Source of the DNA: Streptomyces sp. SUK 48
GTDB lineage: Bacteria > Actinomycetota > Actinomycetes > Streptomycetales > Streptomycetaceae
Length of the DNA: 64,000 nucleotides
Reading direction: 5' to 3'
NCBI RefSeq assembly: GCF_009650765.1
Contig: NZ_CP045740.1
Span: forward strand, 3,944,001-4,008,000
Shown: one piece after another, positions 1 through 64,000 of the stretch
Layout: every line of letters starts with the position of its first letter
Numbering within the stretch: the first letter of the stretch is position 1
Notes under the pieces: generated by a model
What the model was told of the DNA's origin: nothing
Seen by the model: the letters and a program-made list of their open reading frames with translations, nothing else
The model's database searches: none
Made by a program: the position numbers and the translations under genes

Positions 1-2
1 CC

Positions 3-695
3 GGCACCGCCGGGATCATGCTGCCGCCGCCGGGTTACCTCGCCGGGGTGCGCGAGCTGTGCGACACGTACGGGATCGTCTTCGTCCTGGACGAGGTCAT
101 GGCCGGATTCGGCCGTACCGGCGAGTGGTTCGCCGCCGATCTGTTCGATGTCGTACCGGACCTGATGACCTTCGCCAAGGGCGTGAACTCCGGCTATGTG
201 CCGCTCGGCGGGGTCGCCATCTCGGGGAAGATCGCGGAGACCTTCGGCAAGCGCCCCTACCCGGGCGGTCTGACCTACTCCGGGCACCCGCTGGCCTGCG
301 CCGCCGCCGTCGCCACGATCGACGTGATGGCCGAGGAGGGCGTGGTCGAGAACGCCAAGCGGCTCGGCGAGAGCGTGCTGGCGCCCGGTCTGGCCGAGCT
401 GGCGGCGCGCCACCCGAGCGTCGGCGAGGTCCGCGGCGTGGGCATGTTCTGGGCGCTGGAGCTGGTCAGGGACCGGGAGACGCGGGAGCCCCTGGTGCCG
501 TACAACGCGGCCGGTGAGGCGAACGCGCCGATGGCCGCCTTCGCCGCGGCCGCGAAGAAGCAGGGCCTGTGGCCGTTCGTGAACATGAACCGCACCCATG
601 TGGTGCCGCCGTGCAACACGAGCGAGGCGGAGCTGAAGGAGGGCCTGGCCGCCCTCGACGCCGCGCTGTCCGTGGCGGACGAGTACACGGCGTAA
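3..695 (+). CDS. Class III (aspartate family) aminotransferase, C-terminal part
   Basis: The gene is open at the left edge, so only about the last 230 residues are seen. It encodes the C-terminal half of a PLP-dependent class III transaminase. The family block 'VLDEVMAGFGRTG' carries the Asp that contacts the PLP pyridine nitrogen, and the Lys in 'FAKGVNSGYVPLGG' is the expected Schiff-base lysine. The segment 'YSGHPLACAAA' follows as usual. Substrate cannot be told from this half. The divergence-free spacing to the GntR regulator downstream (118 bp) makes joint control possible but unproven. In-frame ATG codons inside the visible part are not the true start. Confidence 0.9.
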   Translation, partial: GTAGIMLPPPGYLAGVRELCDTYGIVFVLDEVMAGFGRTGEWFAADLFDVVPDLMTFAKGVNSGYVPLGGVAISGKIAETFGKRPYPGGLTYSGHPLACAAAVATIDVMAEEGVVENAKRLGESVLAPGLAELAARHPSVGEVRGVGMFWALELVRDRETREPLVPYNAAGEANAPMAAFAAAAKKQGLWPFVNMNRTHVVPPCNTSEAELKEGLAALDAALSVADEYTA

Positions 696-812
696 CCGGT
701 CGACCGCTGCCGTCGGCAGAGGCCGAACGCGTAAGGTGACGTGCTCGTAAGACTCCGCGGAGTCGCCCATACGTGCGAGCACCGCACCCGAACGCGTGAG
801 GAGAGACCGGCC

Positions 813-1508
813 ATGCCCGGCAACGGCGTCGTCACCCGCAGCACCCTGCGCCAGCAGATCGCGGACGCCCTCCGTGACGAGGTGCTGGCGGGGCGGCTGC
901 GGCCGGGCCGGGCGTTCACCGTGAAGGAGATCGCCGACCAGTACGGCGTCTCCGCCACCCCGGTCCGCGAGGCGCTGGTCGACCTGTCCGCGCAGGGCAT
1001 CCTGGAGGCCGACCAGCACCGCGGCTTCCGGGTGCCCGAGTACTCGCTCGCCGACTACCGGCACATGATCGAGGCCCGCAGCCTGGTCACGGACGGCATG
1101 TTCCAGGGCCTCGCCGCCGGGCACCCCGCCTTCCGCACCCCGCCCGACGATCCGCGCACCCTCGCCCTGCTGGCCACCGTCCGGCGCCGCGGCGAGGAGG
1201 CCCTGCGCGCCGCCGCCGCGGGCGACCTCACCGTGCTGATCGGCTACGACCTGCGGTTCTGGCGCGAGTTGAGCGTCCTGTTCGGCAACCCCTACCTCGG
1301 CGACTTCCTGCACCGGCTGCGCGTGCAGTCCTGGGTCTGCGCGGTCCAGCACCTGCGCCGCCTGCCCGATCTGCGCGGCAGGCTGTGGGCCGGGCACACG
1401 GACCTGGTCGAGGCCCTGGCCCGGCGCGACACCGAGGCCGCCCGCGCGCTGGTGGCCGCGGCCAACGCCCACTCGCTGGCCCTGCTGGAAGATCTGTCCG
1501 ACAGCTGA
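813..1508 (+). CDS. GntR family transcriptional regulator (FCD type)
   Basis: A 231-residue repressor-type DNA-binding protein. An N-terminal winged helix (about residues 8-70: 'STLRQQIADALRDEVLAGRLRPGRAFTV' then 'YGVSATPVREAL') is followed by an all-helical FCD ligand domain rich in Arg, Glu and Leu. The ATG at 813 is chosen because GTGAGGAGAG lies just upstream and the winged helix begins at the normal distance; an upstream in-frame start would only add a basic, unconserved leader. It follows the aminotransferase gene on the same strand and may regulate it. Ligand unknown. Confidence 0.88.
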   Translation: MPGNGVVTRSTLRQQIADALRDEVLAGRLRPGRAFTVKEIADQYGVSATPVREALVDLSAQGILEADQHRGFRVPEYSLADYRHMIEARSLVTDGMFQGLAAGHPAFRTPPDDPRTLALLATVRRRGEEALRAAAAGDLTVLIGYDLRFWRELSVLFGNPYLGDFLHRLRVQSWVCAVQHLRRLPDLRGRLWAGHTDLVEALARRDTEAARALVAAANAHSLALLEDLSDS

Positions 1509-1582
1509 CCGGACGTGGGGGTATGGGACCGCACGCGCACCGATTACGCTTCCCGGACCACCCTTTGCGTGAGGAGCTTTCC

Positions 1583-2233
1583 TTGGCCTGTGACCTGTGG
1601 CTGGTACCGCTCGTCGATGTGTTGTGCCACACGCCGGACAATCCGTTCGCCGAGGAACTCGCGCACTACGACCACGCGCTGGCCGCGGCGGGGCTGCCGC
1701 CGGTGCCGGTGTACCAGTACATGCCGGGCCTGTCCGGCGAGGTCGCGCCGGTCGCCGGGTTCGACTACGACGCCCTGCACTTCCTGCGCCGCGCCTATCT
1801 GCTCCAGGTCTGCGGGCTGCCGGTGACGCCGGTGGACGAACTCGGCGGGGACTACGAGCAGTTGCTGGAGATGTTCGAGTCCACGGCCCAGCAGTCGCAC
1901 CTGGTCTGGCACTACGACCACGCGGGCGCCTACGTCCCGGTCGACTTCCCGCATCCGCTGTCCGACGAGCAACTGCTGGCCGGTGGCGGCCCCTTGGGCT
2001 CCGCCCAGGCGCTGCTGCGCGAACTCCAGTACGTCGCACCGGTCATCGGCATCGACCCGGCCAACCCCCCGGCTCCGCCCGCCCCGCCCGCGGCCCCCAC
2101 CCAACTGGAGGAACCGGCCGCCCCCACCCCTCACGACCCGAACCCCTTCTCCCGCGAACGCCATGTCTGGCTGGGCCTGCACGCCGCCGCGACCCGCGCG
2201 CTGGCCCAGGGCTCGATGATCGTCTTCAGCTGA
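1583..2233 (+). CDS. Conserved hypothetical protein, actinomycete-specific
   Basis: A protein of about 216 residues that I do not assign to a named family. The body is acidic and aromatic ('CDLWLVPLVDVLCHTPDNPF', 'FDYDALHFLRRAYLLQ', 'HLVWHYDHAGAYVPVDFP'), followed by a Pro/Ala-rich linker near residues 160-185 and a short conserved tail ending 'AQGSMIVFS'. No signal peptide or membrane segment. The TTG at 1583 is preferred because GAGGAG lies six bases upstream; the alternative in-frame ATG at 1523 has no good ribosome site. It lies convergent to the 5'-nucleotidase gene. Confidence 0.7.
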   Translation: MACDLWLVPLVDVLCHTPDNPFAEELAHYDHALAAAGLPPVPVYQYMPGLSGEVAPVAGFDYDALHFLRRAYLLQVCGLPVTPVDELGGDYEQLLEMFESTAQQSHLVWHYDHAGAYVPVDFPHPLSDEQLLAGGGPLGSAQALLRELQYVAPVIGIDPANPPAPPAPPAAPTQLEEPAAPTPHDPNPFSRERHVWLGLHAAATRALAQGSMIVFS

Positions 2234-2269
2234 CCGGGGGCGGGCGGCGCGCGGGCGTCCCCGACGCAC

Positions 2270-2304
2270 GGCACCCGCCCACCCATGACGGGTGCGCGGG
2301 TGCC
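2270..2304. terminator. Bidirectional hairpin between convergent genes
   Basis: The arms GGCACCCGCCCACCC and GGGTGCGCGGGTGCC form a GC-rich stem around a five-base loop. It sits between the hypothetical gene on + and the 5'-nucleotidase gene on -, the expected place for a shared terminator. There is no T-tract, as is common in Streptomyces. Confidence 0.6.
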
Positions 2305-2343
2305 CTGACGTCCTGCGTTCCTGCGTCCTGCGTCCTGGCTGGA

Positions 2344-4167
2344 CTAGAAGACCGGCGTGCCCGCCTGGGTCAGCTTCCAGTTGGTGACCGCGAAGCCGGC
2401 CGGGTCGAGGGTCTTCGTCGCGGTGACGTAGTCGATCATCATGTCGCGGATCTCGTTGGTGGAGCTGTACGCGATCTCCGCCGAGGCGATGTGCGGGTAG
2501 CCCGAACCGCCGTTGGCGCGGTAGTTGTTGACCGCGACCACGAAGACCTGGTCGGCGGCGACGGAGGCGCCGTTGTAGCTGAGGTTCTTGATGCGGGAGC
2601 CCTCGGGCTGGGCGATGTCGATGTCGTAGTCGACGCCCGCGGCGGTGTCGTACATGTAGTCCCAGAAGCTGTTGGCGTTGGTGAGGGTCGCGGTGTCGAC
2701 CTTCGTGCCCGCCGGGACCTGGTGGTAGTACTTGGCCGCGTACTCCAGGTAGTCCTTGAGCTGGGCGCCCGTGAGCTTCTTGGCGTAGAGGGTGTTGTCG
2801 TAGATGTAGAGGCCGGCGATGTCCCTGATGGTGACGTTGCCCTGCGGGATGTCGGCCGTGCGGCTGAAGGGCGCGGCGACCGAGATCAGCGGGAGGGCGG
2901 CGTCGGCGGCGGACAGGCCGGTCTTGACCGTCTCCGTCTGGACCTTGTGGATGAAGTCCATGATCGGCACGTCCTTCCAGCAGGACTCCGCCGCCGAGAG
3001 GTCCGTCGTGCAGGTGCCGACCGGGGTGTTGACGTACTTCACCACCAGCTGGTGATCGGCCTCCAGGAGCTTCTTGATCTGCGGGTCCTCGGCCACCCCG
3101 TTGGGGTTGAGGGTCTGCGCCTTCTTGCCCGTCACCTTCCACTGCCCGTGGTGCAGTTCGAGCTCGAAGTCGAAGACACTGAGCCGGTAGCCCCAGCAGT
3201 ACGGCTCGGAGAGGAGGACGTCCTCGCCGGTCTGCTCGTTCTTGACGGTGTACGACGGCACCTCGACGTGGGTGTGGCCCACCAGGATCGCGTCGATGCC
3301 CGGGACCTGCTCGGCGACCAGGTTGGACGCGTTCTCGATGTAGGGGAGTTCGTCGCCCCACGAGGAGGAGCCGTCCAGGCCGGAGTGGTCGGTCAGGAAG
3401 ACGACGTCGCAGCCGAGGGCGCGCAGCCGGGGCACGTACTTCTTCGCCTGCTCGACCAGGCCCGGGAAGACCAGCTTGCCGCCGACGTTGTCCTTGTCCC
3501 AGATCGCGATGCCGGGGTTGGTCAGACCGAGGATGCCGACCTTGATGTCGGGGGCGCCGGGGACCTTGATGCACTTGACGGTGTACGGCTCGAAGGCCGG
3601 GCGCAGCGTCTTGGCGTGCAGGGCGTTCGCGCCCAGCAGCGGGAAGTCGCACTGGTCCTCGAACCTGCGCAGCGTCTCGATGCCGTAGTTGAACTCGTGG
3701 TTGCCGAGGGCGGCGGCGTCGTAGCGCATGTGGTTCATGGCGACGGCCATGGGGTGCTTGGGGCCGCGCTTGCCGTCGGTGCCGGTGATCGGGTCGACCC
3801 GGGCGAAGTAGTAGGCGAGCGAGGTGCCCTGGATGATGTCGCCGGCGTCGACGAGCAGCACCCGGTGCTCGCCCTTGGCCTCGCGCTGCTGCTTGATGAG
3901 GGTGGCGACGCGGGCCACGCCGACCGAGTTGCCGGCCTTGTCGGTGTAGGGCGCGTCGGCGTAGTAGTCCCAGTCGAAGACGTGGCCGTGCAGGTCGGTG
4001 GTGCCCAGGATGGAGAACGACCAGGTGCGCGGCGCCTTCTCGTGGCCGTGACCCTTCTCGGCCGCCTCGGCGGTGCCGCTGCCCACCGCGCCCGCCGCGG
4101 CGACGGCGGCGCCGGTGACGGCCGACTTCTTCACGAACTCCCGGCGGTTCATGGGACTGTGGGTCAT
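2344..4167 (-). CDS. Secreted bifunctional metallophosphatase / 5'-nucleotidase
   Basis: 607 residues, UshA/5'-nucleotidase family, which hydrolyses nucleotides or nucleotide sugars outside the membrane. A twin-arginine leader is visible (RR at residues 8-9 in 'NRREFVKKSA', then an Ala/Gly-rich hydrophobic stretch ending near 'AEAAEKG'). The metallophosphatase metal site follows: 'TTDLHGH' (57-62), 'LVDAGD', 'GNHEFNYG' and 'GHTHVEVPS'. The C-terminal nucleotidase domain contains the substrate-stacking type segment 'SGYPHIAS'. The ATG at 4167 or the one five codons later (MNRREF) both keep the Tat motif. Probably transcribed alone, after the purA terminator. Confidence 0.93.
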   Translation of the reverse strand: MTHSPMNRREFVKKSAVTGAAVAAAGAVGSGTAEAAEKGHGHEKAPRTWSFSILGTTDLHGHVFDWDYYADAPYTDKAGNSVGVARVATLIKQQREAKGEHRVLLVDAGDIIQGTSLAYYFARVDPITGTDGKRGPKHPMAVAMNHMRYDAAALGNHEFNYGIETLRRFEDQCDFPLLGANALHAKTLRPAFEPYTVKCIKVPGAPDIKVGILGLTNPGIAIWDKDNVGGKLVFPGLVEQAKKYVPRLRALGCDVVFLTDHSGLDGSSSWGDELPYIENASNLVAEQVPGIDAILVGHTHVEVPSYTVKNEQTGEDVLLSEPYCWGYRLSVFDFELELHHGQWKVTGKKAQTLNPNGVAEDPQIKKLLEADHQLVVKYVNTPVGTCTTDLSAAESCWKDVPIMDFIHKVQTETVKTGLSAADAALPLISVAAPFSRTADIPQGNVTIRDIAGLYIYDNTLYAKKLTGAQLKDYLEYAAKYYHQVPAGTKVDTATLTNANSFWDYMYDTAAGVDYDIDIAQPEGSRIKNLSYNGASVAADQVFVVAVNNYRANGGSGYPHIASAEIAYSSTNEIRDMMIDYVTATKTLDPAGFAVTNWKLTQAGTPVF

Positions 4168-4314
4168 TCAAGGCTCCTGAGACTGGAGTTGGCGCGAGCA
4201 GGGGGCGTCCATGCGGAGGCTACCCGCGTAGATCGTGCTCGCGCCGTTCAGCACCGCAAACCAGGAAATGACCATGTCCAGGTCAAGGATGAGTCAGGTG
4301 GGGTGACATACGGA

Positions 4315-4356
4315 AGCGCCCGCCGGTCCCGCCCGAAGGCGGATCCGGCGGGCGCT
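4315..4356 (-). terminator. Hairpin terminator downstream of purA
   Basis: Perfect 12-bp inverted repeat AGCGCCCGCCGG / CCGGCGGGCGCT separated by 18 bases, about 60 bp after the purA stop codon. The rest of the 4168-4414 intergenic gap should hold the promoter of the 5'-nucleotidase gene; no motif there is clear. Confidence 0.75.
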
Positions 4357-4414
4357 GCCGCACGGTGAAGACGGGTCGAACTCCGGCTTACCGGACGGAG
4401 ATACGCGGGGAAAG

Positions 4415-5698
4415 CTAGATGAACGAGTTGACCTCGATCGTCTCGTCCCGGCCCGGGCCCACGCCGATCGCGGAGATCGGGGCGCCGGACATCTCCTCCA
4501 GCGCCTTGACGTAGTTCTGCGCGTTCTTCGGCAGGTCGGCGAAGGTCTTCGCCTTGGTGATGTCCTCGGACCAGCCCGGCAGGTTCTCGTAGACCGGCTT
4601 CGCGTGGTGGAAGTCGGTCTGGGAGTAGGGCAGTTCCTCGACGCGCTTGCCGTCGATCTCGTACGCCACGCAGACCGGGATCTGCTCCCAGCCGGTGAGC
4701 ACGTCCAGCTTGGTGAGGAAGAAGTCGGTCAGGCCGTTCACCCGGGTCGCGTAGCGCGCGATCACCGCGTCGAACCAGCCGCAGCGGCGGTCACGGCCGG
4801 TGGTCACACCGCGCTCGCCGCCGATGCGGCGCAGCGCCTCGCCGTCCTCGTCGAACAGCTCGGTCGGGAACGGGCCGGCGCCGACCCGGGTGGTGTACGC
4901 CTTGAGGATGCCGATGACCCGGCTGATCTTCGTCGGACCCACACCCGCGCCGGTGCAGGCGCCGCCCGCGGTCGGGTTGGAGGAGGTGACGAAGGGGTAC
5001 GTGCCGTGGTCGATGTCGAGCAGCGTGCCCTGGCCGCCCTCGAACAGCACGACCTTGTCCTGCTCCAGGGCCTGGTTGAGGACCAGCACGGTGTCGGCGA
5101 CGTACGGCTTGATCTGCTCGGCGTAGCCCAGCAGTTCCTCGACGACCTGGTCGACGGCGATGGCGCGGCGGTTGTAGAGCTTGGTGAGGACCTGGTTCTT
5201 GACGTCGAGCGCGGCCTCCACCTTCTGCTGGAGGATCGACTCGTCGTACAGGTCCTGGACCCGGATGCCCACGCGGTTGATCTTGTCCGCGTAGGTGGGG
5301 CCGATACCGCGCCCGGTCGTGCCGATCTTCCGCTTGCCGAGGAAGCGTTCCGTCACCTTGTCGACCGTCACGTTGTACGGCGTGATGACGTGCGCGTTGC
5401 CGCTGATGAGCAGTTTGGAGGTGTCGACACCACGCTCGTTCAGACCGCTCAGCTCGGAGAGCAGGACCGAGGGGTCGACGACGACACCATTGCCGATGAC
5501 CGGCGTGCATCCGGGAGAGAGGATGCCGGAGGGCAGGAGGTGGAGGGCGTACTTCTGGTCGCCGACGACGACCGTGTGGCCGGCGTTGTTGCCGCCCTGG
5601 TATCGCACCACATAATCCACCGATCCACCGAGCAGGTCGGTGGCCTTCCCCTTGCCCTCGTCACCCCACTGAGCACCGAGCAGCACAAGTGCGGGCAC
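4415..5698 (-). CDS. purA: Adenylosuccinate synthetase
   Basis: 427 residues, the usual bacterial length. It joins IMP and aspartate using GTP in the first step of AMP synthesis in the cytosol. The N-terminal GTP loop 'QWGDEGKGK' (residues 10-18), the IMP-binding region '[14 protein letters not shown]' and '[21 protein letters not shown]', and the C-terminal '[10 protein letters not shown]' are all present. The ATG start is followed directly by the conserved '[16 protein letters not shown]'. Expressed as a single gene with its own terminator at 4315-4356. Confidence 0.98.
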
Positions 5699-5895
5699 GC
5701 GCGTACACCCCTTCCGGGCGGGGCATGTCCAAGGTCAGGGGCACGGGCGTAAGGTTCAGCGCCGCGTGCCACCGCGACCGTCGTTGGCCGCACAACCGTC
5801 GGACCGGATGCCCCGGAATAGACGAAGCCCCTGGCGCAATAGCGCAAGGGGCTCTTGCACAAAGATGCTACCCGAGGAAGCGAGGCAGGACCGAG

Positions 5896-6735
5896 GTGGC
5901 GACTTTCGCGATGTCCGATCAGCTGCTGGTGATCATCGATCCGGGGGCACGGCAGACGGACGGGGAGTCCGTACGGATCGCGAAAGACGTGCTCAGCGCG
6001 GGTGCGGCGGCCAAGGTGTGCCTTCCGGAGGGGCCGGAGGAATTCGCCCGGGCACTGGGCCGTAGGGGTTCCCGCCGGCCGGTGGTGGTGGGCGACGACG
6101 CGGCGCTGACGCGCGCGGTGACCTTGCTGCACCGGGAGCGGGAACTGGCCGGATGTGTGCTGTCGGTGGTGCCGGTGGGCGAGAGACTCGCCCTGGCGGC
6201 GTCCCTGGGGGTGCCGACCGGGGCGGTGGCGGCCGCGCGGGCGGTGCTGGACGGCGCGGAGCGGCGCCTGGACCTGCTGGCCGACGACAGCGGCGGACTG
6301 GTGCTCGGCGGGCTCGCCATCCCCCCGGCCCCGGCGCGGGTGCCCGCGCCCGCGCCGATGGCCGCCGCCGGCCGCCCCTGGTACCGGTCCCTGGTGCGCA
6401 CCCTGAGCCCGCGCCCCACCCGGCTGACCGCGATACCCGCCCCCGGCCCCACCCGGCTGCGGGTGGAGGTCGACGGCGAGGCGCTGGTGGACCTCGACCA
6501 GCCGGTGGAGTCCCTCTCCCTGGCCCCGGCCACCGGCGGCCTCGCCGCACTGGAGGTCCACCCCCTCTCGGCGGGCGCCGAGAGGGGCCCCCTGCGGGCC
6601 TTCGGGCGCACGGTCACCGTCACCGGCCCCGACTTCCACTACCGGGCCGACGCGAAGGTGACGGGACCCGTACGGCGCCGGACCTGGCGGGTGGCCGAGG
6701 GGGCGTGGGGACTGGTGCTGCCCGCCCGCGGCTGA
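5896..6735 (+). CDS. Diacylglycerol kinase-like catalytic domain protein
   Basis: About 279 residues. I read it as a member of the YegS/diacylglycerol-kinase fold: an N-terminal Rossmann-like half ('LLVIIDPGARQTDG', 'AKVCLPEGPEEFARAL', 'RPVVVGDDAALTRAV', 'GCVLSVVPVGERLALAASLGVPTGAVAAARAVLDG') and a C-terminal beta half ('LRVEVDGEALVDLDQPVESLSLAPA'). The classic GGDGT motif is replaced by VVGDDA, so activity is uncertain. GTG at 5896 is chosen because AGGA stands five bases upstream; ATG at 5911 lacks a ribosome site. Divergent from purA across a gap of about 200 bp that must hold both promoters. Confidence 0.6.
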   Translation: MATFAMSDQLLVIIDPGARQTDGESVRIAKDVLSAGAAAKVCLPEGPEEFARALGRRGSRRPVVVGDDAALTRAVTLLHRERELAGCVLSVVPVGERLALAASLGVPTGAVAAARAVLDGAERRLDLLADDSGGLVLGGLAIPPAPARVPAPAPMAAAGRPWYRSLVRTLSPRPTRLTAIPAPGPTRLRVEVDGEALVDLDQPVESLSLAPATGGLAALEVHPLSAGAERGPLRAFGRTVTVTGPDFHYRADAKVTGPVRRRTWRVAEGAWGLVLPARG

Positions 6736-6862
6736 CCCCTCACGCATCGCCCTAATGGTCTAGTGACAAATATTTAACCGTCCCGACCCCTTCCCGTGCC
6801 CCCTTCTCGTCCAGCATCCTGCTCCATCAGGACCCAGGGAACGGACCCGGAGGGGGTCATTC

Positions 6863-8374
6863 ATGGCAGTGGACGAGGGTGTCGTACCGGCGGCGGGGAC
6901 CGACGGAGGCGAAACGATTCATCGGCTGAAACCCAACGCCGTCGGGCTGCTCGGTGTGGTGTTCATGGCCGTGGCGACGGCCGCGCCGATCACCGCGATG
7001 ACCGGGAACGTGCCGTTCATGGTGTCGTCCGGCAATGGCATCGGGGCGCCCGCAAGCTATCTCGTCGCAATGGTCGTACTGGCAATCTTTTCCGTCGGAT
7101 TCACCTCGATGGCGAAGCACATCACGTCGACGGGCGCCTTCTACGGATTCATCTCCTACGGCCTGGGCCGCACGATCGGGCTCGCCTCCGGACTGCTCGC
7201 CACCTTCGCCTACGTCGTCTTCGAACCCGCGCTCATCGGGATCTTCTCCACCTTCGCCACGACCACCCTCCGGGACCAGACCGGGGTGCACCTGCCCTGG
7301 TGGTCCTTCGCGATCCTGATGCTGGCGATCAACGCCACCGGCACCTGGTTCGGGGTCAGCGTCGCCGAGAAACTGCTGGTGGTGCTGCTGGCGACCGAGG
7401 TCACGGTGCTCGCCGCGATGGCCGTGTCCGTCGCCCTGCACGGCGGCGGCCCGCACGGTTTCAGCCTCGCGCCCATCGATCCGGTCAACGCGTTCAAGGG
7501 CACGTCCGCCGGGCTCGGCCTGTTCTTCGCCTTCTGGTCCTGGGTCGGCTTCGAGTCCACGGCGATGTACGGCGAGGAGTCCCGCGACCCCAAGCGGATC
7601 ATCCCCAAGGCGACGATGGTCAGCGTCCTGGGCGTCGGGGTCTTCTACGTCCTCGTCTCCTGGATGGCCATCTGCGGCAACGGCGAGGCGGCGGCCGTGA
7701 GGGCGGCGTCCTCCGCGAACCCCCTCTCGATGTTCTTCGTCCCCACCGAGCGGTACGTCGGCCACTGGGCCGTCGACGTCATGCAGTGGCTGATGATCAC
7801 CGGGTCGCTGGCCTGCGGGATGGCCTTCCACAACTGCGCCGCGCGCTACCTGTACGCGCTGGGCCGCGAGGGCGTGCTGCCCTCCATGCAACGCACCGTC
7901 GGCCGCACCCACGCGCGGCACGGCTCGCCGCACATCGCCGGGCTGGTGCAGACGGGGGTGGCGGCGGTGCTGATCGGCGCGTTCTGGATCGCGGGGAAGG
8001 ACCCGTACACCGGCACGTACGTGCTGCTCGCGATCCTCGGCACGATGGCGATCCTCGTCGTCCAGGCCGTGTGCTCGTTCGCCGTGCTGGCGTACTTCCG
8101 CTCGCACCACCCGGAGAGCCGGCACTGGTTCCGCACGTTCGCCGCGCCGCTGGTGGGCGGGGTGGCGATGCTCGGGGTCGTGGTGCTGCTGGTGTCCAAC
8201 ATGGGGGCGGCGGCCGGCAGCGAGTCGGGGTCGCTGGTGCTGCGGGCCACGCCGTGGCTGGTGGGGGCGATCGCGGTGGTGGGGGTGGCGTACGCGCAGT
8301 ACCTCAAGCGGCGGGCGCCGGAGCGGTACGCGCTGGTGGGCAGGACGGTGCTGGAGGAGACGAAGGAGCGGTAG
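6863..8374 (+). CDS. APC family amino acid permease
   Basis: 503 residues with about twelve hydrophobic helices. The amino acid-polyamine-organocation signature is clear at the first helix: 'AVGLLGVVFMAVATAAPITAMTGNVP'. 'FWSWVGFESTAMYGEESRDPKRIIPKAT' in the middle is the family's conserved helix-6 and loop region. An inner-membrane importer of an amino acid or amine; substrate not predictable. GGAGGG lies just upstream of ATG 6863. Monocistronic by position; the next gene is on the other strand. Confidence 0.92.
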   Translation: MAVDEGVVPAAGTDGGETIHRLKPNAVGLLGVVFMAVATAAPITAMTGNVPFMVSSGNGIGAPASYLVAMVVLAIFSVGFTSMAKHITSTGAFYGFISYGLGRTIGLASGLLATFAYVVFEPALIGIFSTFATTTLRDQTGVHLPWWSFAILMLAINATGTWFGVSVAEKLLVVLLATEVTVLAAMAVSVALHGGGPHGFSLAPIDPVNAFKGTSAGLGLFFAFWSWVGFESTAMYGEESRDPKRIIPKATMVSVLGVGVFYVLVSWMAICGNGEAAAVRAASSANPLSMFFVPTERYVGHWAVDVMQWLMITGSLACGMAFHNCAARYLYALGREGVLPSMQRTVGRTHARHGSPHIAGLVQTGVAAVLIGAFWIAGKDPYTGTYVLLAILGTMAILVVQAVCSFAVLAYFRSHHPESRHWFRTFAAPLVGGVAMLGVVVLLVSNMGAAAGSESGSLVLRATPWLVGAIAVVGVAYAQYLKRRAPERYALVGRTVLEETKER

Positions 8375-8475
8375 CACGCCGCCGGCGGACGTCCTTCCCG
8401 CCCCCGGCGGGTCGCGGGGGTGGTGTACGGCGGGGTGGCGACCGGCGCGGCGGAGAGATGTGGCGGGGTGAGGCC

Positions 8476-8627
8476 GGGACTCGGTCGATGCAGCGCCTGA
8501 GGTCCTCGGTGTCGATCTCGGTCCCCAGCGGTTCCGGGAGGGAGAGCTTGGCACCGAAGGGCTTCTTCTCGGCGTGGTTGCCGTCGGGCACATGCCAGAA
8601 CGGCCGTCCGCGCAGCCGGGCGAGTGA
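8476..8627 (-). pseudogene. Possible Uma2-like C-terminal remnant after the P450 gene
   Basis: Directly after the P450 stop codon, and in the same frame, lies a stretch encoding about 50 residues including 'GRPFWHVPDG', 'KPFGAKLSLPEPLG' and 'TEIDTEDLRRCI'. This reads like the tail of a Uma2 (DUF820) protein, whose C-termini often end in a 'FG..l.LPeP.....DT..f' pattern. It has no start codon of its own, so I treat it as a relic. The rest of the gap 8375-8475 shows nothing I recognise. Confidence 0.3.
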
Positions 8628-9860
8628 TCACCGCACCTCCACCCGCAGCCCCTCCAGGCCCCGGATCACGAAGTTCGGTTTGCGGGTGGGTTCGTTCGAC
8701 AGGGCGAGGGTGGGGGCCCGGTGGAGCAGGGACGTCATGGAGGCGGTCAGTTCGAGGCGGGCGAGGGGGGCGCCGATGCAGTAGTGGATGCCGGCGCTGA
8801 AGGAGATGTGGGGGTTGTCGGCGCGGCTGAGGTCGAGGCGGGCAGGATCGGGGAAGACGGCGGGGTCGTGGTTGGCGGAGCCGAAGAGCAGGGCGATCTC
8901 GGCGCCGCGCGGGATCACCGTGCCGTCGATCTCGATGTCGTCCAGGACCCAGCGCTCGAAGAGCTGGAGCGGGGTGTCGTAGCGCATCAGCTCCTCGATC
9001 GCGGTCGGGATCAGGGAGTGGTCGGCGCGCAGGGCGGCCAGCTGCCCGGGGTTGCGAAAGAGCGCCCACCAGCCGTTGACCGTGGCGTTGACGGTGGCCT
9101 CGTGGCCCGCGTTGAGCAGCAGCACGGCGGTGGAGATCACCTCCTGCTCGGTCAGCCGGGAGCCGGCTCCGTTGCCGCCGTCCTGCGCGGCGATCAGCCC
9201 GGAGATCAGGTCGTCGCCGGGACGCCTGCGCCGCTCGGCGATCAACTCCCGCAGGTAGTCCGAGAATTCGGCCGACGCGCGGACCGCCCGCGCCGCCGTG
9301 TCCTCGGACGGGTTCAGCTCGTACATCCCGCAGATCGCCGCCGACCAGGGCCGCAGCTGCCCCCGGTCCGCCTCCGGGATGCCCAGCATCTCGGCGATCA
9401 CCGCCACCGGCAGCGGCTCGGCGACGTCCGCCAGCAGATCGCCGCCGCCGTCGCGGACGAGGTCCGCGACCAGTTCGTCGGCCAGGCCCTGCACATAGGG
9501 CTTCAGCCGCTCCACCGTGCGCGGGGTGAACGCCTTCGACACCAGCCGCCGTATCCGTGTGTGGTCCGGCGGCTCCAGGTCCAGCATCCCGTGATCGTTG
9601 AGCGTGTGGAACGGCTCGTGCGCGGCGGGCGGCGCGCTCTTGCCGAACTCCTCGTGCGAGAACCGGTGCTGGTACGTCCGCCCGAGCCGCCGGTCCCGCA
9701 GCAGCGCCGAGACGTCCGCGTGGTGCGGCACCAGCCACTGGTCCGTGGGCGCGTACCGGACCACCCGTCCGCGTGCCCGCAGCTCGGCGTACGCCGGGTA
9801 CGGATCGGCCACGAACGCCGGGTCCCAGGGATCGAAAGCGAGTGCGCTGGAGCCTGCCAT
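8628..9860 (-). CDS. Cytochrome P450
   Basis: 410 residues, typical of soluble bacterial class I P450s. The oxygen-activation helix I reads 'LLLNAGHEATVNA', the ExxR of helix K is in 'IEELMRYDTPLQL', and the heme-binding loop is 'FSAGIHYCIGAPLAR' with the axial Cys. The N-terminal 'LDLEPPDHTRIRRLVSKAFTPR' is the usual C-helix region. It would need a separate ferredoxin and reductase; neither is next to it. Substrate unknown, and no biosynthetic cluster surrounds it. Confidence 0.95.
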   Translation of the reverse strand: MAGSSALAFDPWDPAFVADPYPAYAELRARGRVVRYAPTDQWLVPHHADVSALLRDRRLGRTYQHRFSHEEFGKSAPPAAHEPFHTLNDHGMLDLEPPDHTRIRRLVSKAFTPRTVERLKPYVQGLADELVADLVRDGGGDLLADVAEPLPVAVIAEMLGIPEADRGQLRPWSAAICGMYELNPSEDTAARAVRASAEFSDYLRELIAERRRRPGDDLISGLIAAQDGGNGAGSRLTEQEVISTAVLLLNAGHEATVNATVNGWWALFRNPGQLAALRADHSLIPTAIEELMRYDTPLQLFERWVLDDIEIDGTVIPRGAEIALLFGSANHDPAVFPDPARLDLSRADNPHISFSAGIHYCIGAPLARLELTASMTSLLHRAPTLALSNEPTRKPNFVIRGLEGLRVEVR

Positions 9861-9897
9861 GCGGGGACGCTAACCCACCGGTCCCCCTGCGACCAGA

Positions 9898-10401
9898 TCA
9901 GCCGAGCCGCTCGGCGAGCAGCACGTAGTCGTAGTGCAGCGGACGGCCCTCCTCGTCCACCGGGTGCCGGTGGCCGCTCTCGTGCGCCAGGATCACATCG
10001 AGGCCGGGCAGGGCGTCGAAGCCGAGGCCGTCGTCCTCCCCGACGGCATGGCCCCGTTCCGCGAGCCGGCCGCGAAGGTCGTCGCTCGGCGTGCGGAAGA
10101 CATCGAGCCCGTCGAGCAGCACCCGCGCGCCGGCCTCCTCCTGCCGGAACCGGAAGACCTCCACGTCGCTCAGCGCCCCCTTGGTGAACCCGAGGGAGAC
10201 CCCCAGCCCCGAAGGGTCGTGCGTGAGGTGGATCTGCGCCGGTGCCCCGGGGGCCGGGGCGACCCGGAACACGCCCCACCCGGCCGCGGCGTCCCGCGCC
10301 TGCCCCACCGGCATGCGGAACCGGAACGGCCCGACGCCGACATGCGGTACGAGTTCCAGCTCCAGCCCCTGATCCCGGTGGGCGCTCGCTTCCGCGCTCA
10401 T
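9898..10401 (-). CDS. Hypothetical protein coupled to a response regulator
   Basis: 167 residues, no family recognised. The sequence is mostly beta-prone, with repeated short blocks such as 'GVGPFRFRMPVGQA', 'IHLTHDPSGLGVSLGFTKGALSDVEVFRF' and 'GLDVFRTPSDDLRGRLAERG'. No signal peptide or membrane helix. Its ATG overlaps the stop of the response-regulator gene by four bases, so it is translated as the third gene of a histidine kinase / regulator / unknown operon. It may be a client or accessory of that pathway. Confidence 0.75.
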   Translation of the reverse strand: MSAEASAHRDQGLELELVPHVGVGPFRFRMPVGQARDAAAGWGVFRVAPAPGAPAQIHLTHDPSGLGVSLGFTKGALSDVEVFRFRQEEAGARVLLDGLDVFRTPSDDLRGRLAERGHAVGEDDGLGFDALPGLDVILAHESGHRHPVDEEGRPLHYDYVLLAERLG

Positions 10402-11066
10402 CCCGGCGTCACCAGCCGCGCCTCGTACGCGAAGACCGCCGCCTGGGTGCGGTCCCGCAGGCCCAGTTTGACCAGGATGCGGCTGACGTGGGTCTTGGTG
10501 GTGGACTCGGCCACCACCAGGCGTTCGGCGATCTCCGCGTTGGACAGGCCCTGGGCGATGAGGACGAGGACCTCGGTCTCGCGGTCGGTGAGGTCGCCGT
10601 AGGCACCGCTCTGCGCGGCGGGCAGGGGGCGGCGGACCTCGGCCAGGCGGGAGAACTCGGAGATCAGGCGTTTGGTGACGGAGGGGGCGAGCAGCGCCTC
10701 ACCAGCGGCCACCACCCTTACCCCGTCGGCCAGTTGGCGGGCCGAGGCGTCTTTGAGGAGGAAGCCGGAGGCGCCCGCGCGCAGCGCCTGGTAGACGTAC
10801 TCGTCCAGGTCGAAGGTGGTCAGCACGAGGACCTTCGCCCCGGCGTCGGCCGCCACGATCTCGCGGGTCGCCTCGATGCCGTTCAGCTCGGGCATGCGGA
10901 TGTCCATCAGGACGACGTCCGGGGCGAGCTGCCGGACCCGCTCCACCGCCTCGCGGCCGTTGACGGCCTCGCCGACGACCTCGATGTCCGGCATCGCGTT
11001 CAGCAGGACGGAGAAGCCCTCGCGGACCATCATCTGGTCGTCCGCGATCAGGACACGGATCGTCAT
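10398..11066 (-). CDS. NarL/FixJ family response regulator
   Basis: 222 residues. Receiver domain with acidic pocket D9-D10, phospho-acceptor D55 ('VVLMDIRMPELNG'), Thr in 'VLVLTTFD' and Lys in 'FLLKDAS'; a LuxR-type helix-turn-helix occupies the C-terminus ('LTDRETEVLVLIAQGLSNAEIAERL' then 'TKTHVSRILVKLGLRDRTQAAVFAYE'). It is the output partner of the histidine kinase, whose stop codon overlaps this start by four bases. Signal and target genes unknown. Confidence 0.95.
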   Translation of the reverse strand: MTIRVLIADDQMMVREGFSVLLNAMPDIEVVGEAVNGREAVERVRQLAPDVVLMDIRMPELNGIEATREIVAADAGAKVLVLTTFDLDEYVYQALRAGASGFLLKDASARQLADGVRVVAAGEALLAPSVTKRLISEFSRLAEVRRPLPAAQSGAYGDLTDRETEVLVLIAQGLSNAEIAERLVVAESTTKTHVSRILVKLGLRDRTQAAVFAYEARLVTPG

Positions 11067-12421
11067 GCGCCGCCCTCGGGTTCGGCCGCCGAGGCCGCCA
11101 CGGGGAGGAACACCGCCACCTCGTAGCCTCCCTCGGTCGTGCGGGCCGCCGTCATCTCGCCGTTCAGCATGGTGACACGCTCCCGCATGCCCGTGATGCC
11201 GTGCCCCGCGCCCGGTGACGGCTTCAGCAGGCTCGGCGCGGGCGGCGGTCCGTTGAGCACGCGCAGGCCGAGCCCGCCGAGGACGTAGGAGACCTCCACC
11301 CGGGCGCTCGCCCCCGGCGCGTGCCGCAGGGTGTTGCTCAGCGCCTCCTGGACGATCCGGTAGGCGGACAGCTCGACCCCCTGCGGCAGTTCGCGCACCG
11401 CGCCGGTCACCGTCTTGTCCACGGCGAGCCCGGCCTCACGGACATTGGCGAGCAGCCGGTCCAGGTCGGCGAGCGTGGGCTGCGGGGCGTCCGGTGCCTC
11501 GTAGTCCTCCGCGCGGACGACGCCGAGGACCCGGCGCAGCTCGGTCAGGGCCGCCACCGCGTTCTCCCGGATGGTGACGAACGCCTTCTCCAGCTCCGGC
11601 GGCGCATTCTCCACCCGGTAGGGCGCCGCCTCCGCCTGGATGGCGACCACCGACATGTGGTGGGCGACCACGTCGTGCAGCTCGCGCGCGATGGTGGTGC
11701 GCTCCTCCAGCAGGGTGCGCCGCGAGCGCTCGTGCTCGGTCACCGTCTGCTGCGCGGTCACCTCCAGGGCGGCCTCCTTGCGGACGTGCCGCACGGCGAC
11801 CACCAGCAGGACCAGCGCGGACAGGAACATCATCTGGGCGATGTCCTCCTGGCCGTACGGATGGCCGAACAGGCTCGCGGCGAAGAGGCCGTACACGCCG
11901 GTCGCCGCCCACATCCAGGCCGCGGTGCGCGGGCGGGTGCGGAGCGCCACCACGGTCAGCACCACCAGGTGGGAGAGGAAACCACCCGGCGTCCAGGTGC
12001 CGTTCGTCCAGTCGCCCTCGCTGACCATCCCGGTGACCGTGCAGGCCGCGAGGGACAGCCAGAACGCCCCGGCCGGGCGGACCAGGGTCAGCAGGACCGG
12101 CACCAGGACCAGCAGTCCGCCGATCAGGGACGCCGCGGTGGAGGTGCCGGCGCGGAACAGGGTGATCCACATCGCCAGCACGCCGAAGAGGACCACCACG
12201 GCGTGCGGGGCCCAGGGCGCGTACTCCCGCAGCCGGCCCGAGCGGCGGCGCACGAGGCGGCTGTCCGGGCCCAGCGGGGGCAGCGGCCGGTAGGCGAAGG
12301 CGTCATGGAACAGGTCCTGCCGCAGCCCGGCGAGGGCATCCGCGGCCAGCCGGAACTCCGGGCTGCGCGGGCGGCCGGACCCGAACTGCGGGGTCGGGTG
12401 CGGGGGCGTCGTCTCGGTCAC
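11063..12421 (-). CDS. Membrane sensor histidine kinase (DesK/NarX-type HisKA_3)
   Basis: About 452 residues from the GTG at 12421. An N-terminal block of about six membrane helices ('HAVVVLFGVLAMWITLF', 'LIGGLLVLVPVLLTLV', 'MMFLSALVLLVVAVRHV') is followed by the dimerisation helix with the phospho-acceptor His in 'TIARELHDVVAHHMSVV' and a short HATPase domain ('VQEALSNTLRHAPGAS', 'GAGHGITGMRERV'). It phosphorylates the adjacent NarL-type regulator. The reading frame stays open upstream to 12778 through a LuxR-like helix-turn-helix, so a longer fused start cannot be excluded (see the entry at 12422-12778). Confidence 0.92.
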   Translation of the reverse strand: MTETTPPHPTPQFGSGRPRSPEFRLAADALAGLRQDLFHDAFAYRPLPPLGPDSRLVRRRSGRLREYAPWAPHAVVVLFGVLAMWITLFRAGTSTAASLIGGLLVLVPVLLTLVRPAGAFWLSLAACTVTGMVSEGDWTNGTWTPGGFLSHLVVLTVVALRTRPRTAAWMWAATGVYGLFAASLFGHPYGQEDIAQMMFLSALVLLVVAVRHVRKEAALEVTAQQTVTEHERSRRTLLEERTTIARELHDVVAHHMSVVAIQAEAAPYRVENAPPELEKAFVTIRENAVAALTELRRVLGVVRAEDYEAPDAPQPTLADLDRLLANVREAGLAVDKTVTGAVRELPQGVELSAYRIVQEALSNTLRHAPGASARVEVSYVLGGLGLRVLNGPPPAPSLLKPSPGAGHGITGMRERVTMLNGEMTAARTTEGGYEVAVFLPVAASAAEPEGGA

Positions 12422-12778
12422 ACAGGAAACGGTAGGCGCCGTACGGCGGCCGGTCGTCAGCTTGGAGTCGGGTTCTCCGGCCTCCGTCTCAGGTACTACA
12501 CGGGCATACGGCCCGCACCGCGTCCCCGGCCGGATCAGCCCCGACTCGTACGCGAAGATCGCCGCCTGGGCGCGGCCCCGCAGTCCGAGCTTCACCAGGA
12601 TGCGGCCCCCATGGCTCTTCACCGTCCGCTCGGCCACCACCGGCCGCCCCGCTGTCTCCGCGTTGCCCAGCCCCCGCGCGAGCGGCGCCAGTGCCTCCGT
12701 GTCCGGTTCGGTGAGGTCCCCGCAGACCGTCACCCACGCACCGCGGGTATGCCCGGGTTCCCCTTCCGGGGCGGTCAC
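12422..12778 (-). pseudogene. LuxR-type HTH remnant in frame ahead of the kinase
   Basis: From a GTG at 12778, which overlaps the stop of the upstream hydrolase (GTGA), about 119 codons run without interruption into the kinase gene. Residues encoded at about 12715-12522 closely match the C-terminus of the neighbouring response regulator: 'GNAETAGRPVVAERTVKSH' against 'SNAEIAERLVVAESTTKTH', then 'RILVKLGLR' in both. The receiver domain is absent and the recognition helix has Gly where Val is expected. It looks like a partial duplication of the regulator's 3' end; it may be dead, or expressed as an HTH-kinase fusion. Confidence 0.6.
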
Positions 12779-13650
12779 CAGGCCAGTTGGGCGATCTCCT
12801 CCGCGACCACGGCGCAGGCGTCCGCCGACGGGTCGATGAGGGGGAAGTGGCCCACGTCCGCCAGCAGGGTCAGGCCCACCGTCTCGCCCGCCTTCGCCGC
12901 GGTGTCCGCGTACGCCTCGGCGACCGCCTCCGGGACGACGAGGTCCGCGCGGCCCTGGACGACGGTGGTGGCGATGCCCGTCGGGAGGAGGCGGGAGGGG
13001 TCGGCGTAGGGCAGACGGTCCTCGAACTGTGCCTCTCCGCCCAGGAGTTGGAGGGAGGCGTGCTCGCACACCGCCAGCTCCTCCGCTGTCGTGAAGTCGG
13101 CGATCGGGGCGAGGGCGACGACGCCGCGCAGGGAGGCGGCCTCGGGCAGGCGCCAGGGGGAGTCCGCGGGCAGGACGTGCCGGGCCGCGGCCCACAGCGC
13201 GAGGTGGCCGCCGGCGGAGTGGCCGGTGAGGACGGTACGGCGGGCGTCGGCCCCGGGGAGCGCCGTACGGGCCAGGTCCGGGAGGGCGTCCAGGGCGGCG
13301 GCGACGTCCTCGAAGGTGTCGGGCCAGCGGCCGGCCGGCGGGGTGTCGCCCTCGGGCTCGCTGTCGCCGCCGCGGCGGTACTCGACGTTGGCCACGGCGA
13401 AGCCCCGGTCGGCCAGGAAGCCGGCGAAGGGGGTGACGTGCCGACGGTCGTAGCGGGCGCGCCAGGCTCCGCCGTGCAGCACGACGACCAGCGGGGCCGG
13501 GAGGTCCCCCGTCGTACGGGGGGCGTAGAAGTCGATCACCTGGTCGGGGTGGGAGCCGTAGGAGGCGGTGGCGTCGGGGTCGACCGGGGCGTGCGAGAAG
13601 GCCGACTCCTCTTCGGCGGCGGCGCGGGCTGCGGCGGCGTCGTCCGGCAT
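12775..13650 (-). CDS. kynB: Alpha/beta hydrolase, probable kynurenine formamidase
   Basis: 291 residues, alpha/beta hydrolase of the BD-FAE/esterase-lipase group. The oxyanion motif is 'VVVLHGGAW', the nucleophile elbow 'LTGHSAGGHLALWAA' holds the catalytic Ser, and the Asp and His lie in 'QGRADLVVPEAV' and 'DVGHFPLID'. It stands downstream of kynureninase and tryptophan 2,3-dioxygenase, so the likely reaction is hydrolysis of N-formylkynurenine to kynurenine. The specific role comes from context; the fold is plain in the sequence. ATG 13650 follows GGAGAGG. Confidence 0.8.
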   Translation of the reverse strand: MPDDAAAARAAAEEESAFSHAPVDPDATASYGSHPDQVIDFYAPRTTGDLPAPLVVVLHGGAWRARYDRRHVTPFAGFLADRGFAVANVEYRRGGDSEPEGDTPPAGRWPDTFEDVAAALDALPDLARTALPGADARRTVLTGHSAGGHLALWAAARHVLPADSPWRLPEAASLRGVVALAPIADFTTAEELAVCEHASLQLLGGEAQFEDRLPYADPSRLLPTGIATTVVQGRADLVVPEAVAEAYADTAAKAGETVGLTLLADVGHFPLIDPSADACAVVAEEIAQLAW

Positions 13651-13921
13651 GCTCCAACCTCTCCACGACGGAACGTTTTCGGGGGCGACGGACCAGGCGG
13701 GGGTCGTCGTCGGCCGTTGGCGGGGAACGGTATCAGGCACGTGACGTGCGGGGATGTGGGGTGAGGGCCGGGAGGGCGCCGCGTCCGCCCTCCCGGCCCC
13801 CACCACCCCTCTCCCCCACTGCGCGACCAGCCCCCACCCGCCCGCGGCCGACGACGGCGGGCGGGCGCGTGAGGACCGGCGGACGGGTCGGGACCCGGCG
13901 GGCGAGCGGGGACCGGTGGGA
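13651..13921. other. Intergenic gap within the kynurenine gene group
   Basis: About 270 bp of GC-rich sequence between kynU and the formamidase gene. I see no ORF with coding character, no hairpin with a clear terminator shape and no recognised operator. It may hold a separate promoter for the hydrolase gene. Confidence 0.4.
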
Positions 13922-15103
13922 CTACCCGAGCACCGCTCCCAGCACCCTCGCCGCCCGCTCCGCGTCCGCGAAGCCCGTGTACAGCGGGGTGAAGCCGAAG
14001 CGGAGGACGTCCGGCGGGCGGAAGTCGCCCACGACACCCGCCTCGATCAGCCGCTTCATGACGTCACCGGCGTTCTCGCAGCGCAGCGCGACCTGGCTGC
14101 CGCGCTCGCCGTGCGCGGTCGGCGTCACGGACTCCACCCGGTCCCCGGCGTACCGGGCCACGCAGGCCAGGAAGAAGTCCGTCAGCGCGAGCGACTTCGC
14201 GCGGACCGCGTCGATGTCCACGCCCTCCCAGACGTCCAGCGCCGCCTCCAGCGCCAGCATGGACAGGATGTCCGGCGTACCGACCCGGCCGCGCACCGCG
14301 CCCGGCGCCGGATCGTACGACGGCCTCATCCCGAAGGGCTCCGCGTGCGAGTTCCAGCCGGGCAGCGGGGAGTCGAAGCGGGGCTGGAGCGCGCGGCGGA
14401 CGTACAGGAACGCCGGTGAACCGGGGCCGCCGTTCAGGTACTTGTACGTGCAGCCGACCGCGAGATCGACGCCGTGCGCGTCGAGCCCCACCGGCAGCGC
14501 GCCCGCGCTGTGGCACAGGTCCCACACCGCGAGCGCGCCCGCGGCGTGGACGGCCGCGGTGAGCGCGGGCAGGTCGTGCAGCCGCCCGGTGCGGTAGTCG
14601 ACGTGGTTGAGCAGCACCGCCGCCGTACGCGGCCCGAGCGCGGCCGGCACCTCGGCGGGCGTCACCGCGCGCAGCGTGTGGCCGGTGAGGCGGGCCGCCG
14701 ACTCGGCGATATAGCCGTCCGTGGGGAACGTGCCGGCGTCCACCAGGATCTCGGTGCGCCCCTGGCCCGCCAGCCGGGCCGCGGCCACGACCGCCTTGAA
14801 CACGTTGACGCTGGTGGAGTCGCCGACCACGACCTGCCCCGGCGCCGCCCCGACCAGCGGGGCGATCCGGTCGCCGATCCGCTCGGGCGCGGTCCACCAG
14901 CCGCTCTCCTCCCAGGAGCGGATGCGCAGCGCGCCCCACTCGCGGCGCACGACGTCCGCGACCCGGTCCGGGACATGCGCGGGCAGCGCGCCCAGCGAGT
15001 TGCCGTCGAGGTAGACGACGTCGTCGAGGACGAACCGGGACCGCACCGGCGCCAGCGCGTCGGCCGCGTCCAACTCCTTTGCCTGCAAAGTGAGTTCAGA
15101 CAT
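13922..15103 (-). CDS. kynU: Kynureninase
   Basis: 393 residues, PLP-dependent fold type I enzyme cleaving kynurenine to anthranilate and alanine. The family opening 'FVLDDVVYLDGNSLGALP' is intact, 'NHVDYRTGRLHDLPALT' and 'VWDLCHSAGALPV' form the cofactor pocket, and the PLP lysine lies in 'VGCTYKYLNGGPGSPAFLYV'. Its start overlaps the 3' end of the dioxygenase gene by eight bases, indicating one transcript. Anthranilate made here can feed catabolism or secondary metabolites. Confidence 0.96.
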   Translation of the reverse strand: MSELTLQAKELDAADALAPVRSRFVLDDVVYLDGNSLGALPAHVPDRVADVVRREWGALRIRSWEESGWWTAPERIGDRIAPLVGAAPGQVVVGDSTSVNVFKAVVAAARLAGQGRTEILVDAGTFPTDGYIAESAARLTGHTLRAVTPAEVPAALGPRTAAVLLNHVDYRTGRLHDLPALTAAVHAAGALAVWDLCHSAGALPVGLDAHGVDLAVGCTYKYLNGGPGSPAFLYVRRALQPRFDSPLPGWNSHAEPFGMRPSYDPAPGAVRGRVGTPDILSMLALEAALDVWEGVDIDAVRAKSLALTDFFLACVARYAGDRVESVTPTAHGERGSQVALRCENAGDVMKRLIEAGVVGDFRPPDVLRFGFTPLYTGFADAERAARVLGAVLG

Positions 15104-15941
15104 AGGACCGGGCCGTCCACAGCTCGGGGAACACGTTCTTGCGGGCGCGCTTCTCCAGCCAGGCCACCCCGGCGGAGCCGCCGGTGCCGGTCTTGGAGCC
15201 CATCGCGCGGCGGGTGGCGACCAGATGGTCGTTGCGCCAGCGCCAGACCAGCTCGGCCACGTCGGTCAACGCCTCGCCGAGGCGGACGAGTTCGCCGTCC
15301 TGGGCGCCGGAGTAGATCTCCGTCCAGACCTGTTCGACAGCGGCGACGGGCTCATGGCGCCGGGCGACGTCGCGGCCCAGGACCTCGTCCGGGATCGCGT
15401 GGCCCCGGCGGGCCAGCAGCCGCAGCACCTCGTCGTAGAGGCTGGGCTCGTGCAGCGCCTTCTCCAGTTCCGCGTGCGCGCGGTGGGCGCCGCGGTGCGG
15501 GACGAGCATGGACGCGGACTTCTCGCCGAGCAGGAACTCCATCCGCCGGTACATCGCCGACTGGAAGCCGGAGCCCTCGCCGAGGGCCGCGCGGTAGGAG
15601 TTGAACTGGGCGGGGGTGAGACCGGCGAGCGGGGTCCAGGAGGCGTTGAGGGCCTCCAGCTCGCGCACGGAGCGCTTCAGCGCGGCGATCGCCGTGGGGA
15701 TGTCGTCCGAGCGCAGCGCCTTCGCGGCGGTCTCCCACTCGTGCACGAGCACGGTGAACCACAGCTCCATCACCTGGGTGGTGACCAGGAAGACCATCTC
15801 GCCGGGGTCGTCGGAGAGGGTGTGCTGGAGGTGGGTGAGCAGGTCCGCGCGGACGTAGTCCTCGTAGGGCGTGGTGCCCGCGAAGTCGAGATGCGGGGTC
15901 TCGGGCTCAGCGGCCTCGTGGGGGTGAGCCTGTTGGGACAT
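15096..15941 (-). CDS. kynA: Tryptophan 2,3-dioxygenase
   Basis: 281 residues, the normal bacterial length. A heme enzyme that opens the indole ring of tryptophan to N-formylkynurenine. Recognised by 'TPYEDYVRADLLTHLQH', 'FLVTTQVMELWFTVLVHEW', 'GFQSAMYRRMEFLLGEKS' and 'WRWRNDHLVATRRAMGSKTGTGGSAGVAWL'-type blocks in family order. ATG 15941 has CAGGAGAC upstream; a longer in-frame start would cover non-conserved sequence. First gene of the kynA-kynU transcript. Confidence 0.97.
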   Translation of the reverse strand: MSQQAHPHEAAEPETPHLDFAGTTPYEDYVRADLLTHLQHTLSDDPGEMVFLVTTQVMELWFTVLVHEWETAAKALRSDDIPTAIAALKRSVRELEALNASWTPLAGLTPAQFNSYRAALGEGSGFQSAMYRRMEFLLGEKSASMLVPHRGAHRAHAELEKALHEPSLYDEVLRLLARRGHAIPDEVLGRDVARRHEPVAAVEQVWTEIYSGAQDGELVRLGEALTDVAELVWRWRNDHLVATRRAMGSKTGTGGSAGVAWLEKRARKNVFPELWTARSYV

Positions 15942-16088
15942 CGCTGTCTCCTGTGTTGCTACGGGTAGCGGTCCGCCCCTGCCGATGCCGGCACGGGGGC
16001 CCCGGTCCCCACTCGCATCCTCCGCAATCACCCCCGGTACGGCAAGGCCCGCCTGTTGCCAGACGGGCCACACAGGTGACGCGGTGGC

Positions 16089-16502
16089 TCAGCCGAGGGT
16101 CGACGCCGCGGTGGGCGAGGAGTCCTTCAGGAACTGGCTGCAGCGCTCGTACTCCTCCTGCTCGCCGATGGCCTGGGCGGCGCGGGCGAGGGCGTGCAGG
16201 GCGCGCAGGAAGCCGCGGTTGGGCTCGTGCTCCCAGGGCACCGGGCCGTGGCCCTTCCAGCCGCTGCGGCGCAGCGAGTCGAGGCCGCGGTGGTAGCCCG
16301 TACGGGCGTAGGCGTACGACTCCACGACGGAGCCGCGCTCGAAGGCGTCGTCGGCGAGCTGCGCCCAGGCGAGCGAGGAGGTGGGGTGCTGCGCGGCGAC
16401 GTCCGCCGGCGCGGTGCCCTGGGCCAGCTGCTCCCGGGGTTCGGGGTCGTCGGGGAGGTGGGTCGGGGGCGGCCCGCCGAGCAGGTTCTCGTGAATGGTC
16501 AT
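16089..16502 (-). CDS. DUF3151 family protein
   Basis: 137 residues. An actinobacterial family of unknown function, recognised by 'ENLLGGPPPTHLP' at the N-terminus and 'WAQLADDAFERGSVVESYAYARTGYHRGLD' and 'EHEPNRGFLRALHALARAAQAIGE' in the helical core, which has a TPR-like look. No signal peptide. Start ATG 16502. Lies between kynA and an MFS gene, all on the minus strand, with gaps that suggest separate transcription. Confidence 0.88.
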   Translation of the reverse strand: MTIHENLLGGPPPTHLPDDPEPREQLAQGTAPADVAAQHPTSSLAWAQLADDAFERGSVVESYAYARTGYHRGLDSLRRSGWKGHGPVPWEHEPNRGFLRALHALARAAQAIGEQEEYERCSQFLKDSSPTAASTLG

Positions 16503-16555
16503 GGGTTCAGTCTCGCGTACCGGCGTGCGCGTCCGGCGTAGCCCCCGAGGGGTTG

Positions 16556-18016
16556 CTACGGGCCGGCCCGCTCGCCCTCCAGCGGCGGAGTCGTCAGCGA
16601 GCAGTGCGTATGCCGCTCCGGGTGCTGGCATCCCGGCGTCGGGCGCCCGGTGACCAGGAAGAAGGCGAGGACCGAGCCCAGGACCAGGACCCCCGCGCAG
16701 ATCGGCATCGCCCGGTTGAAGGAGGCGTCGAAGGCCGCCGCGGAGCGGTACGCGTCCGCCCCCATCCCGGCCAGCAGCGGCAGCGCCGCCACCGCCACCA
16801 GGCCCGCCGCCCGGGCCGCCGCGTTGTTGATGCCGCTGGCGACGCCCGCCCGGGCGGTGTCGACGGAGGCGAGGACGGTGGCGGTGAGGGGGGCGACGAG
16901 GGTGACCATGCCGGCGCCCATGACCAGCAGCGCGGGCAGCACGTCGGTCAGATAGCTCGCCCCCGGTCCGACGCGCAGCATCAGCAGCATCGCGGCCGCG
17001 CACAGCAGCGGCCCGACGGTGAGCGGCAGCCGCGCTCCCGTGCGGTCGGACAGCGCGCCCGAGGCGGAGGAGAACAGCAGCATCAGGATGGTGGTCGGCA
17101 GCAGCGCCGTCCCCGCGACCAGCGGCGACCAGCCGACCGCCACCTGTAGCTGGAGCGCGGTGAGGAAGAAGAAGCCGCCGAAGGCCGCGTACACGCACAG
17201 CGTGACCAGGTTGACGGCGGTGAACTGCCGTGAGGCGAAGATGTCCGGCGGCAGCATGGGATGCGGCCGGTGCCGTTCGACGTACACGAACGCGGCCGCC
17301 GCGGCGAGGCCGAGCACCGCGCTCACCACCACCGCGGCCGTACCCTCCCGCGCCTCGATGAGCGCGTAGGTCAGCAGCGCCAGCGCCAGCGCGCCCAGGA
17401 CCGCGCCGAGGACGTCGAAGCGGCCGTGCGCGCCCTCGTCGGCCGACTCCGGGACATGGCGCAGGGCCACCGGCACGCACAGCAGGGCGAGCGGCACATT
17501 GAGCAGGAAGACCCAGCGCCAGCCGGGCCCGGAGACCAGCCAGCCGCCCAGGAACGGGCCGACCGCGGCGCCGATCCCGCCGAATCCGGACCACAGGCCG
17601 ACGGCCCGGCTGCGGTCGTCGGGGTGGAAGGACGCCTGGATCAGCGCGAGCGAGCCGGGGGTGAGCAGCGCCCCGCCGACGCCCTGGAGGGCGCGCGCCG
17701 CGATCAGCAGCCCGGAGGTGGGCGCGATGCCGCAGAGCAGGGAGGCGGTGGCGAACCAGACCACCCCGAGCACGAAGATCCGCCGGCGGCCGTAGCGGTC
17801 GCCGAGGGAGCCGCCGAGCAGGATCAGCCCGGCCAGCGTGACCATGTAGGCGTTCACGGTCCACTGGAGGGCGCCGAGGCTCGCGTTCAGATCGCGGCCG
17901 ATGCGGGGCAGCGCCACATTGACGACGGTCGAGTCCAGCAGGGCCATGCTGGAGCCGAGCACCGTGGTGAGCAGAATCCACGTACCCCGGGACGAGCCGA
18001 TCCGGACTTCGGGCAT
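16556..18016 (-). CDS. MFS transporter, DHA2 (EmrB/QacA) family
   Basis: About 486 residues with fourteen predicted membrane helices. The DHA2 hallmark at helix 1 is 'SSMALLDSTVVNVALPRIG', the helix 2-3 loop is 'GGSLGDRYGRRRIF', and 'PFLGGWLVSGPGWRWVFLLNVP' is the conserved helix-5 block. A proton-driven drug exporter; substrate unknown. ATG 18016 is preceded by GTGGGGGC; upstream in-frame codons add a Cys-containing leader unlike the family. No adjacent TetR or MarR regulator. Confidence 0.93.
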   Translation of the reverse strand: MPEVRIGSSRGTWILLTTVLGSSMALLDSTVVNVALPRIGRDLNASLGALQWTVNAYMVTLAGLILLGGSLGDRYGRRRIFVLGVVWFATASLLCGIAPTSGLLIAARALQGVGGALLTPGSLALIQASFHPDDRSRAVGLWSGFGGIGAAVGPFLGGWLVSGPGWRWVFLLNVPLALLCVPVALRHVPESADEGAHGRFDVLGAVLGALALALLTYALIEAREGTAAVVVSAVLGLAAAAAFVYVERHRPHPMLPPDIFASRQFTAVNLVTLCVYAAFGGFFFLTALQLQVAVGWSPLVAGTALLPTTILMLLFSSASGALSDRTGARLPLTVGPLLCAAAMLLMLRVGPGASYLTDVLPALLVMGAGMVTLVAPLTATVLASVDTARAGVASGINNAAARAAGLVAVAALPLLAGMGADAYRSAAAFDASFNRAMPICAGVLVLGSVLAFFLVTGRPTPGCQHPERHTHCSLTTPPLEGERAGP

Positions 18017-18061
18017 GCCCCCACATATACAGCGAGACGGCGGCCCCGGCATATACAGCGG

Positions 18062-18101
18062 ACGGCGGGCCCGGCGGCCGGGAAGCCGCCGAGCCCGCCG
18101 T
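18062..18101 (-). terminator. Hairpin terminator downstream of fba
   Basis: Seventeen-base arms ACGGCGGGCCCGGCGGC / GCCGCCGAGCCCGCCGT with one mismatch and a six-base loop, 16 bp after the fba stop. An eleven-base direct repeat CATATACAGCG occurs just beyond it, between the terminator and the MFS gene. Confidence 0.75.
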
Positions 18102-18117
18102 GAACGCGTACGTACGC

Positions 18118-19140
18118 CTACTTGATCCTGTTGCCCGCGGAGCGCAGGTTCCGCGTGGCCTCCACGACGCGCGCGGCCATGCCGGCCTCGGCCAGCTTGC
18201 CCCAGGTGCGCGGGTCGTAGGACTTCTTGTCGCCGACCTCGCCGTCGACCTTCAGGACGCCGTCGTAGTGGGCGAACATGTGGCCGGCGACGGGGCGGGT
18301 GAAGGCGTACTGGGTGTCGGTGTCCAGGTTCATCTTCACCACGCCGTTCTCCAGCGCGGTGCGGATCTCCGCCTCGCTGGAGCCGGAGCCGCCGTGGAAG
18401 ACGAAGTCGAACGGGGACTCCTTGCCGAACCGCGCGGCCACGCCCTCGTTGAGCTCCTTCAGCAGCTCGGGGCGGAGCACGACGTTGCCCGGCTTGTACA
18501 CGCCGTGCACATTGCCGAAGGACGCGGCCAGCAGGTAGCGGCCCTTCTCGCCGAGGCCGAGCGCCTCCGCGGTGCGGATCGCGTCGTCGACCGTGGTGTA
18601 CAGGGAGTCGTTGATCTCGTGCGAGACGCCGTCCTCCTCACCGCCGGTCGGGGTGATCTCCACCTCAAGGATGATCCGGGCGGCGCGGGCCTGCTCCAGC
18701 AGCTCCTGCGCGATCTCCAGGTTGTCCGCGAGGGTCTCGGCGGAGCCGTCCCACATGTGCGACTGGAACAGCGGGCCGAGGCCGGCGTCGACGCGCTTCT
18801 TGGACAGGGCGATCAGCGGACGGACGTACCCGTCGAGCTTGTCCTTCGGGCAGTGGTCGGTGTGCAGCGCGATGTTGACCGGGTACTTCTCCGCGACGAT
18901 GTGCGCGAACTCGGCGAGCGCGACCGCGCCGGTCACCATGTCCTTGCTGTACTGGCCGCCGAGGAACTCGGCGCCACCGGTCGAGATCTGGACGATGCCG
19001 TCGCTCTCCGCCTCCGCGAAGCCGCGCAGCGCGGCGTGCAGGGTCTGGCTGGAGGTGACGTTGATGGCCGGGTAGGCGAACTTGCCTGCCTTCGCCCGGT
19101 CGAGCATCTCGGCGTAGACCTCGGGGGTTGCGATGGGCAT
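18118..19140 (-). CDS. fba: Class II fructose-bisphosphate aldolase
   Basis: 340 residues, zinc-dependent glycolytic/gluconeogenic aldolase. Metal-site and catalytic blocks: 'IALHTDHCPKDK' (Zn His and catalytic Asp), 'EVEITPTGGEEDGV', 'FGNVHGVYKPGNV', 'FVFHGGSGSSEAEI' and 'NLDTDTQYAF'. Starts at ATG with the conserved 'PIATPEVYAEMLDRAKAG'. Follows pyrE by 139 bp and ends in a strong hairpin, so it may be the last gene of a transcript or have its own promoter. Confidence 0.98.
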   Translation of the reverse strand: MPIATPEVYAEMLDRAKAGKFAYPAINVTSSQTLHAALRGFAEAESDGIVQISTGGAEFLGGQYSKDMVTGAVALAEFAHIVAEKYPVNIALHTDHCPKDKLDGYVRPLIALSKKRVDAGLGPLFQSHMWDGSAETLADNLEIAQELLEQARAARIILEVEITPTGGEEDGVSHEINDSLYTTVDDAIRTAEALGLGEKGRYLLAASFGNVHGVYKPGNVVLRPELLKELNEGVAARFGKESPFDFVFHGGSGSSEAEIRTALENGVVKMNLDTDTQYAFTRPVAGHMFAHYDGVLKVDGEVGDKKSYDPRTWGKLAEAGMAARVVEATRNLRSAGNRIK

Positions 19141-19279
19141 CTGTCCGCTCCTTGTGTTGCGGGTGGGTTCTGCGTACGGCCCTGACCTAGACCTGGTGGG
19201 TGACGTCGTCGTCGGTCCCCCATCCTTCCAGACGGGAGGTGACGCACGTCGCCCCCCAAGTCCAGGTCAAAGGGGCGTG

Positions 19280-19828
19280 TCAGTCCAGACCCAGTTCATC
19301 CTTCGAGAAGGCGAAACGGTACGGCACCCCCGCGCCGGCCTCGATCTTCTCGGCGGCGCCGGTCGCCCGGTCCACGATGGTCGCGACGGCGACGACCTCG
19401 GCACCGGCCTCGCGCACCGCCTCCACGGCGGTCAGCGGTGAACCGCCGGTGGTGGAGGTGTCCTCGACCACCACGACCCGGCGGCCCCTGATCTCCGGGC
19501 CCTCGACCCTGCGCTGCATGCCGTGCGCCTTGGCGGCCTTGCGGACCACGAAGGCGTCCAGCCGGCGCCCGCGCGCGGCGGCGGCGTGCAGCATGGCGGC
19601 GGCGACCGGGTCGGCGCCCATGGTGAGCCCGCCCACCGCGTCGAACTCCAGGTCCGCGCAGAGGTCCAGCAGCACCTGGCCGACCAGCGGGGCGGCCTCG
19701 CCGTCCAGGGTGACGCGGCGCAGGTCGACGTAGTAGTCGGCCTCCAGACCCGAGGAGAGGGTCACCTTGCCGTGCACCACGGCCTTGTCCTTGATCTGCT
19801 GAAGCAGCTCGCTACGCACGTCGCTCAT
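19280..19828 (-). CDS. pyrE: Orotate phosphoribosyltransferase
   Basis: 182 residues. Converts orotate and PRPP to OMP in pyrimidine synthesis. The PRPP-binding motif is 'VVVVEDTSTTGGSPLTAVEAVREAGAEVV', with 'GGLTMGADPVAAAML' and the catalytic loop 'VVRKAAKAHGMQRRVEGP'. N-terminal 'LSSGLEADYYVDLRRV' binds orotate. Eleven bases separate it from the aldose-epimerase-like gene upstream, so both are probably co-transcribed. Confidence 0.97.
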   Translation of the reverse strand: MSDVRSELLQQIKDKAVVHGKVTLSSGLEADYYVDLRRVTLDGEAAPLVGQVLLDLCADLEFDAVGGLTMGADPVAAAMLHAAAARGRRLDAFVVRKAAKAHGMQRRVEGPEIRGRRVVVVEDTSTTGGSPLTAVEAVREAGAEVVAVATIVDRATGAAEKIEAGAGVPYRFAFSKDELGLD

Positions 19829-19838
19829 GCCGCCCAGC

Positions 19839-20627
19839 TTAAAGGCGCCGCCAGCTCCAGGTGGTGGTCGCCTCCAGCGGCTCCAGCGGCGTGACCAGGC
19901 GCGGGCAGGTGTTCAGCCCGTTGGGCGGCCCGGTCTGCGGCTCCACGCAGACGGCCTCGGCCTGCTCGTCGTAGACCACCACCCACTGCTCGCGGGAGGC
20001 CACCTTCAGCTCCAGGCGGCCCGGCCAGGTGAGGGTGACGTCGACGCCGTCGGGCATCCCGAAGCAGTCGTCCCACGGGCCCGGCTCCGGGTCGATCCGG
20101 TTGCCGGTGGGCAGGTGGTCGGCGCCGCGCTCCTCCTGCCAGGCGGGCGTGAACTCCAGGGCCGCGTCCACGCCGTCGAGGGTGCGGTGGAACCAGGGGT
20201 GCCAGCCGATCTGCGCCGGGAACGAGTCGTCGTACGTCTCCACGGCCATCGTCAGCGTCAGGCTGTCCTCGGCGAGCGCGACGATCTGGGTGACGAGGCC
20301 GGAGTGCGGCCAGGGGTCGGTCAGCTCGTGCGTGATCACCGCCTCCTGAGCGGTGACGCGCGCGGTGCGCCAGGCGCCGTCGCGGGCCGTGCCGTGAATG
20401 GCGTGCGGCGGGGAGTTGAGCGGCATCTGGCGGACGATGCCGCCGTCCAGGAAACGGCCGTCGCGGACGCGTCCGGCCCAGGGCACCATGGGGAAGCAGC
20501 CGAAGCGGTCGCCCTGCCGCAGCAGTTCCGTGCCGCCGACCCTCAGTCCGCCGATGCGGCCGCCGTTCCCGGGCCGCACGATCACCTCCGCGTCGCCCGC
20601 GGTCAGCGTGATGTCTTCGTTACTCAC
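19839..20627 (-). CDS. Aldose 1-epimerase family protein
   Basis: About 262 residues, galactose mutarotase-like beta-sandwich. Family blocks include 'GGRIGGLRVGGTELLR', 'FPMVPWAGRVRDGRF', 'HAIHGTARDGAWR' (catalytic His region) and 'IGWHPWFHRTL', with 'VCVEPQTGPPNGLN' carrying the catalytic Glu. Probably interconverts anomers of a hexose or hexose phosphate. GTG 20627 places the conserved region at the normal distance. Same strand and close to pyrE. Confidence 0.9.
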   Translation of the reverse strand: MSNEDITLTAGDAEVIVRPGNGGRIGGLRVGGTELLRQGDRFGCFPMVPWAGRVRDGRFLDGGIVRQMPLNSPPHAIHGTARDGAWRTARVTAQEAVITHELTDPWPHSGLVTQIVALAEDSLTLTMAVETYDDSFPAQIGWHPWFHRTLDGVDAALEFTPAWQEERGADHLPTGNRIDPEPGPWDDCFGMPDGVDVTLTWPGRLELKVASREQWVVVYDEQAEAVCVEPQTGPPNGLNTCPRLVTPLEPLEATTTWSWRRL

Positions 20628-20744
20628 GGGACGACAGTACTGGGGCGGCGCCCGGAAGGGCGGGGCCGTGTCCGATAGCGGCTCCGTCCCCCGGGCGCGC
20701 CCGGCCACGAAGAAGGCCGGACAAGCCGGACAAGCCTGGCGAAC

Positions 20745-21563
20745 TCAACGGCGCCTGCGCAGCGCCCGTCCCACCACGATCGCCGACGCCACCGCCAACG
20801 CCGCCGCCGGCGCGGCCCACTTGAGCGCCTGGTTGGCCGAAACGGCCTGCGGGGCCGGTACCGGGGCATAGCGGCCGCGGGGCGGTGCGTGGTCGACCTC
20901 CTCCGCGCTGCGGCCGATCATCGTGCGGCGGGCGTGGGCCGCCTCGGCGGGCGGGACGCCGGTGTCGGTGAAGTCGTCCGCGGGGCCCTCCACATCGTCC
21001 CCGGGGCCCTGCGCGCCCGCGGCGCTCTCCTGCGCGTCGTCCGCGTCGTCCGCGTCGGGGCCGAGCGAGGATGGCGGAATCTCGGTGTCGAAGACGGACG
21101 CGTGCCCGGCCGCCGGCGCCTCCGCGTCCTTCCCGGGCTCCTCCGCCGGCTCCCCCAGCGCCTCCAGGAACCGGGTCAGCAGCCGGGTCGCCGCCGCGGC
21201 GACCGTCTCCGCGGGAAGCTCCGCGATCCGGCCGGAGGCGTCCGCGCCGCCCTCGGCCGTGACCGTCGTACCGCCCTCGGCGTCCGCGAGGCGCAGGGTG
21301 AGGGCGAGCTTGACCGCGCCGGTGCCGCGGGCCTCGGTGGCGTCGCCCTCGACGGTGTACGTGCCGTCCTGCCGGGCGAGCACCCGGGCGGTGCCGCGAT
21401 AGGTGACGGAGTGTCCGCCGACCCGCAGTTTGAGGCGCCCGGCGACGGGGGGCGCGCCGGCGTCCTGCTGGAGCCCGGGGACGGCACGGGCGACCCGCGC
21501 GGGGTCGGCGAGTGCCGTGGCGAGACGGTCGGCCGGGGCCGGGACGAATACCTGGTGCTCCAT
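20745..21563 (-). CDS. SRPBCC (CoxG-like) protein with C-terminal membrane anchor
   Basis: 272 residues. N-terminal 145 residues form a START-like lipid-binding fold of the CO dehydrogenase subunit G type: 'VPAPADRLATALADPARVARAVPGL', 'VTYRGTARVL', 'GTGAVKLALTLRLA'. Then an acidic Asp/Ala/Glu-rich linker and one membrane helix near the C-terminus ('WAAPAAALAVASAIVVGRAL') followed by RRRR. Predicted to be cytoplasm-facing and tail anchored. Ligand unknown; no CO dehydrogenase genes are nearby. Confidence 0.82.
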   Translation of the reverse strand: MEHQVFVPAPADRLATALADPARVARAVPGLQQDAGAPPVAGRLKLRVGGHSVTYRGTARVLARQDGTYTVEGDATEARGTGAVKLALTLRLADAEGGTTVTAEGGADASGRIAELPAETVAAAATRLLTRFLEALGEPAEEPGKDAEAPAAGHASVFDTEIPPSSLGPDADDADDAQESAAGAQGPGDDVEGPADDFTDTGVPPAEAAHARRTMIGRSAEEVDHAPPRGRYAPVPAPQAVSANQALKWAAPAAALAVASAIVVGRALRRRR

Positions 21564-21621
21564 GTCGGCTGAGCCTACCCAGGAGGAGGCGGATCGTACC
21601 CTCGCCGGGACCCGCGCCTGC

Positions 21622-23259
21622 TCAGTACCGCGGGTGGATCAGGGTGGAGACGGGCAGCCCGGTGATCCGGGCCCGCTCGGCCGCCCGCCGGTCCGCCGCG
21701 AGGGCGGCCGGGGTGAGGGTGGCCGCGGGGACCGCCGGGTCCAGGCGCAGGGGCGGCGGCGCGTGCCCCGCGGCGGCGAGCAGGAAGCCCCAGTCGTGCG
21801 GGGCCTCGGGCGTGCCCGCCGAGCGGTCGGGGCCCGCCGGGAAGCCGGGGTCCCGGCCGAGGACGCGGTAGGGGGTGGCGGCGAGTCCGGCGGCGCGCAG
21901 GGTCGCGGCGACCGTCCAGAAGACGCGGGGGCGGGTGGTGAAGGAGCCGGCGTGCACCACGAGGCGCCCGCCGGGGGCGAGCACGCGGCGGGTGAGGCCG
22001 TAGAACTCCTCGGAGTACAGCTTGGTGCTGGCGGTGATGCCGGGGTCGGGGAGGTCGGCGATCACCACGTCGTACGAGGCGCGGGGCGCGGTGCGCAGCC
22101 AGTTGAGGGCGTCGGCGATGGTGAGGCGGACGCGGGGGTCGGCGTAGACATGGCCGCCCGCGGCGGCGAGGCCGGGGTCGCTGCGGGCCAACCGGGCGAG
22201 CCCGGGGTCGAGTTCGACGATGTCGACGCGGCGCACCCCGCGATGGCGCAGCACCTCGCGCGCGGCGAGGCCGTCGCCGCCGCCGAGGATCAGCACGCGG
22301 GCGTGCGGTCCGGCGAGGGCGGGGTGGACCAGGGCCTCGTGGTAACGGCGGGCGTCCTGGCCGCCGACGCGCAGCCGGCCGTCGAGGTAGAGGTCGAGGG
22401 GACGGCCGCCGGTGCCGCCCGCGAGGACCACCTCCTGCACCCCGGTCTGCACGGCGACCCGGACGTCCGCGCCGTACACCGCCCGGCGCGCGGCGCGTTC
22501 GAAGTCGGCGGACAGGGCGGCGGCCGAGGCGAGGACGGCGAGAACGGCGAGGCCGGCCAGGAGGAGGGTCCAGCGGGCCCGGCGGGTCAGGTCGCGCCGG
22601 AAGAGGCCGAGGACGAGGGCGCCGCCCGCCACGAGGTTGACCGTGCCGGTGAGCAGCGCGCCGGTCAACTGGCCGAGGAACGGCAGGAGTACGAAGGGGA
22701 AGGCGAGGCCGCCGACGAGGGCTCCGACGTAGTCCGCGGCGAACAGGTCGGCCACGGCGGCGGGCGCGTCCTGTCGCCGGATGCGCTGGATCAGCTCCAT
22801 CAGCAGCGGGACCTCGGCGCCGATGAGCAGGCCGATGGCGAGCGAGAAGGCGACCAGCAGGCAGCGCGGGCCCTCGGCCCACAGGCCGCCCCAGCCGCCG
22901 GTCCAGGCGAACACCGCGTACAGGGCCATCGCGCTGCATCCGCCGACCAGGGCGAGCAGCGTCTCGACCGCGCCGAAGCCGACGGCCGTGTGCCGGCGCA
23001 GCCGTTTGGCGCCGAGCGAGCCGATGCCCATCGCGAACACCATCACGGACAGCACGACGGACGCCTGGGTGACCGAGTCGCCGATCAAGTACGAGGCGAA
23101 CGCGACGAGTTCGAGCTCGTACACGAGTCCGCAGGCCGCGCAGACGAAGACGCACGCGAGGACCAGGAACCGCCCGGTGCCGGGCCGGACGGGCAGCCGC
23201 GCGGGGCCGGTCCGGGAGGTCGGGGCGCCCGGGGGCGCGGGGGCCTGCGGTTCGATCAC
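21622..23259 (-). CDS. Membrane-bound spermidine synthase-like protein
   Basis: 545 residues. The N-terminal 250 residues hold about seven membrane helices ('[24 protein letters not shown]', '[23 protein letters not shown]'). The C-terminal half is an aminopropyltransferase/SAM-dependent fold with '[18 protein letters not shown]', '[14 protein letters not shown]' and '[25 protein letters not shown]', where the key Asp and Tyr positions of spermidine synthases can be matched. The fusion of a membrane domain to this fold is common in actinobacteria; the true substrate is not established. Confidence 0.88.
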
Positions 23260-23343
23260 GCTGCGACGTTACGTCACGCGACGGGCACGCTTCGTCACCC
23301 ACACGTGTGGAACCGGGGGCAGTTGACCCCATCCGGGTTTATC

Positions 23344-23467
23344 CGGCGGACGCCCTCGCACATCCGGGGTTGTGCGGCGGACGCCTTCACGCAACCGGGG
23401 CTGTGCGGCGGACGCCCTCGCGCATCCCGGCTCACGCGGCGGACGCGCCCTCGCGCTACGCGGCGCG
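23344..23467. repeat. 31-bp tandem repeat, four units plus a shortened copy
   Basis: The motif CGGCGGACGC recurs at 23344, 23375, 23406 and 23437, exactly 31 bp apart, followed by a degenerate copy at 23461. Unit variation is limited (for example CCCTCGCACATCCGGGGTTG against CCTTCACGCAACCGGGGCTG). 31 is not a multiple of three, so this is not a peptide repeat. The last units overlap the 3' end of the DUF2617 gene on the minus strand. Confidence 0.85.
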
Positions 23468-23998
23468 GACGCCCTGGCCCCGCCGTCCGCCGCGCACCCG
23501 CGCGCCCACCCGGGTTCGGGTGGCGACGAGTTGACCGTCCTGCGGGTAGGCGTGCCAGGTGCGCCAGTGCACATGGTCAACGTGCCGCTGGGCCAGCATC
23601 GCGGTGAACGCGTGCGGGCTGCCGGGGAAGACGCCGGCGAGTCCGTGCGGGTGCTCGGAGACGAGGGCGAGCAACTCCTGGGCGCGGCCCGCGAAGGAGC
23701 CCGGGGTGAGCATCTCGACGCGCGCCGCGAACTCGTACTCCCAGTCGCCGACGCGCTTGGCGACGCCGAGCGGCAGCGGGGTGCTGGAGCCGGGGATGCA
23801 GGCCACGGTCTCGGAGCACTGGCCGCGCTCCTCTTCCAGGAGCACTTGGTGGGAGGCGCCGAGAAGTCTCAACTGGAGCTTGGCGCCGGTCAGTTCAAGG
23901 TCGAGGGTGGCCAGGGCGGGGAGCGGGTCGCGCCCCAGGGCCCAGGCGAGGTCGGCAGCGCGCGTATCGCTGTAACTGGTGTTCAGGGTCGTGAGCAT
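23456..23998 (-). CDS. DUF2617 family protein
   Basis: 180 residues. Recognised by 'SYSDTRAADLAWALGRDPLPALATLDLELTGA'-type opening, 'LQLRLLGASHQVLLE', 'GDWEYEFAARVEMLTP', 'GVFPGSPHAFTAM' and 'WRTWHAYPQDGQLVATRTRV'. Function unknown. The final 15-20 residues ('RVGARVRGGRRGQGVRAA') are encoded by the edge of the 31-bp repeat array, so the normal end of the protein has probably been extended by the repeat. ATG 23998. Confidence 0.85.
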   Translation of the reverse strand: MLTTLNTSYSDTRAADLAWALGRDPLPALATLDLELTGAKLQLRLLGASHQVLLEEERGQCSETVACIPGSSTPLPLGVAKRVGDWEYEFAARVEMLTPGSFAGRAQELLALVSEHPHGLAGVFPGSPHAFTAMLAQRHVDHVHWRTWHAYPQDGQLVATRTRVGARVRGGRRGQGVRAA

Positions 23999-24015
23999 GG
24001 ATCGGCTCCGCTAAC

Positions 24016-24188
24016 ACGCGAATGAGGGGAGAGGGCCGTGTCAGCCCGGCCGGCCCGGCCGGTACGAGGCGTCCGCGAGACGTCCTGGGGGCTGCGTTGG
24101 CTGCATTGGCGTTTTAGAGGGAATCATGAACAGAGGCCCTGCCACAGCGTTTTTACCCAACTTCGGGGGCATTCCATCCCCCGGGGGC
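24016..24188. other. Intergenic region, no gene seen
   Basis: Between the DUF2617 gene and the Cys/Gly-rich membrane protein. A CCGGCC-rich palindromic stretch near 24048-24062 may be structured. No convincing coding frame; the small ATG ORF starting at 24126 loses coding character within about 20 codons. Confidence 0.35.
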
Positions 24189-24668
24189 TCACAGCTCAAC
24201 TGTTCCACCACGGCGCACGCCGGGCGTGGGCGCGGCGGCCCGCACCCCTCGCCCCAGCGGCCGCTCCCCGCCACCGCCCGCCACGCCCGATCCGCCCGCC
24301 GCGCCTGCTCCGCCCGCTCCCCTCGCTCCCCCCGCTCCGGCCGCCTCAGCTGCTCCCGCAGCCACCGCCGCCCCCGCAGGACGACCCGCCGCCGCACGAG
24401 GAGTGCCCCCGCACGAGGAGTGGCCGCCGCCGCAGGAGTGCCCGCCGTGGTGGCCCCCGTGGCTCCCGTGGTGCCCGTGGTGCCCGCCGGACGAGGAGCC
24501 GGAGTCCCCGGCCCACCAGCTGCCGCCGCCCGCGCTCCCGGCCACGCCGCCGCCCCGCCGCGCGGCCCTGCCCTTGCCCCCGCCCCGCCTGCCGCCCTTG
24601 CCGGACACCCGCGCGATGACGACGAACAGGACGAACACTCCCACCAGTCCGACGACGAACGGATTCAT
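24189..24668 (-). CDS. Small membrane protein with His/Gly/Cys-rich tail, apparently frameshifted
   Basis: Starts at ATG 24668 after GAAGGTGG. One membrane helix ('MNPFVVGLVGVFVLFVVIARVSG'), a basic Gly/Arg stretch, then a tail rich in Gly, His, Ser and Cys ('GGHHGHHGSHGGHHGGHSC'). Proteins of this kind in Streptomyces usually end in SSCGGG repeats. Here that ending is present but in another frame and stops at 24346; in the frame of the start codon the protein runs on to 24189 through Ala/Gly-rich sequence. The shift lies in a short tandem duplication of CACTCCTCGTGCGG near 24390-24425. Confidence 0.6.
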   Translation of the reverse strand: MNPFVVGLVGVFVLFVVIARVSGKGGRRGGGKGRAARRGGGVAGSAGGGSWWAGDSGSSSGGHHGHHGSHGGHHGGHSCGGGHSSCGGTPRAAAGRPAGAAVAAGAAEAAGAGGARGAGGAGAAGGSGVAGGGGERPLGRGVRAAAPTPGVRRGGTVEL

Positions 24669-24817
24669 GGCGCCACCTTCTTCCGGTCCCCCGAAGCCAC
24701 CCCCCGTGGGCGCCTCGTCCCTCCCCGCGCCACGCGCGGTGCCCCGGAGATGCCCGCCCCGGACGAGAGCCAAAGCGGAGTTGAGGAACTCCAGAGCTTG
24801 GGCGCAGGATGGCGGCC

Positions 24818-25993
24818 ATGACCTCCACCGCGCGCCCCCTCCTCAACCGCAGGCTCGCCGAGTTCGGTACGACGATCTTCGCGGAGATGTCCGCCCTCGC
24901 CGTCGCCACCGGGTCGATCAACCTGGGCCAGGGCTTCCCCGACACCGACGGCCCCGAGGAGATCAGGGAGGCCGCCGTACGGGCGCTGCGCGACGGGCGC
25001 GGCAACCAGTACCCGCCGGGCCCCGGCGTCCCCGAGCTGCGCACCGCGATCGCCGCGCACCAGCTGCGCCGCTACCAGCTGTCGTACGACCCCGACACCG
25101 AGGTGCTGGTGACGGCGGGCGCCACCGAGGCCATCGCGGCCGCGCTGCTCGCGCTGCTGGAGCCGGGCGACGAGGTGGTGGCCCTGGAGCCGTACTACGA
25201 CTCCTACGCGGCGAGCATCGCGCTGGCGGGCGGCCGCCGGGTGCCGGTGACCCTGCGCCCGCACGAGGGCAGCTTCCGGCTCGACCTGGACGAGCTGCGC
25301 GCCGCCGTCACCGACCGGACCCGGCTGCTGCTGGTCAACACCCCGCACAACCCCACCGGGACCGTCCTCACCCGCGCCGAGCTGACCGCGATCGCCGAGC
25401 TCGCGGTGGAGCGGGGCCTGCTGGTGGTGACGGACGAGGTGTACGAGCACCTGGTGTTCGACGACGCCGAGCACCTCCCCCTCGCCTCCTTCCCGGGGAT
25501 GCGCGAGCGCACGGTGACCATCGGCTCGGCCGGCAAGACGTTCTCGTTCACCGGCTGGAAGGTCGGCTGGGTGACCGCCGCGCCCGCCCTGGTCAGCGCG
25601 GTCCGCGCGGCCAAGCAGTTCCTCACCTACGTCTCCTCGGGCCCCTTCCAGTACGCGGTGGCCGAGGCGCTCGCCCTGCCCGAGTCCTACTACGACGACT
25701 TCCGCCGCTCGATGCGCGAGCGCCGGGACATCCTGTCGGCGGGGCTCACGGCGGCGGGCTTCGAGGTGTTCAGGCCGGCGGGCACCTACTTCGTCACCAC
25801 CGATATCCGCCCCCTCGGCGAGAAGGACGGCTTCGCCTTCTGCCGCGCCCTGCCCGAACGCGCCGGTGTGGTGGCCATCCCGAACGCGGTCTTCTACGAC
25901 GACCGCGAGGCCGGCGCCCCGTTCGTGCGGTTCGCGTTCTGCAAGCGCGAGGACGTGCTGCGCGAGGCGGCGGAGCGCTTGCGGGCCATGTGA
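24818..25993 (+). CDS. PLP-dependent aminotransferase, DapC-like
   Basis: About 391 residues, fold type I subgroup near kynurenine aminotransferase/YbdL. 'FGTTIFAEMSALA', 'INLGQGFPDTDGPEEI', 'GNQYPPGPGVPELR', 'NTPHNPTGTVLT', 'TDEVYEHLVF' and the PLP-Lys block 'TIGSAGKTFSFTGWKVGW' are present. The pattern matches what I remember of the M. tuberculosis protein annotated as N-succinyldiaminopimelate aminotransferase, so a lysine-pathway role is possible, but general keto-acid specificity cannot be excluded. ATG 24818 has AGGA eight bases upstream; ATG 24809 is the alternative. Confidence 0.9.
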   Translation: MTSTARPLLNRRLAEFGTTIFAEMSALAVATGSINLGQGFPDTDGPEEIREAAVRALRDGRGNQYPPGPGVPELRTAIAAHQLRRYQLSYDPDTEVLVTAGATEAIAAALLALLEPGDEVVALEPYYDSYAASIALAGGRRVPVTLRPHEGSFRLDLDELRAAVTDRTRLLLVNTPHNPTGTVLTRAELTAIAELAVERGLLVVTDEVYEHLVFDDAEHLPLASFPGMRERTVTIGSAGKTFSFTGWKVGWVTAAPALVSAVRAAKQFLTYVSSGPFQYAVAEALALPESYYDDFRRSMRERRDILSAGLTAAGFEVFRPAGTYFVTTDIRPLGEKDGFAFCRALPERAGVVAIPNAVFYDDREAGAPFVRFAFCKREDVLREAAERLRAM

Positions 25994-26063
25994 GGGACGG
26001 CGCGCCGCCGGTTGGCCGCGCCCTGCTCGCATCCGGGGCCGGGCCCTTGCAAGGTGCGGAGGT

Positions 26064-27248
26064 GTGACCCACGTCAGCACCGTTCTCGCGCCGCCCGTCA
26101 CCGCTCCCGAACCCGCGCCCGGGGAACGCGCCCGCGTCTCCCCGCTCCGGGCGGGCGGCGTCGCCGTAGGACTCTTCCTCGGCGCGCGGCTCGCCGGTGC
26201 CGCCGTCCTCGCCCTGCTCGCCGAGGCCGCCGGCCGGCCGGTGCTGGCCCTGCTGGGCCGCTCCTGGGACTCGGTCTGGTACCTGGGCATCGCGGCGCAC
26301 GGGTACGGCCACGCGCTGGGCCGGCACGGCTACAGCGATCTGGCGTTCTTCCCGCTGTACCCGGCGCTGGTGCGGGCGGTGAGCGAGGTGAGCACGCTCG
26401 GCGGGGGCGCAGCCGGGCTGCTGGTGTCCTGGTCGGCGGCGCTGGTGGCCGCGGCGGGCCTGTACGCGGTGGGGACGCTGCTGTACGGGCGGGCGGTGGG
26501 GACCGCACTGGTGCTGCTGTGGGGGCTGCTGCCGCACTCGGTGGTGCTGTCGATGGCGTACACCGAGCCGGTGCTCGCCGCGTGCGCGGCCTGGTCGCTG
26601 TACGCGGTGCTGACCGGGCGCTGGCTGTGGGCGGGAAGCCTGGCGGCGCTCGCGGGGCTGGCCCGGCCGAACGGGTTCGCGGTGGCCGCCGCGGTGCTCG
26701 CCGCGGCCGGCCACGAGGTGTGGCGGCGGCGCGGCCGGGTTTCCCACAGGCTGTGGACGGGCGCGGCGCTCGCCCCGCTGGGCTGGACCGCGTTCCTGCT
26801 GTGGGTGGGCCGCCGCCGGGGCGATCTGCTGGGCGGCTACTTCGACGTCCAGGCGCGCTGGGGCTCCCGGTTCGACCTCGGGCGCGGCTCGCTGCGCTTC
26901 GTGCGCGCCCTGCTGCTGCACGGCGGCCGGGTGGTGTTCCCGATGGCGCTGCTGCTGGTGGCCGCGGGCGTGCTGCTGTTCGTGCTGCTGGCGCTCGACC
27001 GGCCGCCGCCGGCGCTGCTGGTCTACAGCGGGGTGCTGCTGCTGGTCGTGCTCGGCGGGTCGGGCATCTTCGAGTCCAAGCCGCGCTTCCTGCTGCCGGC
27101 CTTCCCGCTGCTGCTGCCGCCGGCCCGCGCGCTGGTCCGCACGGCGAAAGCCCGGCCCTGGCACGCGGCCGTGACGGTCGCGGCCCTGGCCGGGCTGTCG
27201 TACCTCTACGGCGCGTACCTGCTGGTGCTGGGGAACGCGCCGCTGTAG
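26064..27248 (+). CDS. PIG-V-like GT-C membrane glycosyltransferase
   Basis: About 394 residues with some eight to ten membrane helices. The first periplasmic loop has 'RSWDSVWYLGIAAHGYGH' and 'DLAFFPLYPALVRAV', with the Asp typical of GT-C polyprenyl-phosphate-mannose transferases and the FFPLYP motif of bacterial PIG-V homologues. Likely transfers a sugar from a lipid carrier on the outer face of the membrane; acceptor unknown. The GTG at 26064 follows CGGAGGT closely; the frame is open further upstream but that part overlaps the aminotransferase gene. Confidence 0.82.
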   Translation: MTHVSTVLAPPVTAPEPAPGERARVSPLRAGGVAVGLFLGARLAGAAVLALLAEAAGRPVLALLGRSWDSVWYLGIAAHGYGHALGRHGYSDLAFFPLYPALVRAVSEVSTLGGGAAGLLVSWSAALVAAAGLYAVGTLLYGRAVGTALVLLWGLLPHSVVLSMAYTEPVLAACAAWSLYAVLTGRWLWAGSLAALAGLARPNGFAVAAAVLAAAGHEVWRRRGRVSHRLWTGAALAPLGWTAFLLWVGRRRGDLLGGYFDVQARWGSRFDLGRGSLRFVRALLLHGGRVVFPMALLLVAAGVLLFVLLALDRPPPALLVYSGVLLLVVLGGSGIFESKPRFLLPAFPLLLPPARALVRTAKARPWHAAVTVAALAGLSYLYGAYLLVLGNAPL

Positions 27249-27261
27249 CGGTCCGTGCCGG

Positions 27262-27804
27262 TCACTCGCCGGAGTCGGCCTCGCCGTCCTGCGGCTTCTC
27301 CGTGCCCTCGGCGTCCGGCTCCAGGCCCAGCTGCTCGACCAGCCACTTGTCGAACTCGATCGCGGCGCGCACCCAGCTGACCGTGGAGGAGACGAAGTGG
27401 TTCAGGTCGACGCCGGTGCCGATCAGCATCTGGGCCTCGCCGATGAGGCGGACCGTGCCGTCGTCGTGCGTGTGGGTGTAGACCTTGGGCCACAGGGTGC
27501 GGCGGTTCCAGTCGTCGACCGACTCGAGGAGCTGGGCCTTGTCCTCGATCTGGTGCGGGCGGTCGTAGAAGGTCCGCACCGAGAAGACCGCGTGCTCGTC
27601 CTCCCCGCGGAACATGAAGTAGGTGCGGAACTGCTCCCAGGGCGCCGCGAGGTCGCCCTCCTCGTCGATGACGTACTTCAGCTCCATCTGCTCCAGGAGC
27701 TGCTTCACGAGGTCCTGGTCCGGGAGGACGGGGCCGCCCGGTCCCTGGGGCTGCGGCTCGGGCTGGCCCCCGAAGTTCGGAATCGAGGACGGGTCGATGC
27801 TCAC
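27262..27804 (-). CDS. YbjN domain-containing protein
   Basis: About 180 residues. The YbjN-type fold (related to type III secretion chaperones) is suggested by 'LVKQLLEQMELKYVIDEEGDLAAPWEQFRTYFMFRGED'-like order, 'FSVRTFYDRPHQIEDKAQLLESVDDWNRRTLWPKVY' and 'DLNHFVSSTVSWVRAAIEFDKWLVEQL'. Proline/glutamine-rich N-terminus and acidic C-terminus. Cytoplasmic, function unknown. GTG 27804 has AAGGG nine bases upstream. Convergent with the PIG-V-like gene. Confidence 0.8.
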   Translation of the reverse strand: MSIDPSSIPNFGGQPEPQPQGPGGPVLPDQDLVKQLLEQMELKYVIDEEGDLAAPWEQFRTYFMFRGEDEHAVFSVRTFYDRPHQIEDKAQLLESVDDWNRRTLWPKVYTHTHDDGTVRLIGEAQMLIGTGVDLNHFVSSTVSWVRAAIEFDKWLVEQLGLEPDAEGTEKPQDGEADSGE

Positions 27805-27911
27805 CGTGTTTTTCCCTTCGTACGGATTCCGCCATCCTCCCCCATGCGGGGAGGGGGGTGGCAAGCCCTGACGGGGCCTGTCAGCCTTCGGCTGACAGGA
27901 TCAGCCGTCCG

Positions 27912-30521
<2,610 letters not shown>

Positions 30522-30626
30522 CTTCGCGTTCTCCTCCTCGACGTGCCTTCACAACCCGATGTTCCTGTGGAGCGGACGTGCAGACGCGCTCCACATCCCC
30601 TGCTGACTTAACCAGCGTACATAAAG

Positions 30627-30645
30627 TTGAGTCTATTCCACTCAA
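30627..30645. promoter_or_regulatory. HAIR operator (HspR site) upstream of clpB
   Basis: TTGAGT-CTATTCC-ACTCAA matches the inverted repeat CTTGAGT-N7-ACTCAAG bound by HspR; the outer left base differs. It lies between clpB (minus) and the PPOX gene (plus), so it could affect both. Confidence 0.9.
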
Positions 30646-30683
30646 GGCTGCTCGCGCACCGCTCTGGGGCTAGGTTTCCTGGC

Positions 30684-31097
30684 ATGGCGAACCACTCCGT
30701 GGATCCGGGTTCCCCGGACGACGCGTATCTCGGCTTCTGGCGGGAGCGGCATCTGTGCACCCTGACGACCATCCGCCCGGACGGCACCCCGCACGTCGTG
30801 CCGGTCGGGGTGACGTACGACCCCGGGGCGCGCCTTGCCCGGGTGATCTGCAACGGGGCCAGCGCGAAGGCGGCCTACGTCCGCGCCGCCGGCCCGGACG
30901 GCGCCCTCGCCGCCGTCTGCCAGGTCGACGGGCGCCGCTGGGCCACCCTGGAGGGGCGGGCGCGCGTGTCCGCGGACCCGGAGCGGGTCAGGGAGGCGGA
31001 GCGCCGCTACGCCGAGCGCTACACGCGCGAGCCCGCGCCGAACCCGGCCCGCGTGGTGATCGAGATCTCGCTGGAGAGGGCGCTGGGGCGGGGGTGA
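30684..31097 (+). CDS. PPOX-class flavin/F420-dependent oxidoreductase-like protein
   Basis: 137 residues, split beta-barrel of the pyridoxamine-phosphate-oxidase-like class. Typical opening 'LGFWRERHLCTLTTIRPDGTPHVVPVGVTYD' followed by 'NGASAKAAYVRA' and 'GRRWATLEGRARVSADPERVREAERRYAERY'. Family members reduce F420-linked or flavin-linked substrates; the actual reaction is unknown. ATG 30684 is 39 bp from the HAIR element, so heat-shock control is possible. Ends before a strong shared terminator. Confidence 0.88.
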   Translation: MANHSVDPGSPDDAYLGFWRERHLCTLTTIRPDGTPHVVPVGVTYDPGARLARVICNGASAKAAYVRAAGPDGALAAVCQVDGRRWATLEGRARVSADPERVREAERRYAERYTREPAPNPARVVIEISLERALGRG

Positions 31098-31195
31098 ACG
31101 GGATGGGGAGGACGAGCGACTCCGCGACGGCCGCGTTCGATTCGTTCCGGCCACTGCGTGAGCCGGGGCATACCCCGAAATGTCGGCACGAACAA

Positions 31196-31234
31196 CAGCG
31201 GCGTCACCGTGTTCAGGTCACGGTGACGCCGCTG
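31196..31234. terminator. Bidirectional terminator, perfect 16-bp stem
   Basis: CAGCGGCGTCACCGTG and CACGGTGACGCCGCTG flank a seven-base loop TTCAGGT. It separates the PPOX gene (plus) from the peptide/Rieske-like operon (minus), ending both. Confidence 0.85.
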
Positions 31235-31278
31235 CGGGGGGAAGCGCCTGAGCGATCTTTTACGACGGGGGAATCGCG

Positions 31279-31614
31279 TCAGGCACTGCGGGGGGTGGCC
31301 GAGATGGTTCTCAGGTCGGACTCCACCGGCTCGGTGAGCCGGTGATCCCGCTGGTCCAGGTTCACAAAGATCATTCCGTACCGTATGGCACACCGCACCG
31401 GCTGGGGCGCCCCGCGCGGCTTGCGCAGGCACCGGTAGGCCCGGACGTCCTCCTCGTCGTCGCGCGTGACGACGACCGGCTCACCGAAGACGGTCACCAT
31501 CAGCGAGTCCCCGGGGTGGGGAATCGCGGTCACCAGATCGATGAAGTGCCAGCCGGAGCGGTAGGCGGTGGCCATCTCACGGCGGAAGGAGCGGTCGTCG
31601 GGTGGCGTGGTCAC
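31279..31614 (-). CDS. Mini Rieske-like protein lacking the histidine ligands
   Basis: About 111 residues from GTG 31614. The order of blocks resembles the Rieske domain of ring-hydroxylating oxygenases: 'AIPHPGDSLMVTVFGEPVVVTRD', 'VRAYRCLRKPRGAPQ', 'CAIRYGMIFVNLD'. In true Rieske domains the cluster ligands are C-x-H and C-x-x-H; here the corresponding triplets read C-L-R and C-A-I-R, so both His are Arg and the spacing between the pairs is shortened. A normal 2Fe-2S cluster is therefore unlikely. The gene starts one base after the stop of the DTKWP-peptide gene, so the two are translationally coupled. Function unknown. Confidence 0.6.
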   Translation of the reverse strand: MTTPPDDRSFRREMATAYRSGWHFIDLVTAIPHPGDSLMVTVFGEPVVVTRDDEEDVRAYRCLRKPRGAPQPVRCAIRYGMIFVNLDQRDHRLTEPVESDLRTISATPRSA

Positions 31615-31615
31615 A

Positions 31616-31918
31616 TCAGCTCCCGGCTGCCGAAGGCCACTTGGTGTCCGTCGGCCACGCGGCGTCCGCGGCCACGACGTTCGTCCCGCCGCCCGTCGCT
31701 GCCGCCGAGGGCCACTTGGTGTCCGTGGGCCACTTCGTGTCCGCTCGCACCGAGCTGCTCGCGTCGAGCGTCGCCACCGAGGGCCACTTCGTGTCTGCGC
31801 GCAGATCACTCTTCGCACCGAAGGGGCCACTCAGCACGCCAAGGGCCACAACGGCGGAGAAGGTGGCGACCAGCCCCGAGCGAATCATCTTCTTGCCCAT
31901 GGTCGACTTCGTCCTCAC
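31616..31918 (-). CDS. Secreted precursor peptide with DTKWP repeats
   Basis: About 100 residues. A basic n-region ('RTKSTMGKKMIR') and hydrophobic core ('SGLVATFSAVVALGVLSG') form a signal peptide; the remaining ~60 residues hold four exact DTKWP units and one degenerate unit (DAAWP), separated by Ser/Ala/Gly/Thr-rich spacers. GTG 31918 is chosen because AGGGGA is seven bases upstream; ATG 31900 is an alternative that shortens the n-region. The mature part has no Cys. It heads an operon with the Rieske-like gene and is divergent from a LuxR-type regulator. Not a family I know; a multicopy signal or modified peptide is one reading, a cell-surface repeat protein another. Confidence 0.75.
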   Translation of the reverse strand: MRTKSTMGKKMIRSGLVATFSAVVALGVLSGPFGAKSDLRADTKWPSVATLDASSSVRADTKWPTDTKWPSAAATGGGTNVVAADAAWPTDTKWPSAAGS

Positions 31919-31966
31919 TTGAAGGTCCCCTTCTTCCCCCGTCGGATAAGACGATGGCTCATTCGG

Positions 31967-31998
31967 GCACATCATGACCACACAATCAGTGCATCATG
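31967..31998. promoter_or_regulatory. Direct repeats in the divergent peptide/regulator promoter region
   Basis: GCACATCATG (31967-31976) and GTGCATCATG (31989-31998) are nearly identical and 22 bp apart, about two helical turns, in the 114-bp gap between the DTKWP gene and the LuxR-type regulator. A plausible binding site for that regulator. Confidence 0.4.
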
Positions 31999-32032
31999 TT
32001 CCTGCATGTTCAGGACCCTGGGGGGTGGAGAT

Positions 32033-33016
32033 TTGACTACAAATCGGCACAATACGGTACATCCCCATGCGGTTACCGAACTGTGCGAGGAAGGGGGCCG
32101 ACTTTACGCCACCGCCCTGCGCACCGGACGTGTCTCCCGTTCCGACGCGGCATCGGCTCCCTGCCTGATGGAGTTCGCCCTGCTCCACCCGGATCCGGAC
32201 GATCCCGACTGGCTGCGCCCGGTGCCCCCGGCCGTGGCGCTGGCCCAGCGGCTCTCGCCGCTCGAACGCGAGATAGCAGATCGCCGGCGCTGGGCCGTCG
32301 AACTCTCCGACATCTTCGAGCCGTTTCTCGCGCTGAGCACGCAGACGGCCTCCGTGACCGACTCGATCACCGTCCTGGAGGGCAGCGACCGCATCAACGC
32401 CGCGCTCGACCTGGCCACCACCGAATGCCGTTCCTCGGTTCTCACCGTACAGCCGAGCAACCACTTCACCGAGCGCAACGTGCGCCAGGGCCTGGAGCGC
32501 GACACCGCCCTGGTGGAACGGGGCGTGCACATCCGCACCCTGTACCAGCACACGGTCCGCTACAACCTCAAGCAGATCGGCTACGTCGCCCAGCTCACCA
32601 GCGGCAAGGTGGAGTACCGCACCATCGACGAACTGGTCGAACGGCTCATCATCTGCGACGAGTCGGTCGCGTTCATCCCCACCCGCGACGACCAGCAGGT
32701 CGCCCTGGAGCTGCGCAACCCCGGGCTCATCCGCTACCTCATCAAGGTCTTCGAGTTCATGTGGAACCGCGCGGTCCCGCTGACCGCGGGCGCCCCGTAC
32801 GAGACCGCGCCCGACGGCATCACCGAGATCCAGCACTCCATCGCCAAGCTCCTGGTGGAGGGTCATGTGGACGAGGCCATCGCGCGCCGGCTCGGGATGA
32901 ACGTCCGTACCTGCCGCGCCCACATCGCCAAGCTGGCGCAGGTGCTCGGCAGCGGCAGCCGGGCGCAACTGGGCTTCCTCATCGCCCAGTCCGGCATGCT
33001 GGACCGGGACCTCTGA
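32033..33016 (+). CDS. LuxR-type HTH regulator (copy 1), next to the DTKWP peptide gene
   Basis: About 327 residues. N-terminal segment 'VTELCEEGGRLYATALRTGRVSRSD' and 'CLMEFALLHPDPDD', a central TrmB/PLD-like sensor region ('LEGSDRINAALDLATTECRSSVLTVQPS', 'TIDELVERLIICDESVAFIP') and a C-terminal LuxR-type helix-turn-helix ('AKLLVEGHVDEAIARRLGMNVRTCRAHIAKLAQVLG'). The TTG at 32033 is favoured because it aligns the N-terminus with the paralogue at 33264-34280. Divergent from the peptide operon and probably its regulator. Confidence 0.85.
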   Translation: MTTNRHNTVHPHAVTELCEEGGRLYATALRTGRVSRSDAASAPCLMEFALLHPDPDDPDWLRPVPPAVALAQRLSPLEREIADRRRWAVELSDIFEPFLALSTQTASVTDSITVLEGSDRINAALDLATTECRSSVLTVQPSNHFTERNVRQGLERDTALVERGVHIRTLYQHTVRYNLKQIGYVAQLTSGKVEYRTIDELVERLIICDESVAFIPTRDDQQVALELRNPGLIRYLIKVFEFMWNRAVPLTAGAPYETAPDGITEIQHSIAKLLVEGHVDEAIARRLGMNVRTCRAHIAKLAQVLGSGSRAQLGFLIAQSGMLDRDL

Positions 33017-33020
33017 ACCG

Positions 33021-33269
33021 ATGACCGCGGGGGAACCGCACGCGCAACACGGCGTCGAGGAGCTGTGCGCGCGGGGCCGCGCGGCGGACGAACGCGCCCT
33101 GCGCGCGGGGCGGTTCAACGCCGCCGCCGCCCACGGCGCGCCCTGCCCGGAGCGGTTGGGACTGCTCCAGCCGACCGCCGCCCTCGGGGGCGTCGGCCGG
33201 GCCCGACCGGGCTGTCTCATCGGGCGGTCGGACGTCCTGCGCCGGGCGGACGGGGCGCCGGGCTCATAA
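33021..33269 (+). CDS. Truncated paralogue of the LuxR-type regulators (N-terminal piece only)
   Basis: 82 residues starting four bases after regulator copy 1. 'GVEELCARGRAADERALRAGRFNA', 'PCPERLGLLQP' follows the same pattern as the N-termini of the two full regulators ('ELCEEG...ALRTGRV...PCLMEFALLHP'). The sensor and DNA-binding parts are missing. Its last six bases overlap the 3' end of the convergent regulator. Either a decayed gene copy or a small interfering partner; base composition still looks coding. Confidence 0.55.
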   Translation: MTAGEPHAQHGVEELCARGRAADERALRAGRFNAAAAHGAPCPERLGLLQPTAALGGVGRARPGCLIGRSDVLRRADGAPGS

Positions 33270-34280
33270 CGAGGCGTCCCGGGCGGCCGGCAGCCCCCTG
33301 CCGCTGCCGTCCAGGCCCGCCTGGGCGATGCGCACCCCGAGCTGGGTACGGCTGGCCGCGCCCAGGGTCTCCGAGAGGCGGGCGATGTGCGCGCGGCAGG
33401 TCCGCACGCTGATGCCGAGCCGCTCGGCGATCACCGCGTCCTGGTGGCCCTCGGCGAGCAGCGCCGCGATGGACTGCTCGCGGTGCGAGATGCCCTCGAT
33501 GCCGGTGTCCGGCAGCGGCGCGGTGAGCGGGATGGCGAGGCGCCACAGCCGCTCGAAGACGGTCACCAGGTACTCCACCAGCGCCGGGTGGCGCAGTTCC
33601 AGGGCCACGGTGCGGTCGGCGTTCGCCGGGATGAAGGCCACCGTGCGGTCGAAGAGGATGAGCCGGTCGATGACCTCGTCCAGGGTGCGGGCCTCCACCG
33701 TGTCGCCCATCAGCTCCAGGTAGTTGAGCAACCCCTGGCCGTGCCGGGCCACATGCGTGTACAGGTCCCGCATGCGCACGCCCCGCCCGCGCAGCGCCAG
33801 CGCCCGGTGCAGGCCCTCGGTCAGCTCGGCCTCGCGCCGGATGCCGCCCGGCTGCACGGTGAGCACCTCGGTGGTGCACGCCTCGGTCGCCTCGTCCATC
33901 GCGGCCTGGATCCGGGACAGCCCGTCCAGCACCCGTACCGCGCTGCCCCCGGCCGGTGCCGCGAGCGCCTGCAAGCGCCCGAGGCCGGCGTACCACTCGA
34001 AGGCGGCCACCGCCGAGCCCACCCGGCGCTGGCTCTCACTGACCTCGTCGTGGACCCCGCGCAGCAGCCGGGTCATGACCTCCTGCGGGGAGGTGGGGAC
34101 CAGCCAGTCCATGTCGTCGGGGTCCGGGTGCAGCAGGGCCAGTTCCAGCAGGCAGGGCACCGCCTCCGCCTCGACGCGGGGCACCCGGCCCCGGCGCACC
34201 GCCCGTGAGTAGACGCGGTCCCCGGCCTCGCACAGCCGGTCGGCACCGTGGGGATGCTGCTCCGCCCTCCGCCCGGCCAT
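33264..34280 (-). CDS. LuxR-type HTH regulator (copy 2)
   Basis: About 338 residues and colinear with copy 1: 'GADRLCEAGDRVYSRAVRRGRVPRVE', 'CLLELALLHPDPDDMDWLVP', 'LDGLSRIQAAMDEATEACTTEVLTVQP', 'TLDEVIDRLILFDRTVAFIPA' and C-terminal 'AALLAEGHQDAVIAERLGISVRTCRAHIARLSETLG'. ATG 34280 matches the start of copy 1. The final sense codon is TTA (TCG TTA TGA), a codon read only by the bldA tRNA in Streptomyces, so full-length product may depend on development. Convergent with copy 1 and the truncated copy. Confidence 0.87.
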   Translation of the reverse strand: MAGRRAEQHPHGADRLCEAGDRVYSRAVRRGRVPRVEAEAVPCLLELALLHPDPDDMDWLVPTSPQEVMTRLLRGVHDEVSESQRRVGSAVAAFEWYAGLGRLQALAAPAGGSAVRVLDGLSRIQAAMDEATEACTTEVLTVQPGGIRREAELTEGLHRALALRGRGVRMRDLYTHVARHGQGLLNYLELMGDTVEARTLDEVIDRLILFDRTVAFIPANADRTVALELRHPALVEYLVTVFERLWRLAIPLTAPLPDTGIEGISHREQSIAALLAEGHQDAVIAERLGISVRTCRAHIARLSETLGAASRTQLGVRIAQAGLDGSGRGLPAARDASL

Positions 34281-34370
34281 CGCGCATTCCACCCCCGGTG
34301 TGCTGCCACTTCCGCAGCGCAACTATGCGTGGCGCCGACCGGGTCCGCAACACGGCTCCCCCGGGCGCGG

Positions 34371-34386
34371 TGGTCGTTAACGACCA
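34371..34386. promoter_or_regulatory. Perfect 16-bp palindrome upstream of LuxR-type copy 2
   Basis: TGGTCGTTAACGACCA, about 90 bp before the regulator start, in the gap between it and the sugar-binding protein gene. Palindromes of this kind are usual operators; the binding protein is not known. Confidence 0.5.
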
Positions 34387-34474
34387 CTGCGTCCGGGTAT
34401 CCCCCAGGCTCCGCCCCTCGCATTGCAACAAGATGACGGTGGCGACGCCCTCGGGACGAGGACATCGTTGATCA

Positions 34475-34511
34475 CGCCGTACCGCACCCGCCGGAGAGGC
34501 GCGGTGCGGCG
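34475..34511 (-). terminator. Hairpin after the sugar-binding protein gene
   Basis: CGCCGTACCGC / GCGGTGCGGCG, one mismatch, 15-base loop, immediately downstream of the stop at 34517. Confidence 0.6.
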
Positions 34512-34516
34512 ACCCG

Positions 34517-35623
34517 CTACTTCAGGCCGATCGCGGCGCACTGCGCCTTGAACTTGGCGGTGCAGATGTCGTCCACGGTGTAGATGCCGTCCGCGACGAC
34601 GGTGTCCTTGATGGTCTTGCGCGTCAGGGCGCTCACCTGGACCAGCTTGGCCGGGATGTTCTTGGTGGTGGGGCTGTCCACCTTGTCCTCGGTGAGGGCG
34701 TCGAACTGGATGTCCTTGCCCTGGACCTTGGAGACGGCCATCTGCGCGGCGGCCTCGGCCTCGTCCGGGTAGGACTTGTAGACGCTCATGTACTGCTCGC
34801 CCGCCACCACCCGCTGCACGGCGTCCAGTTCGGCGTCCTGGCCGGTGACCGGCGGCAGGCTGGTGACGCCCGCGGCCTTCAGGGCCTTGATGACGCCGCC
34901 CGCCATGCCGTCGTTGGCGGAGTAGACGCCCGCGATGTTGCCCGCGCCGATCTGGCCGATCGCCTTCGCCATGTTGGCCTGGGCGTTCTCCGGCTTCCAG
35001 TCCGTGGTGTCGTAGCTGGCCGCGATGGTCACCTTGCCGTTCAGCTCGGAGAGCGCGCCCTCCTTGAACTGCTTGGCGTTCGGGTCGGTGGGCGAGCCGT
35101 TCATCATCACGATCTTCTTCGCGGTGTTCGCGTTCGAGCCCAGCGCGTCCAGCAGCGAGCGGCCCTGCACCTCGCCGACGAGCTCGTTGTCGAAGGAGAC
35201 GTACGCGCTGATCGGACCCTCGGCCAGGCGGTCGTAGGCGATGACCGGGATGCCCGCGTCCTCGGCCTTCTTCACCTCGCCCGCGATGGCGTGCGCGTCG
35301 ACGGCGTCCAGCAGGATCACATCGACCTTGTCGTCGATCATCTTCTGCATCTGGCCGGACTGCTTGCCCGCGTCCGCGTCCGCGTTCGCGTACTCGACCT
35401 TGCCCTGCTTCCCGGTCAGGTCGGAGACCTTGCTCTTGATGATGGGGTAGTCGAACTTGTCGTAGCGCGTGTTGGTCTTCTCCGGCAGCAGGAGGCCCAC
35501 GGTGAGGTCGTTGCCCTTGGCCGGGCTCGCGCTCGTGCTGTCCCCCGTCGCGTTCAGGACGCCGCAGCCGGCCAGCGAGAGGGTCGCCGCACAGGCGGCC
35601 ACGGACAGGGCGATACGGCGCAT
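34517..35623 (-). CDS. Sugar ABC transporter substrate-binding lipoprotein (XylF-like)
   Basis: About 368 residues, periplasmic-binding-protein type 1 fold. A lipoprotein signal peptide ends in the lipobox 'LAGCG'. 'VGLLLPEKTNTRYDKFDYPIIKSK', 'DVILLDAVDAHAIAG', 'IPVIAYDRLAEGPISAYVSFDNE' and 'VYSANDGMAGGVIKALKAAG' follow the xylose/ribose-binding pattern. ATG 35623 starts the signal peptide; a GTG four codons earlier is possible. No permease or ATPase gene is adjacent, so it must use components coded elsewhere or act as a sensor. Confidence 0.88.
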   Translation of the reverse strand: MRRIALSVAACAATLSLAGCGVLNATGDSTSASPAKGNDLTVGLLLPEKTNTRYDKFDYPIIKSKVSDLTGKQGKVEYANADADAGKQSGQMQKMIDDKVDVILLDAVDAHAIAGEVKKAEDAGIPVIAYDRLAEGPISAYVSFDNELVGEVQGRSLLDALGSNANTAKKIVMMNGSPTDPNAKQFKEGALSELNGKVTIAASYDTTDWKPENAQANMAKAIGQIGAGNIAGVYSANDGMAGGVIKALKAAGVTSLPPVTGQDAELDAVQRVVAGEQYMSVYKSYPDEAEAAAQMAVSKVQGKDIQFDALTEDKVDSPTTKNIPAKLVQVSALTRKTIKDTVVADGIYTVDDICTAKFKAQCAAIGLK

Positions 35624-35877
35624 ACGAGGGCTCACTTCACGTGTGTTTCGGACGTGGGCGCTGCTATAGGACCCAGGTGTCCCAAAAGACAACGCGGAGC
35701 CGACATCCGGCGTCAAGAACCCTTGCTTAACGAGTGGGCAACACTACGCGCCGTCCAACATGTGAAAGCAATGGGGAAACCTCTCCAAACACCCTTTACG
35801 GACCGTCCATCCAAGGGAAGTTCACGAGGCGGCAAAGAACGGGTTGTGGCCGCCGCCGTGCCCGCGGGGTCCCGGAC

Positions 35878-35920
35878 GGCGAAGGGCCCGCGGACGGGAT
35901 GCGTCCGCGGGCCCTTCGCC
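35878..35920 (-). terminator. Terminator of the dnaK operon
   Basis: Perfect 18-bp arms GGCGAAGGGCCCGCGGAC / GTCCGCGGGCCCTTCGCC with a seven-base loop, 21 bp after the hspR stop codon. The gap 35624-35877 upstream of the sugar-binding gene shows no other clear motif. Confidence 0.85.
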
Positions 35921-35940
35921 GTGCGTGGTGATACGGGCGG

Positions 35941-36396
35941 TCAGTCGCCCGGCTGCGAAGACCGCTTGGGCCGCCACACGACCAGCGCGCTGGTCTGCTG
36001 GACCTCCTGGTACGGGACCAGGTCCCGCCGGTAGGAGGCGTGCACGGCGGCCTCGCGCTGGCGCATGGTGGCCGCCGCGCCGTCCAGGGCCGACTCCAGC
36101 TCCGCGACGCGGGACTGGAGCGCGACGACCTGGTTCTCCAGTTCGATGATGCGCTTGATGCCGGCCAGGTTGATGCCCTCGTCCTGCGACAACTGCTGCA
36201 CCTGGCGGAGCAGTTCGATGTCACGGGCCGAGTAGCGCCGGCCCCGGCCCGCGGTGCGGTCCGGGGAGACCAGGCCCAGGCGGTCGTACTGGCGCAGGGT
36301 CTGCGGGTGGAGTCCGGAGAGCTGGGCCGCCACCGAGATGACGTAGACCGGGGTCTCCTCGGTCAGTTCGTACGGATTGCGCCGGCGGCCTTCCAT
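35941..36396 (-). CDS. hspR: MerR-family heat-shock repressor HspR
   Basis: About 151 residues. A MerR-type helix-turn-helix ('VISVAAQLSGLHPQTLRQYDRLGLVSP', 'RRYSARDIELLRQVQQLSQDEGINLAGIKRII') is followed by a coiled coil ('LENQVVALQSRVAELESAL') and a basic tail. It binds HAIR sites before dnaK and clpB, with DnaK as co-repressor, in known actinomycetes. ATG 36396 has GAGGGTG upstream. Last gene of the dnaK-grpE-dnaJ-hspR operon, 5 bp after dnaJ. Confidence 0.96.
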   Translation of the reverse strand: MEGRRRNPYELTEETPVYVISVAAQLSGLHPQTLRQYDRLGLVSPDRTAGRGRRYSARDIELLRQVQQLSQDEGINLAGIKRIIELENQVVALQSRVAELESALDGAAATMRQREAAVHASYRRDLVPYQEVQQTSALVVWRPKRSSQPGD

Positions 36397-36401
36397 CACC
36401 C

Positions 36402-37577
36402 TCAAGCTCCCTTCGCGGCCTCGAACAGCTCCGCCCGCGGGTCCTCGCCCGCGGTCGCCTCGCGATACGCCTCCAGTGCGTCACGAGCCTTCCCCGACAG
36501 GTCCTCGGGGACACTCACCTCGACGGTGACCAGGAGGTCGCCGCGGGTGCCGTCCTTGCGGACCGCGCCCTTGCCGCGGGCCCGCATGGTCCTGCCGTTC
36601 GGAGTGCCCGGGGGCAGCTTCAGGGTGACCGGCGGGCCGCCGAGGGTCGGCACCCGCACCTCGCCGCCGAGCGCCGCCTCCGTGAAGGTGACCGGGACGG
36701 TCACTGTGAGGTTGTCGCCCTTGCGGCCGAACACCGGGTGCTCGCCCACGTGCACGGTCACGTACAGATCGCCCGCCGGACCGCCCCGCTCGCCGGGGGC
36801 GCCCTTGCCGCGCAGCCGGATCCGCTGCCCGTCGGTGACGCCCGCCGGGATGCGGACCTGCATGGTGCGCGAGGACTTGGCGCGTCCGCTGCCCTTGCAG
36901 TCGGGGCAGGGGTGCTCCGCGATCAGACCGCGGCCCTTGCAGTCGGGGCAGGGGTCGGTCAGCGAGAAGCCGCCGCCCGAGCCCCGGGCGATCTGGCCGG
37001 TGCCGACGCAGGTCGGGCACACCCGGGGCGTGCCGTTCTTGTCGCCGGTGCCGGAACACGCCTTGCAGGGCTGCTGGGAGGTCATCCGCAGCGGGACCGT
37101 GGCCCCCTCGATCGCCTCGGTGAAGCTGAGGGTGACCTCGGTGTCCACGTCCTGGCCGCGGCGCGGCTGCGTACGGGTCGCCCCGCCCGCGCCGCCCCGG
37201 TTGAACAGGCCCCCGAAGACATCGCCGAGCCCGCCGCCGAAGCCGCCGCCCTGGGCGGTGCCGCCGCCTCCGAAGAGGTCGCCCAGGTCGAAGTTGAAGT
37301 TGCCGCCGCCGGCGCCCGGCCCGGGGCGGAAGCCCCCGTTGCCGAACAGGGCGCGCGCCTCGTCGTACTCCTTGCGCTTCTTGGGGTCGCCGAGGACGTC
37401 GTTCGCCTCGGAGATCTCCTTGAAACGCTCCTCGGCCTTGGCGTTGCCCTTGTTGGCGTCCGGGTGGAACTCGCGCGCGAGCTTCCGGTACGCCTTCTTG
37501 ATCTCGGCCTCGGTGGCGTCCTTGGGGACGCCGAGAACCTTGTAGAAGTCCTTCTCGATGAAGTCCTTGGTGCTCAT
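36402..37577 (-). CDS. dnaJ: Co-chaperone DnaJ
   Basis: 391 residues. J domain with the HPD triad ('KLAREFHPDANKG'), a Gly/Phe-rich linker, four zinc-finger CxxCxGxG-type repeats ('CKACSGTG', 'CPTCVGTG', 'CPDCKGRG', 'CPDCKGSG') and the C-terminal substrate-binding domain. Stimulates DnaK ATPase and delivers clients. Third gene of the operon, 36 bp after grpE. Confidence 0.97.
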   Translation of the reverse strand: MSTKDFIEKDFYKVLGVPKDATEAEIKKAYRKLAREFHPDANKGNAKAEERFKEISEANDVLGDPKKRKEYDEARALFGNGGFRPGPGAGGGNFNFDLGDLFGGGGTAQGGGFGGGLGDVFGGLFNRGGAGGATRTQPRRGQDVDTEVTLSFTEAIEGATVPLRMTSQQPCKACSGTGDKNGTPRVCPTCVGTGQIARGSGGGFSLTDPCPDCKGRGLIAEHPCPDCKGSGRAKSSRTMQVRIPAGVTDGQRIRLRGKGAPGERGGPAGDLYVTVHVGEHPVFGRKGDNLTVTVPVTFTEAALGGEVRVPTLGGPPVTLKLPPGTPNGRTMRARGKGAVRKDGTRGDLLVTVEVSVPEDLSGKARDALEAYREATAGEDPRAELFEAAKGA

Positions 37578-37613
37578 CCCCGACGTCCCTCCTTCCCGTC
37601 CGCTGTGATTACG

Positions 37614-40186
<2,573 letters not shown>

Positions 40187-40194
40187 TCAACAGA

Positions 40195-40215
40195 CCTGAG
40201 TCATGGGGACTCAAG
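40195..40215. promoter_or_regulatory. HAIR operator 2 upstream of dnaK
   Basis: CCTGAGT-CATGGGG-ACTCAAG, one mismatch from the consensus, 52 bp (about five helical turns) from operator 1. It abuts the stop codon of the next gene upstream (40218). Confidence 0.9.
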
Positions 40216-40217
40216 TC

Positions 40218-41249
40218 TTATCCGTTCCTTACACGCAACCGACTGCTGACCTGCGTCGATGCCATACGACGCGGTCGCTGGACCGGAATCCGAACGGGCG
40301 CCCGCAGGAGGATGAGCACCAGGACGACCGCTCCTCCCGCCACCCACAGCGCGGGTTCCTCGCCCGCCCACCCGCCATGCACGAGCACCCCGGTGAACAC
40401 CGCGGCGAAGGCGCCCACCCCGAGCACCACCACGGCCCCCGGCTGGGTGAGCCCGAACCGCCGCAGCCGGTGCACCAGGTGGTCCGGCCCGCGCCGCAGC
40501 AGCGGCCGGCGCCCGAGCAGCCGTACGACGACCACCAGGGCGGTGTCCGCGAGGGCGACGGCGCCGAAGCAGAACAGCACGGCTGTGCTCGGCCCGATCG
40601 CGTACCCCGCGCGGGTGAAGACGACCCCGGAGGACAGCAGGAAGCCGGTGAACAGCGAGCCGCAGGCGCCGAGTCCGACCCGCGCGGGATGCCAGTTGTG
40701 CATCAGGAAGCCGGTGAGGGCGGCGGCGAACACGCTGAGCAGGACGGCGAGCCCGTCCATCACCTCGATGGCGGCGCAGACCCCGGCCCCGAAGGCGGTG
40801 ACCACGCCGACGGTCCCGGCGAGGCCGTCCGCGTGGTCGAGCCCCCGGAAGGCGAGCGTGACGACGACGATCCCGGCCACGGCGAGCGCGCCCCCGGCCG
40901 GCCCCGTCTCGTCGTACGGCACCACGCAGGCCGCCGCCACCGCCGTACCGGCGGCGATCACCCGGCCGCGCAGCCGCCAGACGTCGGCCACCAGGCCGAG
41001 CAGTCCGACCGCCACGGCGGCCAGCAGCAGCCCGCCGACACCGTCACCCAGCGGGGCCACCCGGGTCCATTCACCCGTCCAGGCGACCAGCGAGGTGACG
41101 GTGACGACGGCGAGGCCGCCGAGCAGCGGCAGGGGGCGCTGCCGGCGTCGGTCGACGACCCCCGCCCGCAGGGCGGGCAGCCGGAACAGCGCCGCGAGGA
41201 CGGCGGTGAGCAGCAGGGCGGCGGAGGCCGCGGCGATCCCGTAGAGCAC
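40218..41249 (-). CDS. Glycosyltransferase family 4 / MraY-like membrane transferase
   Basis: About 343 residues, roughly ten membrane helices. Resembles WecA/TagO/MraY enzymes that transfer sugar-phosphate to undecaprenyl phosphate: 'LPLLGGLAVV' near the N-terminus and 'FRGLDHADGLAGTVGVV' where the family usually has an Asp-rich NxxxxDGxDGLA motif. The motif is partly altered (RGLDHADGLAG), so activity is plausible but not certain. GTG 41249 is the likely start. Its 3' end is close to the dnaK promoter. Confidence 0.75.
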   Translation of the reverse strand: MLYGIAAASAALLLTAVLAALFRLPALRAGVVDRRRQRPLPLLGGLAVVTVTSLVAWTGEWTRVAPLGDGVGGLLLAAVAVGLLGLVADVWRLRGRVIAAGTAVAAACVVPYDETGPAGGALAVAGIVVVTLAFRGLDHADGLAGTVGVVTAFGAGVCAAIEVMDGLAVLLSVFAAALTGFLMHNWHPARVGLGACGSLFTGFLLSSGVVFTRAGYAIGPSTAVLFCFGAVALADTALVVVVRLLGRRPLLRRGPDHLVHRLRRFGLTQPGAVVVLGVGAFAAVFTGVLVHGGWAGEEPALWVAGGAVVLVLILLRAPVRIPVQRPRRMASTQVSSRLRVRNG

Positions 41250-41467
41250 GGCTCTAAGGTAGGGGTGAAAGTAGCAATTCGGGATGAATAACACGATCAG
41301 ATTGCCCTCGGGGTGATCAGCGCGCCACCATGGGCGACCCTCAGCGACCCATATCACCCCGCGCTCCCCTGCATCGCGACGGAAGATAGGGGTAGTCTCA
41401 GAGGACTACATAAGTTACCGCTTAGTAATGTCGCTCGGTCAATTCGAGGCCGCCCTCAGGAGCCCCA
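41250..41467. other. Divergent promoter gap with possible small operator
   Basis: Between the GT4 gene (minus) and the Fe-S reductase (plus). TTAC-N6-GTAA (41415-41428) lies 40 bp before the ATG and could be a TetR-type half-site pair; this is a weak call. Nothing else recognised. Confidence 0.3.
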
Positions 41468-43750
41468 ATGCAACTCGCCGCGATCATCGTGTCGCTGGTC
41501 CTGATCGTGGTCGGCGTGGCACTGTTCGGCCGCGCCCTCCTCCAGATCTTCAACTTCATGCGTCTCGGCCAGCCCGTACCGGCCGGGACCAGGACCGACG
41601 AGCCCGTGCAGCGCACCGTCACGGTGGCCAAGGAGTTCCTCGGCCACACCCGGATGAACCGCTGGGGCATCGTGGGCGTGGCGCACTGGTTCGTGGCGGT
41701 GGGCTTCTTCTCCCTGCTGCTGACGATCGTCAACGCGATCGGCCAGCTCTTCAAGGCGGACTGGATTCTGCCGGTCATCGGCGACTGGGCGCCGTACAAC
41801 ATCTTCGTCGAATTCCTCGGCACGATGACCACGCTCGGCATCCTGGTGCTGATCGTGATCCGCCAGCTGAGCAAGCCGGACAAGCCGGGCCGCAAGTCCC
41901 GCTTCGCCGGCTCGAACTTCGGCCAGGCGTACTTCGTCGAGGCCGTCATCCTGATCGTCGGCGTCTGCATCTTCACGCTGCACGCCCTGGAGGGCGCCCA
42001 GCACCACGTCGACGGCTACGAGGCGTCGTTCTTCATCTCGTATCCGGTCGTCGCCTGGTTCAAGGGCATGAGCGTCGGCACGCTCCAGAACCTCACCTAC
42101 TTCTTCGCCGCCCTGAAGATCGCGACCTCCTTCATCTGGATGATCACGGTCGCCCTGAAGACCGACATGGGCGTGGCCTGGCACCGCTTCCTGGCGTTCC
42201 CGAACATCTGGTTCAAGCGCAACGCCGACGGCGGCACCTCGCTCGGCGCGCTGCTGCCGATGACCTCGGGCGGCAAGGCGATCGACTTCACCGACCCCGG
42301 CGAGGACGACGTCTTCGGCGTCTCCCAGGTCGAGCAGTTCTCCTGGAAGGGCCTGCTGGACTTCTCCACCTGCACCGAGTGCGGCCGCTGCCAGTCGCAG
42401 TGCCCCGCCTGGAACACCGGCAAGCCGCTCTCCCCGAAGCTGCTGATCATGTCGCTGCGGGACAACGCGCACGCCAAGGCGCCCTACCTGCTGGCCGGCG
42501 GCGGCAAGACGATGGAGGGCGAGGAGAAGGCGTCCGAGGAGCAGCTGGCCCATGTCCCGGCCGCGGCCCTGGCCGAGGCCGAGCGCCCGCTGATCGGCAC
42601 CGCCGAGGAGAACGGCGTCATCGACCCGGACGTGCTGTGGTCCTGCACCACCTGCGGCGCCTGCGTCGAGCAGTGCCCCGTCGACATCGAGCACGTCGAC
42701 CACATCGTGGACATGCGCCGCTACCAGGTCATGATCGAGTCGGCCTTCCCCTCCGAGGCGGGCACGATGCTCAAGAACCTGGAGAAGAAGGGCAACCCCT
42801 GGGGCCTGGCCAAGAAGCAGCGCCTGGAGTGGACCAAGGAGGTCGACTTCGAGGTCCCGGTCGTCGGCAGGGACATCGAGGACCTCACCGAGGTCGAGTA
42901 CCTGTACTGGGTCGGCTGCGCGGGCGCGCTGGAAGACCGCGCCAAGAAGACCACGAAGGCGTTCGCCGAACTCCTGCACATCGCGGGCGTCAAGTTCGCG
43001 ATCATGGGCGGCGACGAGAAGTGCACCGGTGACTCCGCCCGCCGCCTGGGCAACGAGCCTCTGTTCCAGGAGCTCGGCATGGAGAACGTGATGGCCCTGA
43101 ACACGGCGTTCGGCGAGGAGCTGGACGACGACGGCAAGGCCACCGCGGAGTCCCGCAAGCCCAAATCGGCGAAGAAGATCGTCGCCACCTGCCCGCACTG
43201 CCTCAACACGCTCGGCAACGAGTACCCGCAGCTCGGCGGCGACTACGAGGTCATCCACCACACCCAGCTGCTCCAGCACCTGGTGGACGAGGGCAAGCTG
43301 ATCCCCATCACCCCGGTCGAGGGCATCATCACCTACCACGACCCGTGCTACCTGGGCCGCCACAACAAGATCTACACGCCCCCGCGCGAGATCATCGGCA
43401 AGGTCCCGGGCCTGCGCAACGAGGAGATGCACCGCCACAAGGAGCGCGGCTTCTGCTGCGGCGCCGGCGGCGCGCGGATGTGGATGGAGGAGCGCATCGG
43501 CAAGCGCATCAACAACGAGCGCGTGGACGAGGCCCTCTCCCTCAACCCCGACATCGTCTCCACGGCCTGCCCGTTCTGCCTCGTCATGCTGACCGACTCG
43601 GTCAACGGCAAGAAGAACGACGGCAAGGCCAAGGAGTCCATCCAGGTCGTGGACGTCGCCCAGCTCCTGCTGGACTCCGTGCGCACCCCGGTGGACCCGG
43701 CGGGCGAGACCGAGTCCGAGCCCGCCCCGGAGCCCGAACCGGTCAAGTGA
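41468..43750 (+). CDS. Membrane Fe-S reductase with CCG domains (heterodisulfide reductase-like)
   Basis: 760 residues. Five membrane helices in the first 250 residues form a heme- or quinone-type domain; then two 4Fe-4S motifs ('CTECGRCQSQCP' and 'CTTCGACVEQCP'), followed by two cysteine-rich CCG domains ('CPHCLNTLGNEYP', 'YHDPCYLGRHN', 'GFCCGAGGARMWMEE', 'TACPFCLVML'). This is the layout of actinobacterial HdrD/GlpC-like oxidoreductases that pass electrons at the membrane; partner unknown. CAGGAG lies five bases upstream of ATG 41468. Single gene ending at a strong terminator. Confidence 0.92.
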   Translation: MQLAAIIVSLVLIVVGVALFGRALLQIFNFMRLGQPVPAGTRTDEPVQRTVTVAKEFLGHTRMNRWGIVGVAHWFVAVGFFSLLLTIVNAIGQLFKADWILPVIGDWAPYNIFVEFLGTMTTLGILVLIVIRQLSKPDKPGRKSRFAGSNFGQAYFVEAVILIVGVCIFTLHALEGAQHHVDGYEASFFISYPVVAWFKGMSVGTLQNLTYFFAALKIATSFIWMITVALKTDMGVAWHRFLAFPNIWFKRNADGGTSLGALLPMTSGGKAIDFTDPGEDDVFGVSQVEQFSWKGLLDFSTCTECGRCQSQCPAWNTGKPLSPKLLIMSLRDNAHAKAPYLLAGGGKTMEGEEKASEEQLAHVPAAALAEAERPLIGTAEENGVIDPDVLWSCTTCGACVEQCPVDIEHVDHIVDMRRYQVMIESAFPSEAGTMLKNLEKKGNPWGLAKKQRLEWTKEVDFEVPVVGRDIEDLTEVEYLYWVGCAGALEDRAKKTTKAFAELLHIAGVKFAIMGGDEKCTGDSARRLGNEPLFQELGMENVMALNTAFGEELDDDGKATAESRKPKSAKKIVATCPHCLNTLGNEYPQLGGDYEVIHHTQLLQHLVDEGKLIPITPVEGIITYHDPCYLGRHNKIYTPPREIIGKVPGLRNEEMHRHKERGFCCGAGGARMWMEERIGKRINNERVDEALSLNPDIVSTACPFCLVMLTDSVNGKKNDGKAKESIQVVDVAQLLLDSVRTPVDPAGETESEPAPEPEPVK

Positions 43751-43774
43751 CGGCCCTGACGGCCCCCTGAGACC

Positions 43775-43815
43775 CGCCGACGCCCCCTGCTTCGCACAGG
43801 CAGGGGGCGTCGGCG
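43775..43815 (+). terminator. Terminator after the Fe-S reductase
   Basis: CGCCGACGCCCCCTGC / GCAGGGGGCGTCGGCG, perfect 16-bp stem, nine-base loop. Confidence 0.85.
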
Positions 43816-43890
43816 TTCCTCAAGGACCGCGACCGCGCGGAGGGCATGGCGCCGGGCCTCGGCGGTGCCGACGAGGTCCGGCGCCCCGCG

Positions 43891-44217
43891 TCACGCGGTC
43901 TTCGGGGCCGCCTGCTGCACCACGTCGAAGGACCACAGGGTGGAGCCGGAGGCGGCCGGCTTGGGGCGGTCGCCCTCGGTGGCGCCGCCCTGGTGGGCGG
44001 CCTTCATCGGGCCCTCCATCCACGCCTGGAAGGACGCCTCGTCGCGCCAGCGGGTGTAGACGAGGTACTGGTCGGTGCCCTCGACCGGGCGCAGCAGCTC
44101 GAACCACTCGAAACCGTCGGAGTTCTCCACCGCGTGCGCCCGCGAGGCGAACCGCTTCTCCAGGACCTCCCGCTGCTCGGCGGGCACGGTCAGCACATTG
44201 ATCTTCACTACGCTCAT
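43891..44217 (-). CDS. Antibiotic biosynthesis monooxygenase (ABM) family protein
   Basis: 108 residues. The dimeric ferredoxin-like ABM fold is recognised from 'VKINVLTVPAEQREVLEKRFASRAHAVENSDGFEWFELLRP' in family order and 'YLVYTRWRDEASFQAWM'. Relatives include heme-degrading IsdG and quinol monooxygenases, but many are of unknown role. ATG 44217 is the only start that leaves the first strand intact. Confidence 0.88.
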   Translation of the reverse strand: MSVVKINVLTVPAEQREVLEKRFASRAHAVENSDGFEWFELLRPVEGTDQYLVYTRWRDEASFQAWMEGPMKAAHQGGATEGDRPKPAASGSTLWSFDVVQQAAPKTA

Positions 44218-44390
44218 GCCTCCATCCTGCGCCACCCGTCCCGCTCCCGCCGCAGGGGCACCCGGTAACTCGCCACACGCCGCACACACTTACCGGCGTC
44301 CGCCGGGACTCCCGTACAGCCCTCGCCCGCCGGCCCGACCGGGGCACCGCGGTGCGGCTGCGTCTTCGCGGACCGAGCCGGACCGAGCCA

Positions 44391-44456
44391 GCCGGGCTGA
44401 GCCGGGCTGAGCCGGGCTGAGCCGGGCCGGGGCGGGCTGAGCCGGGCCGGGGCGGT
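44391..44456. repeat. 10-bp tandem repeat GCCGGGCTGA
   Basis: Four perfect units at 44391-44430, followed by two longer units built from GCCGGGCCGGGGCGG. It lies about 130 bp upstream of the YIP1 gene, after a related GACCGAGCC run at 44371. A simple GC-rich satellite prone to slippage. Confidence 0.85.
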
Positions 44457-44585
44457 TCAAACCCGGAACCATCCCTGGTGAAAGGGCTGACGGTCCCTTA
44501 GGGGATGTCACAGGTCGGCCGCAATGCCGGGCCCGGACCGCCGGGCCCGGCACGTGACCCTCCGGGACCAGGTACGTTCGATGAC

Positions 44586-45605
44586 GTGGCTGGATTCAGG
44601 ATCGGACGCGGGGGCCGGGACGACCGCACCCCCCAGGGACAGCAGGCGCCGCAGGGACCGTCGTACGGCCGCCCCGGCCCGTCGGACGGGCGACGCGGCC
44701 CGTCGTCGCGCGGGCGGCAGGGGCCCCAGGCGCCCGGGCAGGGCGCGGGACGGCCGTCGTACGGCTACCCGTCGCCGCAGCCGTCGCAGCCGCCGTACGG
44801 GCAACCGCCGCACGGCCGGCAGTCGTACGGCCAGCAGTCGTACGGGCAGCAGGGGTACCCGCAGCAGGGCCGGCCGTACGGCCACCAGGGCTCGGCGAAC
44901 GACGGCCCGGAGTACTTCGACGACGGCTACGGGAGCGGCGCGCCGGACCCGTACGCGGCCAACAACCCGGGCCACACCCAGGCATTCTCGATCGACGAGG
45001 CCGCCGGCTACACCCAGGGCTCGACGTACCAGGCCGGCGCCGCCGCGCCCGCCCCGCCGGTGGGCCCGCCGCTGCACTGGAAGGAACTGCTGCGGGGGAT
45101 CGTCCTGTCCCCCGACCCGACGTTCCTGCGCATGCGGGACTACACGATGTGGGGCCCGGCCCTGATCGTGACGTTCCTCTACGGCCTGCTCGCCGTCTTC
45201 GGCTTCGACGACGCCCGCAAGGAGGCCATCGGCGCCACGCTGTCCAACGCGGTGCCGATCGTGCTGATCACCGCCGTCGTGATGGTGTTCGGCCTGTTCA
45301 TCCTCGGCGTGGTCACCCACACCCTGGCCCGCCAGCTCGGCGGCGACGGCGCCTGGCAGCCCACGGTGGGCCTGTCCATGCTGATCACGGCGCTCACGGA
45401 CGCGCCCCGGCTGATCTTCGCCATGTTCTTCGGCGGTGACGCGGGCTTCGTCCAGATACTCGGCTGGGCCACCTGGCTCGCCGCGGGCGCGCTGCTCACC
45501 ATGATGGTCTCCCGCTCCCACGACCTGCCCTGGCCGAAGGCGCTGGGCGCGTCGGCGATCCAGCTGATCGCGCTGCTGTCGATCGTGAAGCTGGGGACGT
45601 TCTAG
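44586..45605 (+). CDS. YIP1 family membrane protein with Gln/Gly/Tyr-rich N-terminus
   Basis: About 339 residues. The first 150 are low-complexity ('SYGQQSYGQQGYPQQGRPYG'-like) and probably disordered on the cytoplasmic side. The rest is a YIP1 domain: 'WKELLRGIVLSPDPTFLRMRDYTMWGPAL' then about five helices ('LIVTFLYGLLAVFGF', 'IVLITAVVMVFGLFILGVV'). Function unknown in bacteria. GTG 44586 ('AGFRIGRG') is preferred because this opening is what I recall for homologues; earlier in-frame starts add Pro/Gly-rich sequence. Confidence 0.8.
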   Translation: MAGFRIGRGGRDDRTPQGQQAPQGPSYGRPGPSDGRRGPSSRGRQGPQAPGQGAGRPSYGYPSPQPSQPPYGQPPHGRQSYGQQSYGQQGYPQQGRPYGHQGSANDGPEYFDDGYGSGAPDPYAANNPGHTQAFSIDEAAGYTQGSTYQAGAAAPAPPVGPPLHWKELLRGIVLSPDPTFLRMRDYTMWGPALIVTFLYGLLAVFGFDDARKEAIGATLSNAVPIVLITAVVMVFGLFILGVVTHTLARQLGGDGAWQPTVGLSMLITALTDAPRLIFAMFFGGDAGFVQILGWATWLAAGALLTMMVSRSHDLPWPKALGASAIQLIALLSIVKLGTF

Positions 45606-45622
45606 ACCGTCGGACATGAGAG

Positions 45623-45660
45623 AAGGGCCCCCGGCGCGGTCTCCGCCGCCGGGGGCCCTT
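45623..45660 (+). terminator. Terminator after the YIP1 gene
   Basis: AAGGGCCCCCGGCG / CGCCGGGGGCCCTT, perfect 14-bp stem with a ten-base loop and following T run; also serves the convergent phosphoribosyltransferase gene. Confidence 0.85.
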
Positions 45661-45688
45661 TCCCGTGTCCTTGTGCTGCCGCTGTCCC

Positions 45689-46186
45689 TCAGGCGTCGAG
45701 CACCTGGTCGTCCCGCTTCACGACGGGCGGCTCCACGCTCCACGGGAAGTTGATCCAGTCGTCGGTGCGCTTCCAGACGTACTCGCACTTGACGAGGGAG
45801 TGGGACTTCTCATAGATCACCGCGGAGCGCACCTCGGCGACGGTGTCGAGGCAGAAGTCGCGGACCAGCTTCAGCGTCTTGCCGGTGTCGGCGACGTCGT
45901 CGGTGATCAGGACCTTCTTGTCGGAGAAGTCGATCACGTTCGGGACGGGCGCGAGCATGACCGGCATTTCGAGGGTCGTGCCCACGCCGGTGTAGAACTC
46001 GACGTTCACCAGGTGGATGTTCTTGCAGTCGAGGGCGTAGGCGAGCCCGCCGGCCACGAACACACCGCCGCGGGCGATGCTCAGGACGATGTCCGGCTCG
46101 TAGCCGTCGTCCGCGATGGTCCCCGCCAGCTCGCGGACGGCGCCGCCGAACCTCTCGTAGGTCAGGTTCTCCCGCACGTCGCTCAT
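45689..46186 (-). CDS. Phosphoribosyltransferase family protein
   Basis: 165 residues, type I PRTase fold. The PRPP motif is 'KKVLITDDVADTGKTLKLV' and the PPi loop is 'DIVLSIARGGVFVAGGLAYAL'. Similar to Gpt/xanthine-guanine type enzymes and to archaeal hypoxanthine PRTases. Substrate probably a purine base. ATG 46186 is 13 bp after the dcd stop, so the two are one transcript. Confidence 0.88.
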   Translation of the reverse strand: MSDVRENLTYERFGGAVRELAGTIADDGYEPDIVLSIARGGVFVAGGLAYALDCKNIHLVNVEFYTGVGTTLEMPVMLAPVPNVIDFSDKKVLITDDVADTGKTLKLVRDFCLDTVAEVRSAVIYEKSHSLVKCEYVWKRTDDWINFPWSVEPPVVKRDDQVLDA

Positions 46187-46199
46187 GTTCCGGCTGCCC

Positions 46200-46775
46200 T
46201 CACACCTGGGTCCGATGGAAATTGACATAGGACCGCGAGGCGGTCGGCCCACGCTGGCCCTGGTACCGCGAGCCGTAGCGCTCACTGCCGTACGGGAACT
46301 CCGCGGGCGAGGACAGCCGGAACAGGCACAGCTGGCCGATCTTCATCCCCGGCCAGAGCTTGATGGGCAGGGTGGCGAGGTTCGACAGCTCCAGGGTGAC
46401 GTGACCGCTGAAGCCCGGGTCGATGAACCCGGCGGTGGAGTGGGTGACCAGACCGAGCCGGCCCAGCGAGCTCTTGCCCTCGAGCCGCGAGGCGAGGTCG
46501 TCGGGCAGCGAGATGACCTCGTACGTCGACGCGAGCACGAACTCACCGGGGTGCAGGATGAACGGCTCGTCGCCCTCCGGCTCCACCAGCCGCGTCAGGT
46601 CGGGCTGCTCGACGGAGGGGTCGATGTGCGGGTACCGGTGGTTCTCGAACACCCGGAAATAGCGGTCCAGCCGAACATCGACGCTCGACGGCTGCACCAT
46701 GGATTCGTCAAAGGGATCGATCCGCACTCGCCCGGCGTCGATCTCGGCCCGGATGTCCTTGTCTGAGAGAAGCAC
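46200..46775 (-). CDS. dcd: dCTP deaminase
   Basis: 191 residues. '[17 protein letters not shown]' opening, '[17 protein letters not shown]', and the catalytic region '[18 protein letters not shown]' with the Glu/Ser/Arg set of the dUTPase superfamily. Deaminates dCTP to dUTP; some actinobacterial members also cleave dUTP. Located just upstream of the phosphoribosyltransferase gene. Confidence 0.97.
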
Positions 46776-46848
46776 GTAGCGAGGATACGCAAGGCGCGCG
46801 GAGCCATGACAATCGTGACGACTCCGCGCGCCCGTGGTGACGCCGCGG

Positions 46849-47040
46849 CTACCCCGCGTGCGTAGTGACCTTGGCGCCTACCCCCTGCTTCCGCGGGGCG
46901 ACCGGTACGACGCTGCGCAGCCGCGCGCATCGCGGGCACCGCATGAGCCGACCGGGGCCGAGCCGCTCGGCCTGCTGCATCGGGAACGAAGCGGCGCTGA
47001 AGACGTGCCCATCGGCACAGCGGACGACGGTGTGTTCCAT
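46849..47040 (-). CDS. Small zinc-ribbon-like protein
   Basis: 63 residues: '[14 protein letters not shown]' and '[16 protein letters not shown]', with C-x-n-C-P-R-C and a His between, as in small zinc-binding proteins that recur in Streptomyces. ATG 47040; a longer in-frame start exists upstream but lacks conservation. Role unknown. Confidence 0.7.
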
Positions 47041-47324
47041 CAAGTCCCTTAAGTCCCTTCCCCAAGAGCCTCGTCGGGCTGACCAACCCGACGACAAACG
47101 GCACATTACGGGATCAAAGAGACGACCCTCCAGGCGGCACTCCGGTCTCGCCCGGTGCCTCTCCCAGTACCCCAACCGTACGCCTCAACTCCCCCCGCCC
47201 GCAGCCGGATCCCCGCCCTGAAACACGCTCAGGCCCCCGGGCCGTGAGCACCGGGAGCCTGCGATGAGGTACAGTGAGCGAACGTCGGACAGGGACCGTT
47301 CTCGGAAGCTTTGTCCGTACTTAC
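47041..47324. other. Gap between the core genome and tRNA-Gly
   Basis: Contains a hairpin AGGCCCCCGG / CCGGGAGCCT (47231-47260) and should contain the tRNA promoter. The TACAGT at about 47269 is a possible -10 box but no -35 is convincing. Confidence 0.35.
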
Positions 47325-47398
47325 GCGGGTGTAGTTTAATGGTAGAACATCAGCTTCCCAAGCTGAGAGCGCGAGTTCGATTCTCGTCACCCGCTCCA
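47325..47398 (+). tRNA. tRNA-Gly (anticodon CCC)
   Basis: Cloverleaf readable by eye: acceptor GCGGGTG pairs with CACCCGC, anticodon loop TTCCCAA gives CCC (reads GGG), T-arm loop GTTCGATTC, discriminator T and encoded CCA. The 3' end is the likely attachment core for the element that follows, since a tyrosine-recombinase gene and mobilisation genes lie just downstream. Confidence 0.97.
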
Positions 47399-47402
47399 TG
47401 TG

Positions 47403-47434
47403 AAACCCCCAGGCCAGAGGCCCGGGGGTTTTTT
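47403..47434 (+). terminator. Rho-independent terminator after tRNA-Gly
   Basis: AACCCCCAGGCC / GGCCCGGGGGTT stem (one A-C mismatch) and a run of T. If the tRNA 3' end is the crossover site, this terminator belongs to the element or was brought with it. Confidence 0.85.
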
Positions 47435-47478
47435 GTTGTCTAGTCCAATTGGGGCGTGGCGTGCCCTATGTCGAGGTC

Positions 47479-47617
47479 AAGTGGCCAATTCAGGGGTACT
47501 CAGGCGCCACTTCAAGCGACTAACCCTCTGGCGTCTCGAATGACGAGACGCCATTTGTATGACCTGCGCCACTACGGCGCGGACGCCTGCGAAGTCGCTC
47601 CTGCGAAGCTGCCACTT
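47479..47617. repeat. Short inverted repeats in the gap after tRNA-Gly
   Basis: TGGCGTCTCG-AATGA-CGAGACGCCA (47529-47553) is a perfect ten-base hairpin. The heptamer AAGTGGC occurs at 47479 and its complement GCCACTT at 47506 and 47611. Such sites near an attachment core can be recombinase arm sites. The whole gap 47435-47759 has no gene I can support. Confidence 0.4.
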
Positions 47618-47759
47618 CACGTCGCGCGGAGGCGTCACGATCAACTGCCCGGGCGACCTTTCGCCGACTCGCTCTCGCGAGGCCCGCCATCTCTTCCGCG
47701 CCCCGTTGTCAGTGGTGGTCTTTAGGCTTCTTGATGTCAGTGACGACAGGAGGCGGCGC

Positions 47760-48833
47760 ATGGCCGGGTTCGAGATCAATAGGCGCGCCATCGAGAAGAT
47801 GCAGCGAGACATCGCGAAGGAATTCGAGCACGCGGCCCGTAAGCACCCCATCCGTGTCCCCGTCCAGGTGGACGCTCCAGAGGTCCCGGCCACTTCATCT
47901 GCGGCTGCCGGCATCGAGAAGGACCCGCACCTTTCACGCCTGCTGGTGTGGCTCGACGATCTAGCCGCCCTTCAGCCAGGAGTGGCTGGTGACGTCTCCA
48001 CGTACGTCGATTCCGAAGGGCTTCCCGCCTCCGAGGCCAAGACCATGGCGCTGCAGTTGGAGCGGCAGGGACTCGTCCAGATCTCCCCGGACCTCTCCGG
48101 CAATGACACCCAGGTCTTCCTCACTGACGATGGCTCGCTGGTCGCTCGACGGTTGAGGACCTTGCAGACCGACTCGGTCGCACGCTTCATCCACGCCTGC
48201 GACGCCTTGCTGTGCTGGCTGTTCCAGACGGGGCGGGGTCGTAACCCCGTTGAGGTGATGGCCTTTGTGGAGGTACCAGGTTCGTACTTCGCGGGTGACT
48301 CCCTGTCCGTGGACGAGATCCTCGGCGCGCTGGAGCACCTCAACCAGAGAGGGCTCATCCGCCGCGCGCCCGAGGACCCTAGCGCCACAAGTTCGATCAA
48401 GGCCGAAGTCACCGACTCGGGCACCGACTGCGTACTGTCCGGAGGAACCGTGAGCGACTACCTGAGCCGCCAGCAGCGCGCTGGCGACACCTACACCTTC
48501 AACAACTCCTCTGGCATCGTTGCCGGGTCCCAGCAGAACGTGGTGCAGAACAACTCCATCGGCTTCGACGCTTCCGCGCTAGCCGAGTTCGCCGCCCTGG
48601 TACGGCAGTTCGCTCCGGCGCTCGGAGCCCCGCCGGAACAGCAGGACGCCCTGATCCAGGACGTCGAGGTGCTGGAGGAAGCCACGTCTGTCGAGCAGCC
48701 GGAGCCCGGACGGATCAGGGCCGCTTATCTGCGCGTGCAGGAGGCTCTGAGTGCGATCACGATTACGACGGCCGGCCTCACCATGTTGGCGCAGCAGGGA
48801 CAGACGGCATACCAAGCGGTGTTCGGCGGCTGA
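47760..48833 (+). CDS. Unknown protein with winged-helix-like region and amyloid-like motif
   Basis: 357 residues, no named family. Residues 1-25 are basic/helical. Residues about 60-220 hold two helical blocks with winged-helix look ('DVSTYVDSEGLPASEAKTMALQLERQGLVQIS', 'LTDDGSLVARRL', 'SVDEILGALEHLNQRGLIRRAPE'). Near 245-265 comes 'TFNNSSGIVAGSQQNVVQNN', an Asn/Gly/Val motif like short bacterial amyloid or RHIM-like signalling motifs. The end ('LAEFAALVRQFAPALGAPPEQQDALIQDVEVLEE', 'ITITTAGLTMLAQQG') is helical, a module often seen in actinobacterial conflict proteins. AGGAGG lies six bases before ATG 47760. Alone in its transcript. Confidence 0.7.
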   Translation: MAGFEINRRAIEKMQRDIAKEFEHAARKHPIRVPVQVDAPEVPATSSAAAGIEKDPHLSRLLVWLDDLAALQPGVAGDVSTYVDSEGLPASEAKTMALQLERQGLVQISPDLSGNDTQVFLTDDGSLVARRLRTLQTDSVARFIHACDALLCWLFQTGRGRNPVEVMAFVEVPGSYFAGDSLSVDEILGALEHLNQRGLIRRAPEDPSATSSIKAEVTDSGTDCVLSGGTVSDYLSRQQRAGDTYTFNNSSGIVAGSQQNVVQNNSIGFDASALAEFAALVRQFAPALGAPPEQQDALIQDVEVLEEATSVEQPEPGRIRAAYLRVQEALSAITITTAGLTMLAQQGQTAYQAVFGG

Positions 48834-48881
48834 CCAGCACCGCACGGGCTCCGACGACCAATCGCTCGGAGCCTCGGTCCG

Positions 48882-49361
48882 CTACGCGTAAACCGCGTCC
48901 GGCAGCACCTTCCGAAGTGCGCTGCCTACGGCGGGCCCGGCCTCTGATACCTGATGGAGATCAGCACTTCTCAGGTAGCGATAGCTCTGCGGCGGATGGA
49001 AGGTCCCCGCAGCGCGCAGTGCACTGAGGGGCACCGGCTCGTCGAAAGGCAGGGGGTCCTCCAGGGTCAGACCGCTCGCCTGGGTGGCGCCGTCCATATA
49101 GGCGTCGTACTCGCGTCGAGTGATCCCTGTCTGGGCACGATGCGCCGACCACACCTCCTTGGGGGAGCCCACATGGACCGAGGCGATGCGCGCCATGCCC
49201 ACCAGAGCCATGGTGGGCGCGGTCGCGTACAGCAGAACCGGGGTTCCGGGCGGCGCGGCGACGCGCTGGCGGCGGACCTCCACCGTCTTGCTGCCGGCCA
49301 GGATCGCGGTGGCGAAGCGCGGGTGGACGGACAGCAGCATCGCGCGTTCCGGATCGTTCAC
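48882..49361 (-). CDS. ASCH domain protein
   Basis: 159 residues. PUA-like ASCH fold recognised from 'LSVHPRFATAILAGSKTVEVRRQRVAAPPGTPVLLYATAP' order, 'ALVGMARIASV' and 'LPFDEPVPLSALRAAG' with 'PPQSYRYLRSAD'. ASCH domains bind RNA or modified nucleotides and act in translation control or RNA processing. Its ATG overlaps the stop of the GNAT-PIN gene by four bases, so the two proteins are made together. Confidence 0.82.
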   Translation of the reverse strand: MNDPERAMLLSVHPRFATAILAGSKTVEVRRQRVAAPPGTPVLLYATAPTMALVGMARIASVHVGSPKEVWSAHRAQTGITRREYDAYMDGATQASGLTLEDPLPFDEPVPLSALRAAGTFHPPQSYRYLRSADLHQVSEAGPAVGSALRKVLPDAVYA

Positions 49362-51415
49362 GTCGTTCGGTGCCCCTCTTGATAGACCGCCTGGAACAGC
49401 TCGTTACTGATCTTCGACAGGGAGATCAGCGACAACGGTAGTCCCAGGTCCTTCGCCAAGGAGGTCAATCGCCGCAGCGTCACCGGCTTCGGGAAGATCT
49501 CGGTGTCCGAGAACCTCAGTGCCATGGCTCGGCCGGAGGCGTCGGCAGCTTCTTGAACCTCAGCCCGACCATATACGCCTAGGTGTTCGAATTTAGAGAA
49601 GAGGGTGCCCGGTGTGTCGATGAGCACCTCGTCGAGTCGCGAACTGCCCACCACTATCTGGCCTTCGCCCGGAGAGTTGCCCTCGCTGACGTACCAGAGC
49701 AGGCGAGCCGGAACGCTCTCTCCGCGGCGGCCCGAGGAGCGGTAATAGACGTGCTCTCTGCTGATGCCCAGGACGTCACTGCGCGGAATGAGCATGGCGG
49801 GCACGTTGAACAGCTCGGTCGACCAGCGCGGCTTGATCGGCACGAGGAAGGACGGCAGCTTCGAGTCGATGACCTTCGCCGGCCACCACGCACGCTCCAC
49901 CACGGCTGCTACCTCGGCGGGCATGCCGGGGTGGAGCGTGGTCGTATCGACGGTCAGCACGCGGGCGAGGCCGCCGGCCACAGCCTCCACCTCGGCTGCC
50001 GTCCCGCACACATTCACGAGGAGTGCGACGAGCCTGCCGTCATGCTCGAAGAACCCGTCGTCGCCGGCCGCGGACCTGGCAGCCTCGGAGGGATGCGGAT
50101 CACTGATGCGGATGATTTCCGCACCGCAGTCCCGGCCGAGCCGCTTGATCAGGAAGAGCAGCTGCCGAGCAAGAGTCTGTTCCAGTGGGTGGCCGGCCGT
50201 GCGGAGGACGGGGACGACAAGGGTTCGTCCGTCCAGTGCCCATGCGTAGAGAGCGACCGGGCGGCCCTGACCATCCCGGAGCAGCTCGCGGCGCCAGGCG
50301 ACCGTGCCTCCGTTCAGCGACCGCAGCCGCTCGGCGAAGGCCGATCCGTCGTCCCCACCCGATTGGTGGAAGAACGCGACGAGTTCGTCCTCCGCACCTG
50401 GTGCTACCTCTCCCGACCGGAACTCCGTCCCCATCAGATCTGCCGGACGGTACACCTGGGCCTGCCGCAACTCGTCCACGTGCAGCGTCACGGTCGAAGG
50501 TGAGACGACCCGGACGCGGGCGACCTCCCAGGCCACGTCGCCCAGACGGGACAGCAGTGGGTCACGGGTCGCCAGTACCTGCAGACCGGCGCACGACGTC
50601 TCGGCCACATACCGCAAGCGGGACCGAAGCTCAGTGTCGTCGGTCAGGTCGGGCATGGCCTGCGTAGCCGCTTGGAGAAGTTCGCGGCTTCGCTCGTCCA
50701 CGGCCGCCAAGTCCGGGGAGAGCTTGCGCAGGCCGGTCAGCGCAGCCCGCTGATGCTGGCGTTCTGCCGTGTCCGGGAGGTCCCGGATCTCATGGACCAG
50801 CTGGGGGGTGTAGGCGAGCTCGACGAGGTCCGCCATCCAGCCGGCTTCCAGCGCGCGGGACTCCTCCGCGTCGGCCGTGTCAGCGAGGCCGCGCAGATCG
50901 GCGAAGACTCCGTGGTCGACCGTGACCACCAGGAGCGCGTCGCTCTCCATCTCCGTGAACAGGTCCGGATGGCCGAGGTCCAACCACCAGCCGTCCAGGA
51001 TTTCGCCGTCACGGCCGCGGCCTCGCACCTCGCCATCCGGGACGAAGCCGAGACTCCGCCACATCCCGCTCAGGTTGTAGTCCCGTCGGCACTTGGCCTT
51101 GATCCCGAGCCGCTGTGGGTACCGCTCTTTGATGCCCTCCACCAGCCGGCGGGCGATTCCCCGGCCGCGCTGTTCCTCCGCCACACACAGGTGTGCGAGC
51201 CGGATACGCGCGCTCCTCTTCGGCAGCCCGAACAGCGCGTATCCGAGCACCTCGTCCCCTTCGACCGCGGCCAGAAGGCCGCCGTCCTCCGCGGCCTTCC
51301 GGTAAGCGGGAGGTGTGAGAAGCCCCAGCGTCTTCGTGTAGCGATCACCCAGGGCTATGACCTTGTCGATCAGCTCGTCCTGCACGGGCGAAACAGACAC
51401 TAACTTGATCGCCAT
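49358..51415 (-). CDS. GNAT-PIN-PUA-like fusion protein
   Basis: About 685 residues. Residues 1-150: GNAT acetyltransferase ('GDEVLGYALFGLPKRSARIRLAHLCVAEEQRGRGIARRLVEGI'-type acetyl-CoA loop with 'RGRGIA'). Residues 170-330: PIN-like nuclease ('VVTVDHGVFADL', 'VHEI', 'AETSCAGLQVLATRDPLLSRL') with the expected acidic residues. Residues 340-500 look like a second, diverged acetyltransferase-like fold. The C-terminal 190 residues ('WWPAKVIDSKLPSF', 'LIPRSDVLGISREHVYYRSSG', 'IVVGSSRLDEVL') look PUA/ASCH-like. ATG 51415 follows GGAGGGG; an upstream in-frame ATG has no ribosome site. The fifth codon is TTA, so bldA may limit it. A toxin or RNA-damage/defence role is inference. Confidence 0.75.
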   Translation of the reverse strand: MAIKLVSVSPVQDELIDKVIALGDRYTKTLGLLTPPAYRKAAEDGGLLAAVEGDEVLGYALFGLPKRSARIRLAHLCVAEEQRGRGIARRLVEGIKERYPQRLGIKAKCRRDYNLSGMWRSLGFVPDGEVRGRGRDGEILDGWWLDLGHPDLFTEMESDALLVVTVDHGVFADLRGLADTADAEESRALEAGWMADLVELAYTPQLVHEIRDLPDTAERQHQRAALTGLRKLSPDLAAVDERSRELLQAATQAMPDLTDDTELRSRLRYVAETSCAGLQVLATRDPLLSRLGDVAWEVARVRVVSPSTVTLHVDELRQAQVYRPADLMGTEFRSGEVAPGAEDELVAFFHQSGGDDGSAFAERLRSLNGGTVAWRRELLRDGQGRPVALYAWALDGRTLVVPVLRTAGHPLEQTLARQLLFLIKRLGRDCGAEIIRISDPHPSEAARSAAGDDGFFEHDGRLVALLVNVCGTAAEVEAVAGGLARVLTVDTTTLHPGMPAEVAAVVERAWWPAKVIDSKLPSFLVPIKPRWSTELFNVPAMLIPRSDVLGISREHVYYRSSGRRGESVPARLLWYVSEGNSPGEGQIVVGSSRLDEVLIDTPGTLFSKFEHLGVYGRAEVQEAADASGRAMALRFSDTEIFPKPVTLRRLTSLAKDLGLPLSLISLSKISNELFQAVYQEGHRTT

Positions 51416-51555
51416 CGCTCCCCCTCCAGTTGGGCCGTACACCGCCGACCACAACTCCCCTGTCATCACATACAGGAGAAGCTGATCTCATTCAGGGCCG
51501 TCCCTCAAGGGGGCACAAGGGGCGCACGGTGCTCCGGAGACTGTCGGAAACGCCG

Positions 51556-52707
51556 CTACGCCTCCTTGGCTCCCGCCTGCCCGGTAGCTGCCTCACTCAG
51601 CTGATGCCGCACCTCGGCATCGATCCCCTGAGCGAGCCTGCGCTGGTGCTTCGCCGTCGAGTGCTGGTAGATCAACTGGGCCCGCTCCGAGGACTGGCCG
51701 GCGCGGACCATGAGGTCCTTCAGCTTTGCACCGGTGTCCGCGGCGAGGGTGTTGCCGGTATGGCGAAGGTCGTAGAAGCGGAAGGTGTCCGGCATGCCGA
51801 CCTTCCTCCTGGCCTTGCGCCACTTGCGGCCGAAGGTCGACCGGCGGAACGGCGCCCCCTTCTCTCCCACGAAGAGGAGGCCGTCCGGCTCCTTCTCCGC
51901 AAACCATCGGAGGTGTCGGCGCAGCTCCGGCAGCACGAAGTCCGGCAGGTAGACGGTTCGCTTGCCCGCGCGCGACTTGGGATCCCCAGTCACCCGTCTG
52001 CCGTTCGTCAGCTCCGGGGACGCGTGTGTGATCCGCAGAGAGCACTCGTCGAGATCGACACTGTGCCGGCGCAGTTCGGCCAGTTCCTCGGGGCGGAGTG
52101 AGGCGAAGGCGCCGAGAAGGACCATCAGCCGCCAACGCGGGCCCATCGCATCGGCGAGGTCGAAGACCTGCTCCACGGTAGCGGTCGGGCGCTCGTCGGC
52201 TTCCTCCTTGCCGGCCCCCTTGATGCGGCAGGGGTTGCTGCGCAGAAGGTCGTCGTCGACGGCCGTCTGCAGGATCGCCTTCAGCAGCCGGTACGACTTG
52301 GCCACCGTGGTGGCACCCGTCGCCTTGAGCCGCTCGGCTCGCCAGGTACGCACCGAGGGCGGTGTGATCTCGTCCAAGTCCTTGCCGCCGAACGTCGGCA
52401 GGATGTGCAGCCGTAGCAGACCGCTGTAGCGGTCGACGGTGGTGGGCGCAAGCCCGCGCTCCTCCAGCCACCGCAGGGCGTAGTTCTCGAAATTGACGGC
52501 ACCGGCGTCCGGGTCCCGCCAGTGATTGCGCTCGATGTCGGCGCGGACCAGGTTGAGCCAGTCCTGGGCTTCGGTCTTCGAGTCGAACGTCTCGGGAGCC
52601 TTGTGGCGTTGTCCGGCCGGCCCCAGGTAACGGGCCTGCCACCGGCCCGACGGCAGTTGGCGCACCGTGCCGAATTCGCGTCGGCGCTGTGTCCTGCGTC
52701 GTGCCAT
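51556..52707 (-). CDS. int: Tyrosine recombinase (integrase)
   Basis: About 383 residues. N-terminal AP2-like and SAM-like DNA-binding parts ('FGTVRQLPSGRWQARYLGPAGQRH', 'LRLHILPTFGGKDLDEITPPSVR') and a C-terminal catalytic domain: first Arg in 'FASLRPEELAELRRHSVDL', HxxR in 'YDLRHTGNTLA', and the nucleophile Tyr in 'AQLIYQHSTAKHQRR'. The usual second His position reads 'RAGQSS', a known variation. ATG 52707 overlaps the excisionase stop by one base (TGATG). Integrates the element, probably at tRNA-Gly. Confidence 0.95.
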   Translation of the reverse strand: MARRRTQRRREFGTVRQLPSGRWQARYLGPAGQRHKAPETFDSKTEAQDWLNLVRADIERNHWRDPDAGAVNFENYALRWLEERGLAPTTVDRYSGLLRLHILPTFGGKDLDEITPPSVRTWRAERLKATGATTVAKSYRLLKAILQTAVDDDLLRSNPCRIKGAGKEEADERPTATVEQVFDLADAMGPRWRLMVLLGAFASLRPEELAELRRHSVDLDECSLRITHASPELTNGRRVTGDPKSRAGKRTVYLPDFVLPELRRHLRWFAEKEPDGLLFVGEKGAPFRRSTFGRKWRKARRKVGMPDTFRFYDLRHTGNTLAADTGAKLKDLMVRAGQSSERAQLIYQHSTAKHQRRLAQGIDAEVRHQLSEAATGQAGAKEA

Positions 52708-52919
52708 CAGGCTGCCCTCCCATAACGCATGCGGGTACGGCGGAGCGGCTCGACCGTGCGCGCCTCGACGTACTCTGCGACGGCGCTCTCCGGGATGCGT
52801 ACTGGGCATCCGAGTTTCACGTAGCGGATACGGCGCTCGGCGATGAGGCGGCGGATGAAGCGCTCGCCTGTGCCGAGCATTTCGCCGGCCTCGGCAACCG
52901 TCAGGAGGCGGTCAGCCAT
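52707..52919 (-). CDS. xis: Excisionase (helix-turn-helix, MerR/BldC-like)
   Basis: About 70 residues. 'RLLTVAEAGEMLGTGERFIRRLIAERRIRYVKLGCPVRIPESAVAEYVEA' is the winged-helix pattern of actinomycete excisionases. ATG 52919 has GAAGGAGG upstream; longer in-frame starts cover Pro-rich sequence. Translated just before int, one-base overlap. Confidence 0.9.
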   Translation of the reverse strand: MADRLLTVAEAGEMLGTGERFIRRLIAERRIRYVKLGCPVRIPESAVAEYVEARTVEPLRRTRMRYGRAA

Positions 52920-53039
52920 TCGCGGTCGCCTCCTTCGGGGCATCGCAGGAGCAGGCAAAGGCAGGGGGTATTGCGGGGCGGCGCAAGGGCGGTCGGGTCC
53001 TTTGCTCGTAGAGTCCGTTCGGATCGGCAGCACGCGGCC

Positions 53040-53297
53040 CTATTCGGCGGGGATCCCTTGGAGGAGGGCCAGGGGCGACACGCCGAGTGCCTGGGCGAGG
53101 GCAACGAGGTCGTCGACGTCGCAGCGGCGCTGGGCCCGTTCGATGCGGGACAGCATCGTGTTGGACATCGGGCGGCCGAGGGACGTGACTCGGTTGGCGA
53201 GCTCGCGCTGGGCGAGGCCGCGTTCGGCGCGGAGGATTTCGATGGTGCGGGCGGTCCGCATTCCTGCAGAACCGATTTCCAGAGACCGTGCTGCCAT
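53040..53297 (-). CDS. XRE-family repressor of the element
   Basis: 85 residues, a single helix-turn-helix: 'IEILRAERGLAQRELANRVTSLGRPMSNTMLSRIERAQRRCDVDDLVALAQALGV'-type order. It precedes xis-int on the same strand and faces the initiator-like gene across a 476-bp gap, where a palindrome lies 22 bp from its start. Probably controls excision/transfer genes. Confidence 0.87.
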   Translation of the reverse strand: MAARSLEIGSAGMRTARTIEILRAERGLAQRELANRVTSLGRPMSNTMLSRIERAQRRCDVDDLVALAQALGVSPLALLQGIPAE

Positions 53298-53318
53298 GGC
53301 TCCGTTGTAACTTGCATT

Positions 53319-53339
53319 CGCCGGTTTGGTTAACCGGCG
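53319..53339. promoter_or_regulatory. Palindromic operator candidate next to the XRE gene
   Basis: CGCCGGTT-TGGTT-AACCGGCG, perfect eight-base arms; GGTTAACC is nested inside it as a second palindrome (53328-53335). It is within the likely promoter of the XRE gene. Confidence 0.6.
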
Positions 53340-53773
53340 ATCGTCGGCTATGTTGCGCCCGACGTGCGTAGGTGCGCTTCCCCCTGAGCTGCTCTCAGGG
53401 TCCGTCAGGCGATGACGACGCCAGCCTGATAAGGCACTGCGACGTGGGGTGTTGTGTTGTAGCTTGCGCTTCCGCAGGGGTCAACGGTTTCCCGATGTGA
53501 TCCTTCTGGCTCCGTCTGCGGCACAACTTTTTGGTCAACCGCCGCTTCCGGTCTATCGTTTTAGTAATTCCGCGCAGGACGTGTTCGCCGTCAGCTGTCT
53601 GATTCCCCGGAGGAATTGCTGGACTTGCACGGCGTCGGTGTGGCTGTCTTGGCGATGCGATGCCACCAGCCTCCACTTGCGCCTTCCGGCCCGAGGCTGG
53701 GCGCCACGCCTACTCGCGTATCGCCCGCTCAGGGCGCTCGCGCCTGCCCCCTCGACCTTGGAGCCGCCTCCCC
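53340..53773. other. Long non-coding gap, lower GC, possible origin region
   Basis: About 430 bp with lower GC content than the flanks and no coding frame I accept. GGTCAAC occurs twice (near 53478 and 53532), each close to a CTTCC(G) box. Gaps of this kind in integrative elements often hold the promoter for replication/transfer genes or an origin; no iterons clear enough to name. Confidence 0.4.
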
Positions 53774-54616
53774 ATGAGCTACGACGCCCGCGAATGGGTG
53801 TGGGATCACAGCCGCAGCAAGGGCACCGCCCGCATGGTCCTCGCCCTGATCGCCGACCGGTGCTGCGACCGGCGCTGCATCGCGTACGCGTCCGTGCCCG
53901 CCCTCATGAAACGCGCCAACGCCTCCCGTACCGCCGTACGTGACGCCCTGGCCAAGCTGGTCGCCGATGGCGAATTGGTGCAGCTCGTCGGTCGCAAAGG
54001 GCCTCGGGGAGAGACGTACTACCACCTCCCGGCCGCCGCCCGGTTTCTTTCGGAACGGGCCGCCCAGGGGGAACAGAATCCGACTCTGCTGGGGGATCAG
54101 AATGCGACCCCTGGGGTGCCGGCATCTGACCCTGCCGACCTATTCGAAAGGGGACCGGAATCCGGCCCCGGGGAACGGAATTCAACCCCGGGGGTGTACG
54201 GATCCCGACCCGTCGGAGGCACGGATTCCGGCCCCCAGAACAGTAGTGAACCGAAGGTGAACGGTAAGAGCAGCAGCTCTGCCCAGCTCATCGCCGCCAC
54301 CGACTGGCAGATCGACGAAGCCACCCGGGCCTGGCTACAGCACCACGGTCACATCGACCGGCTCGGCGAACATGCCCTACAAACGGCCGACGCGAAGTGG
54401 CGCTCGTACCGGGCAGCGTGGGTGCCTCGCACCGCCGCCGCATGGGCTGCCGACTGGCGCGCGTGGATCGCCCGCGAGCACTCCCCCGCAGCCAGCCGCC
54501 CGAATCTCTACGCCCTGCCCGGCGGCGGCCCCACCCCAGCGACCGGCATGACCCGCGCTGAGGCCCACACCGCCGCCTTGCTCGCCGCCCTCGACGAACC
54601 GACCGGAACGGAGTAA
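53774..54616 (+). CDS. Winged-helix replication/transfer initiator-like protein
   Basis: About 280 residues. N-terminal winged helix: 'REWVWDHSRSKGTARMVLALIADRC', 'ASVPALMKRANASRTAVRDALAKLVADGELVQLVGRKGPRGETYYHLP'. Middle part is a low-complexity region with recurring 'GDQNATPGV' / 'GERNSTPGV' units. C-terminal 'WQIDEATRAWLQHHGHIDRLGEHALQTADAKWRSYRA' is a conserved helical domain in actinomycete element proteins of this type. Often annotated simply as helix-turn-helix protein; a role in replication or its control is inferred. ATG 53774. Confidence 0.75.
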   Translation: MSYDAREWVWDHSRSKGTARMVLALIADRCCDRRCIAYASVPALMKRANASRTAVRDALAKLVADGELVQLVGRKGPRGETYYHLPAAARFLSERAAQGEQNPTLLGDQNATPGVPASDPADLFERGPESGPGERNSTPGVYGSRPVGGTDSGPQNSSEPKVNGKSSSSAQLIAATDWQIDEATRAWLQHHGHIDRLGEHALQTADAKWRSYRAAWVPRTAAAWAADWRAWIAREHSPAASRPNLYALPGGGPTPATGMTRAEAHTAALLAALDEPTGTE

Positions 54617-54925
54617 CCCGCCCTTGGACGTGAAATCGCCGCCATCCTCGCCTACATCGGCCGCCTCGACCCCCGGACCGCCCGAACCGGCACCGGTGAG
54701 GCCCGCGACCAGATCGCCCAGTGGCACGAGCTGCTCCACGACGTACCGCTCGCCACCGACCACGGCTGGGACGTCCGCCGCGTGGTACGGACGCACGTTC
54801 TCGACTCTCCCTATCCGATCCTGCCCGTGGACATCGCCCGAGCCTGGCGTGCCCACCGGCGTGACCGCCTCGACCGGCACACCGACCCCACACCGGCCGC
54901 CGACCCCGACGACCCCGACGCCTGA
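54617..54925 (+). pseudogene. Small conserved element ORF without a start codon
   Basis: Directly after the stop of the initiator-like gene, and in the same frame, about 100 codons read 'GREIAAILAYIGRLDPRTART', 'RDQIAQWHELLHDVPLATDHGWDVRRVVR', 'SPYPILPVDIARAWRAHR'. This is a small protein type I remember from actinomycete integrative elements. No ATG, GTG or TTG is available in frame before the conserved part. TTG at 54624 is one base out of frame, which suggests a single-base deletion just after it, or an unannotated start. Confidence 0.6.
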
Positions 54926-55309
54926 CGAGCCGAACTGGTCGGCACCCGACACGCCGTCGCCGTCGGGCAGACCGCACCCGCGACATACCGGCAGATCACC
55001 AGGACCGACAAACGTCCGGACATCGAGACACGCCTGCGCGCCAACGGATCGTGCCTCCCGCCGGCCGTCCGAGCCGAGCTGGCCCGTTACCGGCCAACCC
55101 GTGCGGCACGCGAGGCCGCTGTCGCCGAAGGGCGTCCCGACGTGCTCAGCGTCCCCTGCGGGTGGTGCCAGGCTCGCGTGGGCGAGCCGTGCCGCCAGCG
55201 GCGCCTGGACCTCGGCGGCACCGCCCGAGGCAATGCCGTCCGCGCCACTCCGCACCCCTCGCGTGTGGACCTCGCCGCTGCCCGGATGAACCAGCGGCAG
55301 GTGACGTGA
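54926..55309 (+). pseudogene. Second small element ORF (Cys motif) without a start codon
   Basis: Continues in the same frame after a TGA. 'RAELVGTRHAVAVGQTAPATYRQI', 'SCLPPAVRAELARYRPTRAARE' and 'VPCGWCQARVGEPCRQRR' are intact, the last a Cys-x-x-Cys-type motif with a third Cys. No usable start precedes it; the expected ATGA overlap with the gene before reads CCTGA. Ends in GTGA overlapping the start of the DUF2637 gene. May be decayed or start at a non-standard codon. Confidence 0.55.
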
Positions 55310-56511
55310 CCCACCCCGCCGTCGCACGGCCCATTACAGCCGCTGACCGCCGGAGACAAGGAGTACTCCTGCCCGCAGACCATCCCGCCGGAATCCCTGC
55401 GCCGGTGTCCGCCTCCAAAGCGCAGCGCATCACGATCGTCGCGGGCGCTGCCCTGGTCGCTGCCGTCGCCATGACCGCGAGCGCCGACACCCTGGCCGAC
55501 CTCGGTCGCTCGGTGGGCTGGGGTCACAGACTTGCGTGGTCCCTTCCCGTCAGCATCGACGTCCTGGCCCTGGTCGCCGGCCTCGCCTGGCTCGCGGCAG
55601 GCGCCAGCCGAAACTTGGGGCGCGCCCTGACCCTTATCACCGTGGGGGTGTCCGTCCTCCTCAACGCGGTCGGGCACCTGGTGTCGACCGGGCACCTCAC
55701 GACCGGTCCCCTCCTGGTGATCGCAGTGTCCGCCGTCCCGCCTCTCGCTGCGGCCCTTGCCGTCCACCTCGGCGCCGCAGTCAACGCTGACCGGGCCGCG
55801 CCCTCTGCCGAGAGCACCCCGCTGCTCCGGACCACAAAGGGGACCGCAGACCAGCGACCTTGTGACGACAACACCTGCGGACCAGCGGATCAGACTGGTC
55901 CGGGCCGCAGGAAGCCCGCCCCCGCGGACCATGCCTTGGAGGCTCCGGACCAGCGGACCGAGCCAGCCCCGGATCGCCCGGAGCAGGCGGCTATTTGTGG
56001 TCCGCAGGAGGCCGCTCCCCAGCTGCGGACCAGCAAAGCCGCAGGCCAAGCCTCCGCCGAGTCCTCGCAGCCCACGGACCACCAGCTGGCCGTACAGGCT
56101 GAAGGACCAGCCGACACGTCTGATCCCGCCCAGCCGGTACAAGGTGCACCTACGGATCAAATACCGGCTCGGGACCACCCGCTGATCACGGACCACGCCG
56201 GGCGGGCCACCGACAAGGCGGCCGTATCCCTCTCCGCGGACCACGCCGCTCCGCCTCCAGACCAGCGGGCTGATCCAGCTCTGCGCCCTGGGGACCGCTC
56301 TGCTGGCCACCAGGAGATCCCGCAAGGGGTGATTGAGGTCGCCCGTCAGGCCGCCCTCGCCGAAGGGCGCATGACCCGCCGGGCCATACGCCCGCACCTG
56401 CGCGAACACGGCGTCAAGGTCAGCAATGAGCTGTTCAGTGACCTCCAGGCCCGGCTCCACGCCGATCCCACGCTCGCGCACCTGCCCCGGACGACGAAGA
56501 AGACCCGATGA
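55306..56511 (+). CDS. DUF2637 membrane protein (Spd-like, conjugation-associated)
   Basis: About 401 residues. Four membrane helices in residues 45-165 ('ITIVAGAALVAAVAMTASA', 'AWSLPVSIDVLALVAGLAWLA', 'ALTLITVGVSVLLNAVGHL', 'LLVIAVSAVPPLAAALAVHLGA') form the DUF2637 domain found in transfer/spread genes of Streptomyces elements. A disordered Asp/Gln/Pro/Ala-rich region follows (175-330) and a short helical end ('IEVARQAALAEGRMTRRAIRPHLREHG'). GTG 55306 overlaps the preceding stop. The region coding for the disordered part carries the GGACCA repeats. Confidence 0.85.
   Translation: MTHPAVARPITAADRRRQGVLLPADHPAGIPAPVSASKAQRITIVAGAALVAAVAMTASADTLADLGRSVGWGHRLAWSLPVSIDVLALVAGLAWLAAGASRNLGRALTLITVGVSVLLNAVGHLVSTGHLTTGPLLVIAVSAVPPLAAALAVHLGAAVNADRAAPSAESTPLLRTTKGTADQRPCDDNTCGPADQTGPGRRKPAPADHALEAPDQRTEPAPDRPEQAAICGPQEAAPQLRTSKAAGQASAESSQPTDHQLAVQAEGPADTSDPAQPVQGAPTDQIPARDHPLITDHAGRATDKAAVSLSADHAAPPPDQRADPALRPGDRSAGHQEIPQGVIEVARQAALAEGRMTRRAIRPHLREHGVKVSNELFSDLQARLHADPTLAHLPRTTKKTR
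55829..56243. repeat. Twelve GGACCA/TGGTCC motifs inside the DUF2637 gene
   Basis: GGACCA at 55829, 55879, 55926, 55947, 56027, 56076, 56104, 56172, 56190 and 56238; the complement TGGTCC at 55896 and 55998. Often extended to GCGGACCAGCG. The motif falls in all three codon phases (encoding for example R-T-T, G-P and D-H), so a repeated amino acid sequence cannot explain it. A protein-binding array in DNA is the better reading. Confidence 0.75.
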
Positions 56512-57155
56512 GGAGCCGGATGGCACCGCCTCCGCGCCACGAGGACCACATGACGAAGACCGTGCCAAGCCCTTTCCCCGCTTCCGCCGAGGTGAAATCC
56601 ACCTCGGATGCGGGCGGAGCAAGTTGGAGGTCCGGACACTCCCCCGCAGGGGGAGCGCCCGAACCCGACCCCGCCCCGGGGGTGGCGGGGTCCGTCCGGC
56701 ACCAGGGGGCGCCGGACGGGAAGGCTGCGACCGAGGGCGGACAGCAGCCAGGCAAGGCCAGGAAGGGGAAGTCGCGTCCGCGTGACAAGAAGCAGCGCCC
56801 CGCTCACAGCGTCCGCCTCAATGAACAAGAACTCGCCATCATCCAGTCCGGCGCCGACCACGTCGGCATGAGCGTGGCCGGGTTCCTGGCCCACTCCGCC
56901 CTGGCCGCTGCCCGCGACCAGGCCCGCACCGCAGCGGCCATCGCCACCGAGCGGGACATCCTGACTGCCCTCTTCGGTGTGCGCCGTCAGCTCGGCTGGG
57001 CGGGCAGCAACGTCAACCAGGCCGTCAAAGCACTCAACTCCGGTGCCGACGCACCGCACTTCGCCGCTGCCCTCTCCGACCTGCAGCGTGCCGCGCAGGC
57101 CGTCCAACGGGCAGCCGACAGGATCACCAACAGGCAGGAGGGCGAAGCGGCTTGA
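56508..57155 (+). CDS. mobC: MobC-like relaxosome accessory protein
   Basis: 215 residues from the ATG overlapping the DUF2637 stop (ATGA); ATG 56550 is an alternative. First 90 residues are disordered and basic. Then a ribbon-helix-helix-like region ('HSVRLNEQELAIIQSGADHVGMSVAGFLAHSALAAA') and the MobC end 'RRQLGWAGSNVNQAVKALNSG', with the G-N-x-N-Q pattern of the family. Helps the relaxase bind and open oriT. Confidence 0.85.
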   Translation: MRSRMAPPPRHEDHMTKTVPSPFPASAEVKSTSDAGGASWRSGHSPAGGAPEPDPAPGVAGSVRHQGAPDGKAATEGGQQPGKARKGKSRPRDKKQRPAHSVRLNEQELAIIQSGADHVGMSVAGFLAHSALAAARDQARTAAAIATERDILTALFGVRRQLGWAGSNVNQAVKALNSGADAPHFAAALSDLQRAAQAVQRAADRITNRQEGEAA

Positions 57156-58888
57156 TCCCCCGGATCCACCAGCAGGGCAGCAACACCCTCGGGCTCCTGC
57201 ACTACCTGTACGGCAAGGGCACCCACGAGGAGCACATCGACCCGCACCTGGTCGCCTCCTTCGACGGCATGGCCCCCGACCCCGGACGCGACCCCTCGGC
57301 GACGAAGAGGGACCTCCAGCACCTCCTCGATCAAACGCTGTCGCTGCTCGACGCGGGCCGGCGTCCCGACAAGCACGTCTGGCACTGCTCGGTGCGCGCC
57401 GCTCCAGGCGACCCGATTCTGCCCGACGAGCAGTGGGGCGACATCGCCCGCCGTATGGTCGCCGCCACTGGTATCGACCCTGGCGACGGGGCCGGCTGCC
57501 GCTGGGCGGCCGTCCGGCACGCCGACGACCACATCCACATCATCGCCACCCTCATCCGGGAGGACGGCCGCCGCCCCGACCACCACCGCTCCGGCAAACG
57601 CGCGCAGGCCGAGTGCCGGCTGATCGAAAAGGAACTCGGCCTGCACCAGGTCGCGCCCGGGGACGGCACCGCCGCCAAGCGGGCCACCAGCGCGGAGCGG
57701 CACAAGGCCGAACGCGAGGGGCGGGAGCGTCCGGCGCGCGAGGAGCTGCGGGAGACCGTGCGGCGGGCGGTGGCCGACACGACGGGCGAGGAGGAGTTCT
57801 TCGACCGGTTGGCCGCCGCCGGTCTGCTGATCCGCAAGCGCGTCGCGCCCTCCGGGGACCTGCTCGGCTACAAGGTCGCGCTGCCCGACGACCGCAACGG
57901 TGAGAAGGAGCCGGTGTTTTACGCGGGCTCCACGCTCGCACCCGATCTGTCCCTGCCCCGCATCCGCGAACGCTGGACGCTGCCCGCGGAGGCTGCCGCC
58001 TCGGCGGATGGATCCGGGCCGGAGCAGCCGGCCCTGCCGGACGTGACCGGTCCCGCGTTCGCGCGGCGCCGGGCCTCCGCCGCCGCCTGGCAGGCGCTAC
58101 TGATCATCGACCAAGGCGACGACGGAGCGGCAGCGGCCCAGATCGCTGCGGCGGGTGAGGTCCTGGACGCGCTGGCCAAGACCTCCGCCGCCCACACCCG
58201 CGCTGAACTCCGGGAGGCGGCGTTCGTGTTCGAGCGGGCCAGCCGCTCCCGTGTGAAGGCCGAGCGCGGACACGACCGCGCCCTGCGCCAGGCCGCCCGC
58301 GATCTCGTCCACAGCGGACCCGCTCTGGGCCGCGGTGAGGACGGCGCCACCACCGCCATGCTCATCGACATGGCCCTCTTCCTCGCCATCGCCGCAGCGA
58401 ACTGGCACGCCAAGAAGCACCACGCCCAGCAGGCCGCAGCAGCCCAGCAGGCGGCCGAACACCTACACGCCGCCTACCAAGCCGCCGCAGACCAGCCCAT
58501 GGCCGCCCTCCGCCAGCGAGGCCAACGCCTGGCCCCGCGTGTTCGCCAGCGGCAAGCCAACCTCCTGCACGAAGTGCTACCGGACCTGGCCGCACAGGTC
58601 CAGGCGGAACCCGGCTGGCCCGCCCTGGTCGCCACCCTCGACGACGCCCGCAGAGCCGGCCACGACCCGGCAGCCCTGCTGGCTGACGCCGCCCGGCGGC
58701 GCGAGCTCGACACCGCGACCTCGATCAGCGATGTCCTCGTCTGGCGCCTGCGCCGCAGCGCCCACCTGCCCGCCGCCCCGGAAAACCCCCAGGACACGAC
58801 CATCCGAGATAAGCACCGCGCCCCCTCCCCGGCGCCCACCGCACAACCCGCGAGCGGGGCAGCGAACGGCACCGTCCGTCGGCGCTGA
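57152..58888 (+). CDS. Relaxase / mobilisation nuclease
   Basis: About 578 residues. N-terminal relaxase with the metal-binding His cluster 'RWAAVRHADDHIHIIATLIREDG' (HxDxHxH-like) and catalytic Tyr candidates in 'GLLHYLYGKGTHEEHID'. The middle and C-terminal parts are long helices ('AQQAAAAQQAAEHLHAAYQAAADQ'). TTG 57152 overlaps the mobC stop. Nicks oriT and leads the strand into a recipient. The position of oriT is not obvious; genes here overlap, so it is likely in the 53340-53773 gap or near 58889. Confidence 0.87.
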   Translation: MIPRIHQQGSNTLGLLHYLYGKGTHEEHIDPHLVASFDGMAPDPGRDPSATKRDLQHLLDQTLSLLDAGRRPDKHVWHCSVRAAPGDPILPDEQWGDIARRMVAATGIDPGDGAGCRWAAVRHADDHIHIIATLIREDGRRPDHHRSGKRAQAECRLIEKELGLHQVAPGDGTAAKRATSAERHKAEREGRERPAREELRETVRRAVADTTGEEEFFDRLAAAGLLIRKRVAPSGDLLGYKVALPDDRNGEKEPVFYAGSTLAPDLSLPRIRERWTLPAEAAASADGSGPEQPALPDVTGPAFARRRASAAAWQALLIIDQGDDGAAAAQIAAAGEVLDALAKTSAAHTRAELREAAFVFERASRSRVKAERGHDRALRQAARDLVHSGPALGRGEDGATTAMLIDMALFLAIAAANWHAKKHHAQQAAAAQQAAEHLHAAYQAAADQPMAALRQRGQRLAPRVRQRQANLLHEVLPDLAAQVQAEPGWPALVATLDDARRAGHDPAALLADAARRRELDTATSISDVLVWRLRRSAHLPAAPENPQDTTIRDKHRAPSPAPTAQPASGAANGTVRRR

Positions 58889-60328
58889 TCAGGCTTCGGC
58901 TGGATCCTCCTGTGGTTCAGCCTGCTCAGGGACGGTCGCCGTGTGAATACAGCGGACCATGGCTCCCGTGTCCGTCTCGCGCAGCCCCTGGTGGTCACAC
59001 TGGGGGCAGGCGCTGATCACGGAGCGGTCCCGCACTCGCTTGACCTCAGCGTTCAACTGCCTGAGCACTGCCAGCGCAGGCGGCTGTTGGTGCCAGCGCG
59101 GCGGGTCGTACTCCGGGATGGCATGGTGGACCTCGATCGCGGTGTCGATCTTGTTGTTGAGGATGGTGACCGCACCAGAGGACGCCTCGGGCGGGCCCAT
59201 GTGCGCGTTGCGCTCTTTCCAAGCCGCCGCCGAGTCCGCTGCCCGCCAGGCGAAGCAGATCATCTGGCCCGACGTGTATCCCGCCGCGAATCCCTTCCTG
59301 ACGATGTCGGCCAGTTCCTGGCGCCGGCCTTCAGGCACGGCGGGGTAGTCGTACTTCTTGGTCAGAAGCCCATCGAGGTAGGAGATGACGTTGATGATCT
59401 CCATGCGGTCGACGAGCTCGGCCAGTGCCTGACGGTCGTCGTGAGCTTCCTGGCCGGGAGCGGTCATGAAGTGTGCCCTGACAGCCCGCGCGTTGGCTAT
59501 GGACGTCGGGCTTCCGCCTACCAGGCGCCACTTCACCTCCGGGCCGAAGAAGCGGAGTTCTCCGTCCTCCTCGGAGACGTCGAATGCCTTCCTCGGCGTC
59601 TCCGAGGCGATGGCGACCAGGTGGGCGCGGTACAAATCGAGAAGGGCCTCCGTGTCCCTTTCTGTGTCGCCTGTCCATCCGAGCGAGCCCAGGTCGGCCA
59701 CGCTGGGCAGGGGATTGCCAGGGTTGCAGGCGGCGTGATTGACCAGGACCAGGTACAGGGCGAGAGCAGTCGGACGGCCGTAGGGCAGACGGCTCGTTGA
59801 TCCGTCCTTCGCCTCTTCGTCGGCGAGGGCCTCGGCGATGGTCCGCGCCTCTTCCTCGGCCTTCAGCTTCTCCCGTTCCTTCTCGGCGCGCGCCGCCTGC
59901 AGTCTCCGCTCGCGCTCACGTTCCTCGTCCTGCCGCTGGACGTCGCTGCACTCTGGACAGAGGTACCTGTCGTTGAGCCGGTCCAAGTACTTGCCGCCGA
60001 CCTTGACGGCCCACGACCGGTTGCTGACTCGGATGGGTTCATCACAGTTCCGGCAGAGCGACTTGAGCAGAACGGCGTGGGAGACGGACGTGGCCGTCGC
60101 TGCAACCCATTGCTGGTCGCCAATGCTCCCTACCGTGCGGGCCCAGGTGCCTTCCTCGGTGATCTCCCAGTACTGGGCGGCAACTTCCTGTGCCTGCTTG
60201 GGACAGTCGGCCTTGATGACGGCGCGGATGCGCGGCTCGCCGGGTGGGAACTCGATGATCAGCGGGGATGGGGCAGTCAGCTTCTTCTGTGCCTGTTCCC
60301 GCTGGCGACGGCGTTGGCGCTTACCCAT
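58889..60328 (-). CDS. Unknown protein with zinc-ribbon motifs
   Basis: About 479 residues (GTG 60337 is an alternative start). Begins with a basic stretch 'GKRQRRRQREQAQKK'. A zinc ribbon is likely from 'SLCRNCDEPI' and 'YLCPECSDVQ', followed by a charged coiled coil ('ERERERRLQAARAEKEREKLKAEEEA'). Middle: 'ALALYLVLVNHAACNPGNPLPSVADLGSLGW' and 'NVISYLDGLLTKKYDYP'. C-terminal 'ISACPQCDHQG' with another Cys nearby gives a second possible site. No family recognised. Convergent to the relaxase gene with no gap. Confidence 0.7.
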   Translation of the reverse strand: MGKRQRRRQREQAQKKLTAPSPLIIEFPPGEPRIRAVIKADCPKQAQEVAAQYWEITEEGTWARTVGSIGDQQWVAATATSVSHAVLLKSLCRNCDEPIRVSNRSWAVKVGGKYLDRLNDRYLCPECSDVQRQDEERERERRLQAARAEKEREKLKAEEEARTIAEALADEEAKDGSTSRLPYGRPTALALYLVLVNHAACNPGNPLPSVADLGSLGWTGDTERDTEALLDLYRAHLVAIASETPRKAFDVSEEDGELRFFGPEVKWRLVGGSPTSIANARAVRAHFMTAPGQEAHDDRQALAELVDRMEIINVISYLDGLLTKKYDYPAVPEGRRQELADIVRKGFAAGYTSGQMICFAWRAADSAAAWKERNAHMGPPEASSGAVTILNNKIDTAIEVHHAIPEYDPPRWHQQPPALAVLRQLNAEVKRVRDRSVISACPQCDHQGLRETDTGAMVRCIHTATVPEQAEPQEDPAEA

Positions 60329-60337
60329 GCGACTCAC

Positions 60338-60616
60338 TCTGACTCATGTCATCAGATGATCTCTCATGCCGGACACGCCGGTGGTCGTTTTCGGAAGTAC
60401 GAAAGGGTGATTGGGCGGCTTGCAAAGTGACGCACTGGTGGCGACGCGCTTGAACGACCTCCGCCAGTGGCATGCGTACATCCCGCAGCTTGGAGCACGG
60501 CCAGGGAACGTATCAGTTGGGCCGTAGTCGTCGGACGAAGTGCAAGGCTTGGCGGCATCCGCGTACTCGGTGCGCGGTAGCGTCTCTGTGAGGCCGAAGG
60601 AGAGGGAGCACTCAGC
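60338..60616. other. Divergent promoter gap
   Basis: About 280 bp between the zinc-ribbon gene (minus) and the HAD gene (plus). ATGAGTCAGAGTGAGTC-type half repeats close to 60335-60350 are visible, nothing stronger. No gene supported. Confidence 0.35.
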
Positions 60617-61279
60617 ATGCCGCAGCCCATGGATACCACGGACCGTCAAGCCGAGCATGGGCTCATCCTCGACTTCGCCGGGGTGTTGACCGCTGACCCG
60701 CGTTCCGTGCACCGCGCTTGGTGCGAGTCGGAAGGGCTTCCCCCAGAAGCATGGCGTGCCACTCTCAACGACCACCCTGAAGGCCGGCGGTTGTATGCGG
60801 CGCTGGAAGTCGGTGAGATCGACCAGACGGAGTGGAACAGGCGTACTGCGGCTCTTCTCGGTGCGCATGTCGCACCAGACAACCTGATGGGGCGCGCCTG
60901 GGCCGCAGTGCCCCCAGCTCGGCGCATGGCCGCGCTTGCACGAGCTGCCAAGAGCGTGGGGTACCGTCTCGCTCTCCTGTCGAACAGCTTCGGCACACAC
61001 CCCTTCAACCCGTACGCGCAGGCAGGGATTTGGGAACTGTTCGATGTGCACGTCATCTCCGAGCAGGTCCGCATCGCGAAGCCCGACCCTGCCATCTATG
61101 AGCTGACGTTGGAACGTCTCGGGCTACCTGCCCAGGCATGCGTGTTCGTCGACGACCACCCTCGCAACCTGCCACCTGCCGAAGCCCTGGGCATCACTAC
61201 CGTCCTTGCGAGGGATGAGGCCGCAACGGTGGCCGAGCTTGAGGCATTGTTCGGAGTGAGCGCCACGCTTTCCGTCTAG
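60617..61279 (+). CDS. HAD family hydrolase
   Basis: 220 residues, HAD subfamily IA. Motif I is 'LILDFAGVLT' (nucleophile Asp; second Asp replaced by Ala, as in many phosphatase/dehalogenase members), motif II 'LALLSNSFG', motif III Lys in 'RIAKPDPAIYELTLERLG', and motif IV 'CVFVDDHPRNLPPAEALG'. A soluble phosphatase acting on an unknown small substrate. GGAGAGGGAG precedes ATG 60617. Confidence 0.9.
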   Translation: MPQPMDTTDRQAEHGLILDFAGVLTADPRSVHRAWCESEGLPPEAWRATLNDHPEGRRLYAALEVGEIDQTEWNRRTAALLGAHVAPDNLMGRAWAAVPPARRMAALARAAKSVGYRLALLSNSFGTHPFNPYAQAGIWELFDVHVISEQVRIAKPDPAIYELTLERLGLPAQACVFVDDHPRNLPPAEALGITTVLARDEAATVAELEALFGVSATLSV

Positions 61280-61385
61280 CGGCGACTTCCCGCCAACTCA
61301 CTGTGCCGACGGTACTGATGGGTGTTGCCGATCGTAAAGGAGTGGGTACGGTCCGTGCCTGGCCGGTCGGGGAGGAGTTGCTGCC

Positions 61386-62588
61386 ATGCAGTGGTCCGAG
61401 TACAGCACCGCTGAACGCATCAAGAGGCTGCGCGGCCCGATGACACAGGAGCAGTTGGCAGAAGCTGCCGACGTTTCCGTGGGTGTCGTGCGGAAGCTGG
61501 AACGGGGCGGCACCGCTTCCCTTCCTTCGCTGCTGTCCATCGCCTCCGCCCTCGGGACGGACATCGCCGTCCTTCTCGGCCAGCAAGCGCCCCGTCGCGC
61601 CATGGACCGAGACGAGCGCGCAGCACTGCGCGCGCTGTCTGCCGCCACGCACGACGCCGCGATCGGCATTCCCACCGACAGTGAGCCGGGCACCGTGGAG
61701 GAGCTGCGTGCTGTCGTTCGGCGTGCTGATGCGGCCTACTGGGCGGGTCGTTACACGGAACTCGGTGCGCTGCTCGGCGCCTTGCTGCCCGAAGCCCGCG
61801 CTCGGTACGACGCTGCGGACACTGGTGAGCGGGAGGCCGCGGCCGGCGTCCTGGCCGATGTCTTCCAGACTGCCGGGATGGCTGCGAACGTGTGGGGTTC
61901 ACGGGACCTGGCCTATGCGGCGCTCACCTACGGCAGGCAGATCGCCGTCCAGGCTGGCGACGATCTGCGGGATGCGCACCTCGCAGCCACCACGGCGTGG
62001 GTGAATCTCCGCGACGGGCGGACGGCCCAGGGCTTCGCGCTCGCCGCGGCCCAGGCCGACCGGATCGAGCCGAAGATGTCCGAGCACGATCCAGACCGGC
62101 TGTCGGTGTACGGGCAGCTCGTCACGAATGCTGCTGTGGCCGCGTCCCGGGGCGGCGCTTCGCCGGACACCGCGCGGGAGTACCTCTCCCAGGCGCATGC
62201 GGTCGGCGCCCGCCTCGGTACGGAGCATGCTCGTGGCCGGCATGCTCAGCCTTTCGGGCCGCTCTACGCTGCCACGCAGGCGATGAGCATCGCCGTCGCC
62301 CTCGGCGACACCAGCGGTGCGCTCCGGCTCATGGACACCATCCGGCTGGACGACACGGTGCCGCTCGCCACTCGGGCCCGCTACGGCCTCGACGTGGCGT
62401 TGACGCACGTGGAGTGCCGTAGGTGGGATCAGGCTGCCGACACCCTGGAAAAGGTCTGCGGCATGGCGCCCGGGTGGGTGCGGCACCAAATGCTGCCCGG
62501 AGTGATCATCTCTCGCCTCGCCGGAGTGTCCGTCGCACGGCTCCGCGGGCTCGCTCACTCGGCCGGTGTGCCCCTCGCCGTGCGCTGA
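61386..62588 (+). CDS. XRE-family regulator with C-terminal helical repeat domain
   Basis: 400 residues. N-terminal helix-turn-helix ('ERIKRLRGPMTQEQLAEAADVSVGVVRKLERG'), then about 300 residues of Ala/Leu/Arg-rich helical repeats with TPR-like spacing ('AADVLADVFQTAGMAANVWGSRDLAYAALTYGRQIAVQAGDD'-like order). This layout is very common in Streptomyces and is used for sensing small ligands or partner proteins. GGAGGAG is nine bases before ATG 61386. Confidence 0.88.
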   Translation: MQWSEYSTAERIKRLRGPMTQEQLAEAADVSVGVVRKLERGGTASLPSLLSIASALGTDIAVLLGQQAPRRAMDRDERAALRALSAATHDAAIGIPTDSEPGTVEELRAVVRRADAAYWAGRYTELGALLGALLPEARARYDAADTGEREAAAGVLADVFQTAGMAANVWGSRDLAYAALTYGRQIAVQAGDDLRDAHLAATTAWVNLRDGRTAQGFALAAAQADRIEPKMSEHDPDRLSVYGQLVTNAAVAASRGGASPDTAREYLSQAHAVGARLGTEHARGRHAQPFGPLYAATQAMSIAVALGDTSGALRLMDTIRLDDTVPLATRARYGLDVALTHVECRRWDQAADTLEKVCGMAPGWVRHQMLPGVIISRLAGVSVARLRGLAHSAGVPLAVR

Positions 62589-62778
62589 CCGCTTTCACCA
62601 CCACGCCCTGTAGCAGTCCACGAAGCCGCCATCAGCTCCACTGCCACGCTCCATGGCAGTCCTGCCGCAGGACGGCAGCGCAGCAGCACGGTGCGTGGCA
62701 GCCCATCGCCGCACGACTTCCTGGCGCCGCCACGAGCCGTGCCTGTCCCGCGCACGGGATCGACAGCACGCTGAGCGC

Positions 62779-63222
62779 ATGCCGAAATCCCCTTCCGGCG
62801 GTATCGGACACGTGCCGGTTGCCGTCTACTCCTGTGCGGCCGAGTCGGCCGCTGTCCGCGAGGCCGAGCGGCGTGCACGCCATTACGCCGACGTCCGGCA
62901 CTGGCATGTGGCCGGCACCTGGTCCGATGACGACCCGAGCGTGCCCTTGGACGCCCGCCCGGCTTGGGCCGCTGTCACGAGCGCACTGTCCTCCGGTCTG
63001 GTCCGCGGCATCGTCGTCGCCGCAACCTCCCACCTCGCCGAAGACGCCGGTCAGTTCGCCACGCTCGGTGTCCTCATCCGTGACCGGGGCGGCTTCCTCG
63101 CCGAGGCGACGTCGCCGTCGGCGCGCCAGACCCCGGGGCAGCACGAACGCCGCCGCATCTTGCTCGAAGCCTCTTCGGGCTGGTGGTTGTGGGGAGACCT
63201 CGTGCCGGGAGCCGCCTCGTGA
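62779..63222 (+). CDS. Hypothetical protein with resolvase-like core
   Basis: About 147 residues. 'VAVYSCAAESAAVREAERRARHYADVRHWHVAGTWSDD', 'ALSSGLVRGIVVAATSHLAEDAGQFATLGVLIRDRGGFLAEA' follow the order of a serine-recombinase N-terminal fold (alpha/beta with a putative Ser near the first strand), but the catalytic Arg set is not clear and no DNA-binding domain follows. ATG 62779; upstream in-frame codons are not conserved in character. The gap 62589-62778 before it shows nothing recognised. Confidence 0.6.
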   Translation: MPKSPSGGIGHVPVAVYSCAAESAAVREAERRARHYADVRHWHVAGTWSDDDPSVPLDARPAWAAVTSALSSGLVRGIVVAATSHLAEDAGQFATLGVLIRDRGGFLAEATSPSARQTPGQHERRRILLEASSGWWLWGDLVPGAAS

Positions 63223-63626
63223 CCCGGGCACGGGCGGAGGTCGGTGACCTGGTCTCGGACGCTAACGGACGTCACGCCATCGTCACCGACATCAGGCAGG
63301 GCACCGACTGGGTCCTGCGTCCGGAGTCGGGCAGCCCCACGACTGAGCGGGAGACGGACGAGCCCGGCACCCTCGACGTCATCGAGACGCGCAGAACGCC
63401 TGAGCCGAGAGAAGACCACCTGATGCGCAGCCGCCACAAGGCCCGTGGCGGGGCTGTCGATTCCGTCCAGCGGTTCTGCGTCGGCGTGTGGTTCACCGGC
63501 CACCTCGCTGCCGCAGTCACCCTCGGCACGCTGATTACCAACGACCATCAGGACCTCGCCACCAGCCAGCGGCCGACGGTCAGCCAACCGGACGCCAGCC
63601 CGGACGAGGCCGACCGCGCGTTCTAG
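63219..63626 (+). CDS. Hypothetical protein, possible fusion of a small soluble and a membrane segment
   Basis: About 135 residues; GTG 63219 overlaps the previous stop (GTGA). The first part 'AEVGDLVSDANGRHAIVTDIRQGTDWVLRP' is a short beta-type module often found alone next to such genes. The second part 'VQRFCVGVWFTGHLAAAVTLGTLI' has one hydrophobic stretch. No family recognised. Confidence 0.6.
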   Translation: MTRARAEVGDLVSDANGRHAIVTDIRQGTDWVLRPESGSPTTERETDEPGTLDVIETRRTPEPREDHLMRSRHKARGGAVDSVQRFCVGVWFTGHLAAAVTLGTLITNDHQDLATSQRPTVSQPDASPDEADRAF

Positions 63627-63732
63627 CCCCCTGCGCTTCGCTGCCAGCTCAGCCGCTGGGCGGCGGCAGCTCACGACTCACAGCTCATCACCAGATCACT
63701 TCCCCAGACCACGCCCGGAAGGCGGACCCGCC

Positions 63733-64000
63733 GTGTACGCATTCGGCATCTGCATCGACCGGCACTACCTCACCCCCGGCCTCGCCACGATCACCTCCCT
63801 GGCGGACAGCCTCAGCCCCAGCGCCCGCAAGGCCGCGGCGCTGCGCTTCCTCACCTTCGACCTCGGAGCGTCCCAGGTGCAGCTCCTGGCCCACCTCGCC
63901 AAACGGGTCGGCTTCGGCTCCTTCGCCCTGGCCCGTCGCTCCCCGCTGCGCTCCGCGCGGATGGCGGACGCCTCGTACATCACGGTCACCACCTATCTGC
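63733..64000 (+). CDS. GT8-like glycosyltransferase, N-terminal part
   Basis: Open at the right edge, so only about 89 residues are visible. 'YAFGICIDRHYLTPGLATITSLADSLSPSARKAAALRFLTFDL' has the opening of family 8 retaining glycosyltransferases (start of the Rossmann-like fold with a long first helix). The DxD motif would lie beyond the window. GTG 63733 is the likely start. Acceptor unknown. Confidence 0.65.
   Translation, partial: MYAFGICIDRHYLTPGLATITSLADSLSPSARKAAALRFLTFDLGASQVQLLAHLAKRVGFGSFALARRSPLRSARMADASYITVTTYL

Follow-up and report, generated by a model that had tools for sequence, protein, structure and literature searches.

Streptomyces is the source of many medicines, signals of the gamma-butyrolactone type are known from the genus, and an extracellular oligopeptide signal is thought to enter the cell through BldK. 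In fungi, the alpha-factor is made from a secreted precursor that holds several copies of one short signal. The RRNPP systems of Firmicutes (Rap, Rgg, NprR, PlcR, PrgX) pair a short, ribosomally made peptide with a cytoplasmic transcription factor encoded beside it, and they fall into specificity types. Secretion, maturation and re-import of RRNPP peptides are described in PMC7564271. The locus of Streptomyces sp. SUK 48 analysed here resembles these systems in that a signal-bearing short peptide gene adjoins the gene for a predicted receptor, the divergently encoded regulator LuxR1 (189 of 190 loci, the exception being a contig fragment), and secretion, maturation and re-import would be shared as well. 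Unlike the RRNPP receptors, LuxR1 lacks a TPR-repeat receptor domain and consists of a TrmB/phospholipase-D-like sensor, including the TrmB C-terminal (PLD-like) domain, and a C-terminal HTH of the LuxR type; moreover, the system is actinobacterial, its precursors contain D-x-x-W repeats and a Rieske-like gene forms part of the operon. The fungal alpha-factor is similar in carrying several copies of one short signal in its precursor, but here the system is bacterial, the DxxW units have by eye no flanking dibasic sites and the receptor is predicted to be intracellular. As to the archaeal TrmB and TrmBL2 proteins, 2f5t is titled a sugar-binding domain, whereas the ligand of LuxR1 is predicted to be a peptide and its HTH is C-terminal and of the LuxR type. 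From the LuxR family represented by SCO3665 and SCO3666, LuxR1 differs in staying below the Pfam GerE cut-off (17.8 versus 23.5 bits). A search of the open-licence literature, preprints left aside, returned no description of this peptide-receptor system. We consider it highly probable, judging from the covariation presented below, that a short peptide signal is produced from the precursor and that LuxR1 is the dedicated receptor of this signal, in the manner of a peptide pheromone system.

The window, i.e. the whole stretch of 64,000 nucleotides that was analysed, encodes the peptide precursor on the minus strand (31616..31900; 94 aa), with an ATG at 31900 and a stop codon that ends at 31616. 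As an earlier note on this DNA had claimed, the translation contains four exact DTKWP units and one variant (DAAWP), no Cys and a signal-type N-terminus, which read by eye as a basic n-region followed by a hydrophobic stretch, as in exported proteins; a textbook signal peptidase site was not seen by eye in this precursor. The same note was right in placing the gene for a 111-residue Rieske-like protein (31279..31614, minus strand, GTG start at 31614) one base after the precursor stop, as only position 31615 lies between the TGA and the GTG, and in describing a LuxR-type regulator, LuxR1 (32033..33016, plus strand), as divergent from this pair. LuxR1 starts with a TTG at 32033, with an alternative ATG at 32006. 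Between precursor and LuxR1 lies an imperfect dyad, GTTCCTGCATGTTCAGGAC (31998..32016, no strand), a candidate operator that might be the binding site of LuxR1; most of the block is kept in 90% or more of the 159 regions aligned, although its overlap with the alternative LuxR1 start means that a coding constraint is possible. The pair had been said to end at a perfect terminator, of which the perfect inverted repeat stands (31196..31234, no strand, with 16-bp arms at 31196-31211 and 31219-31234 and a 7-base loop) and the strong T-run does not, none following the repeat on the transcribed strand; the repeat is a candidate for the transcription end of the precursor/Rieske-like pair. A second LuxR-type paralogue, lux2 (33264..34271, minus strand), is convergent with LuxR1 and highly conserved. 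On the other side, past the Rieske-like gene, a gene for a PPOX/F420-type oxidoreductase (30684-31097, plus strand) lies between the Rieske-like gene and clpB, which is situated beyond it and was named from its sequence. At the equivalent place in several relatives the PPOX/F420-type gene was not detected.

When one genome per species was searched with the Rieske-like protein, at least 507 related stretches were confirmed; the best 80 of these matches were 89-99% identical and all were titled Streptomyces, except for one 'Actinobacteria bacterium'. In the set of 190 loci, which includes the window and in which some species are present more than once, a precursor of the same build directly preceded the Rieske-like gene in 188 loci as parsed, so that the arrangement in the window is not due to chance, and the linkage of both the Rieske-like and the LuxR-type gene to the precursor, as the earlier note had it, is conserved across Streptomyces. 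Of the two loci without a parsed precursor, L167 has five EPSW units on reading and L031 is a contig fragment. In the latter, what remains in front of the Rieske-like gene is the last DTSWP unit alone, and on the LuxR1 side the sequence runs out in a different reading frame, which by eye resembles a sigma-factor gene; the same strain has an intact locus (L027), and L031 possibly reflects an assembly or recombination break.

DTKWP itself was rejected as a conserved unit. The earlier note had regarded a lack of DTKWP conservation among homologues as speaking against its own proposal, and for that unit this is what was found: residues outside the conserved frame switch between species, in step with LuxR1. 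What is kept among orthologues is a frame that opens with an acidic residue or Asn, followed by two variable positions, Trp and one more variable position ([D/E/N]-x-x-W), with units such as DTKWP, DSTWV, DVGWG, EISWG, DPGWG, DLGWD or DTRWD. Of 493 Trp residues in the mature parts of 170 distinct precursors, 487 have D, E or N at W-3. The precursors hold 1-20 copies of a unit whose type is lineage-specific, and the three-residue core is common to 805 of 858 pairs of copies within a precursor, while the main core is common to 621 of 14,365 pairs between precursors. There are 38 core types, and 117 of the 130 multi-copy precursors use one core only. The precursor of L190 (Streptomyces, G135) has 20 Trp units, nearly all of them DTKWP, i.e. 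the unit of the window in a far amplified form. Such homogeneity could in principle arise by DNA slippage in an ordinary cell-wall or secreted low-complexity protein, its link to LuxR1 being hitch-hiking; adjacent genes can be exchanged together and some copies, as in L190, look like recent duplicates. However, copies with identical cores differ by synonymous codons in 561 of 855 pairs (redundant locus set), which indicates that selection, and not recent duplication alone, keeps the copies alike, and across the 170 precursors the linkers vary while W-3 and W stay conserved. The C-terminus lies one residue past the last Trp in 53 of the 170 precursors (21 of 40 among the single-copy ones), and in 294 of 493 cases Gly or Ala directly precedes the unit, which together suggest a mature unit of about five residues.

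Overall divergence was compared for the neighbouring genes. Over 79-80 loci the median identity to the window amounted to 74% for LuxR1, 91% for ClpB, 91% for lux2 and 92% for the Rieske-like protein; the PPOX-type gene is equally divergent (74%, 73 loci), so that the speed of LuxR1 alone says little. Partial Mantel tests were run on 73 loci (of 81 loci, four had been removed in advance, and of the 77 left these 73 contained every one of the four genes), controlling for the DNA distances of ClpB, the Rieske-like gene and lux2. LuxR1 distance was associated with motif difference (r = 0.476, p = 0.0005), p-values being possibly optimistic for related sequences, and the control genes gave -0.11 for lux2 and a weak 0.10 for ClpB (p 0.02). 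For the Rieske-like protein, which the earlier note had taken as the coupled partner, r was -0.04, and related DxxW loci exist without it, so this part of the proposal is not upheld; for hitch-hiking, the lack of motif association in an equally adjacent gene is an unfavourable result. By its tracking of the motif, the coupled partner of the peptide is the divergent regulator LuxR1. Rejected as receptor was lux2: its overall distance does not follow the peptide, and neither does the residue corresponding to LuxR1 site 136, which is Val in 95 of 95 cases whatever the peptide (redundant set).

Each variable LuxR1 site was then compared with each peptide position in 167 non-redundant loci of the 190. 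Left out were repeats, four loci with incomplete or ambiguous parsing (L051, L073, L136, L183) and the two without a parsed motif (L031, L167). One pair stood out, site 136 and peptide position W-2, with a partial r of 0.80 and 0.29 for the next best. Ser at W-2 goes with Met136 in 83 of 83 loci and Thr with Val136 (46) or Leu136 (4) in 50 of 50; similarly, Pro is paired with Leu136 (14/14), Val with Val136 (8/8), Leu with Val136 or Ile136 (7/7) and Ile with Val136 (5/5). On a later check, the loci left out other than the fragment L031, among them five that are not repeats, all agreed with the same rule. In the window, the codon for residue 136 (numbered from the TTG at 32033) is the GTT at 32438..32440 on the plus strand, and its Val matches the Thr at W-2 of the peptide. 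Volume compensation would give this pattern, the smallest peptide residue being combined with the largest receptor side chain. Site 157, which changed only a few times, is Asp in 133 of 133 Ser/Thr cases and in 0 of 34 others, and a hydrogen bond from Asp157 to the Ser/Thr hydroxyl would fit.

In order to allow for shared ancestry, independent contrasts were counted. On a tree of ClpB plus Rieske sequences (160 loci; seven of the 167 had too little clpB or Rieske sequence), W-2 changed 47 times and site 136 differed in 43 of 45 independent contrasting pairs, the top value among 196 variable sites. Since LuxR1 and precursor could be exchanged together, the contrasts were repeated on LuxR1's own codon tree, built with the candidate sites removed. 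There, 26 changes at W-2 gave 24 pairs, and site 136 differed in 22 of them, again first of 196 with 19 for the next best. All 21 Ser/Thr contrasts on this tree had the same direction (Ser-Met, Thr-Val/Leu), with the site removed from the tree, which speaks against hitch-hiking. The residue pair 136/W-2 thus behaves in the alignments like a recognition code that has re-evolved repeatedly. Other positions gave no such picture. Site 221 paired with W+1 in the raw table (Pro-Gln in 51 of 52 cases), yet it was rejected as a specificity site because it differed in no more than 5 of 27 contrasts when LuxR1's own tree was used; residues 149 and 188, strong for W+1 in raw tables, were likewise unsupported there. 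For W-1, the most variable position, no single explanatory LuxR1 site was found in the 167 loci and on this tree.

The rule was applied to a held-out sample of 53 further loci, of which 33 had an unused LuxR1, 19 were already in the set and one was a duplicate. Residue 136 was predicted correctly in 32 of 33 cases as run and in 29 of 29 for Ser/Thr. The single miss, L246, arose because a Trp of the signal region had been extracted; the actual unit, NTSWP, agrees with Val136 and brings the count to 33 of 33. Each held-out receptor shares 82-99% identity with its closest counterpart in the earlier set (below 90% in 12 of 33), so that the rule was tested here within the genus and not on distant relatives.

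More distant material came from paralogues. Besides lux2, the genome of the window encodes four LuxR1 relatives elsewhere, one of them partial. At one of these loci (L206, the same as L202, at about 4.156 Mb), a signal-like ORF ending in GDSSWGG is divergent from the LuxR1 paralogue. A home-made filter for signal-like DxxW ORFs within about 1.5 kb of a regulator was used to search paralogue loci. The pattern D[STN]xWG occurred in the last 20 residues of 12 of 51 signal-like ORFs, in 10 of 17 loci (L206-L222), and in 0 of 207 ORFs from three control sets (356 kb), a comparison for which the pattern was chosen after the hits and in which the largest control set consists of 80 copies of one homologous region. 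An earlier, looser pattern, [DEN]xxW, gave 17 of 51 versus 3 of 207 in the controls, some of the 17 being pieces of transporter genes. These ORFs lie on either side and either strand of the regulator, divergence not being constant. Two further pairs were L273 (G904, from another family of the phylum), with a divergent ORF ending in DTGWD, and L255 (G010, a Streptomyces without a strong Rieske-like match), with a convergent ORF ending in DDTGWD.

The regulators of these 12 distant pairs are 31-40% identical to LuxR1. Asp157 is present in 12 of 12, and the 136 rule holds in 10 of 12, with Ser/Met136 in L209, L212, L213, L214, L217, L218 and L221 and Thr/Val136 in L208, L211 and L255; the exceptions are L273, where Thr meets Ala, and L206 in the genome of the window, where Ser meets Leu. 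Since close relatives occur among the ten fitting pairs, the number of independent cases is below ten. A second ORF, with Asn at W-2, is found in L218. Together, the held-out prediction and the recurrence of the rule in distant paralogues leave the view of an ordinary low-complexity protein, already disfavoured, as a very improbable one. A search of the phylum with the LuxR1 profile gave strong relatives in ten of 296 genomes; nine of these are Streptomyces, and the evidence for a spread beyond the genus therefore comes from a single genome (G904). In L207, L210, L215, L216, L219, L220 and L222, no DxxW ORF was found within about 1.5 kb, nor with a looser filter. Their regulators have Val or Met at the 136 position, and these seven may be orphan receptors or may have their peptides encoded further off. 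The looser filter applied to L201, L203, L204, L267-L271 and an 88 kb control gave no ORF. Of six ORFs that a further search had yielded, three (in L268 and L270) were set aside as parts of other genes by eye and one, in L274, belongs to the Rieske-linked locus itself, which leaves those of L273 and L255.

The earlier note had read the ligand pairs of the Rieske-like protein in the window as C-L-R and C-A-I-R in place of CxH and CxxH, and this reading was confirmed. The pattern CxR...CxxR is present in 155 of 156 distinct Rieske-like sequences, the remaining one having lost the first Cys; the loss of the His ligands is real and fixed. Compared with NirD, Rieske ferredoxins and alpha subunits of Rieske oxygenases, the His ligands are thus replaced by Arg while Cys is kept, and the protein is small, stand-alone and, in this analysis, found only in Streptomyces; no close relative was found in 51 genomes of other genera of Streptomycetaceae. 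The 111-aa protein has a Rieske fold according to the fold test; its score on the Pfam Rieske family is 14.5 bits, the cut-off being 20.3. Repeats that share a conserved Trp, together with the fixed, close coupling of a Rieske-fold gene, would also fit a multi-core RiPP. In that case each DxxW unit would be a core, the Rieske-like protein would serve as modifying enzyme or partner enzyme, and the role of LuxR1 would be confined to sensing the product and regulating the pathway. Against this, the precursor N-terminus resembles an export signal, and no tailoring enzyme, protease or exporter was recognised among the neighbours identified (PPOX-type gene, clpB, regulators). The only candidate for a modifying enzyme adjacent to the precursor is the Rieske-like protein, which has no ligands for a cluster and does not accompany all related DxxW pairs, its gene not having been found at the 12 distant DxxW/regulator loci. 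We therefore regard the RiPP reading as quite improbable; if its product were the LuxR1 ligand, it would merge with the reading as a signal, the peptide then being modified. For the Rieske-like protein itself, a role in maturation or handling of the peptide is presumed.

According to the proposed mechanism, the precursor would be exported through its N-terminal signal and cut into units D-x-x-W-x of about five residues, DTKWP in the case of the window. The released units would be re-imported, probably by an oligopeptide importer, and would bind the TrmB/phospholipase-D-like sensor domain of LuxR1; peptide-bound LuxR1 would then change its DNA binding at targets that probably include the shared promoter region. 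The notion of an exported, processed peptide signal, put forward in the earlier note, is well supported, with secretion and processing themselves predicted from sequence, and direct binding of the peptide would make LuxR1 a receptor of a new class. Residue covariation requires direct binding only, and it would equally be expected if the DxxW units stayed on a membrane-tethered or intracellular antagonist that sequesters LuxR1, such that the cell regulates itself without a diffusible signal; single-copy precursors whose last residues are the unit would suit a tether. However, a basic N-terminus followed by a hydrophobic stretch predicts, by the positive-inside rule, an extracellular C-terminus, and amplification to 20 Trp units, as in L190, suits the release of many short units better than tethering. 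An antagonist of this kind is therefore unlikely, though it is the alternative to which we give most weight, and we favour the reading of a released peptide signal.

A link to a known phenotype is provided by the genome G097. Its Rieske-like protein matches that of a Streptomyces violaceoruber record exactly, and its gene order is clpB, Rieske-like gene, precursor (ending in SDTIWS), LuxR1, a tandem LuxR paralogue and lux2. The tandem paralogue has an ATG start and exactly 327 aa, lux2 a GTG start and exactly 394 aa. Listed lengths for SCO3665 and SCO3666 of Streptomyces coelicolor are 327 and 394 aa in PMC3282765, a paper with zero occurrences of SCO3664, and SCO3661 is given as clpB in PMC2687793. 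By length and order SCO3666 matches lux2 and SCO3665 the tandem LuxR1 paralogue, and with clpB as SCO3661 the S. coelicolor orthologue of LuxR1 is most likely SCO3664, as reached by locus matching through G097. The possibility that SCO3664 is the precursor was set aside, since the ORFs of 327 and 394 aa fix SCO3665 and SCO3666. In PMC6585502, SCO3664 is called a regulator and its insertion mutants overproduce actinorhodin more than 50-fold. Taking this report and the locus matching together, loss of the likely LuxR1 orthologue strongly raises actinorhodin, and the peptide signalling system may control antibiotic production.

A wider interpretation combines these parts: D-x-x-W-x peptides would be a previously unrecognised class of linear pheromones, and intracellular LuxR receptors of the TrmB fold would read them through a switch at a single residue (136), with dozens of signalling types in the genus; they would govern antibiotic production (SCO3664/actinorhodin), paralogous pairs with the same switch would act as parallel channels, one example lying outside the genus, and the Rieske-like protein would be a new maturation or handling factor for one channel. 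For this interpretation as a whole we see an even chance. If the genus has a ribosomal peptide signal with a dedicated receptor, this would offer a handle on antibiotic regulation by synthetic peptides, a rule for predicting which strains can perceive one another's signals and a new peptide receptor fold, and the old question which extracellular oligopeptide signals control Streptomyces development would become testable. A tandem arrangement of regulators was also seen in other loci, as L195-L198 and L272 have one or two tandem LuxR paralogues between LuxR1 and lux2.
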